A DNA stretch of 64,000 nucleotides from Rhodothermales bacterium (GTDB lineage: Bacteria > Bacteroidota > Rhodothermia > Rhodothermales > JANQRZ01): contig JANQRZ010000018.1 in the NCBI GenBank assembly GCA_028284265.1, positions 1-64,000 of the forward strand, in the 5' to 3' direction. Within the stretch, counting starts at the first letter, position 1, and each line of letters begins with the position of its first letter. The notes beneath the pieces are model-generated. The model saw only the letters and a list, made by a program, of their open reading frames with translations. It was not told the DNA's origin and ran no database searches. This document shows positions 1 through 64,000 of this stretch, in pieces. The position numbers were made by a program, and so were the translations under genes.

Positions 1-114
1 TTCGGCGAGGACCTTGGTGATGGCGGCGGTGAGGGTCGTCTTGCCGTGGTCGACGTGGCCGATGGTGCCGACGTTGACGTGGGGCTTGGTACGCTGGAAT
101 GTTTCCTTAGCCAT
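1..114 (-). CDS. tuf: Elongation factor Tu, N-terminal 38 residues (cut by window edge)
   Basis: This is the start of EF-Tu, the GTPase that delivers aminoacyl-tRNA to the ribosome. Only the first 38 codons lie in the window. The ATG is at 114 and the peptide opens [20 protein letters not shown], followed by the P-loop GHVDHGKT at residues 19-26. It follows fusA on the same strand with a 38-base gap, which is the normal last position of the str operon (rpsL-rpsG-fusA-tuf). The identification is unambiguous although most of the gene lies outside. Confidence 0.97.
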
Positions 115-152
115 GACGGATTGCTTCAGGTGATAAAGGGAATAGGGGTCGC

Positions 153-2249
153 TTAAGCGACTTCGGCCTTGTCGGCGTTGATGATGTCTTCGGCGATGCT
201 CTTCGGCACTTCGGAGTAGTGGTCGAACTGCATCGAGTAGATCGCACGGCCCTGCGTGTTGGAGCGCAGGTCGGTCGAGTAGCCGAACATCTCGGAGAGC
301 GGGACAGCGGCATTGATGACCTGCGCATCGCCGCGCTGGCCCATACCTTCGATCCGGCCCCGACGGGAGTTCAGGTCACCGATCACGTCGCCCATGTACT
401 CCTCGGGGGTGATGACCTCGACGGCCATAATCGGCTCCATGAGCACCGGGCTGGCACGGCGCGAGGCTTCGCGGAAGGCCATGCGACCCGCGATCTCGAA
501 CGCGATCTGGTCGGAGTCCACGTTGTGGTACTTGCCGTCGTAGAGCCGGGCCACGATGCCCTCGATGGGATAGCCCGCGAGCGGACCTTGATCGAGCGCA
601 CTGGCGATGCCCTTCTCGACAGACGGAATGAACTCGCGCGGGATGTTGCCGCCCTTGATCTCGTCGAGGAACTCGAACCCGACGCCATCTTCCTTCGGCA
701 TGAACTCGATCTCGACGTGGGCGAACTGGCCCTTGCCACCTGTCTGCTTCTTGTGGGTGTACTTGTGATCGACGCTCGACCGGATTGCTTCGCGGTAGGC
801 GACCTGCGGCTTGCCGACGTTGGCCTCAACCTTGAACTCGCGCTTGAGGCGGTCCACGATGATTTCGAGGTGCAACTCGCCCATCCCTGCGATGAGGGTC
901 TGGCCGGTTTCGTCGTCGGTGGAGACGCGGAAGGTCGGGTCTTCTTCGGCGAGCTTCTGGAGGCCGGTACCGAGCTTGTCGATGTCGGCTTTGGTCTTCG
1001 GCTCAATGGCGATGCGGATGACCGGCTCGGGGAAATCCATCTTCTCCAGCACGATCGGATGGTCCGGGTCAGTGAGCGTGTCGCCCGTCTTCGTGGCCTT
1101 CAGGCCGACGATGGCACAGATGTCACCGGCGCGCACTGTCTCAACGTCCTCACGCGAGTTGGCGTGCATGAAGAGGAGGCGACCGGCGCGCTCCTTCTTC
1201 TCGCTCGTCGCGTTGAAGACAGCATTGCCTTTCTCAAGTGTGCCCGAATAGACACGGGCGAAGGTGATGCGGCCCACGTAGGGGTCAGTCGCAATTTTGA
1301 ATGCCACGGCGCTGAACGGCGCGTCGGGGCTGGCCTCGCGCGTCAGCACCTCGTCGGAGCGGACTGCGTGGCCTTCGACGGCCGGGATGTCGGTCGGAGC
1401 CGGGAGGTAGTCGATGACACCGTCGAGCAGGCGCTGGACGCCTTTGTTCTTGAAGGCAGATCCGCAGAAGACCGGCGTAATGTCGAGCGAGAGCGTCGCC
1501 TCGCGCACCGTCTCCTTCACCTCGTCAGCGGTGATGTCTTCGCCTTCGAGGTACTTCATCAGTAGCTCGTCGTTGTGCTCGGCGACGGCTTCGAGGAGGT
1601 TGATCCGCCAGTGACGGGCCTGTCCCTTGAGGTCTTCAGGGATGTCGATCTCATCCCACGTCGCGCCTTGGCTCTCATCGTGCCAGACGATGGCCTTAAG
1701 ACCGACGAGGTCGATGACGCCGCGGAACATGTCGCCTTCGCCAATCGGAATCTGGACCGGGACGGCGTTGGCCGAGAGCCGGTCGTTCATCATCTTGACG
1801 GCCTCGGCGAAGTCAGCGCCCGTGCGGTCCATCTTGTTGACGAACGCAATGCGCGGGACCTTGTACTTGTTCATCTGCCGCCAGACCGTCTCGGACTGCG
1901 GCTCGACGCCGCCGACCGAGCAGAAGAGCGCGACCGCCCCGTCAAGGACGCGGAGCGAGCGCTCCACCTCGACCGTGAAGTCGACGTGGCCGGGGGTGTC
2001 GATGATGTTGATGCGGTGGTCGTCCCAGAAGCAGGTCGTCGCGGCGGACGTGATCGTGATGCCGCGCTCTTTTTCCTGCTCCATCCAGTCCATCGTCGCG
2101 CCACCTTCGTGGACTTCGCCGATGCGGTGGAGACGCCCGGTGTAATAGAGGATGCGCTCGGTGGTGGTCGTCTTCCCGGCGTCGATGTGCGCCGAGATGC
2201 CGATGTTCCGGGTCCGGTCGAGCGAAAGCTGGCGTCCGTTGGTGCTCAT
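153..2249 (-). CDS. fusA: Elongation factor G
   Basis: This is the translocase GTPase of translation elongation, which also helps recycle ribosomes. The 698-residue length is standard for EF-G. The G1 motif HIDAGKT is at residues 21-27, the G3 motif DTPGH at 84-88 and the G4 motif NKMD at 138-141. Domains II to V follow without interruption. The gene sits third in the str operon, downstream of rpsG, with tuf next. The C-terminus ends in the usual helix after domain V. No frameshift or odd insertion is visible. Confidence 0.98.
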
Positions 2250-2279
2250 AGTGGTATAGCTGTTGGCTGTTGGCTGTTA

Positions 2280-2317
2280 GCTATTGGCTGGTGCGCGGTG
2301 CGCTGAAAGCCAATAGC
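2280..2317. repeat. Perfect 10-bp inverted repeat with TTGGC words, between rpsG and fusA
   Basis: The two arms GCTATTGGCT (2280-2289) and AGCCAATAGC (2308-2317) are perfect reverse complements around an 18-base GC-rich loop. The left arm is preceded by a short tandem of the word TGTTGGC (about 2261-2278). In mRNA this would fold into a stable hairpin just downstream of the rpsG stop codon and upstream of the fusA start. It has no U-tract, so a terminator is unlikely inside this essential operon. A processing, attenuation or REP-like role is possible. Confidence 0.6.
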
Positions 2318-2323
2318 CAAGAG

Positions 2324-2806
2324 CTAAAAGCGGAAATGTGCGAAGGCCTTGTTGGCTTCGGCCATGCGGTGCGTGTCGTCCTTCTTCTTGACGGCTCCGC
2401 CCTCGTTCTTGCTCGCGGCCACGATCTCGCTGGCGAGGCGGTTGGCCATGCTCTTGTCGGCACGGGCGCGAGCATACTGGAGAAGCCAGCGGAAAGCGAG
2501 GGCCGTCCGGCGGTCGGCACGGACTTCGATCGGCACCTGATAGGTCGCGCCACCGACGCGGCGGCTGCGGACCTCCGCGAGCGGAGCGATGTTGTTGATC
2601 GCCTTGCGGAAGACCTCGACGCCTTCCTCGCCGGTGCGCTCTTCGACGAGGTCGAAGGCTCCGTAGACGAGGCGTTGGGCGACGCTCTTCTTGCCGTCGT
2701 TCATCACGCTGTGGATGAACTTGGCAACGAGTTGATCTTCGTAGAGCGGGTCGGGAATCGTGATCCGCTTATCGGCTTGCCTTCTGCGCATAGGGGTGTT
2801 GGTCAT
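2324..2806 (-). CDS. rpsG: 30S ribosomal protein S7
   Basis: S7 is a primary 16S rRNA-binding protein that nucleates the head of the 30S subunit. The 160-residue product carries the family signature near the N-terminus (MRRRQADKR, then [20 protein letters not shown]) and the conserved [12 protein letters not shown] segment in the middle. An internal ATG at residue 6 would give the more usual 155-residue length and is an equally good start. It follows rpsL by 53 bases and precedes fusA. The tail ends AHFRF, somewhat longer than the minimal bacterial form. Confidence 0.97.
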
Positions 2807-2859
2807 TTACCTCTGCCGGAGCGTCTGCCCACGACAGAGGATCAGGGACTAATGACGAA

Positions 2860-3234
2860 TTAGCTTCGCGGACGCTTGGCTCCGTACTTGGAGCGGCTCT
2901 GCTTACGGTCAGCCACGCCCGCCGTGTCGAGCGCGCCGCGCACGATGTGGTACTTCACGCCGGGGAGGTCTTTCACACGACCGCCGCGAACGAGCACAAT
3001 CGAGTGCTCCTGCAGGTTGTGGCCTTCGCCGGGGATGTAGGCGATGACTTCAAACCCGTTCGTGAGCCGGACCTTCGCCACCTTGCGGAGCGCGGAGTTC
3101 GGCTTTTTCGGGGTCGTCGTGTAGACGCGGGTGCAGACGCCGCGGCGCTGCGGGTTGCCCTGGAGGGCTTTGGACTTGGTCGTTCTCGTCTTGGGGCTGC
3201 GGCCCTTGCGGACGAGTTGCTGAATCGTAGGCAC
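2860..3234 (-). CDS. rpsL: 30S ribosomal protein S12
   Basis: S12 sits at the decoding centre of the 30S subunit and is the first gene of the str operon. The GTG at 3234 was chosen as start because it gives [11 protein letters not shown] at the N-terminus and a 124-residue product, the normal S12 length. The frame is open for 30 more codons upstream, but that extension has no S12 similarity. The classical streptomycin-resistance region KKPNSALRK and the [10 protein letters not shown] segment are intact. No strong Shine-Dalgarno sequence is seen, as is common in Bacteroidota-like genomes. Confidence 0.96.
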
Positions 3235-3439
3235 GAGAGAGCGGGGTCGCTGGAATACAACAAAAAGCGGCGTCAAGCGCCGCGCGGATGCAGAAGAGGA
3301 AGGTACACCTTTCTGCCGTGCCAATTCAACCTTTCAGACGCCCAAAGATCCCGATTTACCCACTTCACGCGGATTTAGCAGGAATCAGAGCACCAAAGCG
3401 CGCCCAATCGATCTATACCAATAAACCGATAAAGGAGGA

Positions 3440-5539
3440 TCACGAAACGGCGGGCGGCTCGTCCGTGCCGCGCACTTCTTCGGGTAGCGCACCATCCCCG
3501 CCCGTAGCCGATCCATTGAGGTTATCGCTCGGATCGTTGACGGGCTGCTGCTCAGCGTCGACCGGCTGGTCGTAAATGGGCCGCTTGTAGGGCCGCTCGC
3601 CGAGGAGTTCCTTGAGGTCGTTTTCGTTGAGCACCTCGCGTTCGAGCAGCGCCTGAGCGAGCGCTTCGAACTGTTCCTTGTGCTCCTCCAACAGACGGTG
3701 GGCGCGGGCGTGGATCTCGTCCACGATGCGCTTGGCCTCGGCGTCGATTAGTTCGGCGGTCTTCTCCGAGTAGGGCTTGTAGAACGACATCTCGGAGCGG
3801 CGGCTCACGTCGAAGTTGACGTGCCCGACGGCCTCGCTCATCCCGAACTTGACGATCATCGCGTAGGCCATCCCGGTGATGTGCTCTAGGTCGCTCGCCG
3901 CCCCAGTCGAGAGGTGATCGAAGACGATCTCCTCGGCGACGCGTCCACCAATCGCCATCGTCATGCGGTCACGGAAGGTCTGCTCATTCGTGATGTAGCG
4001 CTCGTCGGGAAGCATCTGGGCAAAGCCGAGCGCGGCGAGACCACGCGGGACGATGCTGACCTTGATGACCGGGTCGGTGTGCTCCAAGAACCAGCCGATG
4101 ACGGCGTGTCCTGCCTCGTGGTAAGCGACGATCTTCTTCTCTTCGGGCGAGATCAGCTTGTTCTTTTTCTCCAGTCCCCCGATTACGCGGTCGATGGCCC
4201 GCTCGAAGTCGACGGCCTCGATGGCCTCTTTGTCGTCGCGGGCCGCGAGGAGGGCAGCCTCGTTGCAGACGTTGGCGATCTCGGCCCCTGCGAAGCCCGG
4301 CGTCATGTTCGCCAGCATCTCCGGCTCCACGTCGTCGCCAAGGGTGAGTGTTCGGGTGTGCACCTTAAAGATGGCCGCGCGCTCGCGGCGGTCTGGGCGG
4401 TCCACCATGATCTGGCGGTCGAAGCGACCCGGACGGAGGAGCGCCGTGTCGAGCACATCGGGCCGGTTGGTGGCCGCGACGATGATGACGCCCTTGTCGG
4501 TGTTGAACCCGTCCATCTCGACGAGGAGTTGGTTGAGCGTGTTCTCGCGCTCGTCGTTGCCACCCATCACCGCACCCTTGCCCCGGGAGCGCCCGATGGC
4601 GTCGATCTCATCGATAAAGATGATGCAGGGGGCTTTCTCCTTCGCCTGCTTGAAGAGGTCGCGCACGCGCGCGGCACCGACACCGACAAACATCTCGACG
4701 AAGTCGGAGCCACTGAGCGAGAAGAACGGAACCCCGGCCTCGCCCGCAACGGCTTTGGCGAGGAGCGTCTTGCCAGTCCCTGGCGGGCCGACGAGCAGCA
4801 CGCCCTTCGGCAGCTTGCCGCCGAGGCGGGTAAACTTCTTCGGGTTCTTGAGGAAGTCCACGACTTCCTCAACCTCTTCCTTCGCTTCATCCAGCCCGGC
4901 CACGTCGTTGAACGTGAGTTGCTGACCGTCCATCGCGTCGAACAAGCTGGCCTTGCTCTTGCCAATATTGAGCACCTGCTGCCCCGGCCCGCCCATACGG
5001 CGGATCAGGAACAGCCACAGGAAGACGAGCAGCGCCAGCGGGAAGACCCACGCGAGGATACCGCCGAACCAGTTCTCCCGCGTCTCGGCGGAGAAGCGGA
5101 CTTCGCCCGAAGCATCACCCGCGTCGACAGCATCATTATGGTCCGTGAGGAAGGCCGTGAGGTCGTGGTCCTCGGGCTTGACCGAGGTGAAGCGCCGGAC
5201 GGCGAGCGCTGGGTCCTCGCTGGCAAAGCCCTGCGGCGGGTCGGCCTTGGGCACCTTGCTCTCATCGACCGCCTCGGTCGTGAACAAGCCCTCGATCTTG
5301 CGATCGTTGATGACCGTGACTTCCTCGACGTAGCCTTTCTCGACATGCCCCAGGAAAGCGCTGTAGTCGAGGTCGTTGCTCGTGGTGCCGCCCCAGAGGT
5401 AGGCCTGAACAACCAGCAGACCGAAGAAGATCGCTAGGTAGATCCACAGCGAAAAACGGGGACGCCGCGACTCGCCTGAGCTTTCGGGCTTGTCCTCGCC
5501 ACGGCGGGGGTTCATGATATCGCGCTGATCCTTCGACAT
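3440..5539 (-). CDS. ftsH: ATP-dependent zinc metalloprotease FtsH
   Basis: FtsH is the membrane-anchored AAA+ protease that degrades misassembled membrane proteins and some regulators. The 699-residue protein has a first membrane span at about residues 31-50 and a second at about 157-180. The AAA+ module has Walker A GPPGTGKT at 251-258 and Walker B IIFIDEID at 306-313. The zinc site HEAGH is at 474-478. The C-terminal tail of about 60 residues is polar and low in complexity, as is usual. It lies upstream of the str operon on the same strand with a 205-base gap, so it may be transcribed separately. Confidence 0.97.
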
Positions 5540-5655
5540 ACGCTGCTCGCTCTGTCCCTGTCGGTAGCCAGAGCACGGTCCGATAGTGGGAGAAAAGGGA
5601 CGGGCGGTACCATCGCCCCGCTCGCAGGGTTCCGTTCGGCCTGAGGCGGAACGTG

Positions 5656-8600
5656 CTATTGATCCCCGCTTCTAAAAATCTCGCTCGCCTGCTCGATCTC
5701 GCCGCGCCCCGGCCCGAGCCGGTAGACCGTGAAGGTTTCAGGGTCGGCCTGCCCTCCAACCATCGGGACACGCTCCGGCAATGCCCCACGCGCGGCCTGC
5801 GCTTCTTCTTGGCTACTGAAGAGACCAATGAGTACCTGATACGTGATGTTGTCGTCACGCTGGGTGGCATCCACGACCGTGTTGATCGCGGCCCGATAGC
5901 CTTGGAAGTACACCGACGCGAGCGCGCCCTCGGCCTCGGTTCGATCCGGCGACGCCAAGACGACCCACGAATAGGCGTTCTTCCGGTGCTGGATGGGGTC
6001 TTCGCCCCGCAAGGCTGGATTGTTCAGTCCACCGACCGGCCCCTCTGCTCCGTCTGCGACTTCCGAGTCGGAGGAGGTCGAGTCGGCGGTGGCGGGCACT
6101 CGGTCCGGGCGGAGGCCGTCGAGGGCACTGCGCAGGGCACGGGCGCGGGCTGCATACGGCGTCCCCGGAAAGTCCGACTCGATGCTGGCGTAGAGCACAT
6201 CGAGCCAAGGGTCCTCCTCCGGCTCGACCACTTCTTGTGGTAATTCAGGCACCGGAGCGATCTCGCCCGACGCAGTCGTGGAGTCCACCGCTATCGGCGT
6301 AGCCTCCTCAGCAGCCAAGGTGGAGTCGAGCAACGCAAGCTCATCACCGACATCGGGCGGAAGATTCAGGTCGGCTAGATCGGTCGCTGTCGAGTCGATA
6401 GGAAAGAACAGGCCACGCGTGGAATCAACGTCGAGGCTCTCGGTTACGTCCCCAAACAGCTCCTCCCCGAAGAGGTCATCGGAAGCCTCGTCCACTGGGA
6501 CTTCTTCCGGCCAGACCTCTTGCAGCACACCTCCTTCCTCAGCGACGTCTTCGGCCTCTTCGTCCCGCGCTTCCGGCGGTGGCTCGATCACTGATGTCGA
6601 ATCGGTAGGAAGCGGTACGGAAGCGATGGTCGTACCGGGTGGTGGGAGGAAGAGGAGCGAATCGTCGATGGCAGGAGCCAGCGTGGGCGTCGGCGCGAGG
6701 AGCGCGTCTTCATCGCCCGCTGCCCACTCGGTGTAGACGGCACCGGCGGCGAGTCGGGCCTGTGCGGCAACCGGCGTACTAGCGTACTGGCGACTCAGGG
6801 TGAGCATCTGACCCATCGCCTGCTTGTACTCGCCTGCTTTCCACGTTGCATAAGCCGTCGCATAGGCCGCCTCGGCGAGGCCAAGCGAATCCACCGCAAC
6901 GTCCTGTTCGAGGGGGGGCAGACCAAGTTGGAGACGTGCCTGTTCGGCGAACCGGGTGTTCGGATAGCGAGCGATTACATCGTTGTAGAGTCGTTCGGCC
7001 TCCGTCTCATTGCCGAGTGCCCGTTGGGCTTCAGCGAGGGCGAAGTAGGCCCGCTGCGAGACGGCGGACTCTTCGTCTTCCTTAAGGACGCTGCGGTAGA
7101 GCACGATGGCGGAGTCCGGTCGCCCGAGCGACAGGAAGAGAGTGTTCCCCAACTCATAGCGGGCAGCCGCGCGGTCCAACCGCATAAACCGCTGCGACTC
7201 GGCATCGCGCGGCACATCGGAGACGTCGACGATCGCATCAACGAAGCCGCCCACCGTCTGCACGGAATCAATTGGCTCGCCATCTTCGCCGACCGTGCGG
7301 GTCACACTGACCGCAGCGAGAGCCTCGGCGCGACGCCAGTTCGGGGCATAAGGCCGTTCTCCCCATCTCCCTTGGAACGCGATGAGCGCCTCCTGCACAC
7401 GGACGGGGTTTCGGAAATCGAGGAAGCCTGTATCAGTACCACCACCGCCCGGTGCGCCGCCCCCTGCGTCATCCTGCGGCCGCCCACCGTCCCCGAAGCC
7501 GCCTACCGGGGTACCTCCGAAACCCTGCTCTGAGCGGCGACGGGCAAGGTCGCGCTCGCGCTCGCGGGCCTCGCGCTCGCGCTGCAAGCGGATCTGCGCG
7601 ATGGCGTCCTCGAAGTCCTCATCGTTCAGGCTACCGAGATAAAGCAGCGAGTCCATCTCGGCGATCTCTCCGGCTACGCTGGCGTAGGTACCGAAGGCAT
7701 CGGCCAACAGGGAGGCGTCGATGATAGCCTGTGGCGTGGTGCGCTCGTCGATGAGGTTAATCTGACGAATGCTCGTTGCCGCTGTGTCGTAGTGGGCGGC
7801 GGCGCGGATGTAATCGTTCAGGCCATCGCGATAGACCTCGGCGAGGCGGTAGTGGATCGGCCCGCGGATGGAGCCGGTCTGCATCGTGGGATCAGGATCG
7901 TAGAGGAGGTCGCGCAGCAGGTCGCGGGCACTGCCGGATCGCCCGACCGCGTTGAGCACGCGAGCGCGGGTCATCTCGATCTCACCGCGGTTCTCGAAGT
8001 TTTTGTCGTCCCGCTCCATCCGGCGCAGAAGACGCAGAGCTTCCTCACCCTCATCATTGTGGCTACGTGCGATGGCTTCGGAGAGACCGGCAGCATAGGC
8101 TAGCTCGTAGCGCGGCTTCGCCTGCAACGCCCGCTCGTAGGCGTCGGCGGCTGCCCCCGGATCATCGATGGTCTCATAGACCTGAGCAAGCAGAAACTCC
8201 GCCCGCGCCGCAAGCTCACGGTCGCGGATGCCCTCGATGCCTTCTTGCAGCGACGTAACGGCCTCATTCCAGTTGCCCGCCCGGACATCCGTCTCGGCGA
8301 GGGCGAGGCGCATCTGAGCGGCCCACTGCTCGCGGACCTCGGGGCGGTCCAGCCCTTCGCGCAAGGCGAGCGCTGCGTCCTCATACTGCTCTGCTGAGAT
8401 GAGGGTACGCCCCAGCCAGAACCGCGCCTCGTCTACGAGCTTGTCGGCTCCCACCTCAATGACCTCAAGAAACTTCTGCTCGGCTCCGGACCAGTCGCCC
8501 TGATAGAACCGTGCTTTCCCGATGAGCAGCAGCGCATCGTCCACCCACTTCGACTCTGGGTGCTCGCGCAGCAAGTCGGCTCCTTTCTCGATGGCCTTCT

Positions 8601-8862
8601 CGAACCCCTCGCGCTGCTCACCGCCTTCGCGCGGCTCGAAAAAGAGCGCGAGGTAGCGGTCCCGGTCCACGCGCGCCTCAGACTTGAGGAGTTGCTCTTC
8701 TTCCCGGTCGAACTCGCTCCGGGCGTTGTAGAAGGTGTTGTAATACGAGGTAAAGTTGTCGTAGCGCTGCCCGAAAATCCGGCTGCACCCGGTCAGCCCA
8801 GACCCCAGCACGAGGACAACAAGCAGGACGACACCGTAGCGCATGGGCGAAGCAGAAAGCAA
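5656..8862 (-). CDS. PorW/SprE-like TPR lipoprotein with C-terminal SPOR-like domain
   Basis: This 1068-residue protein has a lipoprotein signal ending LTGC (Cys26; Cys20 if the ATG at 8844 is used). The mature N-terminus contains YDNFTSYYNTFYNA, resembling the start of SprE/PorW lipoproteins of the type IX secretion system. Many TPR-like helical repeats follow at about residues 90-350 and 600-700. A long acidic, Pro/Thr-rich low-complexity segment covers about 730-930. A SPOR-like segment (YQVLIGLFSSQEEAQ) is near residue 1020. Two T9SS-type cargo proteins occur elsewhere in the window, which fits. The PorW/SprE assignment rests on remembered family pattern; a generic outer-membrane TPR lipoprotein is the alternative. 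Confidence 0.6.
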   Translation of the reverse strand: MLSASPMRYGVVLLVVLVLGSGLTGCSRIFGQRYDNFTSYYNTFYNARSEFDREEEQLLKSEARVDRDRYLALFFEPREGGEQREGFEKAIEKGADLLREHPESKWVDDALLLIGKARFYQGDWSGAEQKFLEVIEVGADKLVDEARFWLGRTLISAEQYEDAALALREGLDRPEVREQWAAQMRLALAETDVRAGNWNEAVTSLQEGIEGIRDRELAARAEFLLAQVYETIDDPGAAADAYERALQAKPRYELAYAAGLSEAIARSHNDEGEEALRLLRRMERDDKNFENRGEIEMTRARVLNAVGRSGSARDLLRDLLYDPDPTMQTGSIRGPIHYRLAEVYRDGLNDYIRAAAHYDTAATSIRQINLIDERTTPQAIIDASLLADAFGTYASVAGEIAEMDSLLYLGSLNDEDFEDAIAQIRLQREREARERERDLARRRSEQGFGGTPVGGFGDGGRPQDDAGGGAPGGGGTDTGFLDFRNPVRVQEALIAFQGRWGERPYAPNWRRAEALAAVSVTRTVGEDGEPIDSVQTVGGFVDAIVDVSDVPRDAESQRFMRLDRAAARYELGNTLFLSLGRPDSAIVLYRSVLKEDEESAVSQRAYFALAEAQRALGNETEAERLYNDVIARYPNTRFAEQARLQLGLPPLEQDVAVDSLGLAEAAYATAYATWKAGEYKQAMGQMLTLSRQYASTPVAAQARLAAGAVYTEWAAGDEDALLAPTPTLAPAIDDSLLFLPPPGTTIASVPLPTDSTSVIEPPPEARDEEAEDVAEEGGVLQEVWPEEVPVDEASDDLFGEELFGDVTESLDVDSTRGLFFPIDSTATDLADLNLPPDVGDELALLDSTLAAEEATPIAVDSTTASGEIAPVPELPQEVVEPEEDPWLDVLYASIESDFPGTPYAARARALRSALDGLRPDRVPATADSTSSDSEVADGAEGPVGGLNNPALRGEDPIQHRKNAYSWVVLASPDRTEAEGALASVYFQGYRAAINTVVDATQRDDNITYQVLIGLFSSQEEAQAARGALPERVPMVGGQADPETFTVYRLGPGRGEIEQASEIFRSGDQ

Positions 8863-8946
8863 CTCCGAAAGACTGGACCAGACTAACGCAGAGGAGAATA
8901 CGAAATTGTGCCGGGGTTGGCGAGCGACGGGTGAGAGACTTCAAGC

Positions 8947-8965
8947 AATGAGTAAGCCACTCATT
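8947..8965 (-). terminator. Possible weak hairpin downstream of pyk
   Basis: Perfect 7-bp arms AATGAGT and ACTCATT surround a five-base loop, 32 bases beyond the pyk stop codon. The stem is AT-rich and is not followed by a clean U-run on the minus strand, so termination activity is uncertain. Confidence 0.25.
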
Positions 8966-8996
8966 CGTCGCTCATCATTCGTACCGCGTCACTGAC

Positions 8997-10421
8997 CTAG
9001 AGTTGGCTGACGTGGACCATGTTGGTCAAGCCCTTCGCCGGGAGGGGAAGCCCCGCCGTAATGATGATCTTGTCGCCCGGCTTCGCCACACCGCGCTCGG
9101 TGAGCATCCGCCGGACCGTCCCGATGCCATCATCGGTGTGGTGCTGAAACGGCACACCAACGCCCTGCGTCCCCCACACGAACGCGAGCCGTCCGACGAC
9201 CCGCTGCTTGTCGGTGAAGGCGTAGACCGGCACCGAGGGCCGGTGGCGGGCGATAGCGCGGGCCGTGGAACCGGAGTGCGTGAGGCACGCAATCGCCACG
9301 GCTCCAACCTTCTCTGCAAGCTCTACGGCAGTATACGAGATCGCCCCGGTCACGCGCCCTTCGTCGGACTCAGCCTCGGGGGCGACTTGCCAGCTACCCA
9401 GCCCACGCCGGTTCTGCTCGGCGGCGCGGATGATCTCGGCCATCGCCTCGACGGTACGGACAGGGTACTTCCCAGCCGCCGTCTCGCCTGAGAGCATCAC
9501 CGCATCGGACCCATCGAGTACGGCGTTCGCCACGTCCGATGCCTCAGCGCGCGTTGGGCGCGGGTTCTCAATCATGGACTCCAGCATCTGCGTCGCCGTG
9601 ATGACAGGTGTGGATGCTCCGAGGCATTTGCGGATGAGGCGTTTCTGTACGATCGGCACGTCCTGCATCGGGATCTCGATCCCGAGGTCGCCACGGGCGA
9701 TCATGATGCCGTCCACCTTACCGAGAATCTCATCGAAGTGATCGACCGCCTCTGGCTTTTCGATCTTCGCAAGGATGCCGACCTCGCGTCCGCTCTCTTT
9801 GACCCGTTCGAGAAGCGCATCCACATCGCCGCCGGTGCGGACGAACGAGAGCGCGATCACGTCGACGTTATTCGCTAGCCCAAACTCCAGGTCGGCGATG
9901 TCCTTCTCCGTCATCGAAGGCCGGGTGGTGCGGATGTGCGGCAGGTTGACGCCCTTCTTCGAGCGCAGCAATCCACCGACGACGACCTCCGTCGTGACTT
10001 CCGTCGCGTTTGTTTCGAGGACACGCAGTTCGAGTAGCCCGTCGTCGATCAGGATACGTCCGCCGGGTTCGAGATCATCGGCGAGCGAGTCATAGGACAC
10101 GTAGGCCCGATCTTGGTTGCTCACCTCCATCGGCTCCGACGTAAGGACGAGTTGCTGCCCCTTGTGGATCAGTACGGACCCTTGCTCAACGTTGCCGAGC
10201 CGAATCTTCGGTCCCTGCAAGTCTTGCATGATGGGGACCACCCGACCAGCCCGCTCGGCCTCCTCGCGCACCAGCCGGATCACGGCACGGTGGTCATCGT
10301 GCGTGCCGTGTGAGAAGTTCAGCCGGGCCACGTCCATGCCCGCGCCGATCAATCCGCGGATGACCTCAGGGCTGGAGCTGGCGGGACCGAGGGTGCAGAC
10401 GATTTTGGTGCGGCGTTCCAT
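8997..10421 (-). CDS. pyk: Pyruvate kinase
   Basis: This is the last enzyme of glycolysis, converting phosphoenolpyruvate and ADP to pyruvate and ATP. The ATG at 10421 is preferred because it gives MERRTKIVCTLGPASSS, the family N-terminus, and a 474-residue protein. A start five codons upstream is possible. The active-site segment with the catalytic lysine (ILAKIEKPEAV) and the Mg-binding region (DGIMIARGDLGIEIP) are present, followed by TATQMLESM. The C-terminal allosteric domain is complete. It is the most upstream gene of the minus-strand run that leads into ftsH and the str operon. Confidence 0.97.
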   Translation of the reverse strand: MERRTKIVCTLGPASSSPEVIRGLIGAGMDVARLNFSHGTHDDHRAVIRLVREEAERAGRVVPIMQDLQGPKIRLGNVEQGSVLIHKGQQLVLTSEPMEVSNQDRAYVSYDSLADDLEPGGRILIDDGLLELRVLETNATEVTTEVVVGGLLRSKKGVNLPHIRTTRPSMTEKDIADLEFGLANNVDVIALSFVRTGGDVDALLERVKESGREVGILAKIEKPEAVDHFDEILGKVDGIMIARGDLGIEIPMQDVPIVQKRLIRKCLGASTPVITATQMLESMIENPRPTRAEASDVANAVLDGSDAVMLSGETAAGKYPVRTVEAMAEIIRAAEQNRRGLGSWQVAPEAESDEGRVTGAISYTAVELAEKVGAVAIACLTHSGSTARAIARHRPSVPVYAFTDKQRVVGRLAFVWGTQGVGVPFQHHTDDGIGTVRRMLTERGVAKPGDKIIITAGLPLPAKGLTNMVHVSQL

Positions 10422-10563
10422 GGAGACGAGAGACAAAGCAGTGGGGTGAGCCGGAAGATACTCCTCGTCATCGCCTCGGATGGAGCCGAAGCAGCATTCA
10501 GTGCGCGGGCGGCGTTCTGTCTACCGCGCAGCCAAAGGCGTGTCATGTCGCCGGTTCGCCAAC

Positions 10564-10929
10564 TCATGAGGCGGACCGGCTTGTGTGCTGCTGCCCGATA
10601 GCTCGGAGACTCAGCAGTACGCCGCGCACGTCCGGATCGGTCAGCAAGTTGCGGGCGCATACCTCAACGGGCTGCCATCCCCCCTGGGCCGCTCGAAAAC
10701 GAAGCATCCACCGCGCCTGCGCTCCCCCTTCGTCCACCAACTCGGCGAACTCGCTGCGCACCGGCTGGGCATCCTCATGATGAACAAATGAGAACCACGC
10801 GACCCCGGCCACATCATCCGGCTTGTACCCCAGCAGAGCTTCGATGGTCGCACTCTGATAATGAACCCTCCCTTCCCGATCAACCAGAGACAGTGTGTAG
10901 GAAGGACGTTGCTGTGTGGTAGCACTCAT
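10564..10929 (-). CDS. Stand-alone PAS-domain protein
   Basis: The 121-residue product starting at the ATG at 10929 is essentially one PAS fold. It opens with a SLVDREGRVHYQS strand pair, then the helix EALLGYKPDDVAG, HHEDA, and the final strands of the fold. No kinase, cyclase or output domain is attached. PAS domains sense small ligands, redox or light; the ligand cannot be read from sequence. The next gene on the same strand is a NarL-type response regulator 190 bases downstream, so a partnership is possible but unproven. A longer frame upstream exists but has no PAS similarity. Confidence 0.72.
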   Translation of the reverse strand: MSATTQQRPSYTLSLVDREGRVHYQSATIEALLGYKPDDVAGVAWFSFVHHEDAQPVRSEFAELVDEGGAQARWMLRFRAAQGGWQPVEVCARNLLTDPDVRGVLLSLRAIGQQHTSRSAS

Positions 10930-11119
10930 GGCTCCCCTCCATACGTGTCGGAATGAGCACACGGGCAAAAGCGAACCCGCTGTCCGAAATACTACGCCTC
11001 GGCCCGATGACGGGCTCCTGCCGCCATGTTACCTATGTACTAAATCACAGGCCCGTCCGCTATGGGGCACCCACCCCTTTAGATATAGGGGTGAACCCGA
11101 TATTCCGGCAAGCTAGTGC

Positions 11120-11803
11120 TTACTCCTCCGTTACATCCCCAGAGGTCCTGACCCAGTCGACAGCGAAGCGCATCAGTTCGCTTGCGTTCTTCAGGTCCAG
11201 CTTGCGCTTGATGTTGGCGCGGTACGACTCGATGGTCTTGACGCTGAGGTTAAGCCGGTCGGCCACCTCGCGCGTGGGCACACCCTGCCCGAGCAGTTGG
11301 AGCACCTCCAGTTCGCGGTCGGAGAGTTGGCCTACGCCCCCTTTTTCGGGATCGTTGGTGCCTTCCACGGCGCGGCGCAGCAACTTCGCCGATAGCTCGT
11401 CGCTGAGGTATAGTTCCCCGCCCATCACCTTGTCGATGGCCGAGACGATTTCGGTGGTGGCGCGCTGTTTCATCACATAGCCCTGCGCCCCGGCCCGCAA
11501 GGCCCGTTCTGCATAAAACGACTCATCGTGCATCGACATCATCAGAATCGGCATCTCGACGCCCCGCTCCCGAATCTGCTTGACCAGTTCGAGACCACTC
11601 AGCCCCTGCAATGACACATCGATGACCGCGAGGTCGAAATCGTCATCCGACGCGAGTTCTAGCGCTTCCGGAGCCGTGCCCGCTTGAGCTGCCACCTGGT
11701 AGCCGTCAAGTTGGTCAATCAACTGCTCGATGCCGTGGCGGACAATCGGGTGGTCGTCCACAACGAGCATACGCACCTCGCTTCCTCTCGCTTCCCCAAG
11801 CAT
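11120..11803 (-). CDS. NarL/FixJ-family response regulator
   Basis: This is a two-domain transcription regulator of 227 residues. The receiver domain starts MLVVDDHPIVRHG (from residue 12), with the likely phosphorylated aspartate in LAVIDVSLQG at about residue 62. The LuxR-type helix-turn-helix follows at about 158-215, with LSDRELEVLQLLGQG and VADRLNLSVKTIESYRANIKRKL. No sensor kinase is adjacent; a PAS-only protein lies upstream on the same strand. It is divergent from the DUF2279-like gene, with a 270-base AT-richer gap that probably carries promoters for both. Confidence 0.93.
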   Translation of the reverse strand: MLGEARGSEVRMLVVDDHPIVRHGIEQLIDQLDGYQVAAQAGTAPEALELASDDDFDLAVIDVSLQGLSGLELVKQIRERGVEMPILMMSMHDESFYAERALRAGAQGYVMKQRATTEIVSAIDKVMGGELYLSDELSAKLLRRAVEGTNDPEKGGVGQLSDRELEVLQLLGQGVPTREVADRLNLSVKTIESYRANIKRKLDLKNASELMRFAVDWVRTSGDVTEE

Positions 11804-12076
11804 ATTGAGAGTCCTCAGAGATAGAATAAAGAACCTAAACAGAGATGGCTTCCTTGTACCCTCCCCCGCAGCACCTAGGCTTCACCGACTCCTAACCTGT
11901 AGAGACCCGGAAGCTTCCGCTGCGTCAATATACAGCGTTTTGTGGTTACAGGCAGTCCAATGAAATACACAACCTAATGCTTCACAAGATGTAGACATCA
12001 AGGTCCCCAAGGTCTTGACACGCGCCTTTTTCGTTTCATCCGTAGCTTGCACGCTATTGTCTCCGCCCTTATCGAC

Positions 12077-13030
12077 GTGATCCTCTCACCGCCTATCCTT
12101 CCAAAGCGAGTCCGAGCCTGGTTAGGGGCTGTGATGATGCTCGTCGTGGTCGGGCCGCTCCACGCCCAAGAAGCCATTGATGCGATCCCTCTTCTTTCGG
12201 TAGCGCCGGACTCGATATCGGGCGAGGTGCCGAAAATTGGTCTGAGCGCAGGACTTGATTCGCTTGGTCCCCAGGCGCCGCGCCTCAATCCGTGGCGCAT
12301 CACGGCTGTCACGGGCCTCAGCGTTGGAGCCGGGCTGGCGGTCCTCGAAACGCAGCGACGCCGCTGGTGGGCGGACCGCAGCCCCCGCTTCCGCATCCTC
12401 AACGACTGGGAGTATGTGCGCTGGGCAGACAAGGCTGGCCATGTCTACTCCTCATCGTTCTTCACGCGGTACTACCGCACCTCGTTCGAGTGGGCAGGCG
12501 TGCAGCACGCTCCGCTTTGGGCAGCAGGTGCGGCGTGGACGCAGATGCTCTACTACGAGGTGCTTGACGGCTTCGGCGCGCAATGGGGCTTCTCACCCGG
12601 CGACCTCGCCTTCAACACCATCGGCGTCGGCTTTACGACAGCGCAGGAATATATCCCTGCCCTTAACGCGTTCACCCTCAAGGCGAGCTATTGGCCGAGC
12701 GGCTGGGAAGGCAAGAATATCACCGACGACTACGCCGGGCAGACGTTCTGGCTCACGGCAAACCCGCATATGCTCGCCCCCGATGGCGCGTTCAAAGAGG
12801 CGATGCCGGAGTGGCTCAACCTCGCTGTCGGCTACGCCGCCCGCGACCGCGACGAGCTAGACTTTCTCCAGACGAGCTATGTCTACCTCGCGCTCGACAT
12901 CGAACCGACGGTTCTGCCCTTCGAAGGGAAGGCGTGGGACACGATCACGGGGTGGCTGCGGTATATCCATTTCCCGGCTCCCGGCATCCGGCTGACGCCG
13001 CGCCCGGCGTTCGTGCTCGTGGCCTATTGA
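12077..13030 (+). CDS. Exported DUF2279-like protein
   Basis: The GTG at 12077 gives a basic n-region and a hydrophobic stretch ending in HAQ, a plausible signal peptide, so the product should be exported. A TTG at 12047 is an alternative start. The mature part has the motif WADKAGHVYSSSFFTRYY and later YEVLDGFGAQWGFSPGDLAFN, which I associate with the DUF2279/YfiM family of Bacteroidota. The function is unknown. The protein is about 317 residues and ends 100 bases before gyrA. The family call is from remembered motifs and is moderately sure. Confidence 0.68.
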   Translation: MILSPPILPKRVRAWLGAVMMLVVVGPLHAQEAIDAIPLLSVAPDSISGEVPKIGLSAGLDSLGPQAPRLNPWRITAVTGLSVGAGLAVLETQRRRWWADRSPRFRILNDWEYVRWADKAGHVYSSSFFTRYYRTSFEWAGVQHAPLWAAGAAWTQMLYYEVLDGFGAQWGFSPGDLAFNTIGVGFTTAQEYIPALNAFTLKASYWPSGWEGKNITDDYAGQTFWLTANPHMLAPDGAFKEAMPEWLNLAVGYAARDRDELDFLQTSYVYLALDIEPTVLPFEGKAWDTITGWLRYIHFPAPGIRLTPRPAFVLVAY

Positions 13031-13073
13031 GCACCGTGCGTTTCACATAGTTCGCACGCCCTCTGACGGGCGG

Positions 13074-13101
13074 TTGACAGCGCGATTTCGTACCTTATAC
13101 A
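13074..13101 (+). promoter_or_regulatory. Sigma-70-like promoter for gyrA
   Basis: A perfect TTGACA box (13074-13079) is followed after 16 bases by TATACA (13096-13101). It lies 30 bases upstream of the gyrA ATG in an otherwise GC-rich gap, so a short 5' leader is predicted. Confidence 0.65.
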
Positions 13102-13131
13102 GATTACGAAACCGCCTACGCCAGCCCCATC

Positions 13132-15762
13132 ATGGAGCCTACCGACGCCACTCTAGACGGCACGCCGTCTAACCGCATTATCCCGATCAACATCGAGGAG
13201 GAGATGCGCTCCTCCTACATCGACTACTCGATGTCGGTCATCGTCAGCCGAGCGCTGCCGGACGTGCGCGACGGCCTCAAGCCGGTTCAGCGCCGCGTCC
13301 TCTACGGGATGAACGACCTCGGCCTAATGCCCGGTAAGGCACACCGCAAGAGCGCTCGTATCGTCGGTGAGGTGCTCGGTAAGTACCACCCGCACGGCGA
13401 CCAGTCGGTGTACCAAGCGATGGTGCGGCTCGCGCAGGAGTTCTCGATGCGGACGCCGCTCGTGGACGGGCAGGGCAACTTCGGCTCGGTGGATGGTGAC
13501 GCCGCGGCTGCGATGCGGTACACTGAGGCGCGGATGACGCACGCCGCCGCCGCCCTGCTTGACGATCTCGAAAAAGAAACCGTCGAGTTTGTCCCCAACT
13601 TCGACGACTCGCTCGAAGAGCCGACCGTCTTCCCCGCCGCGCTGCCGAACTTGCTGATGAACGGCGCGAGCGGCATCGCCGTGGGCATGGCGACCAACAT
13701 CCCGCCTCACAACCTTAGCGAACTCGTGGACGGCATCGTCGCCCTCATCGACGACCCGGACCTCGGCAACGACGAACTCGGCGAGTTCATCAAAGCCCCG
13801 GACTTCCCGACGGGTGGGGTGATCTACGGCTACGGCGGCGTCAAGCAGGCGTACCGCACCGGGCGCGGGCGCTGCGTGATCCGTGCCAAGATGCACGAGG
13901 AGGTGCTGCGCGGCAGCCGCAACGCCCTCGTCGTGACCGAAATCCCGTATCAGGTCAACAAGAGCACGCTGATCGAGAAGATCGCCGCCGGAGTCCGCGA
14001 CAAGCGGATCGAGGGCATCTCCGACATGCGGGACGAGTCCGACCGCGACGGGATGCGGATCGTGATGGAGCTAAAGAAGGATGCCGTCCCGGCGGTCGTC
14101 CAGAACCAGCTCTTCAAGTACACCCAGCTTCAGCAGACGTTCGGGATCAACATGGTCGCGCTTGTCGGCGGGCGGCCCCGGACGCTGACGCTGCGCGAGA
14201 TGGTGCAGCACTACATCGACCACCGGCACGAGATCGTCCTCCGCCGGACCGAGTTCGACCTCCGCAAGGCCGAGGAGCGGGCACACATCTTGGAAGGCTT
14301 GGTGATCGCGCTCGACCACCTCGATGAGGTCATCGCTATCATCCGCCACAGTGCAGACACCGAATCGGCCAAGCGGAACCTGATGGCGGGCGTCTATCCT
14401 GAGAAGCTGACGCCCGAGCAGCGCACCCGCCTCGAACTCCCCGAAGGCGGCACGTCTGAAGACGATGCTCTCTTCTCGCTCTCCGAAGCGCAGGCCGACG
14501 CCATCCTCGCGCTCCGCCTTTCCCGCCTCACCGGCCTCGCCCGTGACCAGATCGTCGCCGAATACAAGGGCGTGTTGCAAGAGATCGAGCGACTGAAAGG
14601 CATCCTTGCCTCGCGCGAACTGCGGATGCAGATCGTCAAGGACGAACTCGTCGCGATGCAGGAACGCTTCGGCGATGAGCGCCGGACTGAGATCGACTAC
14701 ATGGGCGGCGGTGACATCGATCTCGAAGACCTGATCGAGGACGAGCCGGTGATCGTGACGGTCAGCCATCAAGGTCTCGTCAAGCGGACCTCAATCACCG
14801 AGTACCGCCAGCAGGGGCGCGGCGGGCGCGGCCTGATCGGCGCGGGCACGCGCGACGAGGACTTCGTCGAGCACCTGTTCACGTCGAGCACGCACGACTA
14901 CATGCTCTTCTTCACTGACGCCGGGCAGTGCTACTGGCTGCGCGTCTACGAAGTCCCTGAGGGCGGGCGCACCGCGAAGGGCCGGAGTATCCGCAACCTC
15001 ATCCAGATCGCCCAAGACGACCGCGTCCGCGCCGTCCTCTCGATCCCGAAAGCCGACTTCGAGAATGAGGCGTTCCTAGAGAGCCATCACGTCCTGATGG
15101 CGACCAAGCGCGGGCAGGTCAAGAAGACCACCCTCCACGCCTTCCGCCGCCCCCTCGTCACCGGCATCATCGCCATCGACATCGTGGAGGGCGACGAACT
15201 GATCGAGGCCAAGCTCACCGACGGCGACACCGACATCATCCTCGGCGCGACGAACGGCCGAGCGATTCGCTTCCACGAGGAGGACGCCCGCCCGATGGGC
15301 CGGAACACGCGCGGCGTGCGCGGGATGCGCCTCGAAGACGAGGACGAACTCGTCGGCATGCTCGCCGTCAAGCGCGACGGAGCGAGCGTGCTGACCGTTG
15401 CTGAGAATGGCTACGGCAAGCGCAGCCCGCTCGATGACTACCGCCTCCAGAGCCGAGGCGGCAAGGGCATCCTCACGATGAAGACGACGCCGAAGACGGG
15501 CCGCCTCGTCGCGCTCAAGAGCGTGATCGACGAGGACGATCTGATGATCGTCACCCAGAACGGCATCACGATTCGGATGCGCGTGGCCGACATCCGCGAG
15601 ATGGGCCGCAACACGCAGGGCGTCCGCGTCATCAACCTGAAGTCCGGCGATGCCATCGCCGACGTGGCTCGCCTCATCCTCGACGAGGACGAGACCTCTG
15701 TGCCTACACCAAGCGGAGACGGCGCAGCCGAGCCTACGACCGAAACGCCGGAGGCGGCCTAA
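13132..15762 (+). CDS. gyrA: DNA gyrase subunit A
   Basis: This is the breakage-reunion subunit of gyrase, which introduces negative supercoils. The 876-residue protein has the quinolone-resistance region after [20 protein letters not shown]. The catalytic tyrosine is Tyr130 in AMRYTEARM. The C-terminal beta-pinwheel carries a GyrA-box-like [10 protein letters not shown] near residue 563, which favours GyrA over ParC. The tail is acidic. The ATG lies just after a good promoter and the stop codon sits in the loop of a strong terminator, so the gene is probably monocistronic. Confidence 0.96.
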
Positions 15763-15777
15763 GCAAGCCGCCTCCGG
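15748..15777 (+). terminator. Rho-independent terminator whose loop contains the gyrA stop codon
   Basis: An 11-bp perfect stem (CCGGAGGCGGC at 15748-15758 with GCCGCCTCCGG at 15767-15777) surrounds an eight-base loop and is followed by TTT. The gyrA TAA at 15760-15762 lies within the loop. It may also serve the convergent HicB-like gene ending at 15796. Confidence 0.75.
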
Positions 15778-15795
15778 TTTCCACGGTGCCTGTTG

Positions 15796-16188
15796 TTACG
15801 ATGACAGGAAGACGGTCTTATCGTCCCCGTCTTCTTCTAGCGAAGGAGTCTCCCGGTTATGGGCGACAAGTGGCTCGAACTCGCTCCCGCTGCTCTCCTC
15901 ACTCTCGACAGACGTGCTAAACGCGCTGGCGTCGGGCGAGGCAGCCGAAGCACCGGCCACGTCCACGACGACCTGAGTGGCTTGGACACTCGCTTCGGGG
16001 AGAGCCACGCCATTGGCACGACGCTCGGCGATGATCCCTCGGACGATTTCAGAGGCCATGCTGGAGGCTTCGTCGGCAGAGGTGCCGGTGGCGAACCAGC
16101 CGGGGATGTCAGGGCACGAGGCGAGGTAACGATCAGCGGCGTGCTGATCGGCGCGGATGATGATGGCGTAGGTGGTTCCTTTGGACAT
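15796..16188 (-). CDS. HicB-like antitoxin-family protein (orphan)
   Basis: The 130-residue product has an N-terminal HicB-type partial RNase-H fold: TYAIIIRADQHAADRYLASCPDIPGWFATGTSADEA is read as the beta strands and the conserved P-G-x-x-x-G turn, followed by a helix (residues about 5-65). The last 60 residues are acidic and Ser-rich, with no recognisable ribbon-helix-helix or HTH. HicB proteins normally neutralise a HicA mRNA interferase encoded next to them. I find no HicA-like frame in the 179 bases upstream or the short gap downstream, so it is either solitary or a non-toxin relative. Confidence 0.6.
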   Translation of the reverse strand: MSKGTTYAIIIRADQHAADRYLASCPDIPGWFATGTSADEASSMASEIVRGIIAERRANGVALPEASVQATQVVVDVAGASAASPDASAFSTSVESEESSGSEFEPLVAHNRETPSLEEDGDDKTVFLSS

Positions 16189-16367
16189 GACGAATCAGAT
16201 TATAGGGTGGCATACCGTGTAGAGTCGGAGTGCCCCTACGTAGGCTTCATACCTCATATCGGCCAAGTGCCATCCTATCTAAACTTGAAGCAAGGCCCGA
16301 ATAAGTCGGGATGCTACGCCGCTCACCCAGAACTGTACGACGACTCACGGGCGGGCGGTGGAACCGG

Positions 16368-18398
16368 CTAGTTGTCGGGAGCGAACCGGACAGCGAGTCC
16401 ACCACCGGATGCAAGGTCCACACTGAATGATGCACCAGCCCGAACGGTGCGCCTCTCAATGACATAGTCCAGCGGGTTCGACTCCCAATCGGCCCCGTCG
16501 CCGTCACGGTAGATCGTCGCGGTGTAGGTCTGCCCAACGTCTAGGAAATCGAGCGTCACGTCCACGGTGTGCGGCGTCGCGTCGTTCTTCGCACCGAGGT
16601 ACCAATCGTCGCTATGCCGGTCCTTGCGAGCGATCGTGACGTAATCGCCGATCTTAGCTTCGAGGACGCGGGTGTCGGCCCAGTCGACGGGCACATCCTT
16701 AATGAACTGGAAAGCGTCCATGTGCGGCGCATAATTCTCGACGAGGTCCGCAGCCATCTGGAGCGGGCTGTAGAGGATAACGTAGAGCGCGAGCTGTCCG
16801 GCGAGCGTCGTCGGGACGGCATTCGCATTCTCACCGTCGGCGGCGAGATCGAAGATGCCGGGCGTAAAGTCCATCGGACCCGCGAGCATCCGCGTGAAAA
16901 CGAGCGTCGGAACGTGGTCGGGGCCGTTGCCGCCGCCCCAGGCTGCGTTGTATTCCTGCCCGCGTGCGCCCTCGCGCGTCATCAGGTTCGGGTAGGTCCG
17001 CCGAAGGCCGGTATCCTTGACCGGTTCGTGGATATTGACCGAAACGCGATGTCGCGCTGCTGCCTCAACCGAGCGCTGGTAGTGGTTCACCATCGCTTGC
17101 CCATAGTTCCACTCGCGGGTCGTGTCTCCAGCAGCAGTGACGTGCGGGAAGTGCATCCCCCAGTCTACGTACCCCGTCTTGACCGCCTCGACGCCGAGGC
17201 GGTTCATGAGCGCGAAGGCATCGTCCATCTGCGCTTCGTAGTTCGGGATGCCCGCGCCGGTTTCGTGGTGCCCGATGAGGCGCGTGCCGCGCTCTAGGGC
17301 GTAGGCTGCCAGCCCGTCGAGGTCGTAGTCAGGATAGGGCTCGGTGAAAGAGAAGTCGGACTTGCCTGCTGTCCAGTCCCCGTCCCAACCGAGATTCCAG
17401 CCTTCGACGAGCACGCCGTCGAAGCCGTGTTCGGCGGCGAAGTCGATGTACCGCTTCGTGTGCTCATTCGTCGCACCGTGGTTCGGGCCGCTGCTCCACG
17501 ACCACTGCCCAAGGTGCATCGCCCACCAGATGCCAACGTACTTGCCCGGCCGCACCCACGACACATCGCCGAGTGCATTCGGCTCGTTGAGGTTGAGGAC
17601 CGTGTAGTTGGTCACTAGATCACCGGGCGTGTCGCCGATGAGGAGGACGCGCCACGATGAGCGATGTGGCGTCTCGGCATAGACACGCACGCCGGTCGAC
17701 CACGGCGCCAAGTCGGCCTGAAAGGCCGTCGGCCCGATCCGGCGAAGCTGCATCGCCGAGTAGTCGACGAGCGCGGCCTCGTGGACGGCGACAAACGGGC
17801 CACCGTCTGGAAAGGCCATTGTCACGGGCGTATGCAACACATAGCCCGCCCGGTCCAGCGGCGACTGCTCGTAGAGGTACTCGTAGCGGTTGTTCTCGTA
17901 GGCCCGGATCCACCACGACTCCGGATTCGCCGCAAAGCGAAACGCGGTCAATTCGTCTATGATCTCGAACACGCCCAGGGCCTCTTGCTCCGGCCACTCA
18001 TAGCGGAAGCCGACCCCATCGTCGAACACGCGGAAGACGAGGACCATCTGCCGTGCGTCATCGCTCGTCTCCTCCAAGGTCAGCCGTAGTTCGTTGTGGT
18101 GGTCGCGGACTTGCTCGGCTTCGCCCCATGGCTGCGTCCATGTTTCATCCGTCGTACTCGTCGCAACATCCGCGATCCGCATGCCGACGCCGAGCGTGTC
18201 ACCGCCGTCGAGCACGACGCCGAGACGCGACGGGAGGAGGAGTGGCTGCCCATCACGGTCCACGCGGTAGGTCAGCACGCCGTCCGGGGTGACGACAGTG
18301 ACGACTGTACGTCCGTCGGGCGATGCGACCATCACAGGTTGTGCGGCAGTGGCCTTGGCCATTAGAAGAGCGACCACAAGAGAGAGGAGGTATTTCAT
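16368..18398 (-). CDS. Glycoside hydrolase family 97 protein (alpha-glucosidase/galactosidase-like)
   Basis: GH97 enzymes remove alpha-linked glucose or galactose from oligosaccharides in the periplasm; SusB is the prototype. The 676-residue protein has a signal peptide ending ATAAQ at residue 20 and the N-terminal beta-sandwich (SPDGRTVVTV). The (beta/alpha)8 domain carries VEAVKTGYVDWG and VNIHEPVKDTGLRRTYPNLM, with the GH97 signature REGARGQEYNAAW. The C-terminal beta domain ends at the stop. It follows an SSS symporter with a 12-base gap, so the pair is probably one operon for sugar release and uptake. Inverting versus retaining mechanism is not settled by eye. Confidence 0.9.
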   Translation of the reverse strand: MKYLLSLVVALLMAKATAAQPVMVASPDGRTVVTVVTPDGVLTYRVDRDGQPLLLPSRLGVVLDGGDTLGVGMRIADVATSTTDETWTQPWGEAEQVRDHHNELRLTLEETSDDARQMVLVFRVFDDGVGFRYEWPEQEALGVFEIIDELTAFRFAANPESWWIRAYENNRYEYLYEQSPLDRAGYVLHTPVTMAFPDGGPFVAVHEAALVDYSAMQLRRIGPTAFQADLAPWSTGVRVYAETPHRSSWRVLLIGDTPGDLVTNYTVLNLNEPNALGDVSWVRPGKYVGIWWAMHLGQWSWSSGPNHGATNEHTKRYIDFAAEHGFDGVLVEGWNLGWDGDWTAGKSDFSFTEPYPDYDLDGLAAYALERGTRLIGHHETGAGIPNYEAQMDDAFALMNRLGVEAVKTGYVDWGMHFPHVTAAGDTTREWNYGQAMVNHYQRSVEAAARHRVSVNIHEPVKDTGLRRTYPNLMTREGARGQEYNAAWGGGNGPDHVPTLVFTRMLAGPMDFTPGIFDLAADGENANAVPTTLAGQLALYVILYSPLQMAADLVENYAPHMDAFQFIKDVPVDWADTRVLEAKIGDYVTIARKDRHSDDWYLGAKNDATPHTVDVTLDFLDVGQTYTATIYRDGDGADWESNPLDYVIERRTVRAGASFSVDLASGGGLAVRFAPDN

Positions 18399-18410
18399 AG
18401 CGGTAGAGAT

Positions 18411-20069
18411 TCAAGAAAAGAACAGCCAGATCGCGCCGACGAGCGCCATGAGAACGAACGTCAAGATGGTATCGGTGCGCCGCCAGCCGGAGGAGGCAGG
18501 AGTGGTTCGCAGCGTGCCCGCGCCCGATTCATCGGCAGTGGAGAAAGTCAGTCCGGCGATCTGCTCGCGCGGCGGTGGCGAAGTCATCAGGCTTATCACC
18601 ACGAGGACAGCGACGCAGATGGCGAAGAGCAGAATAGCGATGTGGAGGAAGTTGATCTCGGCGAGCACCGCCCACAGCGACCCGTCGGTGAGGCCGTCTT
18701 TGGTTGGCCCATTGATGGCTTCCAGCGCCAGCCTCCCGACACCCAGCGCGAGGCCAACGAGGAGCGAAGCGAGTGCTCCCTTCGCGTTCGCCCGCGGCCA
18801 GAGCAAGCCGAAGAGGAAGACCGCCGCAATCGGCGGCGAGATGTAGGCTTGCACCGACTGGATGTAGACGTACAGCCCACCCTCGGCGGCTTCGACGAAC
18901 GGAATCCATGCCAACCCGAGCACCGTCAGCGCGACAGTCGAGAGTCGCCCGACCCAGACGAGTTGGCGCTCCGACGCCTCGGGCCGGAGCCGCTTGTAGA
19001 CGTCCCATGTGATGAGCGTGGACGACGAGTTGAACACGCTGGATAGCGACGACATCAGCGCTGCCAGTAGGCCCGCGATCACCAGCCCGCGTAGCCCGAC
19101 CGGCAGGAGCGTCGCCACCAGCTTCGGGAGCGCCTCGTTGGCGTTTTCGAGCGTCATTGCACCCTGTGCCACGAGCGCCGCCGCCAGCATCCCCGGCAGC
19201 ACGAAGATGAACAGCGGCAAGAGCTTCAGGAAGCCTGCGAAGATCGCCCCCCGCCGGGCGTCGTCTACCGACTTCGCCGAGAGCGTCCGCTGCACGATGA
19301 ACTGGTCCGTACACCAGTACCAGATACCGAGGATCGGCGCACCGAAGAGGATGCCGGTCCATGGGAAGTCCGGGTCCGTCGCCGGTTTCCACATATCGAA
19401 GAAGTCCGGCCCGACCTCGGCGGCGAGCGCATCCCACCCGCCAACGGCGGCCAGCCCAGCGAACGTCACCGCTGCCGCCCCGCCGATCAGCACGAACGTC
19501 TGCAACAGGTCGGTGTAGAGCACCGCACGAAGACCACCGAAGACGGTGTAGGCTCCCGTCGCCAGCACCACGATCAGCGCGCCCGTCCAGAACGGGACTC
19601 CAATGGCTGCAAACACGACCGCCCCGGCGAAGATCGTCACCGATATTTTGGTGAGGACATAGGCGAGGATGCTGACCGTCGCGAGGTACCACCGTGAGCC
19701 AGTCGAGTAGCGGCGCTCCAGAAACTCCGGCATCGTGAAGACGCCACTCTTGAGGTAAAACGGCACAAACACCCAGCCGAGGAGCAACAGGATCAGCGAG
19801 GCCAGTACCTCGAACTGCCCCGGCGCAACGCCGCTCGTCGCCCCCGACCCGGCCAGCCCGACGAGGTGCTCGCTCCCAATGTTCGAGGCAAAAAGCGACG
19901 CCCCGATGACGAACCAGCCGACGTTGCGCCCCGCAAGGAAATAGTCCTCCGAGTCCTCGCCGCCTGCTGCTTGGCGCTCCCGCAGCGTCCCAACGATAGC
20001 GACACCGAAAACGACGATAAAGTAGAGGGCGAGGACGGCCCAATCGAGCGAGCCAAGACCAAGTTCCAT
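18411..20069 (-). CDS. Sodium:solute symporter (SGLT-like, SSS family)
   Basis: This predicted inner-membrane Na+-driven transporter has about 13-14 membrane spans. The ATG at 20069 gives MELGLGSLDWAVLALYFIVV, which puts the first span at the N-terminus as in the family, for a 552-residue protein. The frame is open for 49 codons further upstream, but that part is unlike any transporter. SSS features include GRNVGWFVIGASLFASNIG and the span after SSVFNSSSTL. It is upstream of and nearly abutting the GH97 gene, so a sugar released by GH97 is the likely substrate, though that is inference. Confidence 0.92.
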   Translation of the reverse strand: MELGLGSLDWAVLALYFIVVFGVAIVGTLRERQAAGGEDSEDYFLAGRNVGWFVIGASLFASNIGSEHLVGLAGSGATSGVAPGQFEVLASLILLLLGWVFVPFYLKSGVFTMPEFLERRYSTGSRWYLATVSILAYVLTKISVTIFAGAVVFAAIGVPFWTGALIVVLATGAYTVFGGLRAVLYTDLLQTFVLIGGAAAVTFAGLAAVGGWDALAAEVGPDFFDMWKPATDPDFPWTGILFGAPILGIWYWCTDQFIVQRTLSAKSVDDARRGAIFAGFLKLLPLFIFVLPGMLAAALVAQGAMTLENANEALPKLVATLLPVGLRGLVIAGLLAALMSSLSSVFNSSSTLITWDVYKRLRPEASERQLVWVGRLSTVALTVLGLAWIPFVEAAEGGLYVYIQSVQAYISPPIAAVFLFGLLWPRANAKGALASLLVGLALGVGRLALEAINGPTKDGLTDGSLWAVLAEINFLHIAILLFAICVAVLVVISLMTSPPPREQIAGLTFSTADESGAGTLRTTPASSGWRRTDTILTFVLMALVGAIWLFFS

Positions 20070-20263
20070 GAGACGCTGCGGGACGGGAGCAAGCAAGTGG
20101 ACTGCACGATGCAGCCGCGCCGCATCTCCGGCGCAAGTATAGCGATGCGCACCCCATCTGCGCACCTCTGCCATCATCAACTGGTCGCTCCCTCCCGAGG
20201 GGTAGCAGAGTGACATATTGCTCGACCCCGCTTATCTTCGCCGCCCCTCAACGTCGGTCGTTC

Positions 20264-22897
20264 ATGTCCAAGTCCAAACGCAACATCGACCCTACCCTCT
20301 ACCAGATAGGCCGAGTCTGGACGGCGGAGAAGAAGCAGCCTTGGATTACGCATTCCGGTCTAGACCAAGGCGTACATCTCATCCGCCAGCGACTCATGGG
20401 CACGCCACCTCGGTCGGTCATGCTTGTGGGGGAAACCGGGACCGGCAAGACCACACTCATCCAAGCCCTCGGCCAGCGACTTATCTCCGACGACTGGACG
20501 GTGTTCGAGGCCACAGCCACCGATGTGATGGCCGGGCAGACCTACATGGGCCAACTGGAAGACCAGTTCCAGCGCCTCGTCGCCGCGCTCGAACAGCCGA
20601 AGACGCTGTGGGTCGTGCCACGCTTTCACGAACTGGCCCACGCAGGACGCCACCAGTACAACCCAGTCAGCGTGCTCGACCAGCTCCTCCCGATCATCCA
20701 ACGGGGGCAAATCCGGGTCGTGGCGGAGGTACCAGCGGGCGCATACCGCCAACTCACGGCACAGCAGCCCCAGCTTCGGGCGGCGATGGATGCGGTGAAC
20801 GTGCCCGCGCAATCGTCCCAGGCCTCGCTCAGCCTCGCCCAAGCTTGGGCCGAGCGCGCCGTCAAGCCGGGCACCTCGCCGCTGGCCTCGGACAATGTGC
20901 TGACCGAAGCGCTCACGCTCGCCCGGCAGTACCTACCCGGACTCGCCCTTCCCGGCTCCCTGTTCCGGTTGCTGCACCTCGCCCGCACGGAGGCCGATGC
21001 CATCAGCCCGGCCTCCCCGAATCGCATCAAACCGGAGCACCTCCTCACCACGCTCCGGGCGATGACCGGCCTCCCCGACGTCGTGCTCGACGACCGCGAG
21101 GCGCTCGATCTCGACGCCCTCCAACACCATTTTCGCAGCCGTGTGCTCGGCCAAGACGAGGCCGTGCAGGTGCTCGTGGACCGCGTGGCGATGATCAAGG
21201 CGGGACTTACCGACCCCTCGCGCCCATCCGGCGTGTTCCTATTCGTCGGCCCCACCGGAACGGGCAAGACGGAGATCGCCAAAGCACTGGCCGAGTACCT
21301 CTTCGGCTCGACCGAGCGGCTGGTCCGGCTTGACATGAGCGAGTTCCAGACATCTGACTCGCTCGATCGCATCCTCGGAGCCGGGATCGGCTCAGGCGAT
21401 CAGTCGGCGCTGGTCGATGAAGTACGCAAGCATCCGTTCTCGGTCCTCCTCCTCGACGAGTTCGAGAAAGCTGCGCCGAGCATCTGGGACCTCTTCCTCC
21501 AAGTCTTCGACGACGGACGCCTGACGGACCGGCTCGGCCAAACGGTCGACTTTCGGCACACGATTGTCATTATGACGAGCAACCTCGGTGCGGCGGTCCA
21601 GACTGCGCCGGGCATCGGGTTCGGGGCCGCCCCCGACGGATTCAACGCGGATCGCGTAGCCCAGTCTCTCGGCGACGTATTCCGACCCGAGTTCATCAAC
21701 CGGCTCGACCGCGTCGTCACGTTCCAACCCCTCAGCCGTTCGACGATGCGAACTCTGCTCCAGCACGAGCTTCGGGCAATCCTCGCCCGGCGTGGGCTGC
21801 GGCAGCGCCCGTGGGCGGTCGAGTGGGATCAGAGCGCCATCGAGTTTCTCTTGGAGGAAGGGTTTACACCCGACCTCGGAGCACGGCCGCTCAAGCGAGC
21901 GGTGGAACGCCACCTGCTGGCCCCGCTGGCCCGCGTGATGGTGGCCCACGCCGTCCCCGAAGGCGACCAGTTCCTGTTCATCCGGGCCGGACAAGATGGA
22001 CTCAAAGCAGAGTTCGTAGACCCCGACGCCGACGGCATCCCGGAGATTGAGGAGTCCGATGCCGAGCGCACGCTCCAAGCCATCGTGCTCGACCCCTATG
22101 GAACCGCCGAGGACCTCGGCCTGCTTCGTGCAGTCCACGAGCGGCTGGAGGAAAAACTGGCGGCACCGGACTGGAACGACGCCAAGGCGGAGTCGCTGCA
22201 GCGCATGGCCGACCCCGATTTTTGGAGCGACGAGGGACGGTTCGCGCTGCTCGGCGAGGCCGAATACCGTGAGCGCATCGAGGCCGGGCTGGACACCGCA
22301 GCCTCGCTCCTAGAACGCCTGACGGGACCGGAGCGAGTGAGTGCTCCACCGCGTCTCGTCGGGCGACTCGCGCAGCAACTCTTCCTCGTCGATGAAGCTC
22401 TATCGACGCTCGAAGCTAACGAACCGCACGACGCCTACCTCCACGTAGAAGCAGGCGACCTGGGCGATCAGGCCGCACAGCGCATCGGTGCGATGTACCG
22501 TTCGTGGGCGCGCCACCGACGGATGCGACTCGACGTGCTCGATGAGGCGAGGAAACCGTATGCCCTCACCTTGGCCGTCTCCGGCTTCGGGGCGTATCGT
22601 CTCCTCCGGTCCGAAAACGGACTCCATGTTTTCGAGCACACCGAGAAGGGCGAGAAGAAACGCGCGACCGTCCGCGTCCGCGTGGAGCCTCAGCCCAGCC
22701 GCCCAGCCACATCACCCAACGAGGCACGCAGCCAAGCGCAGGAAGCCTTCGCCGGTCAACCGGCCCGGCTCGTCATCGTCCGCCGCTACCGCGAGGGCAA
22801 GAACCCGCTCGTGCGCGACACGCCTAAAGCGTGGCGCACCGGACGCATCGACCGCGTGCTCAACGGGGACTTCGACCTCTTCGCCGGAATCTCCTGA
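20264..22897 (+). CDS. ClpB-like double AAA+ ATPase fused to a GGQ-less RF2-like release-factor module
   Basis: The ATG at 20264 gives 877 residues. There is no Clp N-domain and no ClpB coiled-coil M-domain. AAA+ module 1 (about 35-240) has Walker A GETGTGKT (56-63), but its Walker B position reads LWVVPRFHE, lacking both acids. Module 2 (about 290-575) is complete, with GPTGTGKT (329-336), LLLDEF (395-400), sensor-1 TSN (438-440), RPEFINRLD (474-482) and sensor-2 GARPLKR (539-545). The C-terminus resembles RF2: ADPDFWSDEGR (649-659), EAGDLGDQAAQR then MYRSWA (729-749), GAYRLLRSENGLHVF (776-790), and VLNGDFDLF (865-873) as the domain-4 end. The GGQ domain is replaced by a linker of about 25 residues. 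A ribosome-directed unfoldase role is inference. Confidence 0.88.
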   Translation: MSKSKRNIDPTLYQIGRVWTAEKKQPWITHSGLDQGVHLIRQRLMGTPPRSVMLVGETGTGKTTLIQALGQRLISDDWTVFEATATDVMAGQTYMGQLEDQFQRLVAALEQPKTLWVVPRFHELAHAGRHQYNPVSVLDQLLPIIQRGQIRVVAEVPAGAYRQLTAQQPQLRAAMDAVNVPAQSSQASLSLAQAWAERAVKPGTSPLASDNVLTEALTLARQYLPGLALPGSLFRLLHLARTEADAISPASPNRIKPEHLLTTLRAMTGLPDVVLDDREALDLDALQHHFRSRVLGQDEAVQVLVDRVAMIKAGLTDPSRPSGVFLFVGPTGTGKTEIAKALAEYLFGSTERLVRLDMSEFQTSDSLDRILGAGIGSGDQSALVDEVRKHPFSVLLLDEFEKAAPSIWDLFLQVFDDGRLTDRLGQTVDFRHTIVIMTSNLGAAVQTAPGIGFGAAPDGFNADRVAQSLGDVFRPEFINRLDRVVTFQPLSRSTMRTLLQHELRAILARRGLRQRPWAVEWDQSAIEFLLEEGFTPDLGARPLKRAVERHLLAPLARVMVAHAVPEGDQFLFIRAGQDGLKAEFVDPDADGIPEIEESDAERTLQAIVLDPYGTAEDLGLLRAVHERLEEKLAAPDWNDAKAESLQRMADPDFWSDEGRFALLGEAEYRERIEAGLDTAASLLERLTGPERVSAPPRLVGRLAQQLFLVDEALSTLEANEPHDAYLHVEAGDLGDQAAQRIGAMYRSWARHRRMRLDVLDEARKPYALTLAVSGFGAYRLLRSENGLHVFEHTEKGEKKRATVRVRVEPQPSRPATSPNEARSQAQEAFAGQPARLVIVRRYREGKNPLVRDTPKAWRTGRIDRVLNGDFDLFAGIS

Positions 22898-22904
22898 ACG
22901 ACAA

Positions 22905-22939
22905 GAAGGGCCGCCGGAATCTTGTTCCAGCGGCCCTTC
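22905..22939. terminator. Bidirectional hairpin between the AAA+/RF fusion and tRNA-Ala
   Basis: A 10-bp perfect stem (GAAGGGCCGC at 22905-22914 with GCGGCCCTTC at 22930-22939) is extended by a second 4-bp GGAA/TTCC stem inside. It sits 7 bases past the stop codon of the fusion gene and 5 bases beyond the 3' end of the convergent tRNA. A U-rich run is weak on either side, but the position suits termination of both transcripts. Confidence 0.65.
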
Positions 22940-22944
22940 GGATG

Positions 22945-23017
22945 TGGAGCATAGCGGATTCGAACCGCTGACCTCCTCGCTGCCAGCGAGGCGCTCTACC
23001 AACTGAGCTAATGCCCC
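22945..23017 (-). tRNA. tRNA-Ala (anticodon GGC)
   Basis: Read on the minus strand, the 73 bases fold into a complete cloverleaf. The acceptor stem is GGGGCAT/ATGCTCC with the G3-U70 wobble that marks alanine tRNAs. The D-arm GCTC/GAGC, anticodon stem CCTCG/CGAGG with loop CTGGCAG (anticodon GGC), and T-arm AGCGG/CCGCT with TTCGAAT are all intact. The discriminator is A. CCA is not encoded. The gene is convergent with the AAA+/RF fusion gene. Confidence 0.96.
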
Positions 23018-23147
23018 AGAGTATTCGGCAGAGGCAGGCAATCTACTATGCACCGCCGGGGCATGTCAATGGAGACCGGGCGAAGACACAGCGTGCTGTA
23101 GATCACTACACGGTATCTTTCGACCCCTCTCCTCTTGCTGCCCGTCC

Positions 23148-25601
23148 ATGCCCGACACCCCTGCCCTCCCGGTCTACATCGCCAAGTTCGGAGGCACGTC
23201 GGTGGCGACGCCGGAGCGGGTGCGCGAGGTGGTCCGGCTTGTGGTCGAGATGCCGCTGCGCCGGGTGGTCGTCACCTCAGCGTTTGGCGGCGTGACAGAC
23301 AAGCTGCTCGCTGCTATCGACGCGGCGAAGGGCCGGACGGACGAGCACCACGCGATCCTCGACGCCCTCCGCACGCGCCATGCCGAAGCGCTCGTTGCGC
23401 TCGTACCCGAGTCGGAGCAGGAGGCTATTCGTGCTCGGATGGAAGCGAGCTTCGAGGCAACGGCTGAGTTGCTGCACGGAGTCTACTTGCTGCGCGAATG
23501 CACCCTTCGCTTTCAGGATGCAATCATCTCGGCAGGCGAGCGGCTGTCGGCTCCCCTTGTTGCCGCCGCATTCCGTCAGGCCGGGCATGCTGCCGTTGCT
23601 CTCGACGCCACGAGTCTGATCCGCACCGACGATGACTTCGGCGAAGCCGCCGTGGACTTCGCCACCACCCGGTCGCTCGTTCAAGCCCGCTTTGCCGAGA
23701 TCGACACGGACACCATCCCCGTCGTCACCGGTTTTGTCGCCTCGACCGACGAGGGCGTCACGACCACGCTCGGGCGGTCGGGGAGCGACTACACAGCAAC
23801 GATCCTCGGCGGAGCACTCGATGCTGAGGAGGTCATCATCTGGACCGACGTGGACGGGGTCCTCTCCGCCGATCCGCGCATCGTGCCGGAGGCATTTACG
23901 CTGCCGCACCTCTCCTACCGCGAGGCGGCGGAGTTGGCCCACTTCGGCGCGAAGGTGCTGCACCCACGCACGATGCGCCCGCTCGAAAGCGCCCGCATCC
24001 CGCTTCGCATCAAAAACACGATGCGCCCCGAGGCCTACGGCACCCTTGTCACCGCCGACCCACCCAAGGGCGAGGCGACGATCAAGGCGATCACGTCCGT
24101 CCGCAACGCCGCGCTCGTGACGCTCGAAGGGGCAGGCATCCTCGGCGTGCCCGACCTCACAGCCCGCGCCTTCGAGGCCCTCGCCGAGGCTGAGGTGCCG
24201 GTCCTGCTGATCGCCCAGGCGTCGAGCGAAGGCAGCCTCTGCTTCGCCGTGCGCGGCACCGACGCGGATGAGTCGATTCGCGTCCTCAACCGAGCACTCG
24301 AGCGCGAGTGTGAGCGCGGCGACCTTCACGGCATCTCGGCCCAACCCGGCCTCGCTGTGATCGCAGGCGTCGGCGACGGGATGCAGGATGCGCCCGGCCT
24401 CGCCGGTCGGATGTTCGCCACGTTGGGCCGCGCCCGCGTCAACGTCCTCGCGATTGCCGAGGGCGCGAGCGAGCATAACCTGTCGGCGGTCATCCGCGAC
24501 GCCGACGCAGCCCACGCCGTCGGGGCACTGCACGAGGCGTTTGCGCTGCGCCGCACGCGGGCGCACCTCGTCCTCGTCGGCACCGGAACGATTGGTCGCA
24601 AGCTCCTCGATCTACTCCGTCGGCAGGCCTCGGACCTGCTGGAACGGCACCGGCTGAACCTCTGCTTGGTCGGAGTCGCGGATTCGGAGCGGCTCGTGTG
24701 GGACGCCACAGGCATCCGGTTCAGCGAGGCACAGGACCGGCTGACCGAGGCAGAAAGCGGCGTCCTCGACACGCTCACCGAGCACATCACCTCAGCCCAC
24801 CTCGAACGACTCGTCGTTGTGGATGCGACCGCGTCGGAGGAGGTGGCGCGATGCTATCCTGACTGGCTCCGAGCGGGGGCGGCGGTCGTCACGCCAAACA
24901 AGCAGGCCAACACGCTCGGGCTGGACTTCTACGACGCCGTCCGGCTCGCCGCGCAGGCTGGCGAGGCCCCCTATCTCTACGAGACAACCGTCGGAGCCGG
25001 ACTGTCCGTCCTCTCAACGCTGCGTGACCTCGTCCGTACCGGCGACACCGTACACCGGATCGAGGGCGTACTCTCGGGCACGCTCGCGTTCGTGTGCCAT
25101 GCGATGCGCGACGGTGCGGCGTTCTCCGAGGCCGTCCGTGCTGCCGCCGACCGAGGCTACACTGAACCCGACCCGCGCGACGACCTCTCGGGGGCAGACG
25201 TTGGGCGCAAGCTCGTAATCCTCGCCCGTGAGATGGGACTCCGACCCGAGGCTGTCGAAGTCGAGTCACTCGTCCCCGAGGCACTTCGCGACGTGCCACT
25301 CGCCACGTTCTGGGAGCGACTGTCCGAGGCCGACGCCGCATGGCGCGACCGCCTCGCCGAGGCCGACGCCCAGCTACAATACGTCTCCGTCCTGACGTCC
25401 GACGCGATCCGAGCCGGAATCGAAACCCTATCGCCCGACTCGCCACTGGCGGATCTGCGTGGCGCGGCGAACGTAGTCGCCTTCCACACGGCGCGCTACG
25501 CGGACGACCCGCTCGTCGTGCAAGGACCGGGCGCGAGCGCCGAGATCACGGCCTCCGTCCTCCTCGCCGACATCGTCCGCGCCGCCGAAGCCATGCGATG
25601 A
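23148..25601 (+). CDS. thrA: Bifunctional aspartate kinase / homoserine dehydrogenase
   Basis: The two activities are the first and third steps of the aspartate pathway to threonine, methionine and lysine. The 817-residue protein has an N-terminal aspartokinase with KFGGTSV at residues 13-19, a central pair of ACT regulatory domains (about 310-465), and a homoserine dehydrogenase whose Rossmann motif VLVGTGTIGRKL lies near 474-485. The segment GVLSGTLAFV (about 640) and the DDLSGADVGRKLVILARE region are typical of HSD. It heads an operon with dapB, dapA and dapD, so flux is directed to lysine and diaminopimelate as well as threonine. Feedback by threonine or lysine through the ACT domains is likely. 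Confidence 0.96.
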   Translation: MPDTPALPVYIAKFGGTSVATPERVREVVRLVVEMPLRRVVVTSAFGGVTDKLLAAIDAAKGRTDEHHAILDALRTRHAEALVALVPESEQEAIRARMEASFEATAELLHGVYLLRECTLRFQDAIISAGERLSAPLVAAAFRQAGHAAVALDATSLIRTDDDFGEAAVDFATTRSLVQARFAEIDTDTIPVVTGFVASTDEGVTTTLGRSGSDYTATILGGALDAEEVIIWTDVDGVLSADPRIVPEAFTLPHLSYREAAELAHFGAKVLHPRTMRPLESARIPLRIKNTMRPEAYGTLVTADPPKGEATIKAITSVRNAALVTLEGAGILGVPDLTARAFEALAEAEVPVLLIAQASSEGSLCFAVRGTDADESIRVLNRALERECERGDLHGISAQPGLAVIAGVGDGMQDAPGLAGRMFATLGRARVNVLAIAEGASEHNLSAVIRDADAAHAVGALHEAFALRRTRAHLVLVGTGTIGRKLLDLLRRQASDLLERHRLNLCLVGVADSERLVWDATGIRFSEAQDRLTEAESGVLDTLTEHITSAHLERLVVVDATASEEVARCYPDWLRAGAAVVTPNKQANTLGLDFYDAVRLAAQAGEAPYLYETTVGAGLSVLSTLRDLVRTGDTVHRIEGVLSGTLAFVCHAMRDGAAFSEAVRAAADRGYTEPDPRDDLSGADVGRKLVILAREMGLRPEAVEVESLVPEALRDVPLATFWERLSEADAAWRDRLAEADAQLQYVSVLTSDAIRAGIETLSPDSPLADLRGAANVVAFHTARYADDPLVVQGPGASAEITASVLLADIVRAAEAMR

Positions 25602-25602
25602 G

Positions 25603-26262
25603 ATGAAACAACTCGCCGACGATGTCTATCAGATCGCCTGCATGCCGTTCAGCAGCGTCAACGCCTACCTCGCAGGCGGCGTGCTGTTCGACGCAGGCAC
25701 AAGGCAGTCGGAGGGCACCATCCTGAAGGCGCTACGCGGAAAGACGGTGACGGCCCATGCGCTCACCCATGCCCACCCCGACCACCAAGGCGCGAGTCGT
25801 GCCGTCTGCGAAGCACTCGACCTTCCCCTCTGGTGCGGTACCGCCGATGCCGATGCGATGGAAACGGGCGACTTCGACATTCCACCCAACCCCGTTTCAC
25901 GTTTCGTGGATGCCGTGTGGACCGGCCCGCCGCATCCGGTGGCGCGGCGACTACGCGAGGGCGACGAGGTCGGCGGCTTCACGGCCATCGAGACACCGGG
26001 ACATACGGCGGGACACGTCGCCTACTGGCGTGAGCGCGACCGCACACTGATCGTCGGCGACGTGGTGCGGAACATGAGCTTTGCCACGCTCCTCCCCGGC
26101 CTCCGTGAACCCCCGGCTGTGTTCACGACTGACCTAGCGCAGAACCGCGCCTCGGCGCGCAAGCTGCTCGGCCTCGACCCGGCGCTCGTCCTCTTCGGGC
26201 ACGGGCGACCCATCCGCGACACGGCCCGCTTCAACGCTTTTATTTCCAGCCTCGCTGCGTAA
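25603..26262 (+). CDS. MBL-fold metallo-hydrolase
   Basis: This 219-residue single-domain metallo-beta-lactamase-fold protein has the metal motif HAHPDH at residues 56-61. The other ligands are expected at ETPGHTAGH (about 130-138), the Asp in LIVGDVV (about 150) and LFGHG near the end. The family includes thioesterases, glyoxalase II-like and lactonase enzymes, so the substrate is not predictable. The ATG is one base after the thrA stop codon and the stop codon overlaps the dapB ATG (TAATG). It is therefore translated with the lysine pathway genes. Confidence 0.9.
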   Translation: MKQLADDVYQIACMPFSSVNAYLAGGVLFDAGTRQSEGTILKALRGKTVTAHALTHAHPDHQGASRAVCEALDLPLWCGTADADAMETGDFDIPPNPVSRFVDAVWTGPPHPVARRLREGDEVGGFTAIETPGHTAGHVAYWRERDRTLIVGDVVRNMSFATLLPGLREPPAVFTTDLAQNRASARKLLGLDPALVLFGHGRPIRDTARFNAFISSLAA

Positions 26263-27017
26263 TGTCTCAACCGCTCAACATTGCCCTCGTCGGAATGGGC
26301 CGCATGGGACAGGCCATCGAAGCCCTCGTCGCGGACAGTCCACACACCATCGTCGCCCGGTTCGACGCAACACATCCGCTCGCCGATGTGCGCGACCCAG
26401 AGGACGAACTGGGCGGAGCCGATATCGCCATCGACTTCTCGACGCCTGACGTAGCGCTCGACCACCTCCACCAGTACTGTTTCTGGGGCCTCGACGCCGT
26501 CGTCGGGACGACGGGCTGGACGGACGATCTGGCGAAGGTCGAGGGCTGGGTCGAGGAAGGGCAGAACGGGATTCTGTGGGCACCGAACTTCTCGCTCGGC
26601 GTGGCGGTCCTCGTCCGGGCGATTCGGGGTACGCTCCCCCTCCTCGACCGGCTCGCTGACTACGACCCCTACATCCACGAGGCCCACCACGTCCACAAGC
26701 TCGACAGCCCAAGCGGAACGGCGCTGCTGCTGGCAAACGAACTGCTCGATGGACTGAGCCGTAAGACTCGCATCGAGACTGAGACGCAGCACGGGCGGAT
26801 CGACACCGACGCGCTGCACGTCACGTCGGCGCGGGCCGGAGTGATCTTCGGCGAGCACACGATCCGCATCGACAGCCCGGTAGACCAGCTCATGTTTCGG
26901 CATGTCGCGAAGGGCCGCGAGGCGTTCGCTGCCGGGGCGGTCAGTGCTGCCGCGTGGGTCCACGGTCGCACCGGCCTCTTCACGCTCGATGATATGCTTG
27001 CTGAGTGGATGCCCTAA
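26262..27017 (+). CDS. dapB: 4-hydroxy-tetrahydrodipicolinate reductase
   Basis: DapB reduces the DapA product with NAD(P)H on the way to diaminopimelate and lysine. The 251-residue protein starts with the dinucleotide-binding sequence NIALVGMGRMGQAIEALV. It has the DFSTPDV segment, VVGTTGW, the catalytic region IHEAHHVHKLDSPSGTAL and the C-terminal strand-helix unit. It overlaps the preceding MBL gene by one base (TAATG) and is followed by dapA after 20 bases, a tight operon. The length is slightly below the E. coli enzyme, as in many Bacteroidota. Confidence 0.95.
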   Translation: MSQPLNIALVGMGRMGQAIEALVADSPHTIVARFDATHPLADVRDPEDELGGADIAIDFSTPDVALDHLHQYCFWGLDAVVGTTGWTDDLAKVEGWVEEGQNGILWAPNFSLGVAVLVRAIRGTLPLLDRLADYDPYIHEAHHVHKLDSPSGTALLLANELLDGLSRKTRIETETQHGRIDTDALHVTSARAGVIFGEHTIRIDSPVDQLMFRHVAKGREAFAAGAVSAAAWVHGRTGLFTLDDMLAEWMP

Positions 27018-27037
27018 CCCCCCTCTCCTCTTCTGCC

Positions 27038-27943
27038 ATGCCTGACCTCCTCTTTCGCGGGACCGCCCCCGCCCTCGTCACGCCGTTCACACCGGATGAC
27101 CGGATCGACGAAGTCGCTTTCCGCCGACTGATCGACTTTCAGATCGACGGCGGGATGGAAGCGCTGGTCGTCCTCGGCACGACGGGCGAGAATCCGACCA
27201 TCACGCACGATGAGCGTCGCCGCCTGATCGACCTGACGGTGGAACAGACCGCCGGGCGCGTGCCGGTCATCGTCGGGACCGGGACGAACAACACGGCGCA
27301 GAGCGTGACCTTCTCGAAAGAGGCCGCCGACGCCGGAGCCGACGGACTCCTCGTCGTTGGGCCGTACTACAACAAGCCGACACCCGCCGGTCTGCTTCGC
27401 CACGTCTCGATGATCGCCGACGCGACGGACGCGCCGATCCTATTTTACAACGTCCCCGCCCGCACCGGCTCCAATATCACTGCCGAGACCACGCTCCGCA
27501 TCGCCGAGGCCGTACCGTCGGTCTTCGGGACGAAAGAGGCCAGCGGCAACCTGAACCAGATCGCCGACATCCTCGCTCACCGGCCCGACGGGTTCGGGGT
27601 CTACTCCGGCGACGACGACCTCACGCTCCCGATGCTCGCCCTCGGCGCGGACGGCCTCGTGTCGGTCATCGCGAACGCCGTCCCCGGCGCCGTCTCTGAG
27701 ATGGTCCGCCTCGGACTGCGGGGCGATTTCGAGGCGGCGCGTGCCAAGCACTTCCAGCTCCTCGACGCGATGCGGGCATCGTTCTTCGAGGCCAACCCCG
27801 GCCCGGTCAAGGCGGTCCTCGCCGAGATGGGCATGATGGAAGAATCCGTCCGCCCGCCGCTCGACACCGTCACCCCGGAAACCCGCGCCCGCGTCCTCGA
27901 CGCCTACCGTCCCCACATCCAGCCCGCCCTCTCCAACGTCTAG
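27038..27943 (+). CDS. dapA: 4-hydroxy-tetrahydrodipicolinate synthase
   Basis: DapA condenses pyruvate with aspartate semialdehyde, the committed step to lysine and diaminopimelate. The ATG at 27038 gives [17 protein letters not shown] and a 301-residue TIM-barrel protein; an in-frame ATG at 27005 would overlap dapB and adds no similarity. Signature elements are [27 protein letters not shown] and FGTKEASGN, where the Schiff-base lysine is Lys166. It lies between dapB and dapD in the same orientation. Confidence 0.97.
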
Positions 27944-27944
27944 C

Positions 27945-28775
27945 ATGTCCGATCTCCGCCAGCGCATCGAGCACCACGTCGCCGCCGACACCCTCGACCG
28001 CACCGCTGCCCTCGCCGACTTCAACGACTTCCTCGACGCGCTCGAATCCGGCACCGTCCGCTCCGCCGAACCGAATGCTGACGGTCGGTGGCGCGCCAAC
28101 GGCTGGGTGAAGCAGGGCATCCTGCTCGGCTTCCGGCTTGGTGAGATGGTGGACTATTCGGACGGTCCGTTCGCCTTCTTCGACAAAGCCACCTACCCGA
28201 CGCAGACGTTCAGCCTCGACCGTGGCGTCCGCGTCGTGCCCGGTGGCTCGACGATCCGGCGTGGGAGCTACGTCTCATCCGGCGTGGTGTGTATGCCGCC
28301 GATGTACGTCAACGTCGGGGCCTACGTGGACGCCGGGACGATGGTCGATTCGCACGCGCTCGTCGGGAGCTGTGCGCAGATCGGGAAGCGGGTTCACCTC
28401 TCGGCGGCGGCGCAGGTCGGCGGCGTCCTCGAACCCATCGGGGCCGTGCCCGTCGTGATCGAGGACGACGTATTCGTCGGCGGCGGGTGCGGGGTCTATG
28501 AAGGCTGCGTAGTGCGAAAGGGCGCGGTCCTCGCGGCGGGTGTCATCCTGACCGGCTCGACGCGGGTCTACGACCTCGCCAACGAGACGATGCTCCAACG
28601 CTCGGGCGATGGACCGCTGGAAATCCCCGCCCGAGCCGTCGTTGTGCCCGGCACCCGGGCCGTCGATTCCGACTTCGGGCGCGCGCACGGCCTGAGCCTG
28701 AGTGCCCCCTGCATCGTCAAGTACCGCGATACCTCAACTGACGCCTCGACCACGCTCGAAGACGCGCTCCGCTAA
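27945..28775 (+). CDS. dapD: Tetrahydrodipicolinate N-succinyltransferase
   Basis: DapD transfers succinyl from succinyl-CoA to tetrahydrodipicolinate, so this organism should use the succinylase branch of lysine synthesis. The 276-residue protein has a helical N-terminal domain followed by a left-handed parallel beta-helix of hexapeptide repeats, visible in the run from [14 protein letters not shown] through [20 protein letters not shown] and GKRVHL. The ATG is one base after the dapA stop codon, so the two are probably translationally coupled. The enzymes for later steps (dapC, dapE, dapF, lysA) are not in the window. Confidence 0.95.
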
Positions 28776-28783
28776 CCGAGCCG

Positions 28784-29287
28784 CTAGCGCGACTGAATGA
28801 GCGACCAGACGACGGCCACGACCGTCGTGTAGACCGCCGCGCCGAGCCAAAGCGCCCAGACCAGCATCGGCGTCCGCGTGCTGTGTGCGAGGGCGAGGAA
28901 GACGACGAACAGCCCGTTGTGAATCAGCGCGAGGCCGAGCGTGCCCACCGCGATCTGCCCCGGCCCGAGGCGCGGCCCCTCGCTCCCCTCCGACTCGAAC
29001 AACCCGACCACGAAGCCGAGGAGGGTCTTGACGAACATGTGGATGCCCCACGTCCCGTAGAGCATGTCCATCAAGAAGCCCGTCAGAAACCCGGTGGACG
29101 TTCCGGCTACACGCCCGAAGCGAAGCGCAACGAAGGCCACATAGAGCAGCACCACGTCGGGATACGCGCCCCAGAGCTTGAGCCGCCCGAAGACGAGCCA
29201 CTGGAGGGCGACGACGCCGAGGCCGATGAGGACCTGGCGGAGAACGACGGGCATAAGGGACGGGCGCGGGTGGGCGGTGAACGACAT
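28784..29287 (-). CDS. mreD: Rod-shape-determining protein MreD-like membrane protein
   Basis: MreD is an inner-membrane component of the elongasome. The 167-residue product is almost entirely hydrophobic, with about five spans. It has the MreD-type segments AYPDVVLLYVAFVALRFG and GFLTGFLMDMLYGTWGIH. An ATG 11 codons downstream is an equally good start and gives MPVVLRQVLIG. mreB and mreC, its usual neighbours, are not adjacent. It is convergent with dapD with only 8 bases between the stop codons. Confidence 0.78.
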   Translation of the reverse strand: MSFTAHPRPSLMPVVLRQVLIGLGVVALQWLVFGRLKLWGAYPDVVLLYVAFVALRFGRVAGTSTGFLTGFLMDMLYGTWGIHMFVKTLLGFVVGLFESEGSEGPRLGPGQIAVGTLGLALIHNGLFVVFLALAHSTRTPMLVWALWLGAAVYTTVVAVVWSLIQSR

Positions 29288-29375
29288 CCTAAGCTACGGC
29301 AGACACTGAGACGAGAGGCGGCAGAACCTAGCTAGCGCGACGCCGTTTCTTCTTCTTTGCAACCTCGTCTCTGCC

Positions 29376-29876
29376 ATGCCCGATACTGCCAAGACCTCTG
29401 CCCTCGGCTACGACCTCACGCCTCTGCGCGGCGACGCCCGCGACCGCGCTGCCGACACGGCAGGCCTCGACGCCGAGGAACGCCGCATCCTCCTCGACCA
29501 CGGCACGGAGCGCCCCGGCTGCGGCCTCCTTCTCGACAACAAGGAGACCGGAACCTACGCCTGCCGCCTGTGTGGCCTACCGCTTTTCGAGAGCGGCGCG
29601 AAGTTCGATTCGGGCACCGGCTGGCCCAGCTTCTTCCAGCCCGTTGACCCCGACCATATCCGCGAGTTGAAGGATATCTCGCACTTCATGATCCGCACCG
29701 AAACGCGGTGTGCCCGCTGCGACGGCCACCTCGGCCACGTCTTCCCCGACGGCCCGCCGCCGACCGGCAACCGCTACTGCATGAACTCCGCCGCACTCCA
29801 ATTCTATCCCGAAGGTGAAACCCCAGCGCAACGCACCGCCGCTGCTCCTACTGGGGCAGCATCAGCGGGAACCTGA
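29376..29876 (+). CDS. msrB: Peptide-methionine (R)-S-oxide reductase
   Basis: MsrB repairs oxidised methionine in proteins. The 166-residue protein has the two zinc-binding CxxC pairs (Cys63/Cys66 and Cys112/Cys115), the central [14 protein letters not shown] motif, and the catalytic cysteine Cys135 in NRYCMNS. A further cysteine at 49 (RPGCG) could be the resolving residue. There is no signal peptide. The last 15 bases overlap the convergent MscS-like gene, so both coding ends share the same DNA. Confidence 0.95.
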
Positions 29877-31301
29877 GTTGGTGAGGTCGAAGAAACGGCG
29901 GATGCGCTGGAGGATCGAGACCGAGGTCATCGGGCCTACGGTGTCGGCCTCGGCGCGGGCGAAGGCGTCGGCCCGCTGCGCGAGGCGCTCGCTCTCCTCG
30001 CGGGCCAGCGCTTCAGCTAACTCCTCATTGGCTTCGAGGAGCGCTTTCATCTCTGCCTTTCGCACTTCGATCACCCCGACCTCACCAATAGCCACCGCAT
30101 CGGCAGAGCGCGACGCTCCTGTGAGCAACGCCATCTCACCGATCACCTCACCCGGCGCAATCTCAGCCACGCGGACCAACCGCCCGTCGGGAGCCGGTAC
30201 GCGAATTTCGACGCGGCCCCGGTACACGACAAACATCGACTCGCCGGGATCACCTGCGCGGAGCACTGTCTCACCCGGACTGTAGAGCAGCGTCCGCGAC
30301 CGCTCGGCGAGGTAGCGCCGCTCCTCCGGCATGAGCGGATCGAGAAGGGTCGCCTCGTCCAGCCAGCGTGCCCGCTCCTCCACCGGGTCCTCGGCGGTCA
30401 CCACCGGCGGGTCGTAGGGCACCTCGACCTCGTGCGGGTACGGGATCGGGATGTTGTTTCGGGCATAGGCGTACCACACCCGCTCCCGGATCAGCGCATC
30501 GGTCTGCCCAACACGGAGATAGTCCTCGACCCAGTAGAGCACCTCGAAACCAACTGACGAGTCGTCAAAGGAGGCGAGGCGGATCTGCGGACGGGGCCGT
30601 TCGGCGACGCCCGGCACATCGACTAGCGCCCGCTCCACCACGGCAACGATCCGCTGAGGTGGAATCTCATAGGGTGCCGGGATGACGACCCGGCGGCGCG
30701 TGGCTTTCGACCGAGGAAACACCTCGATGGGGCTCTGGGCCACGAGCGCGTTCGGGAGCACGATCTGGGATTCGTCCTCCGTAACAATCGTGGTCGCCCG
30801 CCAGTTGAACGACGCCACGCGGCCCCGGAGATCATTCGAGTGGATGACATCGCCGAGCCGGAACGGCTGGCCGATCTGGAGCGCGATCCCGGCAAAGAAG
30901 TTGCCCAGTGTCTCCTGCAACGCGAGACCGAGCACGACCGACGCCACGGCGCTCGTTGCAATAGCCCCCGTCAGACTCTGCCCGAACACGCCACCGGCGA
31001 TCAGGAGACCGAGCACGAAGTAGAGCAGCAGCGCCACTACGGCGTGGATGAGCGCCGGGGCACGGTGTCCTTGGGTGCGGACAAACACAACGTCCAGCAC
31101 GAAGAACCGTACGATCTGGACGCCAAGGATGCCAACCGCCGTCAGGAATGCGGCCAGCAGCCAACGAAGTGCCGACGTTGAGATCAGGCCGGTTTCGGGT
31201 GGTGCAAGTGCATACGCCGACGCATAGGCAACACCGAGCAGAACGGCGAAGAGAAACGGGAGCCGGAGGGCGCGGAAGGGATTTGTAATGAGCGTCGGCA
31301 T
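29862..31301 (-). CDS. MscS-family channel with C-terminal cyclic-nucleotide-binding domain
   Basis: The 479-residue protein has about four N-terminal membrane segments and the MscS pore and beta-domain region, with [20 protein letters not shown] as the pore-lining helix (about 145-165). Next comes the alpha-beta vestibule, and then a complete cNMP-binding domain from about 340, with [20 protein letters not shown] and the phosphate-binding cassette [17 protein letters not shown]. This architecture matches bacterial cyclic-nucleotide-gated MscS channels (bCNG). Gating by cAMP or cGMP is known for some relatives and inferred here. The cassette has Arg-Ser in the expected place, so nucleotide binding is plausible. 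Confidence 0.92.
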
Positions 31302-31446
31302 GATCGGTTGGGGTTCACCGGGGAAACTATGCCACAGCTCCTATTTGGAGCCCCCACGCGAGACTCGCGCTCTCAACTCAAGCCGGCGAATCAGCAATCA
31401 GACACAGCCGCTTCCACCAGAACCGCAACACATACCCTTTTCTGGA

Positions 31447-32853
31447 TCACGAGAGGTTCGACTCGCCGAGCCAATCCTCGGGCCGTTCCGGCGGCAGCGT
31501 CCGAGCGTAGTACCAGTAAATCGGCAGACCAAGCGCCACCCCGCCGAGACCGGCGAGCGCCCGTCCCGGCGTGGCGATGAGCGTGTTCACCAAGAGATAG
31601 AGCGTCGCCAGCAGAAAGAGTGCGGGGACGACCGGATAGCCCCACACCCGGTAGGGACGTTCGGCGTCGGGCAGCTTCCGGCGCAGCACGTAGACCGACG
31701 CCACGGCGAGCCCGTTGAAGAGCAGGACGAGGAAGATGACGAGGTCCGTGAGGATGTCGAAGGTGCCCGAGAGCGCCGTCGCGATGGAGAGTCCTCCCAA
31801 GGCAAGCGTCGCATAGACTGGCGTGCGGGTTCGAGCCGACAGCCTAGCCAGCGAGCGGGGCAGCAACCCGTCGCGGGCTAGCGCGAACGGAAGGCGCGAA
31901 CGGGTGAGCAGACTCGCGTGGAGCGAGCCGAAGGTCGAGATGAGCAGTCCTACGGCCAAGAGGGTCGCGCCCCCAGCCCCGAGGAGGCGGACCAACACCG
32001 CGCTCGCTACAGACGACTGCTCCGACACGCTCGCTACCACCTCCGGGTCGAGCGCATAGAAAAACCCAGCGTTGACGAGCACATACAGCCCGATGATCAG
32101 CCCCGTCGCCCCGACGAGCGCAAGAGGAAGCGTCCGACCCGGATCACGTACCTCTTCGGCCAGCAACGTGATGAAGGTCCACCCGGCGTAGCTCCAGAGC
32201 GCCCCGATGATGGCTGCCCCGAAGCCTGCCAGCCCGAGTCGGGCACTCTCCGGGACGCCCTCGCAGACGCCCGCCGCTCCGCTCGCGCCAAAGTGCCCCC
32301 ACGTCCCGTCGCCGAACGCGAAAGCCGCTACACCAACGCCGACCACTAGGGTGACCTTGAGTCCGGTCACGACGGAGGCCACCGCCCCGTTGCTCCCGAC
32401 CGGAGCCAGTGCCAGCGCGGTCAGGGCGACCAGCACCCCCACGGTCACCGCCTTGGCCTGCCCCGGCGACAGACTGCCGCCGACGAGGTCGTTAAAGAAG
32501 ATGGCGAAGACGACAGCCAGCGCAGCACTCCCTCCCACGGCGCGCAGGATGCCGCCCCACGCGGTAAGAAACGCCCAGAAGCGCCCGAACGCGGCCCCGA
32601 CGTAGTTGTAGGGCCCCCCGGCCCGAGGTAGCATCGCTCCGAGTTCGGCGTAGGACAGCGCCCCAGCGAGCGTGAAGACGCCCGCGACCACATAGGCGAG
32701 TAGCACCAACCCCGGCGAGCCAACGTTGCACGTCATCACCCGCGCCTTGACGAAGACACCCGAGCCAACGACCGAGGTGACGATGATCGCCGCCGTGGGA
32801 GTGACCGTCAGGCTGCGCTTTAGGCCGGGCGATGCCTCAGGAAGATGCGCCAT
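31447..32853 (-). CDS. APC-superfamily amino acid permease
   Basis: The 468-residue integral membrane protein has 12 predicted spans. The first carries the APC signature TAAIIVTSVVGSGVF, and AYVVAGVFTLAGALSYAELGAMLP follows as in LAT/APC family transporters. The substrate is likely an amino acid but cannot be specified. It stands alone between the MscS-like channel and a secreted protein of unknown function, all on the minus strand with gaps of about 135-145 bases. Confidence 0.92.
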   Translation of the reverse strand: MAHLPEASPGLKRSLTVTPTAAIIVTSVVGSGVFVKARVMTCNVGSPGLVLLAYVVAGVFTLAGALSYAELGAMLPRAGGPYNYVGAAFGRFWAFLTAWGGILRAVGGSAALAVVFAIFFNDLVGGSLSPGQAKAVTVGVLVALTALALAPVGSNGAVASVVTGLKVTLVVGVGVAAFAFGDGTWGHFGASGAAGVCEGVPESARLGLAGFGAAIIGALWSYAGWTFITLLAEEVRDPGRTLPLALVGATGLIIGLYVLVNAGFFYALDPEVVASVSEQSSVASAVLVRLLGAGGATLLAVGLLISTFGSLHASLLTRSRLPFALARDGLLPRSLARLSARTRTPVYATLALGGLSIATALSGTFDILTDLVIFLVLLFNGLAVASVYVLRRKLPDAERPYRVWGYPVVPALFLLATLYLLVNTLIATPGRALAGLGGVALGLPIYWYYARTLPPERPEDWLGESNLS

Positions 32854-32955
32854 AGAGCCGGAGGCTTCAGTCCTGCTTTTTAGTGAGAGGCCAAACTAAA
32901 CCAGCGTACCGATCAAGATGGACCAAGACGCGACGACGCGAACGTAGAAACCAGC

Positions 32956-32979
32956 GGAGGCCGAGTTTCCCCGGCCTCC
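32956..32979 (-). terminator. Hairpin after the two-domain secreted protein gene
   Basis: Perfect 8-bp GC-rich arms GGAGGCCG (32956-32963) and CGGCCTCC (32972-32979) lie 9 bases beyond the stop codon at 32989. A GGTTTC stretch follows on the minus strand. It is a likely intrinsic terminator with a weak U-tract. Confidence 0.6.
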
Positions 32980-32988
32980 ACGGATCGG

Positions 32989-33765
32989 TTAGTTGGGGTT
33001 GTCGGTCCGCATCACGACCCAGTAGATGTTGTCCTTGTGGGCCGAGCAGTGTTCTTGGATGGGGTTGCGCGCGTCTTCGCCGTGGGCAGCAGCATAGCCG
33101 TCGGCGAAGGCCTGGATGCCGTCGAGCACGTTCGGGAGGTCCTCACCTGAGACAGCGACCATGACGTTCCACTCGTCGCCCCAGTTGTGGGTGTAGAGCC
33201 CGCGGCCCATCAGCTTGCCTTCGTCCACGACGGACTGGGCGATGGGCTGGGCACGCTCGCGGTAGTTCTCGATGATCTCACCGATGGCTGGGTACTCGCA
33301 CCTGTAGTGACTGAGGGCCAGCGTGGGCGGGTTGTCTTCGTCCAGAGACGGCGCATCGGGGTTCCGCGTGAAGGACTGCGCCGTGTAGGAGTAATCGCGG
33401 TGCGATGGGCAGGTCTCGATGAACAGGCGGTCGTCGGGATGGGCCGCGTTGTAGCGCCGCCCGGCCTCGTCCCAGCCCTCGGTCGCCGACGCCATATCGT
33501 CACCGGCGTACCAAGTCATCACGTTGTACTCGTCGCCCCACTGGTGGACGGCCATGCCGACCTGAAGCAGCGCGCCTTCGTCTACTAGGGCCTGAGCGAT
33601 CGGCCCCATCCGCTCGCGGCTTTGCTCGACGAGCGTTTCGAGGCCACTCATGTCGCACTGATGAAAGCTGACCATGACCGTCGGCGTCTCAGGAGCGTCG
33701 TCGTCTTGGGCGAAGGCCGGGATGGCGAGCAGGAGGGAAAGGGAAAGCAGGAAAAAGCGTTTCAT
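32989..33765 (-). CDS. Secreted protein of unknown function made of two tandem homologous domains
   Basis: The ATG at 33765 gives a signal peptide ending AIPAFAQ and a 258-residue product; the open frame continues upstream but is not protein-like. The mature part is two copies of one domain of about 105-110 residues. Matching landmarks are HQCDMSGLETLVEQSRERMGP against YRCEYPAIGEIIENYRERAQP, HQWGDEYNVMTWYAGDD against HNWGDEWNVMVAVSGED, and a Cys followed by HRD or HKD near the end of each. I do not recognise the family. The repeated His/Trp-Gly-Asp-Glu motif and paired cysteines suggest a small alpha/beta-barrel dimer fused head to tail. Confidence 0.85.
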   Translation of the reverse strand: MKRFFLLSLSLLLAIPAFAQDDDAPETPTVMVSFHQCDMSGLETLVEQSRERMGPIAQALVDEGALLQVGMAVHQWGDEYNVMTWYAGDDMASATEGWDEAGRRYNAAHPDDRLFIETCPSHRDYSYTAQSFTRNPDAPSLDEDNPPTLALSHYRCEYPAIGEIIENYRERAQPIAQSVVDEGKLMGRGLYTHNWGDEWNVMVAVSGEDLPNVLDGIQAFADGYAAAHGEDARNPIQEHCSAHKDNIYWVVMRTDNPN

Positions 33766-33820
33766 GGGAGTAGGGGTTGGGTTGTGTAGTAGCAGGATGG
33801 AATGAGCAGGACCGCCCGCG

Positions 33821-34201
33821 CTAAGGCGGACGCGCGAGCAGACGCTCGACTTCAGCACGGAGCGAGGTCGCGTTGAAGGGTTTCGGGAGGAAGCCGCCAG
33901 TCTCATCCTGTGAGACCGGCACCTCGCCACTGATGAGGAGTACGGGAATCGCCGCCGTTGCAGCGTCCGCCTTGAGGGCACGAGTGAGCGCGAGACCGTC
34001 GAGGCCGGGCATCATCACGTCGCTGATGAGGAGGTCGGGCGCGAGGGCACGGGCGAGATGAAGCGCCTCGCGCCCATCCGCCGCTGTCACGACCTCGGTC
34101 GCCCCAATCCCGCGCAGGCACCCCGCGACGTAGAGCCGCATGTCCGCATCGTCGTCGGCGACGAGGACGGTGAGTGTGGCAGGAAGCGAGGCGCGTTCCA
34201 T
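33821..34201 (-). CDS. Single-domain response regulator
   Basis: The product is a receiver domain only (126 residues from the ATG at 34201). It has the acidic pocket VLVADDDADM, the phosphoacceptor Asp in DLLISDVMMPG, the threonine/serine switch in PVLLISGE, and the conserved lysine in FLPKPFNA. There is no output domain, so it should act by protein interaction, like CheY or as a phosphorelay partner. It lies 55 bases upstream of the two-domain secreted protein gene, on the same strand. The partner kinase is not evident; the HTCS at 43.3 kb has its own receiver. Confidence 0.92.
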   Translation of the reverse strand: MERASLPATLTVLVADDDADMRLYVAGCLRGIGATEVVTAADGREALHLARALAPDLLISDVMMPGLDGLALTRALKADAATAAIPVLLISGEVPVSQDETGGFLPKPFNATSLRAEVERLLARPP

Positions 34202-34309
34202 GAGACGAGGCGAGGCGAAAGGTGCGGCGTACATAGGGAGACCGGAGAGGATGAAAGGGTGGCAAAAGACGGGACGCCCACCACCGAACGCCCCGCCCCT
34301 CGCCGTTCG

Positions 34310-37300
34310 CTAGCGCAACAGCGTCACCCGCTGCGTCGCTGCGAAACCGGTAGCCGTCGTCAGCCGGACGAGGTAGACCCCGCTCGGCAAGCCCGAACCA
34401 TCGAACACAGTCTCGTGTCGCCCCGCTTCCACTTCGCCATCCACCAGCACAGCGACAGCCCGGCCCAGCATGTCATAGACCACGAGCCGGACGGTCGTCG
34501 CTTCGGGCACATCGAAGCCGAGCGTCGCCCGGTTCGCAAACGGGTTCGGGTAGGCCGGGGTCAGCGCGAACGCCTCCGGCAACGCTGCCGACGAAGCCAC
34601 GCCCTCCGTTTCCGCGGACTCGGCCTCCTCTGCCTCCTTCTCCGTGACCGCGCCTTCCGTCAGTCCACCCTCGGCTACCACCACACGCCATGGCATAACG
34701 TCATCCACCGCCCATGCCTCACCCTCCTTCGATGAAGGCGCTCGCGCGGATGGCTCGCTGCTGCCCTTCAGGCTGCTCGTCACCGTGATCTCGAACGCCT
34801 CCGTGTCCACCGCCACATTCGGGAAGGCCCCGATCTTCAGCGCGTAGTCATACGTCGCTGTCGGCGCACTCCCCGGTACGTTCTGCGTGAACGAGGCCGT
34901 GACCGTCTGCCCGCCGGGGAGCGTCCCCGAGAGGATCGGTGCCTGCGCCACCACGTTGCCTCCGAGCGACGCGGTGAACCAGAACTCGCCCGACGCCGGG
35001 GCCGCGGTGTTGTTGGTGATCGAGTAGTCGAACGTCACCTGGCCGCCGCGGGCAACGACGATCGGCGAGCCGCTCGGATCGGTCCCGGTAACGACGAGGT
35101 CGTAGTCCACCGGCGGCGGGCCTTCGACCTCTACCGCAGCCGAGAACTCGCTCGTCCCCCCGAAGCTGCTCAGCGTGGCGGCGCGGGGGGTGGCAGTCGC
35201 CGAGACGACATCGCCCGCGGTGACGCCCGGAATGCCGGTGATCGAGACCGAGCCGCTGGCGTCGCCGTCGGCGTCGGTGGTCACCTCGAACGCGAGGAGG
35301 AAGCGCTCGCCCTCGCCGAAACCGGAGACGTCCGGCGCGTCCGAGGCGAAGAGCTCGATGTGGACGTCCGTGTTCGGCGTCGAGTCGAGCCGGTAGGAGA
35401 CGGAATCGGGGGTGGCGGCGGTGAGAACGGGGTAGTTCTGGAAGCCGTTGGGTCCGGCGTCCGGGTCGTCCGGGTCGTTGGGCGTCACGCCGTCGGGCGT
35501 CACGCTGTTGGGGTCGCCGACGGGGTCGGCGGTGAGGTCGATCCCGAGGTTGTCGTTGTCGAAGACGGAGTTGCCGAGGATCGCGTTGTCCTCCGGGACG
35601 ATGAAGGTGTATTCCGCCACCAGAATTCCGGTCCCATTGTGGCGGACCGTGTTCCCCTCCAGCCCGGTCCCTCCGGCACCGCCGATGAAGTTCTCCGAGG
35701 CGCCGTAGACACTGATGCCGTTTTCGTTGCCGAGGTCGGCCCCGGCGGCGTTGGTGCCGACGAGATTGTTCCGGACCGAGTTGCCGGTCGTGTTGGGTGC
35801 GCCCGTCTCCACGAGGGAGATTCCATCGAAGGTGTTGAACCCGACGGTGTTGCCTGAACCGAGCCTGGCCTGACCGATGATGGTGTCGGAGCCGTCCTGG
35901 ACCTGAATCCCGACGAGGCCGCCGAGGTTGTCTCCGGCGGCGTTCGTCCCGGCGAAGTTGTTCTGCACCGCGTTGCCCGTCGCGAGTGCTCCCTGCACGA
36001 TGATCCCGAAAGTGTTGAACCCGACGGTGTTGGCGGCGCCCGACCCAATGGAGCCGATGGTGTTGGCCGGAGCATCGAAGACCCAGATGCCGGCGGTGTT
36101 ATTGCTCAGGTTCGCCCCGGCGGCGTTGGTGCCCGCGAAGTTGCCCTGCACCACGTTGCCTGTTGCCGTTCCACCCTGGATGAGGATCCCTGCGAAATCG
36201 TTGAGCCCGACGGTGTTGCCTGCGCCTGCCTCGGTCCCGCCGATGAGATTGTTCGGGGCGTTGAGAATCTGAATGCCATAGACGCCGTTGCCGAGGTCGG
36301 CCCCGGCGGCGTTGGTGCCGACGAAGTTGCCCGCGACAGTGTTGCTCCCGACGGCGGTGCCAGCGCCGCTCTTGGCGAACGCCGCATCGGTGTCGGGACG
36401 GATCTGGATCCCGGCCAGGTTGCTGAACCCGACGGTGTTGCCCGCGCCCGGCGCACTGCCGCCGATGGTGTTGCCCGAGGCCTCCTCGACCACGATGCCG
36501 TAGTCCGTGTTGCCGAGGTTGGCCCCGGCGGCGTTGGTGCCCACGAAGTTGCCTTGCACCACGGTACCCGTCGTGGGTGCCATAACTCTTTCCACGATGA
36601 TCCCGGTGGAGTCACTGAACGCCACCGTGTTGCCCGCGCCGGGCAGACTTCCGCCAATGACGGTGTCGAGGGCGTCCTGGACGACGATGCCGGCGAGCGT
36701 ATGGCCGAGATCAGCCCCGGCAGCGTTGGTGCCGACATAGTTGCCCGTCACCTCGTTGCCCACTGGGGTGTGGCCATCAAAGGCCTCGACAGTTATTCCG
36801 ACAGTGTTGAACCCGACGGTGTTGCCTGTACCCGGCGCACTCCCGCCAATCGTGTTGTCCGAGGCGCCTGCTGCGCTGATGCCTTCGTCCTCGTTGCCGA
36901 GATCGGCTCCGGCAGCGTCCGTCCCGACGAAGTTGCCCTGCACCACGTTGCCTGTTGCCGCTCCGCCATCGACGAGGATCGCGATGCCGTAGTTGTTGAA
37001 CCCGGCGGTGTTACCCGCACCCGGCGCACTCCCGCCAATCGTGTTGTCTGAGGCGTCCTGGACCTGGATGCCAGCGAACGTGTTGCCGAGGCGATCCCCG
37101 GCGGCGTTGGTGCCGGCGAAGTTGCCCTGCACCACGTTGCCCGTCGACGGCGCCACCCCCGTGCTCCGGATGACGACGCCGAAGTTGTTAAACCCGACAG
37201 TGTTACCCGCGCCCGCCGCAGTCCCGCCGATGGTGTTGTCTGAGGCATTCTGGACCAGGATGCCAGAGTCACTGTTGCCGAGATCATCCCCGGCGGCGTT

Positions 37301-39523
37301 GGTGCCGACGAAGTTGCCCGCCACCACGTTGCCCGTCGCCCCGGCGTCGGCCGCGATGGCGATCCCAAACTGGTTGAACCCGACCGTGTTACCCGCGCCC
37401 GCCTCGGCCCCGCCGACCGTGTTGTCTGAGGCATTCTGGACCAGGATGCCAGAGTCACTGTTGCCGAGATCATCCCCGGCGGCGTTGGTGCCGACGAAGT
37501 TGCCCTGCACCATGTTGCCTGTCGCAGGTTGGCCAAAGGACGCGATCGCGACGCCACTTACCAGATTGAATCCGACCGTGTTACCCGCGCCCGCCGCAGT
37601 CCCGCCGATGGTGTTGCCTGAGGCATCCTGGACGATGATGCCACGCGACGTATTGCGGAGGTTGGCTCCGGCCGCGTTCGTCCCTACGAAGTTGCCCGCC
37701 ACCACGTTGCCCGTCGCAGGCTGTGCGCCGAGGACCGCGATAACGATCCCGCTCCCGTTATTGAACCCGACGATGTTGCCCGCTCCCGGCGCGCTCCCGC
37801 CAACCGTGTTGTCCGACGCGTCTAGGATGGTGATACCAGAGAGCCGGTTGGCGAAACTCTGATCGCCGTCGGCATTCGTGCCGACGAAGTTGCCCTGGAT
37901 CACGTTGCCCGTCGCGGGCGACCCTGTAGACTCTACGCGGATGCCGTACTCTTGGTTGAACCCGACGGTGTTGCCCGCCCCCGGTGCGGTCCCGCCGATG
38001 GTGTTGCCCGAGGCGTCCACAACGGCGACGCCGCTGAGCGCGTTGCCGAGGTTGGCTCCGGCCGCATTCGTCCCCAGGTAGTTGCCCACCACCTCGTTCA
38101 TCGTCGCGTTGGCCCCCTGAATCAGCACGCCGTGGGTGCTGCTAAACGCGATCACGTTCCCCTCGCCAACACCCGTGCCCCCCACCTCGTTGTCGGGCGC
38201 ATCCTCGATCCACACCCCCTGTGCCCCATTGCCCATGACCGTGCCCGCCGTGTCGGTGCCGATGTAGTTGCCCAGCACCCGGTTGCCCGTCGCCTCCGCG
38301 AACCGAATCCGAACCCCCGCGAAACCACTCGAAAAGAAGCCGTTGAACCCGATCACGTTGCCCTCGCCTGCGCCCGCGCCTCCTATGGTGTTGAACGGTG
38401 CCCTGGTGATCTGGACGCCGGGGCCGATGTTCCCCAGGTTGGCTCCCGCGGCGTCGGTCCCGATGTAGTTGCCCAGCAAACGATTGCTCATGGCCGCCGC
38501 CCCGCTGATGGATACGCCCAATGCCTCGTTGAACCCGATCACGTTGCCCTCGCCCACGGCCGTGCCTCCGATCACGTTCAACGAGGCGTCCTGCACGCTC
38601 ACGCCCGCGCCGGCGTTGCCCAAGTCGGTGCCCGCAGGGTCCGTCCCGATGTAGTTGCCCACCACGCGCACGCCCTGCGCCCCGCTGAAGATGGCGATGC
38701 CGTTGCCTGGGGACCCGCCGACGACGAGCCCCCGGATCACCGAGTTGTTCGCGTTGGTGCCGATGACGGAGATGCCCCCGGTGGTCGCCGAGGCGTCGAT
38801 CCGCACCTGATGCGCGCCGCCCGGCGCGGTCGTCCCGTCGATCTCGATCGGCGTCGTGATCTGCACCGGAGCGGTGATCGGGATGGTCCCGGCGACCGAG
38901 AACTCGATGCGGTCGAAGGCGAGATCGGTGTTGGCGAGAGCGACGGCTTCCAGCAGCGAGCAGTCCTGAGTGGGGTCGGCACCGTTTGTGCCACAGGTGA
39001 GGTCATTGTCGCCCGCGAGCGTGTTGACGGTAATCGTCGCGGCGGACTGGCGGTTGGCGCCGGGCGCGCTGGGGCGGTACCACGCGGGTAGCACGACCGC
39101 AGCGTCCCTCTGGCGCGCGGCCTCGTCCTCGAGGTACGCCTCCATCCGGCGCGCGATGGCCTCCAAGCGGCGTTCCATCTCGGCGGTGCGGCGCTCGCCC
39201 TCGATGCGGCGTTCCATCCGTTCGCGGCGCTGATCCTCCGTGAGCGCATCGGCTGCCGGGACGAGTTCGATCTGCGCGAGGGATGTCGTCAGTAGGGAGT
39301 CGGTGACCCCGCGAGCCGGAACGGCCCGCAGCGCGTCGCGGCTCGTGCCCTCGGCGCGGGGCGCGTCCGGGAGGATGGTCGGCGCGAGGATCGGCTGGGC
39401 GGGCGGTTCTGGGGCCACCCGCTGTTGCGCATGGGCAGCCCCAGCAACCAGAACACAGAGCAGGAGAAGAGCGGTCACTCGGAGACACGGGATACCGGGC
39501 GCGTGAAGCAGGGTCGAGGACAT
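34310..39523 (-). CDS. Giant beta-helix repeat protein with T9SS C-terminal sorting domain
   Basis: The ATG at 39523 gives about 1737 residues with a signal peptide ending GAAHAQ. A short charged coiled-coil (about 75-130) follows, then a CSLREA-like block (TITVNTLAGDNDLTC, DCSLLEAVALANTD). About 16 repeats of roughly 62-69 residues fill about 250-1295, with the theme NTIGGTAAGAGNTVGFN and GNFVGTNAAG, read as a right-handed beta-helix. An Ig-like domain (about 1500) precedes the type A sorting domain with YPNPFANRATLGFDVPEA and ending ATQRVTLLR. It should be exported by T9SS and surface-attached or released. The repeats suggest an adhesin or matrix protein, which is inference. Confidence 0.88.
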   Translation of the reverse strand: MSSTLLHAPGIPCLRVTALLLLCVLVAGAAHAQQRVAPEPPAQPILAPTILPDAPRAEGTSRDALRAVPARGVTDSLLTTSLAQIELVPAADALTEDQRRERMERRIEGERRTAEMERRLEAIARRMEAYLEDEAARQRDAAVVLPAWYRPSAPGANRQSAATITVNTLAGDNDLTCGTNGADPTQDCSLLEAVALANTDLAFDRIEFSVAGTIPITAPVQITTPIEIDGTTAPGGAHQVRIDASATTGGISVIGTNANNSVIRGLVVGGSPGNGIAIFSGAQGVRVVGNYIGTDPAGTDLGNAGAGVSVQDASLNVIGGTAVGEGNVIGFNEALGVSISGAAAMSNRLLGNYIGTDAAGANLGNIGPGVQITRAPFNTIGGAGAGEGNVIGFNGFFSSGFAGVRIRFAEATGNRVLGNYIGTDTAGTVMGNGAQGVWIEDAPDNEVGGTGVGEGNVIAFSSTHGVLIQGANATMNEVVGNYLGTNAAGANLGNALSGVAVVDASGNTIGGTAPGAGNTVGFNQEYGIRVESTGSPATGNVIQGNFVGTNADGDQSFANRLSGITILDASDNTVGGSAPGAGNIVGFNNGSGIVIAVLGAQPATGNVVAGNFVGTNAAGANLRNTSRGIIVQDASGNTIGGTAAGAGNTVGFNLVSGVAIASFGQPATGNMVQGNFVGTNAAGDDLGNSDSGILVQNASDNTVGGAEAGAGNTVGFNQFGIAIAADAGATGNVVAGNFVGTNAAGDDLGNSDSGILVQNASDNTIGGTAAGAGNTVGFNNFGVVIRSTGVAPSTGNVVQGNFAGTNAAGDRLGNTFAGIQVQDASDNTIGGSAPGAGNTAGFNNYGIAILVDGGAATGNVVQGNFVGTDAAGADLGNEDEGISAAGASDNTIGGSAPGTGNTVGFNTVGITVEAFDGHTPVGNEVTGNYVGTNAAGADLGHTLAGIVVQDALDTVIGGSLPGAGNTVAFSDSTGIIVERVMAPTTGTVVQGNFVGTNAAGANLGNTDYGIVVEEASGNTIGGSAPGAGNTVGFSNLAGIQIRPDTDAAFAKSGAGTAVGSNTVAGNFVGTNAAGADLGNGVYGIQILNAPNNLIGGTEAGAGNTVGLNDFAGILIQGGTATGNVVQGNFAGTNAAGANLSNNTAGIWVFDAPANTIGSIGSGAANTVGFNTFGIIVQGALATGNAVQNNFAGTNAAGDNLGGLVGIQVQDGSDTIIGQARLGSGNTVGFNTFDGISLVETGAPNTTGNSVRNNLVGTNAAGADLGNENGISVYGASENFIGGAGGTGLEGNTVRHNGTGILVAEYTFIVPEDNAILGNSVFDNDNLGIDLTADPVGDPNSVTPDGVTPNDPDDPDAGPNGFQNYPVLTAATPDSVSYRLDSTPNTDVHIELFASDAPDVSGFGEGERFLLAFEVTTDADGDASGSVSITGIPGVTAGDVVSATATPRAATLSSFGGTSEFSAAVEVEGPPPVDYDLVVTGTDPSGSPIVVARGGQVTFDYSITNNTAAPASGEFWFTASLGGNVVAQAPILSGTLPGGQTVTASFTQNVPGSAPTATYDYALKIGAFPNVAVDTEAFEITVTSSLKGSSEPSARAPSSKEGEAWAVDDVMPWRVVVAEGGLTEGAVTEKEAEEAESAETEGVASSAALPEAFALTPAYPNPFANRATLGFDVPEATTVRLVVYDMLGRAVAVLVDGEVEAGRHETVFDGSGLPSGVYLVRLTTATGFAATQRVTLLR
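35640..38760 (-). repeat. Tandem coding repeat of about 62-69 codons, 16 units
   Basis: The beta-helix part of the giant protein is encoded by about 16 successive units of 186-210 bases. I counted 16 copies of the N-x-I/V-G-G-like turn followed by G-A/E-G-N. Units in the middle (about 36.8-37.9 kb) are the most alike, while the outer ones have diverged. The regular spacing in multiples of three keeps the frame. Confidence 0.85.
37233..37505 (-). repeat. Two identical 87-bp direct repeats, 186 bp apart
   Basis: Bases 37233-37319 and 37419-37505 appear identical throughout 87 positions, including third codon positions, while the sequence between them differs. The offset is exactly 62 codons. 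This points to recent unit duplication or gene conversion within the beta-helix gene. Confidence 0.8.
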
Positions 39524-39660
39524 GGGAGAGTTTGTGTATAGCGTGTGTGAGATACAGGTCGCGAGCGATGGCGGTGCGGACACCCCGAAGCCGGGGTACC
39601 GTCAGCGTGTAGCGAGCAGGCGGGGCGACCACCACCGAACGCCCCGCCTCTCGCCGCTCG

Positions 39661-42600
39661 CTAGCGCAACAGCGTCACCCGCTGCGTCGCTGCGAAACCC
39701 GTAGCCGTCGTCAACCGGATGAGGTAGACCCCGCTCGGCAGACCGGCCCCATCGAGCACTACCGTATGCCGCCCCGCCTCTACTTCGCCATCAACGAGCC
39801 GTACCACCGCGCGGCCCAGCACGTCGTAGACCACGAGCCGGACGTTCGCCACTTCGGGCACGTCGAAGCCGAGGGTCGCCTGGTCGGCAAACGGGTTCGG
39901 GTAGACGGGGTGAAGCATCGCCGCCGAGGGGGACGCCGCAGACGCTGACGCTGGCAGTTCCGTCCACGGATCGGCCTCCGTCACCGCCCATGACTCGCTT
40001 CCACCCGCTCGGCCTACCTCTGTCACCTCCACCTCAAACGCTACCTCATCCACCGACACATTCGGGAAAAGACCGATGTGCAACGTGTAGGCGTACGTCG
40101 TCGTGGGCGCGCCAGACGGAATAGGCTGCACGAACGACGGGGAGAAGGTCCCTCCCGCGGGCAGTGTGCCGGACTGGATCACGCCCTGCGCGACGGTGGT
40201 GCCCCCGAGCGACGCCGTGAACCAGAAGTCACCCGAGGCCGGGGCCGCGGTGTTGTTGGTGACCGTGTAGTCGAAGGCGATCTGTCCACCCTGCGACACC
40301 ACGATGGGTGAGCCTGCGGGATCGGTGTTGATCGCCGTGAGGTCGAAGTTGGGCGGCGGCGTGGCACTCCCGACGCTGCGGTATACGTCACCTCCCCACT
40401 TCGCGGCGAAGGACTCTAGTTGGTTGATGCCCGTCACGGCGAGGTCCGGGTCGCCATCGCCATCTACATCGGCCCACGCCACGGCGCTCTCCCGCATGTC
40501 GAGCACGGCGGTGCTGGCTCCGGCATCGCGCACGAGCACGCCCCCGTCGTTGCGATACACCTCGCCCACCGGATCGCCCGACGCATCCTCGCCGGTCACG
40601 ACGAGGTCCGGGTCACCGTCGCTGTCGTAGTCTGCCCATGCGACCGCGCCACTTTCCACATCGGCCACCACATCGCTGGCCGCTGCGTCCCGCACGAAAA
40701 CGCCTGCATCGTTGCGATACACGTCACCAAACAGGGTCCCGAAGCTGCTCCCCGTGACGAGCAGATCGAGGTCGTCGTCACCATCATAATCGGCCCACGC
40801 GATGGAGCCACTATCCACGTTGGGAATCACCGCACTGGCAGCGACATCCCGTACCAACACACCACCGTCGTTGCGGTACAACTCGCCGAAGGTCGGGCCA
40901 TTGCCGGTACCCGTCACCATGAGGTCGGAATCGCCGTCGGCATCGTAATCACCCCACGCCACCGCGCTCCGGCGCACGTCCGCGATCACGCTGCTGGCGG
41001 CCGCGTCCCGAACGAGCACGCCCACGTCGTTGCGGTACAGCTCACCTCGGTTGTCACCGTTGCTGTCTCTGCCGGTCACGACGAGGTCCGGGTCGTCGTC
41101 GCCGTCGTAGTCCGCCCACGCAATCGCACCGAATGACAGGCCGGGAATAGAATCGCTGGCGGCGGCATCGAGGACGAGTGTTCCTCCATCGTTGCGGTAC
41201 AACTCACCGATACGCCCGATAGGAAGCGGGAACTCCCCGATGACGACGAGGTCGGGATCTCCGTCGGAGTCGTAGTCGGCCCACGCTACGTCACCCTCCT
41301 CCACGCCCGGGACGACATCGCTGGCGGCGGCATCGAGGACGAGTGTTCCTCCATCGTTGCGATACAACTCGCCGAAATCGTTACTGCCGTTGCTGAATCG
41401 CCCTGTACCTACCAGGACGAGATCGGGATCACCATCCGTGTCGTAGTCTGCCCACGCGACCGCGCCTGCGCCGAGATCGGTGATGGCCTCGGAGGATGCG
41501 AGGTCTGGCACGAGCGGCGTGTCCGCCACATCGAAGGCAGCGATCCGGGTCAGCCAGTCGGCCCCGACGGAGAAGTCTGCTAGGTATTGGTTGGTGTACC
41601 AGAATGTCTCGTCGTTCACGGGGTCCACCGTCATCATGGTATAGTCGCCCCACCGGTTCCTCGGAAACAGCAACTGCGCTCCCGTCCCGGCTTGCACCTC
41701 CAGTTCGGGCACGTTCATGATGCCGGTCCCGCTCATCGTTGCAGTCTGGCCCGTGACCCAGATGGAAGGAAACAAGTCTTCGCTCGCCACCGAGTAGCCG
41801 AGAGCGATGTCGCCCAGCCCGTTCATCGCCATCGACCCCATCCACCGGTAGAGGTCATCGTCCGGGGCATAGGTGGCCTGCTGGTGGAAACCCCAGCCGC
41901 CGCCAGTTCGGCTCCCGGCGTTCCGCACCTCATACCACCGGACGCCCGCCCGCTCGTCGGCGGTGCCTGCATCGACTTGCACCGTGTGGTTAGCGAGCAG
42001 CGTCTGGTACGAACCGAAGTTCCGGTACTGAAGCTGAAACATGAGCCGGTCGCCGAGGCTTTCGAGTTGGAAGTCCGTGACACCCGGTTGGGGGACGTAG
42101 GCCTGGGGCGGGGGAACGAAGGCCGCCGTCGCAAGCGAGTCGATGAGCGTAAAGGTCGAGTTGGCCGGGGTGGTCCAATCGACGGCCATCTCGTAGAGGC
42201 GGAGGTGCTCCCGCTCCGGTCCGGCGGGTGCCATGAACGGAATCGCTGCGAAGAGACCCGGCGCACCGGGCGGTGGGGCTGGCCCGTCGAGGTCCGCCGG
42301 GAGCATCCCGACGAGGTCCTCGCTCTCGGGGATCGTAAAGACGACCATCTGGGCAGGCAGCCCCTGGAGCATCGCATCGCGCTCAAACGCGATGGCTTCC
42401 TGATTGAGCGTAGACCCCGCGAAGGACTGGTTCGTCGCGTAGTAGGCATCGGGCCACACGCCGAGCTTCGGATAGTCCGGGAATTCGGTGAAGTCGAACT
42501 CGTACTGGTGGTACGAGCCGGTCGGATCGGGCGTCGCCGAGACCGCGATGCAGAGGTCGAACCCGGCGCTGATCTGGAACTGCATGATCACCCACCGGTC

Positions 42601-43149
42601 GGCGAGGTGATCGTAGAGAACGACGGGGTCGCCGTCGTTCTGCTCCTCGCACGGACCGCCGAGACCCGCGAAGAAGTGATTGTTCGGGACCTGAAGCTGA
42701 ATCGAACCCGTTTTTCTGTAGACGCTGGTACGGGTGTTGGTCGACTGCATATAGTGGCCCGGTCCCACATCGCCGTTCACGTCGGGTGGAGCGAAGATTG
42801 TGGCGGAGACCCCGCCGAAGTTCTCGCGCGCGATCGCCACCGTTTCTGTCTCGCCACTCCCTCTCCACAGCGCTTCATCGAGCACCGGGTCCCTGAAGCC
42901 CGGCGGCACATCCGTCGCCACCGACCGTGTGCCGAAACGATGCACCTTGTTGGGAACGACGAAGGGCGGACCTACCCGGTAGCGCCCCGGACGGACCGGC
43001 ACCTCGCGCAGCGGCTGCGACGTGTTGACGCGCGTGGCCTGAGTGAGACGAGGCTCAGGAGTCTGAGCGCGGGTACCGGGTGCAAGCAAGCAGGCGAGGC
43101 CAGCGAGTACGATTGCGGAGAAAGCGAACGAGAACCGAGGTCGGCGCAT
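39661..43149 (-). CDS. Large secreted FG-GAP/VCBS beta-propeller protein with T9SS sorting domain
   Basis: The ATG at 43149 gives about 1162 residues with a signal peptide ending GTRAQ. The N-terminal half has the pattern PPDVNGDVGPGHYMQSTN, GGPCEEQNDGDPVVLYD and DRWVIMQFQ, a module I associate with secreted proteins of Bacteroidota and Xanthomonads. Seven FG-GAP-like repeats follow (DYDxDGDPDLVVTG theme, about 560-950), enough for one seven-bladed propeller with Asp-rich calcium loops. An Ig-like domain and a type A sorting domain (YPNPFADQATLGFDVPE) end the protein. The last 200 residues closely match those of the neighbouring beta-helix protein, so the two share an ancestral 3' end. The role is unknown. 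Confidence 0.88.
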   Translation of the reverse strand: MRRPRFSFAFSAIVLAGLACLLAPGTRAQTPEPRLTQATRVNTSQPLREVPVRPGRYRVGPPFVVPNKVHRFGTRSVATDVPPGFRDPVLDEALWRGSGETETVAIARENFGGVSATIFAPPDVNGDVGPGHYMQSTNTRTSVYRKTGSIQLQVPNNHFFAGLGGPCEEQNDGDPVVLYDHLADRWVIMQFQISAGFDLCIAVSATPDPTGSYHQYEFDFTEFPDYPKLGVWPDAYYATNQSFAGSTLNQEAIAFERDAMLQGLPAQMVVFTIPESEDLVGMLPADLDGPAPPPGAPGLFAAIPFMAPAGPEREHLRLYEMAVDWTTPANSTFTLIDSLATAAFVPPPQAYVPQPGVTDFQLESLGDRLMFQLQYRNFGSYQTLLANHTVQVDAGTADERAGVRWYEVRNAGSRTGGGWGFHQQATYAPDDDLYRWMGSMAMNGLGDIALGYSVASEDLFPSIWVTGQTATMSGTGIMNVPELEVQAGTGAQLLFPRNRWGDYTMMTVDPVNDETFWYTNQYLADFSVGADWLTRIAAFDVADTPLVPDLASSEAITDLGAGAVAWADYDTDGDPDLVLVGTGRFSNGSNDFGELYRNDGGTLVLDAAASDVVPGVEEGDVAWADYDSDGDPDLVVIGEFPLPIGRIGELYRNDGGTLVLDAAASDSIPGLSFGAIAWADYDGDDDPDLVVTGRDSNGDNRGELYRNDVGVLVRDAAASSVIADVRRSAVAWGDYDADGDSDLMVTGTGNGPTFGELYRNDGGVLVRDVAASAVIPNVDSGSIAWADYDGDDDLDLLVTGSSFGTLFGDVYRNDAGVFVRDAAASDVVADVESGAVAWADYDSDGDPDLVVTGEDASGDPVGEVYRNDGGVLVRDAGASTAVLDMRESAVAWADVDGDGDPDLAVTGINQLESFAAKWGGDVYRSVGSATPPPNFDLTAINTDPAGSPIVVSQGGQIAFDYTVTNNTAAPASGDFWFTASLGGTTVAQGVIQSGTLPAGGTFSPSFVQPIPSGAPTTTYAYTLHIGLFPNVSVDEVAFEVEVTEVGRAGGSESWAVTEADPWTELPASASAASPSAAMLHPVYPNPFADQATLGFDVPEVANVRLVVYDVLGRAVVRLVDGEVEAGRHTVVLDGAGLPSGVYLIRLTTATGFAATQRVTLLR

Positions 43150-43306
43150 GATCGGAGGTGTGCGGTGAAGGACGACGCCCTCAACCTCCTTCCTAGCCAT
43201 ATTTGGTGCGTTACGTACCGGTCTCCATGTGTTGCGTCTACGTCACATGCGACATACGTACAACAGATTCTCGCACGCGCAGCCCATGCTGGAGCGTGCG
43301 CTTACG

Positions 43307-46300
43307 CTATTCCTGCTCCGCCGCGTAGACCGACGGGCGGCACCCAAACTGCCGGTCGAAGCTGTTCGAGAAGTGCGCCACGCCTTTGAAACCGACCGCA
43401 TAGGCAATCTCGCTTACGGTCCCAGCCTCGGCTTTCAAGAGCTGCGCCGCCCGCTCCAGCCGCATCGTGCGGATCGCCTCCGACGGCGTCTGGTCGGCAA
43501 GGGCTTTGAGCTGCCGGTGGAGGTGGCCCCGACTCACGCCCACGACCTCGGCCAGTCGCTCGACGGTGAGCGTCTCATCGCCGAGGTGCGTCTCAATCGC
43601 CGTGCGAACTTCCGTCAAGAAGACAGCATCGGTAGAGGTTACGTCTACCGTTGTGGGTGCGATTTCCGGCAAGACCGTCGCTTCGTCCTCGCCGAACACG
43701 AGTGCGATGCCTTCCTGCCGGTACCGCTCGCGGAGCCGCCGCCGCAAGGCGATCAGGTTTTCGATCCGCACCCGCAGCTCCGCCGGGTCGAACGGCTTGG
43801 TGAGGTAGTCGTCGGCGTGCTCGCCCAGCCCTTCGAGCCGGTCCTCGTGTTCGGCCTTCGCCGTGAGCAGGATGACCGGCAGAAAGCTCGTCTCGGGGTC
43901 TGTCTTCAGCGCGCGGCACAGTTCGAAGCCACTCAGGCCGGGCATCATCACGTCAGAGACGACGAGGTCCGGCAACTGCTCCCGCGCAGCGGTTAGCCCC
44001 GCCTCGCCGTCGGCAGCTTCGAGGACGCGGTAGCCGGGTTCGAGGTGGCGACGGATGTAGGCGCGCACTTCGGCATGGTCCTCCACCACCAACACCGTCG
44101 TCCGGTCCTCATCCGCATCATCCGGGTCTGTTTCAGCGAGGCCATCGCCTCCTGGCTCGTAGAGCAGCGGTGCAGGTACGTTCGTTGGTTGCCACGGCTC
44201 GGCCTCGTCCACGATCTGCTCCGGCGCAAGGTGGTCGCGTCCAAGCGGCAGGGTGAGCATAAACGTACTGCCGAAGCCCTCCTCGCTCTCGACGGCGAGG
44301 GTGCCTTTGTGCAAGTCCGCGATCTCGCGGGCGAGGGCCAGCCCAATGCCGGTCCCCGGCTGCATCCGGGCCGAGGTTTCGTTGACTTGGTGAAAGCGAT
44401 CGAAGACGTAGGGCAGGTCGGTAGCAGGAATGCCGGGGCCGCTGTCGCGGACGGTCAGGCGCGCCGCATCGCCCTCAGCCTCAACGCTGACCCGAACGGT
44501 ACCACCTTCGGGCGTGAACTTGATCGCGTTCGAGAGCAGGTTGGTGAAGACCTTTTCCAACTGCTCGGGATCGGCCCAGACCTCAACCGGCTCAGGCGGG
44601 GTCTCCACCTTGAACACTAGCGCTCTGCGCTCGGCCAGCGGCTCGAAGGGCTGCGCCATCGCACCAGCAAACAGGCTAAACTCTAGCCGACGTGCGCGGA
44701 GTGGCGTCCGCCCAGCTTCGAGGCGGGCGATGTCAAGAATCTGATTGACGAGGTCAAGCACGCGGGCCGCATTGCGGTGGGCAAGGTCCACCTGCTCCTT
44801 CATCGGCGTGGAAAGTGAGCCGTGCAAACCTGCTCGTAGGTCGTCCAGCGGACCGAGGGTAAGCGTGAGCGGCGTCCTGAACTCGTGGCTGACATTGGCG
44901 AAGAACCGGCTCTTGGCCCGGTCGAGCGCGCGAAGTTGCTCAGCTTCGATACGCTCGATCTCGGCCCGATGCCGAAGCGTTGCTCGCCGCTGACGGTCTC
45001 GGTAGATGCCTGCTCCGAGACCAAGAATCAAGAGGGCATAGGCGAGATAGGCCCACCCCGTCCGCCACAGCGGCGGCGCGATGACGACAGCTACCGACGC
45101 TTCGGCCTCCCCCCAAATACCGTCCCGACCTGCTGCGCGCACACGGAATCGGTACCGCCCCGGACTGAGGTTGGTGAACGTCACCTCGCGCTGCGCCCCC
45201 ACTTCTCGCCAGTCCTCATCGAACCCATCAAGCCGCACGGCGTAGCGATGCGCGTTCGGTTCGCGGAAATCGAGCGCGGCAAACTCGAAGCTCACCACCC
45301 GGTCGTCGTAGCGGAGGCGAAGCGTCTCGGTGATCGCCAGAGGCCGGTTCAGCGGCGCCCCTTCGACGCCAACCTGCACCCGCTCATCGAGCAGACGAAG
45401 CCCCGTCAGCACGACAGGCGACGGGGAAGGTGTTTTAGCGATGTTTGCCGGATCGAACGAATAATAGCCACGCCCGCCGCCCACGTAGACCTGCCCGGTT
45501 CGCGGACTCCGGTAGAGCGTCCCGCCGCCCGGAAAGCCATCCTCCGCATCGTAGTTCAGCAGCGTCTCCGCCTGCGGATCGAACCATGACAGCCCGAGCA
45601 CCGTCGTCACCCAGAGGCGGCCTTGGGCATCTTCGGTGATCCCGTCGATGGGCACGTTGGACAACCCGCCGGGCCGATGGTACTGTGTGACGTTTCCCGC
45701 CTCGTCTACCTCTAACCGGTTCAGCCCCTTGCCGCCTCCCACCCAGAGCGCTCCATCCTGACCTCGGTAGATACTCAGCACCATGCCCCACTGCAGCGAC
45801 TCTGGGTCTGGTGCATCCTCTCGGATACGGGTGAAGGTTCGCTTACCCTGCCCTGCAACGGGCGGATCGAGGCGGCCAAAGCCTCCGCTGAATGTCCCGA
45901 CCCACACCCTGCCCGATGGCTCTGGATAGACCGAGATAGCGTACTGATAGAAGCCGTCCGGCTCGGGTGCATAATGAACTACACGCCCCGTCGCGGTCTC
46001 GATGTCGAACAGGCCGTTGTAGGTCCCGACCCAGAGGTGGCCGTCCGCATAGACCAACTCGTAGGCAACGGTGATCTGTGTCGTGCCGTTCTCGGTTTGG
46101 GGCGTAAACCGCGCGAACCGGCCCGTCTGCGGATCGCGACGGTACAGACCATCGTAGGTGCCAACCCACACCGCGCCGTCGTCATCCTCGGCAAGGTCCA
46201 ACACGGCATCGTTGCCAAGCGAACCGGGATCCGACGGGTCATGCCGATAGAACGTGAATACGCCCGTCTCAGGATCGCGACGGTTTAACCCACCCCCGTC

Positions 46301-47506
46301 GGTACCGACCCACAGGGCACCCATCCCATCCTCCAGAAACGACGAGATATCGCTCGAACTTAGGCTCCCAGCCTCACTGGGGCGGGCGCGTTCATGGGCG
46401 AGGTACTGCGAGAGCGGATACCGGCGACCGAGACCTCGGTAGGTCCCCACCCAGAGCACGCCCGTTCGATCCACCATCGCCGACAATATCCGGTCGTCGC
46501 TCAAACTCTGGGCATCGGTCGGATCATGGGTGTAGCGGGTAAAACGGTCGGTAGCCGGATCGTACCGATGCAGCCCCCCGCCGTCGGTCCCGACCCAAAG
46601 AGCACCCTCTTGATCCTCTGTGATCGACAGCACCCACGGATGGCCGAGCGCGTCCGGGTTGTTCGTATCGGGTGGGTAGTGGACAAATGTTTCCGTCGCC
46701 GAATCAAAACGGTAGAGGCCGTCCCGAATCGAACCGATCCAGAGCCTGCCACCCCGATCCCGGTGGAGCGTGTAGGCCGCGGAGGGTGCGAGGCTCGGGG
46801 AGCTAGTAGGACCACGTTCAAAGCGCGCAATCGCCCCCGTCGCTACGTCAAGCCGGTTCAGTCCTCTTCCCGTTCCGACCCAGAGCGTCCCGTTTGGCTC
46901 GGCCAAAAGCGAGAGCACGTTGTCACTGTTGAGACTTCCGTCGTCCTCCGGGTCGTGCCGGAACTGCGTGAACGTCTCCGTCGCCGGGTCGAAGCGATTT
47001 AGCCCACCGCCTCGGGTCCCGACCCAGATCGTTCCTGTCGCATCTTCCACGACCGAGCTAAGCCTGTTACTACTAATGCTTGCAGGGTTCGCCGGATCAT
47101 GCTGGTAGTTCGTGAACGCCTCCGTCACGGGATCGAAGCGGCTCGCCCCGCCATCGGTGGCCACCCACAGGTTGCCCGCCCGGTCCTCGTGGAGTCCGCG
47201 TATCCAACTGTTGGCGAGACTCAGCGAATCGGCAGGGTCGCGCAGGAAGGCCCGAAAGGAATGCCCGTCGTACCGGTGCAACCCGATCCATGTACCGACC
47301 CACAGAAAGCCCTGACGGTCTTGCATGATGGCGCTGACTTCGTTCGCCGTCAGCCCATCCGCCACATCAAGTAACTCGAATCTCGGAGCCGGTGCGTCGG
47401 CTTCCTTGACTTGCGCGGTCGCGGGCAGCAAGCCCACGCAGAGCCAACAGGCCAGCGCCACTCGACCGAGCCGCCTTGTATTTCTATGATGTGATGCTAC
47501 TCCCAT
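43307..47506 (-). CDS. Hybrid two-component system sensor/regulator (HTCS: Reg_prop, Y_Y_Y, HisKA, HATPase, REC, AraC HTH)
   Basis: All two-component steps are in one 1399-residue chain. A signal peptide precedes Reg_prop propeller repeats (about 40-690; WVGTxxGGLNRFDPAT theme) and a Y_Y_Y domain, forming the periplasmic sensor. The membrane span is near residue 825. The HisKA box SHEFRTPLTL has its phospho-His near 870. HATPase boxes are NLLSNAIKF (about 990) and GTGIGLALA (about 1053). The receiver Asp is in VVSDVMMPG (about 1184), and the last 105 residues are an AraC HTH. HTCS proteins usually sense glycans and control nearby utilisation or surface genes; targets here are unproven. It lies between the propeller cargo gene and a divergent outer-membrane gene. 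Confidence 0.96.
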   Translation of the reverse strand: MGVASHHRNTRRLGRVALACWLCVGLLPATAQVKEADAPAPRFELLDVADGLTANEVSAIMQDRQGFLWVGTWIGLHRYDGHSFRAFLRDPADSLSLANSWIRGLHEDRAGNLWVATDGGASRFDPVTEAFTNYQHDPANPASISSNRLSSVVEDATGTIWVGTRGGGLNRFDPATETFTQFRHDPEDDGSLNSDNVLSLLAEPNGTLWVGTGRGLNRLDVATGAIARFERGPTSSPSLAPSAAYTLHRDRGGRLWIGSIRDGLYRFDSATETFVHYPPDTNNPDALGHPWVLSITEDQEGALWVGTDGGGLHRYDPATDRFTRYTHDPTDAQSLSDDRILSAMVDRTGVLWVGTYRGLGRRYPLSQYLAHERARPSEAGSLSSSDISSFLEDGMGALWVGTDGGGLNRRDPETGVFTFYRHDPSDPGSLGNDAVLDLAEDDDGAVWVGTYDGLYRRDPQTGRFARFTPQTENGTTQITVAYELVYADGHLWVGTYNGLFDIETATGRVVHYAPEPDGFYQYAISVYPEPSGRVWVGTFSGGFGRLDPPVAGQGKRTFTRIREDAPDPESLQWGMVLSIYRGQDGALWVGGGKGLNRLEVDEAGNVTQYHRPGGLSNVPIDGITEDAQGRLWVTTVLGLSWFDPQAETLLNYDAEDGFPGGGTLYRSPRTGQVYVGGGRGYYSFDPANIAKTPSPSPVVLTGLRLLDERVQVGVEGAPLNRPLAITETLRLRYDDRVVSFEFAALDFREPNAHRYAVRLDGFDEDWREVGAQREVTFTNLSPGRYRFRVRAAGRDGIWGEAEASVAVVIAPPLWRTGWAYLAYALLILGLGAGIYRDRQRRATLRHRAEIERIEAEQLRALDRAKSRFFANVSHEFRTPLTLTLGPLDDLRAGLHGSLSTPMKEQVDLAHRNAARVLDLVNQILDIARLEAGRTPLRARRLEFSLFAGAMAQPFEPLAERRALVFKVETPPEPVEVWADPEQLEKVFTNLLSNAIKFTPEGGTVRVSVEAEGDAARLTVRDSGPGIPATDLPYVFDRFHQVNETSARMQPGTGIGLALAREIADLHKGTLAVESEEGFGSTFMLTLPLGRDHLAPEQIVDEAEPWQPTNVPAPLLYEPGGDGLAETDPDDADEDRTTVLVVEDHAEVRAYIRRHLEPGYRVLEAADGEAGLTAAREQLPDLVVSDVMMPGLSGFELCRALKTDPETSFLPVILLTAKAEHEDRLEGLGEHADDYLTKPFDPAELRVRIENLIALRRRLRERYRQEGIALVFGEDEATVLPEIAPTTVDVTSTDAVFLTEVRTAIETHLGDETLTVERLAEVVGVSRGHLHRQLKALADQTPSEAIRTMRLERAAQLLKAEAGTVSEIAYAVGFKGVAHFSNSFDRQFGCRPSVYAAEQE

Positions 47507-47682
47507 CGCAAAAAGGTAAACCCAACCACCTATACGTAAGGCTTTCAGCCCAACGCAAAATGTCCTTGTCTTTCTGGACTACACCGAAAAACACCAATGT
47601 GTGATCGGCTGGCGGCTGGTTTCCTGCGTCAGGTGGTGAGGGCTTGCCCTCGTCCTTCCTCTTCCGCTCAACCTGACTCATC

Positions 47683-48207
47683 ATGCACCGCACCGTTCTC
47701 CTCCTCGCTGCGCTCCTTCTGACCGCTGCCCTACCAACGGCCTACGCCCAAACCGGCGTCCTTGGCTACGCGGGCTATGACACCGACGCCGAAGGGGCGA
47801 TTCTTGGTGTCGGCGTGGAGATTGGCCTGCCGGTGACGGCTCCAGTCGCACTCGCGGTACGTCCGTCTGGTGAGTATCTGCTAGCGACCGATATCACCGT
47901 CGCCGACCGCGTTTTTACCCGCACAATGGGCCAGTTCAACCTCGACCTCATCGCCCGGCTCGGGACACCCGGTTTCCAGCCCTATGCCGGGGCAGGCGTC
48001 AGCGTGCGCCTCATCAGCTTTGACACCTCGGACGACGACGCGGTGGAGGGCGACCTCGACAGCGCCGAGAACAACGTCGGAGCCAACCTCTTGGCCGGGG
48101 TCGAGTTCGGCGGCTTCGGCCCAGTGAACCTCTTTGTGCAGGGGCGCGCCACCCTCGCCAGTGGGAGCACAGCAACCTTTATGGGCGGTCTACGGCTCGG
48201 GCTGTAG
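47683..48207 (+). CDS. Small outer-membrane beta-barrel-like protein
   Basis: The 174-residue protein starts with a clear signal peptide (MHRTVLLLAALLLTAAL ending AYAQ). The mature part alternates polar and hydrophobic residues with Gly-rich turns (GVLGYAGYDTDAEGAILGVGVEIGLP, PYAGAGVSVRLISFD) and ends GGLRLGL, an amphipathic final strand. This fits an eight-stranded barrel of the OmpA/OmpW size class. It is divergent from the HTCS gene with a 176-base gap, so shared regulation is possible. No specific family is recognised. Confidence 0.75.
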   Translation: MHRTVLLLAALLLTAALPTAYAQTGVLGYAGYDTDAEGAILGVGVEIGLPVTAPVALAVRPSGEYLLATDITVADRVFTRTMGQFNLDLIARLGTPGFQPYAGAGVSVRLISFDTSDDDAVEGDLDSAENNVGANLLAGVEFGGFGPVNLFVQGRATLASGSTATFMGGLRLGL

Positions 48208-48215
48208 CGGTCAGC

Positions 48216-48599
48216 CTAGGACTGAGGAAGTTCTTCGAGGTCAAGCTCGGCGAGTGCCCCTTCGAGGGTGCCCACCACTGAGGCCTCTAAGCCTCGAACG
48301 CGCAGCAGCAGCGCGCACAGCTTCGCCATCTCCACGTCAAGCGAGCGAACGGCAATCGTTACCTCCTTCCCGACCGTTGTCTCCGCTTTCGCTTCGACCA
48401 TCTCGGTGAGGTCGTTCGGCTCAAGAAGAAGTGACGTGACCTTCCGCCCATCCCAGATCACGTTGAAGTGCTGTCGCCACCGGGGGTCTTTCCGAAGCGT
48501 GTGCGCCGCCTGAACGATGTCCTGACCGCGCACTTCGCCACCGACCTCAATGAGGGCGAAGCCTTCGGTTTCGTGAATCTGGATGGATGCTTGAGCCAT
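48216..48599 (-). CDS. Small alpha/beta protein, possibly STAS/SpoIIAA-like
   Basis: The 127-residue cytosolic protein has alternating strands and helices: IQIHETEGFALIEVGGEVRGQDIVQAAHTL, then RWRQHFNVIWDGRKV. That layout resembles the SpoIIAA/STAS fold (strand, strand, helix, strand with a conserved Asp). No catalytic motif is visible. It is convergent with the small barrel gene (8 bases apart) and has an AT-rich upstream gap. The family call is a fold guess only; the frame itself looks coding because its codon use matches its neighbours. Confidence 0.55.
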   Translation of the reverse strand: MAQASIQIHETEGFALIEVGGEVRGQDIVQAAHTLRKDPRWRQHFNVIWDGRKVTSLLLEPNDLTEMVEAKAETTVGKEVTIAVRSLDVEMAKLCALLLRVRGLEASVVGTLEGALAELDLEELPQS

Positions 48600-48614
48600 A
48601 GCGCTAAGAGGCAG

Positions 48615-48646
48615 AAAAGATAAATCCTCTTCTCAACTAAATGCAA
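48615..48646 (-). promoter_or_regulatory. Possible Bacteroidota-type promoter for the small alpha/beta protein
   Basis: On the minus strand the sequence TATCTTTT, similar to the -7 element TAnnTTTG, lies 15 bases upstream of the ATG. TTGC, resembling the -33 element, is 20 bases further upstream. The gap is AT-rich compared with the surrounding genes. No start site data exist. Confidence 0.3.
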
Positions 48647-48828
48647 CAAATCCAAACTTTTTGACTAACCGTGCAATACATAGAAAAACTAAACTGATCA
48701 GCCTGCCAGACGAGGCATCGGCTCCAAGCGAATCTCTGCTCTCCTTAGTCCAGATTTCGAGGGGCAGGCCCAGACCGGGGCGTTAACTTCTGCGCGCTTC
48801 CCGTCCTGTCTCGCTCTCTGCTTGCCCG

Positions 48829-49578
48829 ATGAACTTCTGCGTCTGTATCAAACAGGTCCCCGACGTTTCTGCCCCCATCCAGGTTCGTGATGGCGAACTC
48901 GTGATGGATGCGGGTCGGGTGGTTCTCAACGCCTACGACGCGAGTGCGGTCGAGGAAGCACTCGTGCTCACCGAACAGCACGGCGGTGAGGTCGAGGTAC
49001 TCCTCATCGGACCGGAGCGGGCGACGGAGACCATCCGCAAGGCGCTCGCCATGGGTGCCGCGCGTGGCACACACCTCGTCGTGCCCGAAGGCACGGAGCT
49101 AGACTCTGCCGCCGTCTCGAAACTGCTGGCCGATCACTTGGGCGGGTCTACCTACGATGTGATCGCCACCGGCAAGCAGGCGCAAGACACGGACTCCGGC
49201 CTCGCGGGCGCGATGCTCGCCGAGCGCCTCGGTCGGCCCTATGCCACGAACGCGGTCGGCCTCGCCATTGACGGCGACACCCTCATCGTGACCCGCCAAG
49301 GCGATGCCGGACAGGAGATCATCGCCCTCCCGAAGCCGTGCCTCGTGACGTGCTCGAACGACATGAACGATCCGCGCATCCCCAAGCTCAAGGGCGTGAT
49401 GGCAGCCAAGAAGAAACCCATCGAGACAGTCGCGGTGAGCGACGTGCCCTCGACCTCGGTTCGCGTTCTCCGCTACGAGTCCGTTCCGGCCCGCGACCCC
49501 GGCGAGACGATTGACGGCGAGCCGAGTGAACAGGCCGCCGAGGTCGTGCGCCGCCTCCACGAAGCGAGCGTCCTCTAG
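48829..49578 (+). CDS. etfB: Electron transfer flavoprotein, beta subunit
   Basis: EtfB binds AMP and, with EtfA, carries electrons from acyl-CoA dehydrogenases to ETF-quinone oxidoreductase. The 249-residue protein starts CVCIKQVPD, the family opening after the initiator. The recognition region has VLNAYDASAVEEAL and the signature segment with ATGKQAQDTDSGLAGAMLAE. It is followed by etfA after 40 bases and heads the etfB-etfA-fixC-fixX cluster. Confidence 0.95.
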   Translation: MNFCVCIKQVPDVSAPIQVRDGELVMDAGRVVLNAYDASAVEEALVLTEQHGGEVEVLLIGPERATETIRKALAMGAARGTHLVVPEGTELDSAAVSKLLADHLGGSTYDVIATGKQAQDTDSGLAGAMLAERLGRPYATNAVGLAIDGDTLIVTRQGDAGQEIIALPKPCLVTCSNDMNDPRIPKLKGVMAAKKKPIETVAVSDVPSTSVRVLRYESVPARDPGETIDGEPSEQAAEVVRRLHEASVL

Positions 49579-49618
49579 AGACTGACGCCCCTCCTTTTCT
49601 GCACCTCTACCTCCTGCA

Positions 49619-50593
49619 ATGCCGAGCATCCTCAGCTTCGTCGCCCTCTCGAACGGCCAGCCTACCCGCGCTTCACTCGAAGTGCTGACGCGCTGCCGCC
49701 AACTCGCCGCGCAGCATGGGCACGACCTCGCTGCCGTCGTGCTCGCGCCCGACCCGTCGGCGGCTGCCGATGCCGCCCAGCAATACGGAGCTGCTACCGT
49801 TTACACGGTCGCCGACTCGTCGTTTGAGAACGCGCTCAACACCCCGATGCTGGGTGCGCTCGACGCCGTCATAGAGCAAGCGCAACCCGCGGTCGTCGCG
49901 TTCCCTTCGACGGAGGGTGTGAAAGATATTCTCGGTGCGCTCGCTGTCCGAACCGGCGGCGCGGTGATCGCCGACGTGGCTGAGTTCGAGATTAAAGACG
50001 GTGGCGTGGAAGCGCTTCGGCCGGTGATGGCCGCCAAGTTTCTCGCCCGGACGCGGGCCGAGGGTAACCCCGTGCTCATCTCCGTCCGTAGCGGCTCCTA
50101 TGTCGCCGAAGAAGCGCCTGTCGCGGGTACGGTCGAGGCTATGGCCTTCACGTCGAGCGAGGCGAAGCAGACGCTCCGCGAGGTGGTGGCGAGCGTGACG
50201 GGCGGTGTGGACTTGAGCGATGCCCGCGTGGTTGTCGCCGCCGGGCGTGGGGTAAAAGACGACGAAGGCAAGCGACTCGTCGAAGAACTCGCCGAGGTGA
50301 CGGGTGCCGCCATCGGCGCGAGTCGGGCGGTCGTGGAAACCGGCATGTTTCCGGCGACGGCGCAGATTGGGCAGACCGGCAAAGTGGTGTCGCCGGAAGT
50401 CTACTTCGCGGTCGGCGTCTCGGGCGCGATCCAGCACGTCGCGGGCATGTCGAATAGCCGGATCATCGTCGCCGTCAACAACAACGCCGACGCGCCCATC
50501 TTCGACGTAGCGACCTACGGCATCGTTGGCGACCTCTACCAAGTGCTGCCCGCCCTCATCGCCGAGATCAAGAACGCGAACGGCACTACCTAA
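49619..50593 (+). CDS. etfA: Electron transfer flavoprotein, alpha subunit
   Basis: EtfA holds the FAD of the ETF heterodimer. The 324-residue protein has the alpha-specific C-terminal FAD domain, with [51 protein letters not shown] and [20 protein letters not shown]. It follows etfB in the same operon and precedes fixC, with a REP-like palindrome in the 150-base gap. Confidence 0.96.
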
Positions 50594-50605
50594 TCCTCCC
50601 CCTTG

Positions 50606-50714
50606 GTCATTCTGAGCGAAGTGAGCGCCAGCGAACGCAGTCGAAGAATCTCTGGTGAGACTGCCATAAGAGATTCTTCGACTCCGGCCCTTGCGGGCCT
50701 CCGCTCAGAATGAC
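50606..50714. repeat. REP-like palindromic repeat A (GTCATTCTGAGCG ends)
   Basis: The ends GTCATTCTGAGCG (50606-50618) and CGCTCAGAATGAC (50702-50714) are perfect reverse complements. An inner 15-bp pair (AGTCGAAGAATCTCT at 50639-50653, AGAGATTCTTCGACT at 50669-50683) makes a second stem. It fills the etfA-fixC gap and looks like an interspersed noncoding element. No transposase is encoded. Confidence 0.85.
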
Positions 50715-50745
50715 AGACCAAAGTGGGAGCAGCATTCCTGAACCT

Positions 50746-52068
50746 ATGGACGAACGCTTCGACTGCATCATCGTCGGCGGTGGCCCGGCTGGACTTGCAG
50801 CAGCGATGACGCTGGCCCGCGCTGACGCTCGCTTCCTGCTCGTCGAGCGCGGCGAGTGGAGCGGCGCAAAGAACGTCTCCGGCGGCGTCCTTTGGGGCCG
50901 CGACCTTGCCCGCCTCGTGCCCAACTACTGGGAAGAGGAAGACGCCGGTTGGGAGCGGTTCGTCAACCACCGCCGCCTGACATTCATGGACGACGGCGCG
51001 TCGTTCTCGCTCGACTTCAAGAGCGACCACTTCAATACCCCGCCCTATACCGGCCTCACGGTTCTCCGCTCGCGCTTCGATGCGTGGCTCGCGGGGAAAG
51101 TGGACGAGGTGCTCGAAGAGAGCGAACACGGTGAGTCGCTCCTCGCCACCGATATCCTCGTTGAGGAGGTCATCAAGGAGAACGACAAAGTCACCGGCAT
51201 CCGGGCGGGCGGCGAAGAGTTTTTCGCCGACTGCGTGATCCTCGCCGAGGGCGTCAACAACCTCCTCACCCGGCAGGTCGGCTTGCAAACCGACTATGTC
51301 CCCGCCGAGGGTTTGGCGGTCGGCGTGAAGGAGGTGATCCGATTCGAGGAGTCGGTGCTGCGCGACCGCTTCCAACTCGGCGAGCGTAGCGGCATGTCGA
51401 ACGAGTTCGTCGGCTACGCGAGCGATGGCGTCGAAGGCGGCGGCTTCCTCTACACCAACCGCGACTCGGTCTCTATCGGCCTCGTCCTCGGCATGGCCGA
51501 TCTGCGCAAGGCAGGCAAGAAGCCCTACGACCTCCTCAACCAGTTCAAGACCCACCCCACCGTCGCCGACGCGATCCGGGGCGGCGAGGTGCTGGAATAC
51601 AACGCCAAGGTCGTCTCGACGGGCGACATGCGCGTGATGCCGAAGGAGATTTATGCCGACGGTGTGCTCGTCGCGGGCGAGGCCGCCAACCTCGTCCTCA
51701 ACGCGGGCCGGGCGATCCAGGGGATGGACTACGCGATGCGCTCCGGCATCCTCGCTGCCGAGACGGTCGTCGAGGCGAAGAAAGTGCAGGATTTCAGCGA
51801 GGCGTTCCTTCAGCACTACCGTACCGCGCTCGATAACTCCTACGTGATGCAGGACCTGCGTGGCTTCCAGCAGGCCGTCCAAGTGCTCCACTCGCCCGCC
51901 ATGTTCCAGCAGGTCCCCCGCCTCGTGTGCGACTTCGGGCGGGAATTCTTCACCGTCGACAACAAGCCGACGAAGAAGGCGTACCAGATTCTCCGCGACG
52001 TGCGGAAGGAACACATCGGGTACTGGGACCTCATCAAGCTCGGCTCCCGTGCCGCGAGAGCGTTGTAG
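50746..52068 (+). CDS. fixC: Electron-transferring-flavoprotein:quinone oxidoreductase, FixC-like
   Basis: FixC is the FAD subunit that passes electrons from ETF to quinone. The ATG at 50746 was chosen since it gives MDERFDCIIVGGGPAGLAAA; an earlier ATG at 50710 lies inside the terminal inverted repeat of a REP-like element. The 440-residue protein has the N-terminal Rossmann motif VGGGPAGLAAAMTLARA, the segment EWSGAKNVSGGVLWG typical of FixC, and GEAANLVLNAGRAIQGMDYAMRSG as the second FAD-binding part. It acts with the adjacent ferredoxin-like FixX. No nitrogenase genes are present, so a role in acyl-CoA oxidation is more likely. Confidence 0.93.
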   Translation: MDERFDCIIVGGGPAGLAAAMTLARADARFLLVERGEWSGAKNVSGGVLWGRDLARLVPNYWEEEDAGWERFVNHRRLTFMDDGASFSLDFKSDHFNTPPYTGLTVLRSRFDAWLAGKVDEVLEESEHGESLLATDILVEEVIKENDKVTGIRAGGEEFFADCVILAEGVNNLLTRQVGLQTDYVPAEGLAVGVKEVIRFEESVLRDRFQLGERSGMSNEFVGYASDGVEGGGFLYTNRDSVSIGLVLGMADLRKAGKKPYDLLNQFKTHPTVADAIRGGEVLEYNAKVVSTGDMRVMPKEIYADGVLVAGEAANLVLNAGRAIQGMDYAMRSGILAAETVVEAKKVQDFSEAFLQHYRTALDNSYVMQDLRGFQQAVQVLHSPAMFQQVPRLVCDFGREFFTVDNKPTKKAYQILRDVRKEHIGYWDLIKLGSRAARAL

Positions 52069-52070
52069 TT

Positions 52071-52186
52071 TGTCATTTCGAGCGAAGCGAGAAATCTCCT
52101 CCGATGCGGACGTACATCACCTCAGAGTAGGAGATTTGCCTGCGGCGAGGCTTCGCGTTCTCCTCGCTTTGCTCGTCGAAATGACA
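52071..52186. repeat. REP-like palindromic repeat B (TGTCATTTCGA ends)
   Basis: The ends TGTCATTTCGA (52071-52081) and TCGAAATGACA (52176-52186) are perfect reverse complements; an inner AAATCTCCT/AGGAGATTT pair (52092-52100, 52129-52137) gives a second stem. It begins two bases after the fixC stop codon and is related in layout to repeats A and D. Confidence 0.85.
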
Positions 52187-52216
52187 TCCCTCTAAGATAT
52201 AGACCTTGATAGTAGG

Positions 52217-52531
52217 ATGAGCGAAAACGTCAACACTCTCAGCATCGCCGAGCGGCTCGGCAAGGTGGCCTACCGCAACCAAGGGCGCACCGAGGCCAAA
52301 CCGCACATCCTCGTCGAGACCGACATCTGCAACACGACGTGCCCCCACAAGTGCACGACCTACGTCTGCCCGGCCAACTGCTACACGCTCGACGAGGTCG
52401 GCAAGGTGCATTTCCAGTTCGAGGACTGCATCGAGTGTGGCACCTGCATGTACGCTTGCGACCAAGGGGCCGTGACATGGCGCTATCCCGACCCTGAAGA
52501 CGGGCGCGGCGTCAACTGGAATATGGGGTGA
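52217..52531 (+). CDS. fixX: Ferredoxin-like protein FixX
   Basis: FixX is the iron-sulfur subunit that works with FixC to reduce quinone. The 104-residue protein has the cysteine series CNTTCPHKCTTYVCPANC followed by CIECGTCMYACDQG. The second part fits the C-x2-C-x2-C-x3-C pattern of a 4Fe-4S cluster; the first four-cysteine region is typical of FixX. There is no signal peptide. It follows fixC after repeat B and belongs to the same expression unit as etfBA and fixC. Confidence 0.93.
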   Translation: MSENVNTLSIAERLGKVAYRNQGRTEAKPHILVETDICNTTCPHKCTTYVCPANCYTLDEVGKVHFQFEDCIECGTCMYACDQGAVTWRYPDPEDGRGVNWNMG

Positions 52532-52550
52532 TAGCACCCGCTTTGCTCTT

Positions 52551-52587
52551 GTCATCCTGAGCGAGCGCAGCGAGTCGAAGGATCTCT
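52551..52587. repeat. REP-like repeat C, half element
   Basis: The segment begins GTCATCCTGAGCGAGCGCAG and ends GAAGGATCTCT, a variant of the left half of repeat A, but no matching right half follows. It is probably a decayed or truncated copy next to repeat D. Confidence 0.6.
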
Positions 52588-52618
52588 AATATCAAATCCA
52601 GTAACATCATTTACCCTT

Positions 52619-52713
52619 TGTCATTTCGAGCGAACGCGAGAAACCTCCTGCTCTGAGGTCTTGCTCGGCCTTGTCGAAGGGGATTTCTCCTCGCTACGCT
52701 CGTCGAAATGACA
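52619..52713. repeat. REP-like palindromic repeat D (TGTCATTTCGA ends)
   Basis: The ends TGTCATTTCGA (52619-52629) and TCGAAATGACA (52703-52713) match those of repeat B exactly. The interior shares the GAGAAACCTCC and GGATTTCTCC arms with mismatches, so it is a diverged copy of the same element about 540 bases downstream. Confidence 0.85.
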
Positions 52714-52741
52714 ACTCTTTAACCGGACTTGGTAGAACACG

Positions 52742-53002
52742 ATGATTGGCAAGTCAGAGAATCCAATCGAATGGGCGCTCCTAGTCTATCAACTAGAAGA
52801 CGCGGCTGAGCATCTCACGAAGCTTATCCGAGAGATGTCTGAGCGTGAGGATTACGACGAGCCAGAGTTCAGGATCGACCTCGGACACATCTTCGCCCAT
52901 CTCAATCGCGCTTGGCACCTACGGAATCTCACCGGAGAGGAAGCCCAAAGCCTGAGCGATGAGGCCTCTGAGTTTCCGACCGACTTGCGCCCCATCGGCT
53001 AA
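52742..53002 (+). CDS. Small uncharacterised protein
   Basis: This 86-residue frame starts at an ATG 28 bases after repeat D and ends 78 bases before the acyl-CoA dehydrogenase. The sequence is mainly helical and acidic (AAEHLTKLIREMSEREDYDEPEF, then FAHLNRAWHLRN), with no motif I recognise. Its base composition is less GC-rich than its neighbours, which may mark a transferred gene. It could be a real small gene or chance; codon use looks natural and a stop-free helical protein favours the former. Confidence 0.55.
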   Translation: MIGKSENPIEWALLVYQLEDAAEHLTKLIREMSEREDYDEPEFRIDLGHIFAHLNRAWHLRNLTGEEAQSLSDEASEFPTDLRPIG

Positions 53003-53080
53003 ACCAGCTAAAAGCGCACGTATCTTTCAATCCGCCGCTGCTCGACTGACAAAGGACCACTGACAAAGAACCGATAACCC

Positions 53081-54346
53081 ATGCCGAAGACCCACTTCAA
53101 CACCGACGACGCCTTCCTCTTCGAGCAGATGCTCTCCGAGGAGGACCGCCTCATCATGCAGTCCGCCCGCGACTACGCGCAGCAGAACTTGGAGCCGCGC
53201 GCGCTCGAAGGCAACCAGGACGAGGTCTTCCACGACGCCATTCCCGGCGAGATGGCCGAGATGGGCCTGCTCGGCGCGACAATCCCCGAGGAGTACGGCG
53301 GCCTCGGCGCGAGCTACACCGCCTACGGCCTCATCGCCCGCGAACTGGAGCGCGTGGACTCCGGCTACCGCTCGTTCGCCTCGGTGCAGTCGTCGCTCGT
53401 GATGTACCCGATCTACGACTTCGGGACCGAGGAGCAGCGCCAGCGCTTCCTGCCGAAGCTCGCCTCGGCGGAAATGATCGGCTGCTTCGGGCTGACCGAG
53501 CCGAACCACGGCTCCGACCCCGGCTCGATGGAGACGACCGCGACGAAAGTGGACGGCGGCTTCGTGCTCAACGGCGCGAAGATGTGGATCACCAACTCGC
53601 CCGTCGCCGACGTGGGCGTGGTCTGGGCCAAGTCGAAAGGCGACGGCGAGGACGGCGTGATCCGCGGCTTCCTCGTCGAGAAGGGCATGGACGGCTACAC
53701 GGCCCCGAAGACACACAACAAGATGAGTCTTCGGGCGAGCATCACCGGCGAGATGGTCTTCGACGACTGCTTCGTCCCCGACGAAAATGTCTTCCCCGAG
53801 ATTCGCGGGCTGAAGGGTCCGTTCTCGTGCCTTAACAACGCCCGCTACGGCATCGCCTGGGGCGCGGTCGGTGCAGCGGAAGACTGCTACGGGCGGGCGC
53901 GGCAGTACGTCGGCGAGCGCAAGCAGTTCGGCTATCCCCTCGCGGCGAACCAGCTTGTCCAGACCAAGCTGGCGAATATGCTGACCGACATCACGCAGAT
54001 GCAGCTTCTCGCGTGGCGACTCGGACAACTCAAGGACGCAGGCAAGGTCGCCCCGCCGATGATCTCGCTCGCCAAGCGTAACAACGTCGGCAAAGCACTC
54101 GACATCGCCCGCGTCTCCCGCGACATGCTCGGCGGCAACGGTATCACGGGCGAGTACCGCGTGATCCACCACATGGTCAACCTCGAATCGGTCAACACCT
54201 ACGAGGGCACCTACGACATCCACGGCCTGATCTTGGGCCGCGAGATCACCGGCCTCCAAGCGTTCATGCCGCGCGGCAACGACCTGCCGAGCAGCAATGG
54301 GCACGCACCGCAACCCGCGAAAGAACTGGCAGCCAGCGCCAAGTAG
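53081..54346 (+). CDS. Acyl-CoA dehydrogenase, glutaryl-CoA-dehydrogenase-like
   Basis: The 421-residue flavoenzyme has the ACAD fold. It resembles glutaryl-CoA dehydrogenase in [38 protein letters not shown], and [16 protein letters not shown]. The catalytic base is Glu375 in [16 protein letters not shown]. The normal reaction is oxidation and decarboxylation of glutaryl-CoA to crotonyl-CoA, giving electrons to ETF, which is encoded just upstream. A related short-chain substrate cannot be excluded. Confidence 0.92.
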
Positions 54347-54416
54347 TCCCGACGGCAACCGTAGAACACGGGGGCGCTGCACTGCGTAGCGTCCCCGTAT
54401 TCATTTCCTCTCATCG

Positions 54417-55334
54417 ATGTCCCTGACGCAGACTGCCAAACCTCCTGCTGTAAGCCGCATCGGCGCGCTGAACCGGGCGCTGCGGACGTACCAGTGGGTG
54501 AAGAACGTCCTGCTGTTCGTCCCGATGCTGATGGCACACCGCATCGCCGAGACTGAGCTTTGGACGAGCGCGGCGCTCGGATTCGTCGCGTTCAGCCTGT
54601 GCGCGTCGTCGGCCTACGTCGTCAACGACCTCGTGGACCGCGAGGCCGACCGCCAGCACCCGGCGAAGCGGCACCGCCCATTCGCCTCGGGCGCGCTCTC
54701 GTTTGGGTTCGGGATGGTGCTGGTTCCGGTACTCGTGGTGTCGGCGTTCGGGCTGGCGTGGGTGGCGCTGCCTGCCGCGTTCCGGCTGACGCTGGCGGTG
54801 TACCTCGTGGTGACGCTCGCGTACTCGTTCGTGCTGAAGCAGCAGCCGGTAATCGACGTGTTGGTCCTCGCGGGCCTCTATGCGCTCCGCATCTTTGCGG
54901 GCGGCGCGGCGACCGGCGTCCCCGTCTCGGAATGGCTGCTGGCGTTCTCGATCTTCTTCTTCCTCTCCCTCGCCCTGCTCAAACGCTTCGCCGAACTGCG
55001 CCGCTTGGAGATCGTGGGAGCCGATGCTTTGCAGGGACGCGGCTACCGGGGTGACGATGTGCCGATTCTCCGCACAGCAGGACAGGCGGCAGGCTACCTG
55101 TCGGTCTTCGTCCTCGTGTTCCACATCCGCAGCCCCGAGGTCAGCGTGCTCTATTCAACGCCGATGCTGCTGTGGGGCGTCGGCGTGCTGCTGCTCTACT
55201 GGATCACGCGGGCGTGGCTCCTCGCCGGGCGTGGCGACCTCGACGACGACCCGATCCTGTTCGCCGCGAAAGACCCGGCGAGCTATGCCGTCTTCGGCCT
55301 TGTGGGTGCCCTGCTGTTGGTGGCCTCGCTATAG
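54417..55334 (+). CDS. UbiA-family decaprenyl-phosphate phosphoribosyltransferase-like protein
   Basis: The 305-residue protein has about eight to nine membrane spans and the UbiA Asp-rich motif NDLVDREADRQHPAKRHRP at residues 70-88. Close by eye to mycobacterial DPPR synthase (Rv3806c type), it should transfer 5-phosphoribose from PRPP to a polyprenyl phosphate. A DprE1-like oxidase two genes on supports that. A quinone or other prenyl transferase is the alternative. A SUKH gene with its own ribosome site begins 9 bases after its stop codon. Confidence 0.82.
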   Translation: MSLTQTAKPPAVSRIGALNRALRTYQWVKNVLLFVPMLMAHRIAETELWTSAALGFVAFSLCASSAYVVNDLVDREADRQHPAKRHRPFASGALSFGFGMVLVPVLVVSAFGLAWVALPAAFRLTLAVYLVVTLAYSFVLKQQPVIDVLVLAGLYALRIFAGGAATGVPVSEWLLAFSIFFFLSLALLKRFAELRRLEIVGADALQGRGYRGDDVPILRTAGQAAGYLSVFVLVFHIRSPEVSVLYSTPMLLWGVGVLLLYWITRAWLLAGRGDLDDDPILFAAKDPASYAVFGLVGALLLVASL

Positions 55335-55343
55335 GAGTTGAAC

Positions 55344-55754
55344 ATGACGCTTGATGAGGCTATTGCCAAACTGCGCCGACTGAATGAACCAGTCCCGAAG
55401 CCTCTGCGCCTTCCAACAACAGATGAGGTGATAGCACTCGAACGTGCTCTTGACTACCAACTCCACCCAGACTTTCGTCGTTACCTCCTAGAGACCAGCG
55501 ATATCGTCTTCGGCACGCTAGAGCCGGTGACAGCTATTCCAGAAAGTGGGCATACTTATTTGCTTCGTGTCGTCGAGGCTGCACGACTACTTGGGCTTCC
55601 TCATTATTTGGTCCCGATCTGTGCCGACAATGCTGACGTTTATGGAATGACGCCAGATGGAGAGGTTGTGTATTGGTCGCACAATGGTGCCACCGATGAG
55701 AAGTGGTCAGACCTAGCAACATGGATTGAAGACGTCTGGATCAATGGGGGCTGA
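55344..55754 (+). CDS. SMI1/KNR4 (SUKH) family protein
   Basis: The 136-residue protein starts at the ATG at 55344, preceded at good spacing by AGGAG, an unusual clear Shine-Dalgarno site for this genome. It has the SUKH pattern DEVIALERALDYQLHPDFRRYLLETSDIVFG at the front and a later GEVVYWSHNG strand pair followed by WSDLATWIEDV. SUKH proteins often act as immunity partners of contact-dependent toxins, but no toxin gene is next to it. Its base composition is clearly lower in GC than the ubiA and dprE1 genes on either side, suggesting it was inserted between them. Confidence 0.85.
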   Translation: MTLDEAIAKLRRLNEPVPKPLRLPTTDEVIALERALDYQLHPDFRRYLLETSDIVFGTLEPVTAIPESGHTYLLRVVEAARLLGLPHYLVPICADNADVYGMTPDGEVVYWSHNGATDEKWSDLATWIEDVWINGG

Positions 55755-55755
55755 A

Positions 55756-57078
55756 ATGAAAGATTTTGCCTCGTGGGGCCGCGTACCCGCTTCGGACCCG
55801 AACCGCGTGGTACACTTGATGCCGGACGGCGAGACGCTGCCTTCGGTGGAGGGACCGCTTCTCGCCTACGGGCAGGGCCGGTCGTATGGCGATGTCTGCC
55901 TCAACAATGACGGCACCCTCCTCGACACTGAAGCGCTGAACCGCGTGTTGGCCTTCGATGCGGAGACAGGCGTCGTCCGGTGCGAGGCTGGGGTGACACT
56001 GGCCAACCTCCTTGCCCTCGTCGTGCCGCGGGGATGGTTTCTGCCGGTGACGCCGGGGACGAAGTTCGTCTCGGTCGGCGGGGCGATTGCCAACGATGTC
56101 CACGGGAAGAACCACCACCGCGACGGCACCTTCGGGCGGTTCGTGCGCCGGTTCGAGCTGTGGCGGTCGGACGGGTCGAAGCGCGTCTGCTCGCCCGACG
56201 AAAACACCGACCTCTTCCGCGCCACGATGGCGGGCCTCGGGCTGACGGGCCTCATCCGCTGGGCCGAGATTCAACTCATCCCCGTTCAGAGCGACCAGAT
56301 CAACCTCCGCCGCGAACGGTTCGACTCGCTCGACGCCTTCTTCGCCATCAACGCCGAGGCCAACGCCCGCTCCCGCTATACCGTCGCTTGGATCGACACG
56401 ACAGCGACCGGCTCCAAGCTCGGGCGCGGCCTCTACATCGAGGGCGATCACGCGCCGGGTTCCCTGCCGAAGCCAGAGAATGCCTCAACGCCGCGCATCC
56501 GTATCCCGCTCGATGCGCCCGGTGGCCTGCTCAATAAGGCGACGGTTCGCGCTTTCAACGCAGTCTACTACCGGCAACAGCTTCGACCCGTCGTCCGCAA
56601 GCAGACCCACTACGAGCCGTTCTTCTACCCGCTCGACGCTCTCGGCGACTGGAACCGGCTCTATGGCACGCGCGGGTTCTTCCAGTATCAGTGCGTCGTC
56701 CCACATACCGACGGGCATGCGGCGATCCGCGCCATCCTCGACCGCATCGCCCGCAGCGGCGAGGCCTCGTTCCTCGCTGTGCTCAAGACCTTCGGCGATC
56801 TCGCATCGCCGGGGCTGCTCTCGTTCCCGCAGCCTGGCGTCACCCTCGCGCTCGACTTCCCCAACCGGGGTGCCCGCACCCGCGTCCTCTTCGCTGAACT
56901 CGACGCGCTGGTCCGCGAGGCCGGTGGGCGGCTCTATCCCGCCAAAGACGCCTGCATGAGCGGCGAAGATTTCCGGCGGTTTTATCCCGAGTGGGAAACG
57001 TTCGCGGAGCATATCGACCCGGCGTTTTCATCGAGCTTCTGGCGGCGGGTCGTGTGGGAGAGAAGAAAGAAGAGATAG
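55756..57078 (+). CDS. DprE1-like FAD-dependent oxidoreductase
   Basis: The ATG at 55756, one base after the SUKH stop codon, gives 440 residues and the DprE1-type opening MKDFASWGRV. The FAD-binding segments are AYGQGRSYGD (37-46) and GGAIANDVHGKNHHRDGTFG (108-127), nearly the mycobacterial DprE1 motif. The C-terminus ends in a basic WERRKKR coded by the purine-rich arm of the neighbouring four-helix-bundle element. DprE1 oxidises polyprenylphospho-ribose at C2 toward arabinose donors. With the UbiA-family gene it points to a polyprenyl-phospho-pentose pathway; no DprE2-like reductase lies in the window. Confidence 0.9.
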   Translation: MKDFASWGRVPASDPNRVVHLMPDGETLPSVEGPLLAYGQGRSYGDVCLNNDGTLLDTEALNRVLAFDAETGVVRCEAGVTLANLLALVVPRGWFLPVTPGTKFVSVGGAIANDVHGKNHHRDGTFGRFVRRFELWRSDGSKRVCSPDENTDLFRATMAGLGLTGLIRWAEIQLIPVQSDQINLRRERFDSLDAFFAINAEANARSRYTVAWIDTTATGSKLGRGLYIEGDHAPGSLPKPENASTPRIRIPLDAPGGLLNKATVRAFNAVYYRQQLRPVVRKQTHYEPFFYPLDALGDWNRLYGTRGFFQYQCVVPHTDGHAAIRAILDRIARSGEASFLAVLKTFGDLASPGLLSFPQPGVTLALDFPNRGARTRVLFAELDALVREAGGRLYPAKDACMSGEDFRRFYPEWETFAEHIDPAFSSSFWRRVVWERRKKR

Positions 57079-57551
57079 AAGCGAGGGAAGAGAGAGAGTT
57101 TGGAAGCTATGGCTGGAGCCGTAGTGGGTCGGGGAGGCACCACGACTCGGGGGAGTTCATCATTCTGACCAATCCTGCGATGATCTGCCGGTAAACCGAA
57201 ATCAATTCTCCTGCAGCGTCGGAGAGCAGATAGCCACATTGATGAGCAAATGTTAGCCATGTCAGCGTTTCTTCGGCTTCACCGTGGGCGTCGGAAAGCT
57301 TGCTGACGAAGTGCTTTGGGTAGCGCCGCTTCGCCCACGCTTCGGAAAGATTGGCACAGACAGACCGCGACGACCGTCGCACCTGATCGGTCAGCGCATA
57401 CCGTTCCTCCTTCGGCCAGCATTTCGATGCCTGGAACACACCCATCGCAGCATCAAATGCCCTGCTATAAACGAAAAGCTGCTCTACTCTTTTGAGTTTC
57501 ATGTCTGACCTCCGCGCCCAAGTTGTCTCTCTCTACCATCTCTTCTATCTC
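57072..57551. mobile_element. IVS-like element: four-helix-bundle gene between imperfect inverted repeats
   Basis: The left arm (57072-57103) begins GAGATAGAAG and continues purine-rich to TTTGG. The right arm (57518-57551) is its near reverse complement, starting CCAAG and ending CTTCTATCTC; the outer 10 bp match perfectly and about three quarters of the 32 bp match. Purine-rich and pyrimidine-rich flanks extend the symmetry outward. A transcript would form a long stem with the gene in the loop, as in the intervening sequences of some 23S rRNA genes. The dprE1 stop codon lies inside the left arm. Confidence 0.55.
57107..57502 (-). CDS. Four-helix-bundle protein (S23/IVP family)
   Basis: The 131-residue protein follows the family pattern: LKRVEQLFVYSRAFDAAMGVF, YALTDQVRRSSRSVCANLSEAW, and a third helix with AHGEAEETLTWLTFA. 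These proteins are related to the proteins encoded in rRNA intervening sequences and to Avd of diversity-generating retroelements. They are basic, pentameric and probably bind RNA or DNA, but their role is unknown. The start is the ATG at 57502. It is flanked by inverted purine/pyrimidine repeats and lies opposite to dprE1 and in line with radC. Confidence 0.9.
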   Translation of the reverse strand: MKLKRVEQLFVYSRAFDAAMGVFQASKCWPKEERYALTDQVRRSSRSVCANLSEAWAKRRYPKHFVSKLSDAHGEAEETLTWLTFAHQCGYLLSDAAGELISVYRQIIAGLVRMMNSPESWCLPDPLRLQP

Positions 57552-57571
57552 ATCCCTCTTTTCTCATTCCC

Positions 57572-58306
57572 TTACATCAATCCCCTCTCCGCGAGCGACG
57601 TATAGCCTCGCCCAGCGATGATGAGGTGGTCATGCACGGGGATACCCATCAGCTTCCCGGCTTCGACGAGTTGCTTGGTGATCTGCACGTCCTCCCGGCT
57701 CGGCTCGGGATTGCCGGAGGGATGGTTGTGGAGGCAGACGATGGCGGCGGCGTTTTCGACCACGGCGCGCTGGAAGACGGCACGCGGCTCGACGATACTC
57801 GCGGCGAGGCCGCCTTCGGAGATCGTAAAGTCGCCCGTGATGATGTTGGCCGTGTTGAGGAGCACGATGACGAAGACCTCGCGCTTCAGGTCGCGGAGCT
57901 TCGGCCCGTAGGCCGCCGCCACGTCGGCGGGCGAGCAGACTTGGACACGCTCGCCGTCGCCCTGCGCCTCGACGCGCCGCCCAATCTCGAACGCCGCCAT
58001 GAGTTGCACCGCCTTCGCCGGGCCGATCCCGATGACGCGCTGGAGTAGTTTGCGCTCTTTCTTCGACAGGGTGGCGAGCGAACCGTAGGTCCGCAAGAGC
58101 GCCTGCCCGAGTTGTACCGCTGAGAGGCTACCCTCCTTCGTCCGCGTCCCGTTGCCGAAGATGAGGGCGATCAGTTCAGCGTCGGAGAGCGCCGCCGCGC
58201 CGCGCGCCATCAGCTTTTCGCGAGGCCGCTCCGAGGCATCCCACTGGTTGATCGGGAGATGGTACTGAATGTCCGGCTCGGCGGCGGGATTGACAACGTC
58301 GTGCAT
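57572..58306 (-). CDS. radC: DNA repair protein RadC (JAMM-domain)
   Basis: RadC proteins carry an N-terminal helix-hairpin-helix part and a C-terminal MPN/JAMM domain. Here the first is seen in ERPREKLMARGAAALSDAELIALIF, and the zinc motif is HNHPSGNPEPSREDV (His193, His195, Asp206). The 244-residue length is normal. A real repair function has not been shown for the family and a metalloprotease or nuclease activity is debated. It lies next to an IVS-like element and upstream of a glycan gene group on the same strand; RadC genes are often found near mobile DNA. Confidence 0.95.
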   Translation of the reverse strand: MHDVVNPAAEPDIQYHLPINQWDASERPREKLMARGAAALSDAELIALIFGNGTRTKEGSLSAVQLGQALLRTYGSLATLSKKERKLLQRVIGIGPAKAVQLMAAFEIGRRVEAQGDGERVQVCSPADVAAAYGPKLRDLKREVFVIVLLNTANIITGDFTISEGGLAASIVEPRAVFQRAVVENAAAIVCLHNHPSGNPEPSREDVQITKQLVEAGKLMGIPVHDHLIIAGRGYTSLAERGLM

Positions 58307-58338
58307 GAATGGCTCGGGGTCAGGGAAGCGTTTCTCCC

Positions 58339-59967
58339 CTAGACACCGCCGCCGCCGAGATATAACCTGCCGCCCTCGTTCGTCAGGTCGTTGAGTTCAC
58401 TGAGGGCGAGTAGTCCGTTGATCGTCGCCCACGGCACCGGGCGGTCGGCGATGGGCCGAACGACGGCCTCAGCGACCGGGCCGACGATCGGGTGGGCGAG
58501 CGTGTGCTCGGCGACGAGGTCATGGACGCGGGTGCGAAGCGCGGCGGAGAGGGGGTGCGGGCCGAGCCAGATGCCGTAGCGCCCGGCGTCGCGGTCGGTG
58601 AGACGGCGGATCTTTCCGGTGACTGGCGACTCGCGCCGAAGCGTGCTGGGGAGGTTGTAGATATCGTCACCAACGAGGCGACGGACGACGCGGCAGTAGA
58701 GCGTGCGCCCGCGCCGGTGCTCGACCGGGATGCGGCTCCAGAAGTCGAGTACGCCGCCGTCGAGCCAGAGCGGGAGCCGCCAGTCGAACCCGTGGTACTC
58801 GTAGACCCGGATGCTGTTGACGATCATCTTCGCCTGCCGCTCCTGCCAGCCGAACTTGGAGAACGCCTCCAGCGGATTCGCCGTGTCCTCGATCCGCTCG
58901 GCGATGCGGTCGCGCAGACGAGCGACGAGTTGAGGCGAGAGGCCCTGAGTGGACCACTCGGCGTAATACTTTCGCCAGAGCCACTCGACAGGATCGTGCT
59001 CATAGTCCAGCGGCTCGACGGCGTAGAGCGAACCGCTGATGAAGTTGCCCGAGTGACCGGGAACGAACGCGGCATCGTCGGGCAGGCCACGTTCGCGGAG
59101 CGTGAGGACGGCGGGCCAGTCCTGTTCGTGCTCGATGCCGGTCAGGCCGGTCGCGTTTCGGCGGAAGGTCTGGAAGCCGTCGCGCCAGAACCAGTCGGCC
59201 CACTGCCGATTTGAGTACGGGATGAACGCCCACTTCAGCCCGAGCGCCTCCGCCACCCGGCGGCTCGACTGGGCCTCGAACGAACGTTCGCGCCCATAAC
59301 ACATCGCCAGTGCGTCGGTCCGCCCGCCGCGTACACACATCGCCGCGATCAGCCGCGAGTCAATCCCCGCACTGAGCGGCACGACGATCGGTCGCCCCTG
59401 CATCGAAGCGAGCATCCGGTCGAAGGCGCGCTCGAACAGCCGGGCGCCCTCCTCGACCAACTCCTCTTCCGAGGCGTCGATGAGCGACGCATCCCCGTAG
59501 CGGTAGTAGCGCGTGCCCGTCACCTCGGCATCGCTGAACCTCACCGCCTCGCCCGCCTGAATCTGCCGGACCGAAGTGGAGAGCGTGGTCGGCCCGGTCG
59601 TGGCGTTCTGGACCATGAACTCGGCAACGGCAAGCGCGTCATCGAGCCGAGCATCCGCCACGTCGGCGATGTGCCGCGCATCGTCGCTGAGATGCCACGT
59701 CCCCTCGGCATCGCACCCGTAGAACAGCGGCATCGAGCGAATACGGTCTACGGCGGCAAGCACGGTCTCGCCCGCATGCACAGCGGCGAAGGTGCCATCG
59801 AGCGTGGCGATCCGCTCGACGAAGGTTTCGGCGGGGCCATCGAGATGCGCCGCGAGCACTGCTCCTTCGAGCAGCATGCCGTCGGGCGCGAAAGCGACGC
59901 CGCGTGCGTGGACCGCCCCGAAATGATGCCACGGGCGAGGTCGGGTACCAACAAGGTGGAGCTTCAT
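58339..59967 (-). CDS. Asparagine-synthase-like protein, glutaminase cysteine missing
   Basis: The ATG at 59967 gives 542 residues and overlaps the flippase stop codon by 4 bases. The N-terminal domain is class-II glutamine-amidotransferase-like, but the sequence starts MKLHLVG, so the catalytic Cys2 is absent and glutaminase activity should be lost. The synthetase domain has the PP-loop motif PLSAGIDSR (about residue 200) and a typical alpha/beta ATP-pyrophosphatase follow-on. Such proteins occur in polysaccharide clusters and may amidate a sugar acid or use ammonia. The frame is open far upstream, but that segment is antisense to the flippase and not protein-like. Confidence 0.85.
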   Translation of the reverse strand: MKLHLVGTRPRPWHHFGAVHARGVAFAPDGMLLEGAVLAAHLDGPAETFVERIATLDGTFAAVHAGETVLAAVDRIRSMPLFYGCDAEGTWHLSDDARHIADVADARLDDALAVAEFMVQNATTGPTTLSTSVRQIQAGEAVRFSDAEVTGTRYYRYGDASLIDASEEELVEEGARLFERAFDRMLASMQGRPIVVPLSAGIDSRLIAAMCVRGGRTDALAMCYGRERSFEAQSSRRVAEALGLKWAFIPYSNRQWADWFWRDGFQTFRRNATGLTGIEHEQDWPAVLTLRERGLPDDAAFVPGHSGNFISGSLYAVEPLDYEHDPVEWLWRKYYAEWSTQGLSPQLVARLRDRIAERIEDTANPLEAFSKFGWQERQAKMIVNSIRVYEYHGFDWRLPLWLDGGVLDFWSRIPVEHRRGRTLYCRVVRRLVGDDIYNLPSTLRRESPVTGKIRRLTDRDAGRYGIWLGPHPLSAALRTRVHDLVAEHTLAHPIVGPVAEAVVRPIADRPVPWATINGLLALSELNDLTNEGGRLYLGGGGV

Positions 59968-61427
59968 TGTTGTTCCTCCGCGCTCGGCCACAGCCCCGGC
60001 TCGAAGCGCATCATCAGTCCTGCCCAGAGCAACGCGGCTGCACCGAGCGCCGCCGTGACGACGAGATCGCTCTCCGACAACCATACTGCCACACCCACTA
60101 GAGCAAGCGGAGCGGCAGCAATCAGCGCATGACGGCCAACGGCCTGCAACGCCTCTCGGCCGTCGGCCTGCCCCCAGCGCAGCATCCACACTGTATGGAC
60201 GAACCAGCCGAGGGCACTCACCGCCCCGAACAGGCCGACCGTCCAAAGCGCACTCCCGCTCTGTCCACCGATGACGAGAGCCGCGACGCGCGCGGTCACG
60301 AGCACCGCGTTGAACGCCAGTTCCCATGGCTGCTGCTCGAGCACATCGAACAACGCCGAGATCGGAGCACTGACGAAGGAGAAATACAGCCACGGCGCAA
60401 GCAGTTGGGCGTAGACGCCCGCCTCGCGCCACTCAGCTCCGAAGACGGCCCCGAACGCTGCCGGGGCCGCGAGCACCATCGCGGCGAGCGGGAACAGGCC
60501 GAACGCGCTCAGTCGAGCAAACACCATTTGCGTCAGCGGCCCGAGCGCGCCCTCGCGCCGTGCCTCGGCAGCCCGCACGAAGAAGACCTGCCCTACCGCC
60601 CCTCCAATGAGCTGCATCGGGACGGCGAGCGTGCCGTAGGCGAGCACGTAGAAGCCGAGCACATCCGGCGCGAAGTACGCGAGCAGGAGAAAGGCCGGGA
60701 GTTGGGTCGAGAGCGTGTTCAGAAACCCCGATGGCATCGAGAACAGCGGGAACCGGCGGTACTGTCCCGCAAGCCGACCGAGATCACTCAGCACGGGCCG
60801 CACCGAGCGCAGTGCGACGCCAAACATCACCAGCGTCCCTACCACCCGCCCGGCGAGGTGCCCGCCGATCAGCCCACTCGCCGCCCCTCCCGTCAGCCCC
60901 GCCCCGATCTGCGCCGGCACCATCACCGCGTTCTGCGCGACGCGCGCGCCAGATACCGACCCGAAGCGGTCCACCCGCGTCAGCCACACTTCGTTGGCCC
61001 GACCCCATGCCGTTGCCCACACGCCCGCCGGGATGAACCACAGTGCGGTCGCCACCTCGGGGCGGTAGAGCAGCGCTGCGATAGGCTCGCGCAGCGGGAT
61101 GACGATGAGGCTAACGAGCGACGCGATGAGACCCAAGCCGAGCGCAAGCGTCCATACGCCTGCCGCATCGCGGTCCGACGCCGGCAGCGGGATCGCGTCC
61201 TCGTACTTCCCCATCGCCGCGGTCGAGAGTACGGCGACCGCGGCGAGGTAGAAGCCGAGCAGGCCGAACGCTTCGGGCGTGAACAGCCGCGTCAGCAGCG
61301 GACGGGCGAGGTAGGCCAGCGCTTGCGCCGCGACGGTCCCAGTGACGAGCGTCAGCACCGGCCCAACGAGACTGCCACTCGCAAGAGCACGTAGCGACTC
61401 AGGCATACGGCGAGTAAACCGCTTCAC
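59964..61427 (-). CDS. Polysaccharide flippase (Wzx-like, MVF/PST family)
   Basis: The GTG at 61427 gives a 487-residue protein and overlaps the preceding gene by 4 bases (GTGA). It has 12-14 predicted membrane spans with LGFYLAAVAVLSTAAMGKYEDAI near the front, typical of O-antigen or capsule repeat-unit exporters. It should move lipid-linked sugar units across the inner membrane. It lies between a polytopic membrane protein and an asparagine-synthase-like gene, all overlapping and so one operon. Confidence 0.88.
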   Translation of the reverse strand: MKRFTRRMPESLRALASGSLVGPVLTLVTGTVAAQALAYLARPLLTRLFTPEAFGLLGFYLAAVAVLSTAAMGKYEDAIPLPASDRDAAGVWTLALGLGLIASLVSLIVIPLREPIAALLYRPEVATALWFIPAGVWATAWGRANEVWLTRVDRFGSVSGARVAQNAVMVPAQIGAGLTGGAASGLIGGHLAGRVVGTLVMFGVALRSVRPVLSDLGRLAGQYRRFPLFSMPSGFLNTLSTQLPAFLLLAYFAPDVLGFYVLAYGTLAVPMQLIGGAVGQVFFVRAAEARREGALGPLTQMVFARLSAFGLFPLAAMVLAAPAAFGAVFGAEWREAGVYAQLLAPWLYFSFVSAPISALFDVLEQQPWELAFNAVLVTARVAALVIGGQSGSALWTVGLFGAVSALGWFVHTVWMLRWGQADGREALQAVGRHALIAAAPLALVGVAVWLSESDLVVTAALGAAALLWAGLMMRFEPGLWPSAEEQQ

Positions 61428-63061
61428 GGGGCGACCTCCGGCAGTCGGTAGACCACCCACCCTTCATTCTCGAACGCGACTGAGAAAGGCAACGCCGGAG
61501 CGTCCTGCGACATGAGCACATAGTCAATCCCGTAGCCCGACTGCAAGCGCCGCCAGTCATCCGGGCTATGGCGCTGGTAGGCCGCGTCGAGCACCGGCAC
61601 GACGCCCAGCCCGGTCTCCGGCGGCGGAATCGGGGCGATGTCGATGAGCCGCCGAAACCAGATTTGCATATCCGCGTCCGTGAACACGAACCCGGCGTAG
61701 TCGGCCACGATGGCGCGGCGGGCGAACGACCGGAACGAACTCGCCGACGGTGGCACCGCGAAGAGGGCATCCGTCGGCGTCTCGGCTTGTGCCCACTGCT
61801 CGACTTCACCGAGGGGCGATGCGAGGTGGCGCACCGGAAAGAGCAACGCGCCCGGTCGCCCGATGCCCCGCACAGCCAGAACCCCGACGACGAGGACCAA
61901 GCCGAGCGTCACCGCCAGCCCGATCCGCCGTTGGTCCAGCATCCACTGCCCCAACCGACGCAGCGCTTCGGGCAATAGCTCCACAAGAGCCGCAGCGATA
62001 AAGACCGAGCACACCAGATTGACGAGCACCGTCAGCTTGAAGAACTGCAGCTTCGCCATGAGCGTCACCGGGGTGATCTCGACATAGACCACCGCGAGCG
62101 CGCAGAGCGCGGCAACGAGTAGACCGCCGACCGCCAGCGCCCGTCCGTGTCGCAATGCACCGCGCCGCGCCAGCCACACGCCCGAGGCGAGGCCAAGTAC
62201 AACGACGGGCCAGAACCGCAGGTGGTGCCCCGGCTCGAACGAAAAGAACAAGTGATGGAAAGGGTTACGGAACTGCGCGTGGATATAGAACGGCGGCACC
62301 ACCTGCGCCGGCCCGTCGGTAGGCGCAATCTGGTCCAACACGACAGGCACGAGGATCGGTAGCGCTGCCAGCAGAAACACTCCGCTGAACGTGAGCAGCG
62401 CGATGAAGTCGGCGCGCAGTTGCCGCCCGTCGAGTTCGACTGCTGCGATGGCCTGCGCCAGCCCAACCACGCCAAGGACGAGGGCGATTTGTGCTGCGGC
62501 GAGCAAGTGGAACCACGCCGCGAGGCCGAGCACGAGTCCCGAGAGACGCCAGCGCCGCTGGAGGAAAAGCGTGATCGCGGGTACGATGATCACCCACGCG
62601 ACGCCTTCCGGGACGTGCATGTTGTAGGCCAGCGAGTTCGCTCCCAGCGTCCACTTCACCGCCACCAGCAGCGCGATGGGCACCGCGAGCGCCGCGCCGA
62701 GTCGGCTTCGCGTCACCTCCCAGCCCAGCCCGAAGACGCCATACGCAAGCGCGAGCATCACACCGATCCACAGCGCTACCGACGTGAACCACACCGGCAG
62801 CACGAAGCTCGGCAACGCCGTCAGCCAGAGGAAATAGGTCCGCACGTTTACGCCCGACGTGACCGCTTGCACCAACCAGTCCTGCGTGAACAACGAGCCA
62901 TCAAGCAGGTGCAGCACCGACGGGATCAACTCATCGAGGTCGCCTTCGCCATAGACATAACCGAACCGAAGAAAGGCCCCCGCGAGTGTGATCAGGGCGA
63001 CCCAGAGCGGCAACCGTTTGGTTTCTCGTCTCTCGTCTCTCGTTTCTCGTTGAGCACACAC
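61424..63061 (-). CDS. Polytopic membrane protein of the glycan cluster
   Basis: The 545-residue product has about 11-12 membrane spans followed by an extracellular C-terminal part of about 130 residues from near residue 415. It begins LPLWVALITLAGAFLRFGYVYGEGDLDELIPS, where the acidic loop after the first span recalls GT-C and related lipid-linked sugar enzymes. The first 16 residues are coded by a TCTCGT-type short tandem repeat and may not be native. No exact family is recognised. Position in a flippase operon suggests a role in polymer assembly or glycosyl transfer. Confidence 0.72.
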   Translation of the reverse strand: MCAQRETRDERRETKRLPLWVALITLAGAFLRFGYVYGEGDLDELIPSVLHLLDGSLFTQDWLVQAVTSGVNVRTYFLWLTALPSFVLPVWFTSVALWIGVMLALAYGVFGLGWEVTRSRLGAALAVPIALLVAVKWTLGANSLAYNMHVPEGVAWVIIVPAITLFLQRRWRLSGLVLGLAAWFHLLAAAQIALVLGVVGLAQAIAAVELDGRQLRADFIALLTFSGVFLLAALPILVPVVLDQIAPTDGPAQVVPPFYIHAQFRNPFHHLFFSFEPGHHLRFWPVVVLGLASGVWLARRGALRHGRALAVGGLLVAALCALAVVYVEITPVTLMAKLQFFKLTVLVNLVCSVFIAAALVELLPEALRRLGQWMLDQRRIGLAVTLGLVLVVGVLAVRGIGRPGALLFPVRHLASPLGEVEQWAQAETPTDALFAVPPSASSFRSFARRAIVADYAGFVFTDADMQIWFRRLIDIAPIPPPETGLGVVPVLDAAYQRHSPDDWRRLQSGYGIDYVLMSQDAPALPFSVAFENEGWVVYRLPEVAP

Positions 63062-63092
63062 GGTCGGAGACAGTCAACGATAAACGAGAAAC
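63042..63092. repeat. Inverted repeat with TCTCG tandem words at the start of the membrane protein gene
   Basis: GTTTCTCGT (63042-63050) and ACGAGAAAC (63084-63092) are perfect 9-bp complements. The left arm is the last of about four tandem TTTCTCG or TCTCTCG words (63021-63049). The left half lies within the first codons of the membrane protein gene and the right half lies just upstream of it. Confidence 0.6.
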
Positions 63093-63098
63093 TGAAAA

Positions 63099-64000
63099 CT
63101 AGGAACCACCCCGCCGCATACTGTCCAGCAGGCGAAGCTCGGGGCGGGAGACGTGGCGGGCACGGTAGTAGGAAGCGAGGCGACAGCCGAACTTGCGCTT
63201 GAACTCGGCGATAGAGGGTGTGTTGGCCCCGGCGAAGTCAAAATACGCCACACCCTCATCCCGGAGCCGAGTCAAGACGGTGGCGACGAGGACCGTCATC
63301 GCCGGACCGGGCACGCTGCCCGCCAACCAGTAGTGCGCCGTATGCCCGTCCGAGAGCACGACGACACCGGCTTCCGCCTTTCCATCATGCCGCGCCACGA
63401 ACACGCGCGTCAACCCGGCCCCGGATAATCCGGCGACTAGGCCACGGATCGTCGCCGCGTCCACGTCGAGTGCCTGCTCCTGCCGCTCGTGCGAAGCCTC
63501 GATGAGCGCCACGGTATCGTCTAGTCCATCTCCCCCCTCTGCCACGGTGAACGCTTCCCGCTCGTTCTGCCAGGCGTGTCGTGTGGTCGAGGACCACGTC
63601 GCCGTGACCTCCTCCTCGGCCTGAAGCTCACGACCATACGTGTAGGCAGGTGTGACCTGCCAACCGCCCCACTGAAAGGGACGCGCATCATCAAGTGCAG
63701 GGTGCGTCACGAGGCTCGCTTGGTGGAAGCTGTCCGCGACTAGTCCAAGGAGTGCGTCGAGCACAGAGCGGCGATAGTGGGTATCCGTTTCGCGGAGCGG
63801 ACGGTCGAGTAGCGGCGAGACACAGGGCACGAACGGAGGAATGGCGGCGGCGCGGTACGGACCCTGACGCTTCTCATAGAGCAGCGCTCCGGCGCGCAGC
63901 GCGTCCTTCTCCCACACCGCCGCAACGAGCGGCGTCAACCCGAAGGCGTGCCCTACCTGCTCGCCAAACGCGAGGTGCGAAAACGCCGACGCCTGCGGAC
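63099..64000 (-). CDS. GNAT/FemAB-like acyltransferase (partial, runs off the window)
   Basis: The last 300 codons are inside. A TTG at 63938 could be read as a start, but the frame stays open to 64000 with a protein-like sequence (ASAFSHLAFGEQVGHAFGLT), so the true start lies beyond the edge. The C-terminal half is a GNAT/FemAB-type domain: GLTRVFVARHDGKAEAGVVVL, HYWLAGSVPGPA, and the family end FDFAGANTPSIAEFKRKFG. Such enzymes transfer amino acids or acyl groups to peptidoglycan or polysaccharide precursors. It precedes the glycan operon on the same strand. Confidence 0.85.
   Translation of the reverse strand, partial: PQASAFSHLAFGEQVGHAFGLTPLVAAVWEKDALRAGALLYEKRQGPYRAAAIPPFVPCVSPLLDRPLRETDTHYRRSVLDALLGLVADSFHQASLVTHPALDDARPFQWGGWQVTPAYTYGRELQAEEEVTATWSSTTRHAWQNEREAFTVAEGGDGLDDTVALIEASHERQEQALDVDAATIRGLVAGLSGAGLTRVFVARHDGKAEAGVVVLSDGHTAHYWLAGSVPGPAMTVLVATVLTRLRDEGVAYFDFAGANTPSIAEFKRKFGCRLASYYRARHVSRPELRLLDSMRRGGS

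What the first reader, a model, noticed from the sequence alone, without database searches (positions are those of the whole stretch)
20264..22897. AAA+ unfoldase fused to a release-factor module without GGQ
Seen: two Clp-type AAA+ modules in one chain, with no N-domain and no M-domain. They are followed by about 270 residues that read as RF2: ADPDFWSDEGR, GDLGDQAAQR with MYRSWA, GAYRLLRSENGLHVF, and a domain-4 end VLNGDFDLF. The peptidyl-hydrolysis domain with GGQ is replaced by a short linker. Known: RF2 domains 2/4 contact the 30S A-site region, and Clp AAA+ rings thread proteins. Inference: an ATP-driven factor docking at the ribosomal A site to remodel, rescue or eject stalled complexes without hydrolysing peptidyl-tRNA. 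I do not know of a named system of this form but cannot exclude one.
Basis: partly seen in the sequence, partly recalled or inferred. Interest (0 to 1): 0.92.

Follow-up and report, generated by a model that had tools for sequence, protein, structure and literature searches.

The report
Clp ATPase fused to dead RF2
A bacterial ATP-powered protein-handling ring carries, welded to its end, a translation release factor that can no longer read stop codons or cut proteins free; it belongs to an apparently undescribed protein family, common only in some Planctomycetota, whose job is unknown but probably uses the old release factor as a targeting arm.

Summary
The 877-residue product of 20264-22897 is a ClpA-like double AAA+ protein, and its last ~275 residues are a release factor 2 that has lost domain 3 (GGQ). 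Evidence: Pfam PCRF above cut-off; profile-profile E 7e-14 to RF2; an AlphaFold model whose 49 Foldseek matches with E<=0.001 are all RF1/RF2; VIA Z 17.9 over 263 residues of RF2. It is not a one-off: 16/392 sampled Planctomycetota genomes carry this form (type A), the window's order 4/114, Flavobacteriaceae 1/299. A sister form (type B, 23/382) keeps full RF2 length with an eroded, GGQ-less domain 3 (E 1e-41), so the descent is visible stepwise. All RF motifs that read stops or position the factor on the ribosome (GGQ, SPF, HTS, alpha-5 tip, WGSQ) are gone. Ring 1 is a dead ATPase, ring 2 is intact, but its translocating pore loop (GYVG) is missing in all 35 members checked, which argues against ordinary threading. 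Best guess: an ATP-driven, possibly ClpP-linked ring with a retired RF2 as docking arm; a ribosomal target is plausible but untested.

The parts
20264..22897 (+). whole gene: AAA+ D1 - AAA+ D2 - GGQ-less RF2 module, 877 aa
   Evidence: full-length homologues
20351..21013 (+). AAA+ ring 1 (D1), catalytically dead by motif: Walker A kept (GETGTGKT, 20429-20452), Walker B lost (VVPRF, ~20609-20635), paired arginine fingers lost, pore-loop aromatic kept (TYMG)
21035..21973 (+). AAA+ ring 2 (D2), ATPase motifs intact: Walker A GPTGTGKT (21248-21271), Walker B LLLDE (21446-21460), sensor 1 TSN, arginine finger NR, sensor 2 GARPLKR
21377..21409 (+). D2 pore-loop region: GYVG replaced by a shorter, variable loop
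   Evidence: GYVG absent in all 35 members
21614..21622 (+). IGF tripeptide (residues 451-453) at the place of the ClpP-docking loop of ClpA/ClpC/ClpX
   Evidence: [ILV]GF in 33/35 members, FGF in the other two; lacking in ClpB-type references
22070..22414 (+). RF2-like domain 1 (helical), with conserved FW
22388..22627 (+). stretch matched by Pfam PCRF (PF03462)
22427..22693 (+). RF2-like domain 2 without SPF, HTS and the GGxEA tip
22694..22771 (+). short linker where RF domain 3 (GGQ) would be
22772..22894 (+). RF2-like domain 4 / C-terminal tail VRRYR..P.VRD..WRTGR..RVL.GDFDLF
22905..22939 (.). 15-pair inverted repeat between the gene and the convergent tRNA-Ala: terminator-like
   Evidence: tRNA-Ala 22944-23017 on - strand

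Best explanation
A Clp-type AAA+ ATPase of a new family. SHOWN by sequence or predicted fold: its C-terminus is a degenerate RF2 without any of the known motifs for stop reading or peptidyl-tRNA hydrolysis; ring 1 lacks its Walker-B acids; ring 2 has all ATPase motifs, lacks the GYVG translocating loop and keeps a ClpP-loop tripeptide. INFERRED: subunits form a hexamer; ring 1 holds (aromatic pore loop kept) and ring 2 supplies ATP-driven conformational work; the retired RF2 acts as a docking or adaptor arm that brings the ring, perhaps with ClpP, to its target; the target is most likely a ribosomal particle or translation complex, since the release factors and RF derivatives known to me (ArfB, PrfH, mtRF1) work on ribosomes. 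It would not act as a terminator and probably not as a classical two-ring threading unfoldase. My step-wise probabilities: RF2 descent 0.97; module is a docking arm 0.7; target is ribosomal 0.45; ClpP partner 0.45.
For: RF2 descent; type B aligns over 329 columns of RF2, E 1.1e-41, and to type A at E 1.8e-37. The own genome keeps separate, complete RF1 and RF2, so the fused copy is a specialised paralogue. Motif states across 35 members. ClpP loop; the genome encodes ClpP. Selection on the module: kernel residues F-W, M, G, E-x-G-x-H, R-x-Y, D, G invariant or nearly so in RF2, type A and type B. N-terminal hydrophobic helix followed by basic residues in type A members with full N-termini.
Against: No ribosome, ClpP or hexamer contact was tested. 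The RF elements that touch the stop codon and H69 are lost, so a ribosomal target would need a new mode of binding. The missing D2 pore loop sits badly with feeding ClpP. The gene stands alone: no translation or protease genes recur beside it. The full-length model is poor (pTM 0.37).
Confidence: 0.42

Rival explanations
1. Exaptation without the ribosome: the RF2 fold became a structural, oligomerising or regulatory domain of the ring, or binds a non-ribosomal protein, and translation is no longer involved.
For: Every polar RF2 motif for codon, 16S/H69 or PTC contact is gone in both types while the fold core stays; no translation genes in the neighbourhood; type A is usually membrane-anchored by prediction.
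Against: Polar residues invariant in RFs (E179, H183, R315, Y317, D327 in own-RF2 numbering) stay invariant or nearly so in both types; the C-terminal tail is the most conserved part of the module and rich in arginine.
Confidence: 0.3
2. One reading: an ATP-driven rescue factor that enters the ribosomal A site by its RF domains 2/4 and ejects or remodels stalled complexes, without ClpP.
For: RF2 fold of domains 1, 2 and 4 kept; no GGQ, so no hydrolysis; D2 ATPase intact by motif.
Against: SPF, HTS, alpha-5 tip and WGSQ switch loop lost; the ClpP tripeptide is kept for no reason in this model; one RF arm on each subunit of a ring of Clp size would need space outside the A site (inference).
Confidence: 0.15
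3. Decoy or handler of release-factor partners: the module mimics RF2 to bind proteins that act on RFs (for example PrmC or RF3) or the ring remodels RF1/RF2 themselves.
For: Fold mimicry of RF2; intact RF1 and RF2 encoded elsewhere in the genome.
Against: The domain 3 that PrmC modifies is absent in type A and eroded in type B.
Confidence: 0.08

Closest known systems
ClpA / ClpC (Hsp100 AAA+ partners of ClpP)
   Same: Two AAA+ modules in the Hsp100 order, ClpA-like layout without M-domain; D2 ATPase motifs; [ILV]GF ClpP loop
   Different: No Clp N-domain; D1 without Walker-B acids; D2 GYVG pore loop missing; C-terminal RF2 module; TM helix plus alpha-repeats or HEAT repeats at the N-terminus of most relatives
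ClpB / Hsp104 disaggregases
   Same: D2 is the best sequence match among solved structures (1qvr, E 2e-86)
   Different: No M-domain, no N-domain; carries the ClpP loop that ClpB lacks; lacks the D2 pore loop
Release factor 2 (prfB)
   Same: Fold of domains 1, 2 and 4; shared kernel FW, M, E-G-H, R-Y, D, G
   Different: GGQ domain absent (type A) or without GGQ (type B); SPF, HTS, alpha-5 tip and WGSQ lost; part of an AAA+ ring
Vms1 with Cdc48 (eukaryotic ribosome quality control)
   Same: An RF-like protein working with an AAA+ motor on stalled translation (analogy; PMC6514570)
   Different: Vms1 belongs to the structurally unrelated aeRF-1 superfamily, separate polypeptides, p97-type ATPase; analogy only

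Membership tests
Bacterial class-I release factor (RF1/RF2) | Homologous fold and sequence of domains 1, 2 and 4 | tested here: met
Bacterial class-I release factor (RF1/RF2) | Domain 3 with GGQ | tested here: not met
   absent in the window protein and type A; in type B the GGQ positions read mostly R/K-G-R/V
Bacterial class-I release factor (RF1/RF2) | Stop-codon reading motif (SPF or PxT) and HTS | tested here: not met
Bacterial class-I release factor (RF1/RF2) | Switch loop (WGSQ in RF2) that meets H69 and the decoding centre | tested here: not met
   role of the switch loop from PMC6742477
Bacterial class-I release factor (RF1/RF2) | Binding to the ribosome | not testable with these tools
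   needs biochemistry or cryo-EM
Hsp100/Clp AAA+ with two rings | Two consecutive Clp-type AAA+ modules with D2-small domain | tested here: met
Hsp100/Clp AAA+ with two rings | Both rings with complete Walker A and Walker B | tested here: not met
   Walker-B acids of D1 lost in all 35 members; D2 complete
Hsp100/Clp AAA+ with two rings | Aromatic translocating pore loop in D2 (GYVG) | tested here: not met
ClpB/Hsp104 disaggregase | Coiled-coil M-domain between D1 and D2 | tested here: not met
   no insertion between D1 and D2
ClpP-partner ATPase (ClpA/C/X) | [ILV]G[FL] ClpP-docking loop | tested here: met
   33/35 members, FGF in two; function of the loop from PMC9035409
ClpP-partner ATPase (ClpA/C/X) | Physical and functional coupling to ClpP | not testable with these tools
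   ClpP is encoded in the genome, nothing more

The most novel reading that the evidence does not exclude
A new class of translation quality-control machine: a ring ATPase that recruits ClpP and is delivered to ribosomal complexes by an inactivated RF2, so that protein extraction or degradation is coupled directly to a ribosomal state, in many Planctomycetota at the inner membrane.
Probability: 0.22. Interest if true: 0.95.

Novelty: new variant of a known kind. Interest (0 to 1): 0.76.

Why it matters
No paper found in the searches describes a release factor fused to an AAA+ ring (open-access library only). If the module still finds ribosomes, this would be a bacterial case of an RF-like protein physically coupled to a Clp motor, comparable in logic to Vms1-Cdc48 in eukaryotes, and would make the coupling of stalled translation and ATP-driven protein handling testable with one protein. 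If it does not, it is still a clear case of a core translation factor losing its function step by step (RF2, type B, type A) and being reused as part of a motor. The combination of a dead ring 1, a live ring 2 without translocating loop and a kept ClpP tripeptide is a well-posed puzzle for AAA+ mechanism.

Tried and rejected
Chance match or artefact of the C-terminal similarity: rejected by profile, fold and family evidence. Pseudogene: rejected (intact ORF, conserved kernel, 41-52% identical full-length relatives). Phage or plasmid gene: no full fusion among phage records (155 hits are partial Clp matches), plasmid records (only weak RF2-type matches) or viral contigs (brought only generic Clp ATPases). 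Defence system: PADLOC hits are generic AAA+. Conserved operon partner: none across lineages; synteny only among close relatives (the three order-mates of the window, and one trio of type B loci). Known N-domain: Pfam names nothing convincing for the type A N-terminus. The type B profile is sensitive enough to pull in all ordinary RFs, so searches were read by open-frame length; in the Acidobacteriota sample the listed rows are mostly RF-sized frames (336-683 aa) and no fusion was seen, but the list was cut. The host of the window was not identified by any tool; I believe it is a Rhodothermales-like bacterium from gene content, untested.

Full report
Observation. The frame opens at GTG 20210, but ATG 20264 fits the homologues; it ends at 22897 and encodes 877 residues. 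Pfam finds AAA_2 at 320-483, ClpB_D2-small at 490-569 and PCRF at 709-788 with 32 bits against a cut-off of 24. NCBIfam's ClpA model covers 53-561 in one stretch and prfB matches 627-788 at E 1e-5. A phmmer search of the last 278 residues against solved structures finds E. coli RF2 first, E 1.8e-6, then only RFs among the significant hits. The genome also encodes ordinary RF1 and RF2; the RF2 has SPF, GGQ and the switch loop intact, so the fused copy is an extra paralogue.

Relatives. Three full-length homologues occur in the same order (4 of 114 genomes counting the window; 48-52% identity), one in Ulvibacterium marinum (Flavobacteriaceae, Bacteroidota) and one in an uncultured MAG (L144). 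In a Flavobacteriaceae sample only Ulvibacterium itself had it (1/299). The class of the L144 genome holds 10 in 154. That genome's phylum is Planctomycetota, because a record titled 'Planctomycetota bacterium' (L209) lies in a genome, G788, that the phylum sample of L144's genome contains. In that phylum 16 of 392 sampled genomes have the window's form (type A) and 23 of 382 a second form (type B), counting only long frames. An Acidobacteriota sample of 199 gave ordinary RFs in the rows shown. A tree of 35 members splits types A and B with SH-aLRT support 100; the window, its order-mates and Ulvibacterium lie inside type A next to planctomycetal sequences (quick tree). A planctomycetal origin with transfer is the simplest reading, not a tested one.

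The C-terminal module is a retired RF2. A 14-sequence type A profile matches RF2 at probability 98.1, E 7.1e-14, and RF1 at 97.2, E 2.9e-11. If domain 3 is removed from the RF2 profile in silico, the match extends through the end (220 columns, E 2.5e-15) and the tail alone gives P 3.6e-5. An AlphaFold model of the module from three sequences has pLDDT 75.6 and pTM 0.76. All 49 Foldseek matches with E<=0.001 are RF1/RF2-type structures, best 1gqe with E 9.5e-10. VIA-align gives Z 17.9, rmsd 4.3 over 263 residues of RF2, residues 5-362. Type B is the missing link: its module aligns along RF2 from end to end, 329 columns, probability 100, E 1.1e-41, including domain 3, but the GGQ positions read mostly R/K-G-R/V. 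Pfam's RF-1 domain is only weakly visible there (E about 0.005). So there is a visible series: RF2; type B with dead domain 3; type A with domain 3 deleted.

What the module has lost and kept. Of 60 positions nearly invariant in RF2 that could be mapped, type A keeps 17; type B keeps 13 of 81. Lost in both: the GGxEA tip of helix alpha-5, the SPF decoding motif, the HTS motif and the WGSQ switch loop. These are the parts that read the stop codon or meet the 30S head and H69 (PMC6742477, for SPF and the switch loop; alpha-5 tip and HTS from general knowledge). Kept in both: FW in domain 1, M in alpha-5, G, E-x-G-x-H, R-x-Y, D and G. In type A the tail VRRYR..P.VRD..WRTGR..RVL.GDFDLF is the most conserved part. 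The module is therefore under selection, but not for termination.

The ring. In 35 members, ring 1 keeps Walker A in nearly all but never has the Walker-B aspartate or a catalytic glutamate; its paired arginine fingers are lost in type A and partly kept in type B; its pore loop keeps an aromatic residue in all but one. Ring 2 has Walker A, Walker B, sensor 1, arginine finger and sensor 2 throughout, but GYVG is missing from its pore loop in every member. The ClpP-docking tripeptide between sensor 1 and the FRPEF helix is [ILV]GF in 33 of 35 and FGF in two; among 64 reference Clp ATPases from titled loci it is found in 28, ClpB-type members lacking it (role of the loop from PMC9035409). ClpP is encoded in the genome. 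The combination points to a ClpA/ClpC-like ancestor whose ring 2 still does ATP work and may still dock to ClpP, but does not grip and pull a chain with its own ring-2 loops.

N-terminus. Type A members with a full N-terminus begin with a hydrophobic helix followed by basic residues (mean Kyte-Doolittle 1.5-2.3 over 19 residues), then about 200 residues of alpha-repeat-like sequence that Pfam does not name. By the positive-inside rule the rings and the RF module would be cytoplasmic, tethered to the inner membrane (inference). Type B has HEAT-like repeats and no such helix. The window protein and Ulvibacterium lack this part altogether.

Context. The neighbours (GyrA-like, a glycoside-hydrolase-like protein, a sodium-symporter-like protein, tRNA-Ala, aspartokinase-homoserine dehydrogenase; named by eye and) are unrelated, and no partner gene recurs across lineages. 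A 15-pair hairpin separates the gene from the convergent tRNA-Ala. The gene acts alone or with partners encoded elsewhere.

Interpretation. Descent from RF2 and loss of catalytic function are as good as shown. That the module is a docking arm is the natural reading of a conserved, non-catalytic C-terminal domain on a Clp ring. That its target is the ribosome rests on the habit of RF-derived proteins and on the kept polar kernel, and is weakened by the loss of every known contact motif; I give it 0.45. ClpP coupling rests on one tripeptide and is weakened by the missing pore loop; I give it 0.45.

Novelty. Searches of the open-access literature found no description; the main survey of release-factor evolution (PMC6514570) mentions AAA+ proteins only as Cdc48 partners. 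Subscription papers and preprints were not searched. I rate it a new variant of a known kind (a Clp ATPase family with an exapted RF2), with a categorically new machine as the open, more exciting possibility.

Noticed in passing
L274-L289 (16 Planctomycetota loci): Type B sister family: HEAT-repeat AAA+ fused to a full-length RF2 whose GGQ has decayed to R/K-G-R/V; an evolutionary intermediate.
   Followed up: yes
window:21614-21622 and all 35 members: ClpP-type IGF/LGF/VGF tripeptide kept while the D2 GYVG pore loop is missing; an odd pairing in a Clp ATPase.
   Followed up: partly
L240, L242-L245, L248-L250, L144, L290-L293: N-terminal hydrophobic helix plus unnamed alpha-repeat domain in most type A members, suggesting an inner-membrane-tethered AAA+ ring.
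   Followed up: partly
window:22905-22939: 15-pair terminator-like hairpin between the convergent fusion gene and tRNA-Ala(GGC).
   Followed up: no
L293:7983-11666: Downstream neighbour of one type A gene looks by eye like a TIR-like domain followed by WD40-like repeats; no recurrence seen elsewhere.
   Followed up: no
L186: A Clp ATPase in an Anaerolineales genome has the LGF ClpP loop but no YVG pore loop by simple pattern; possibly a further variant.
   Followed up: no
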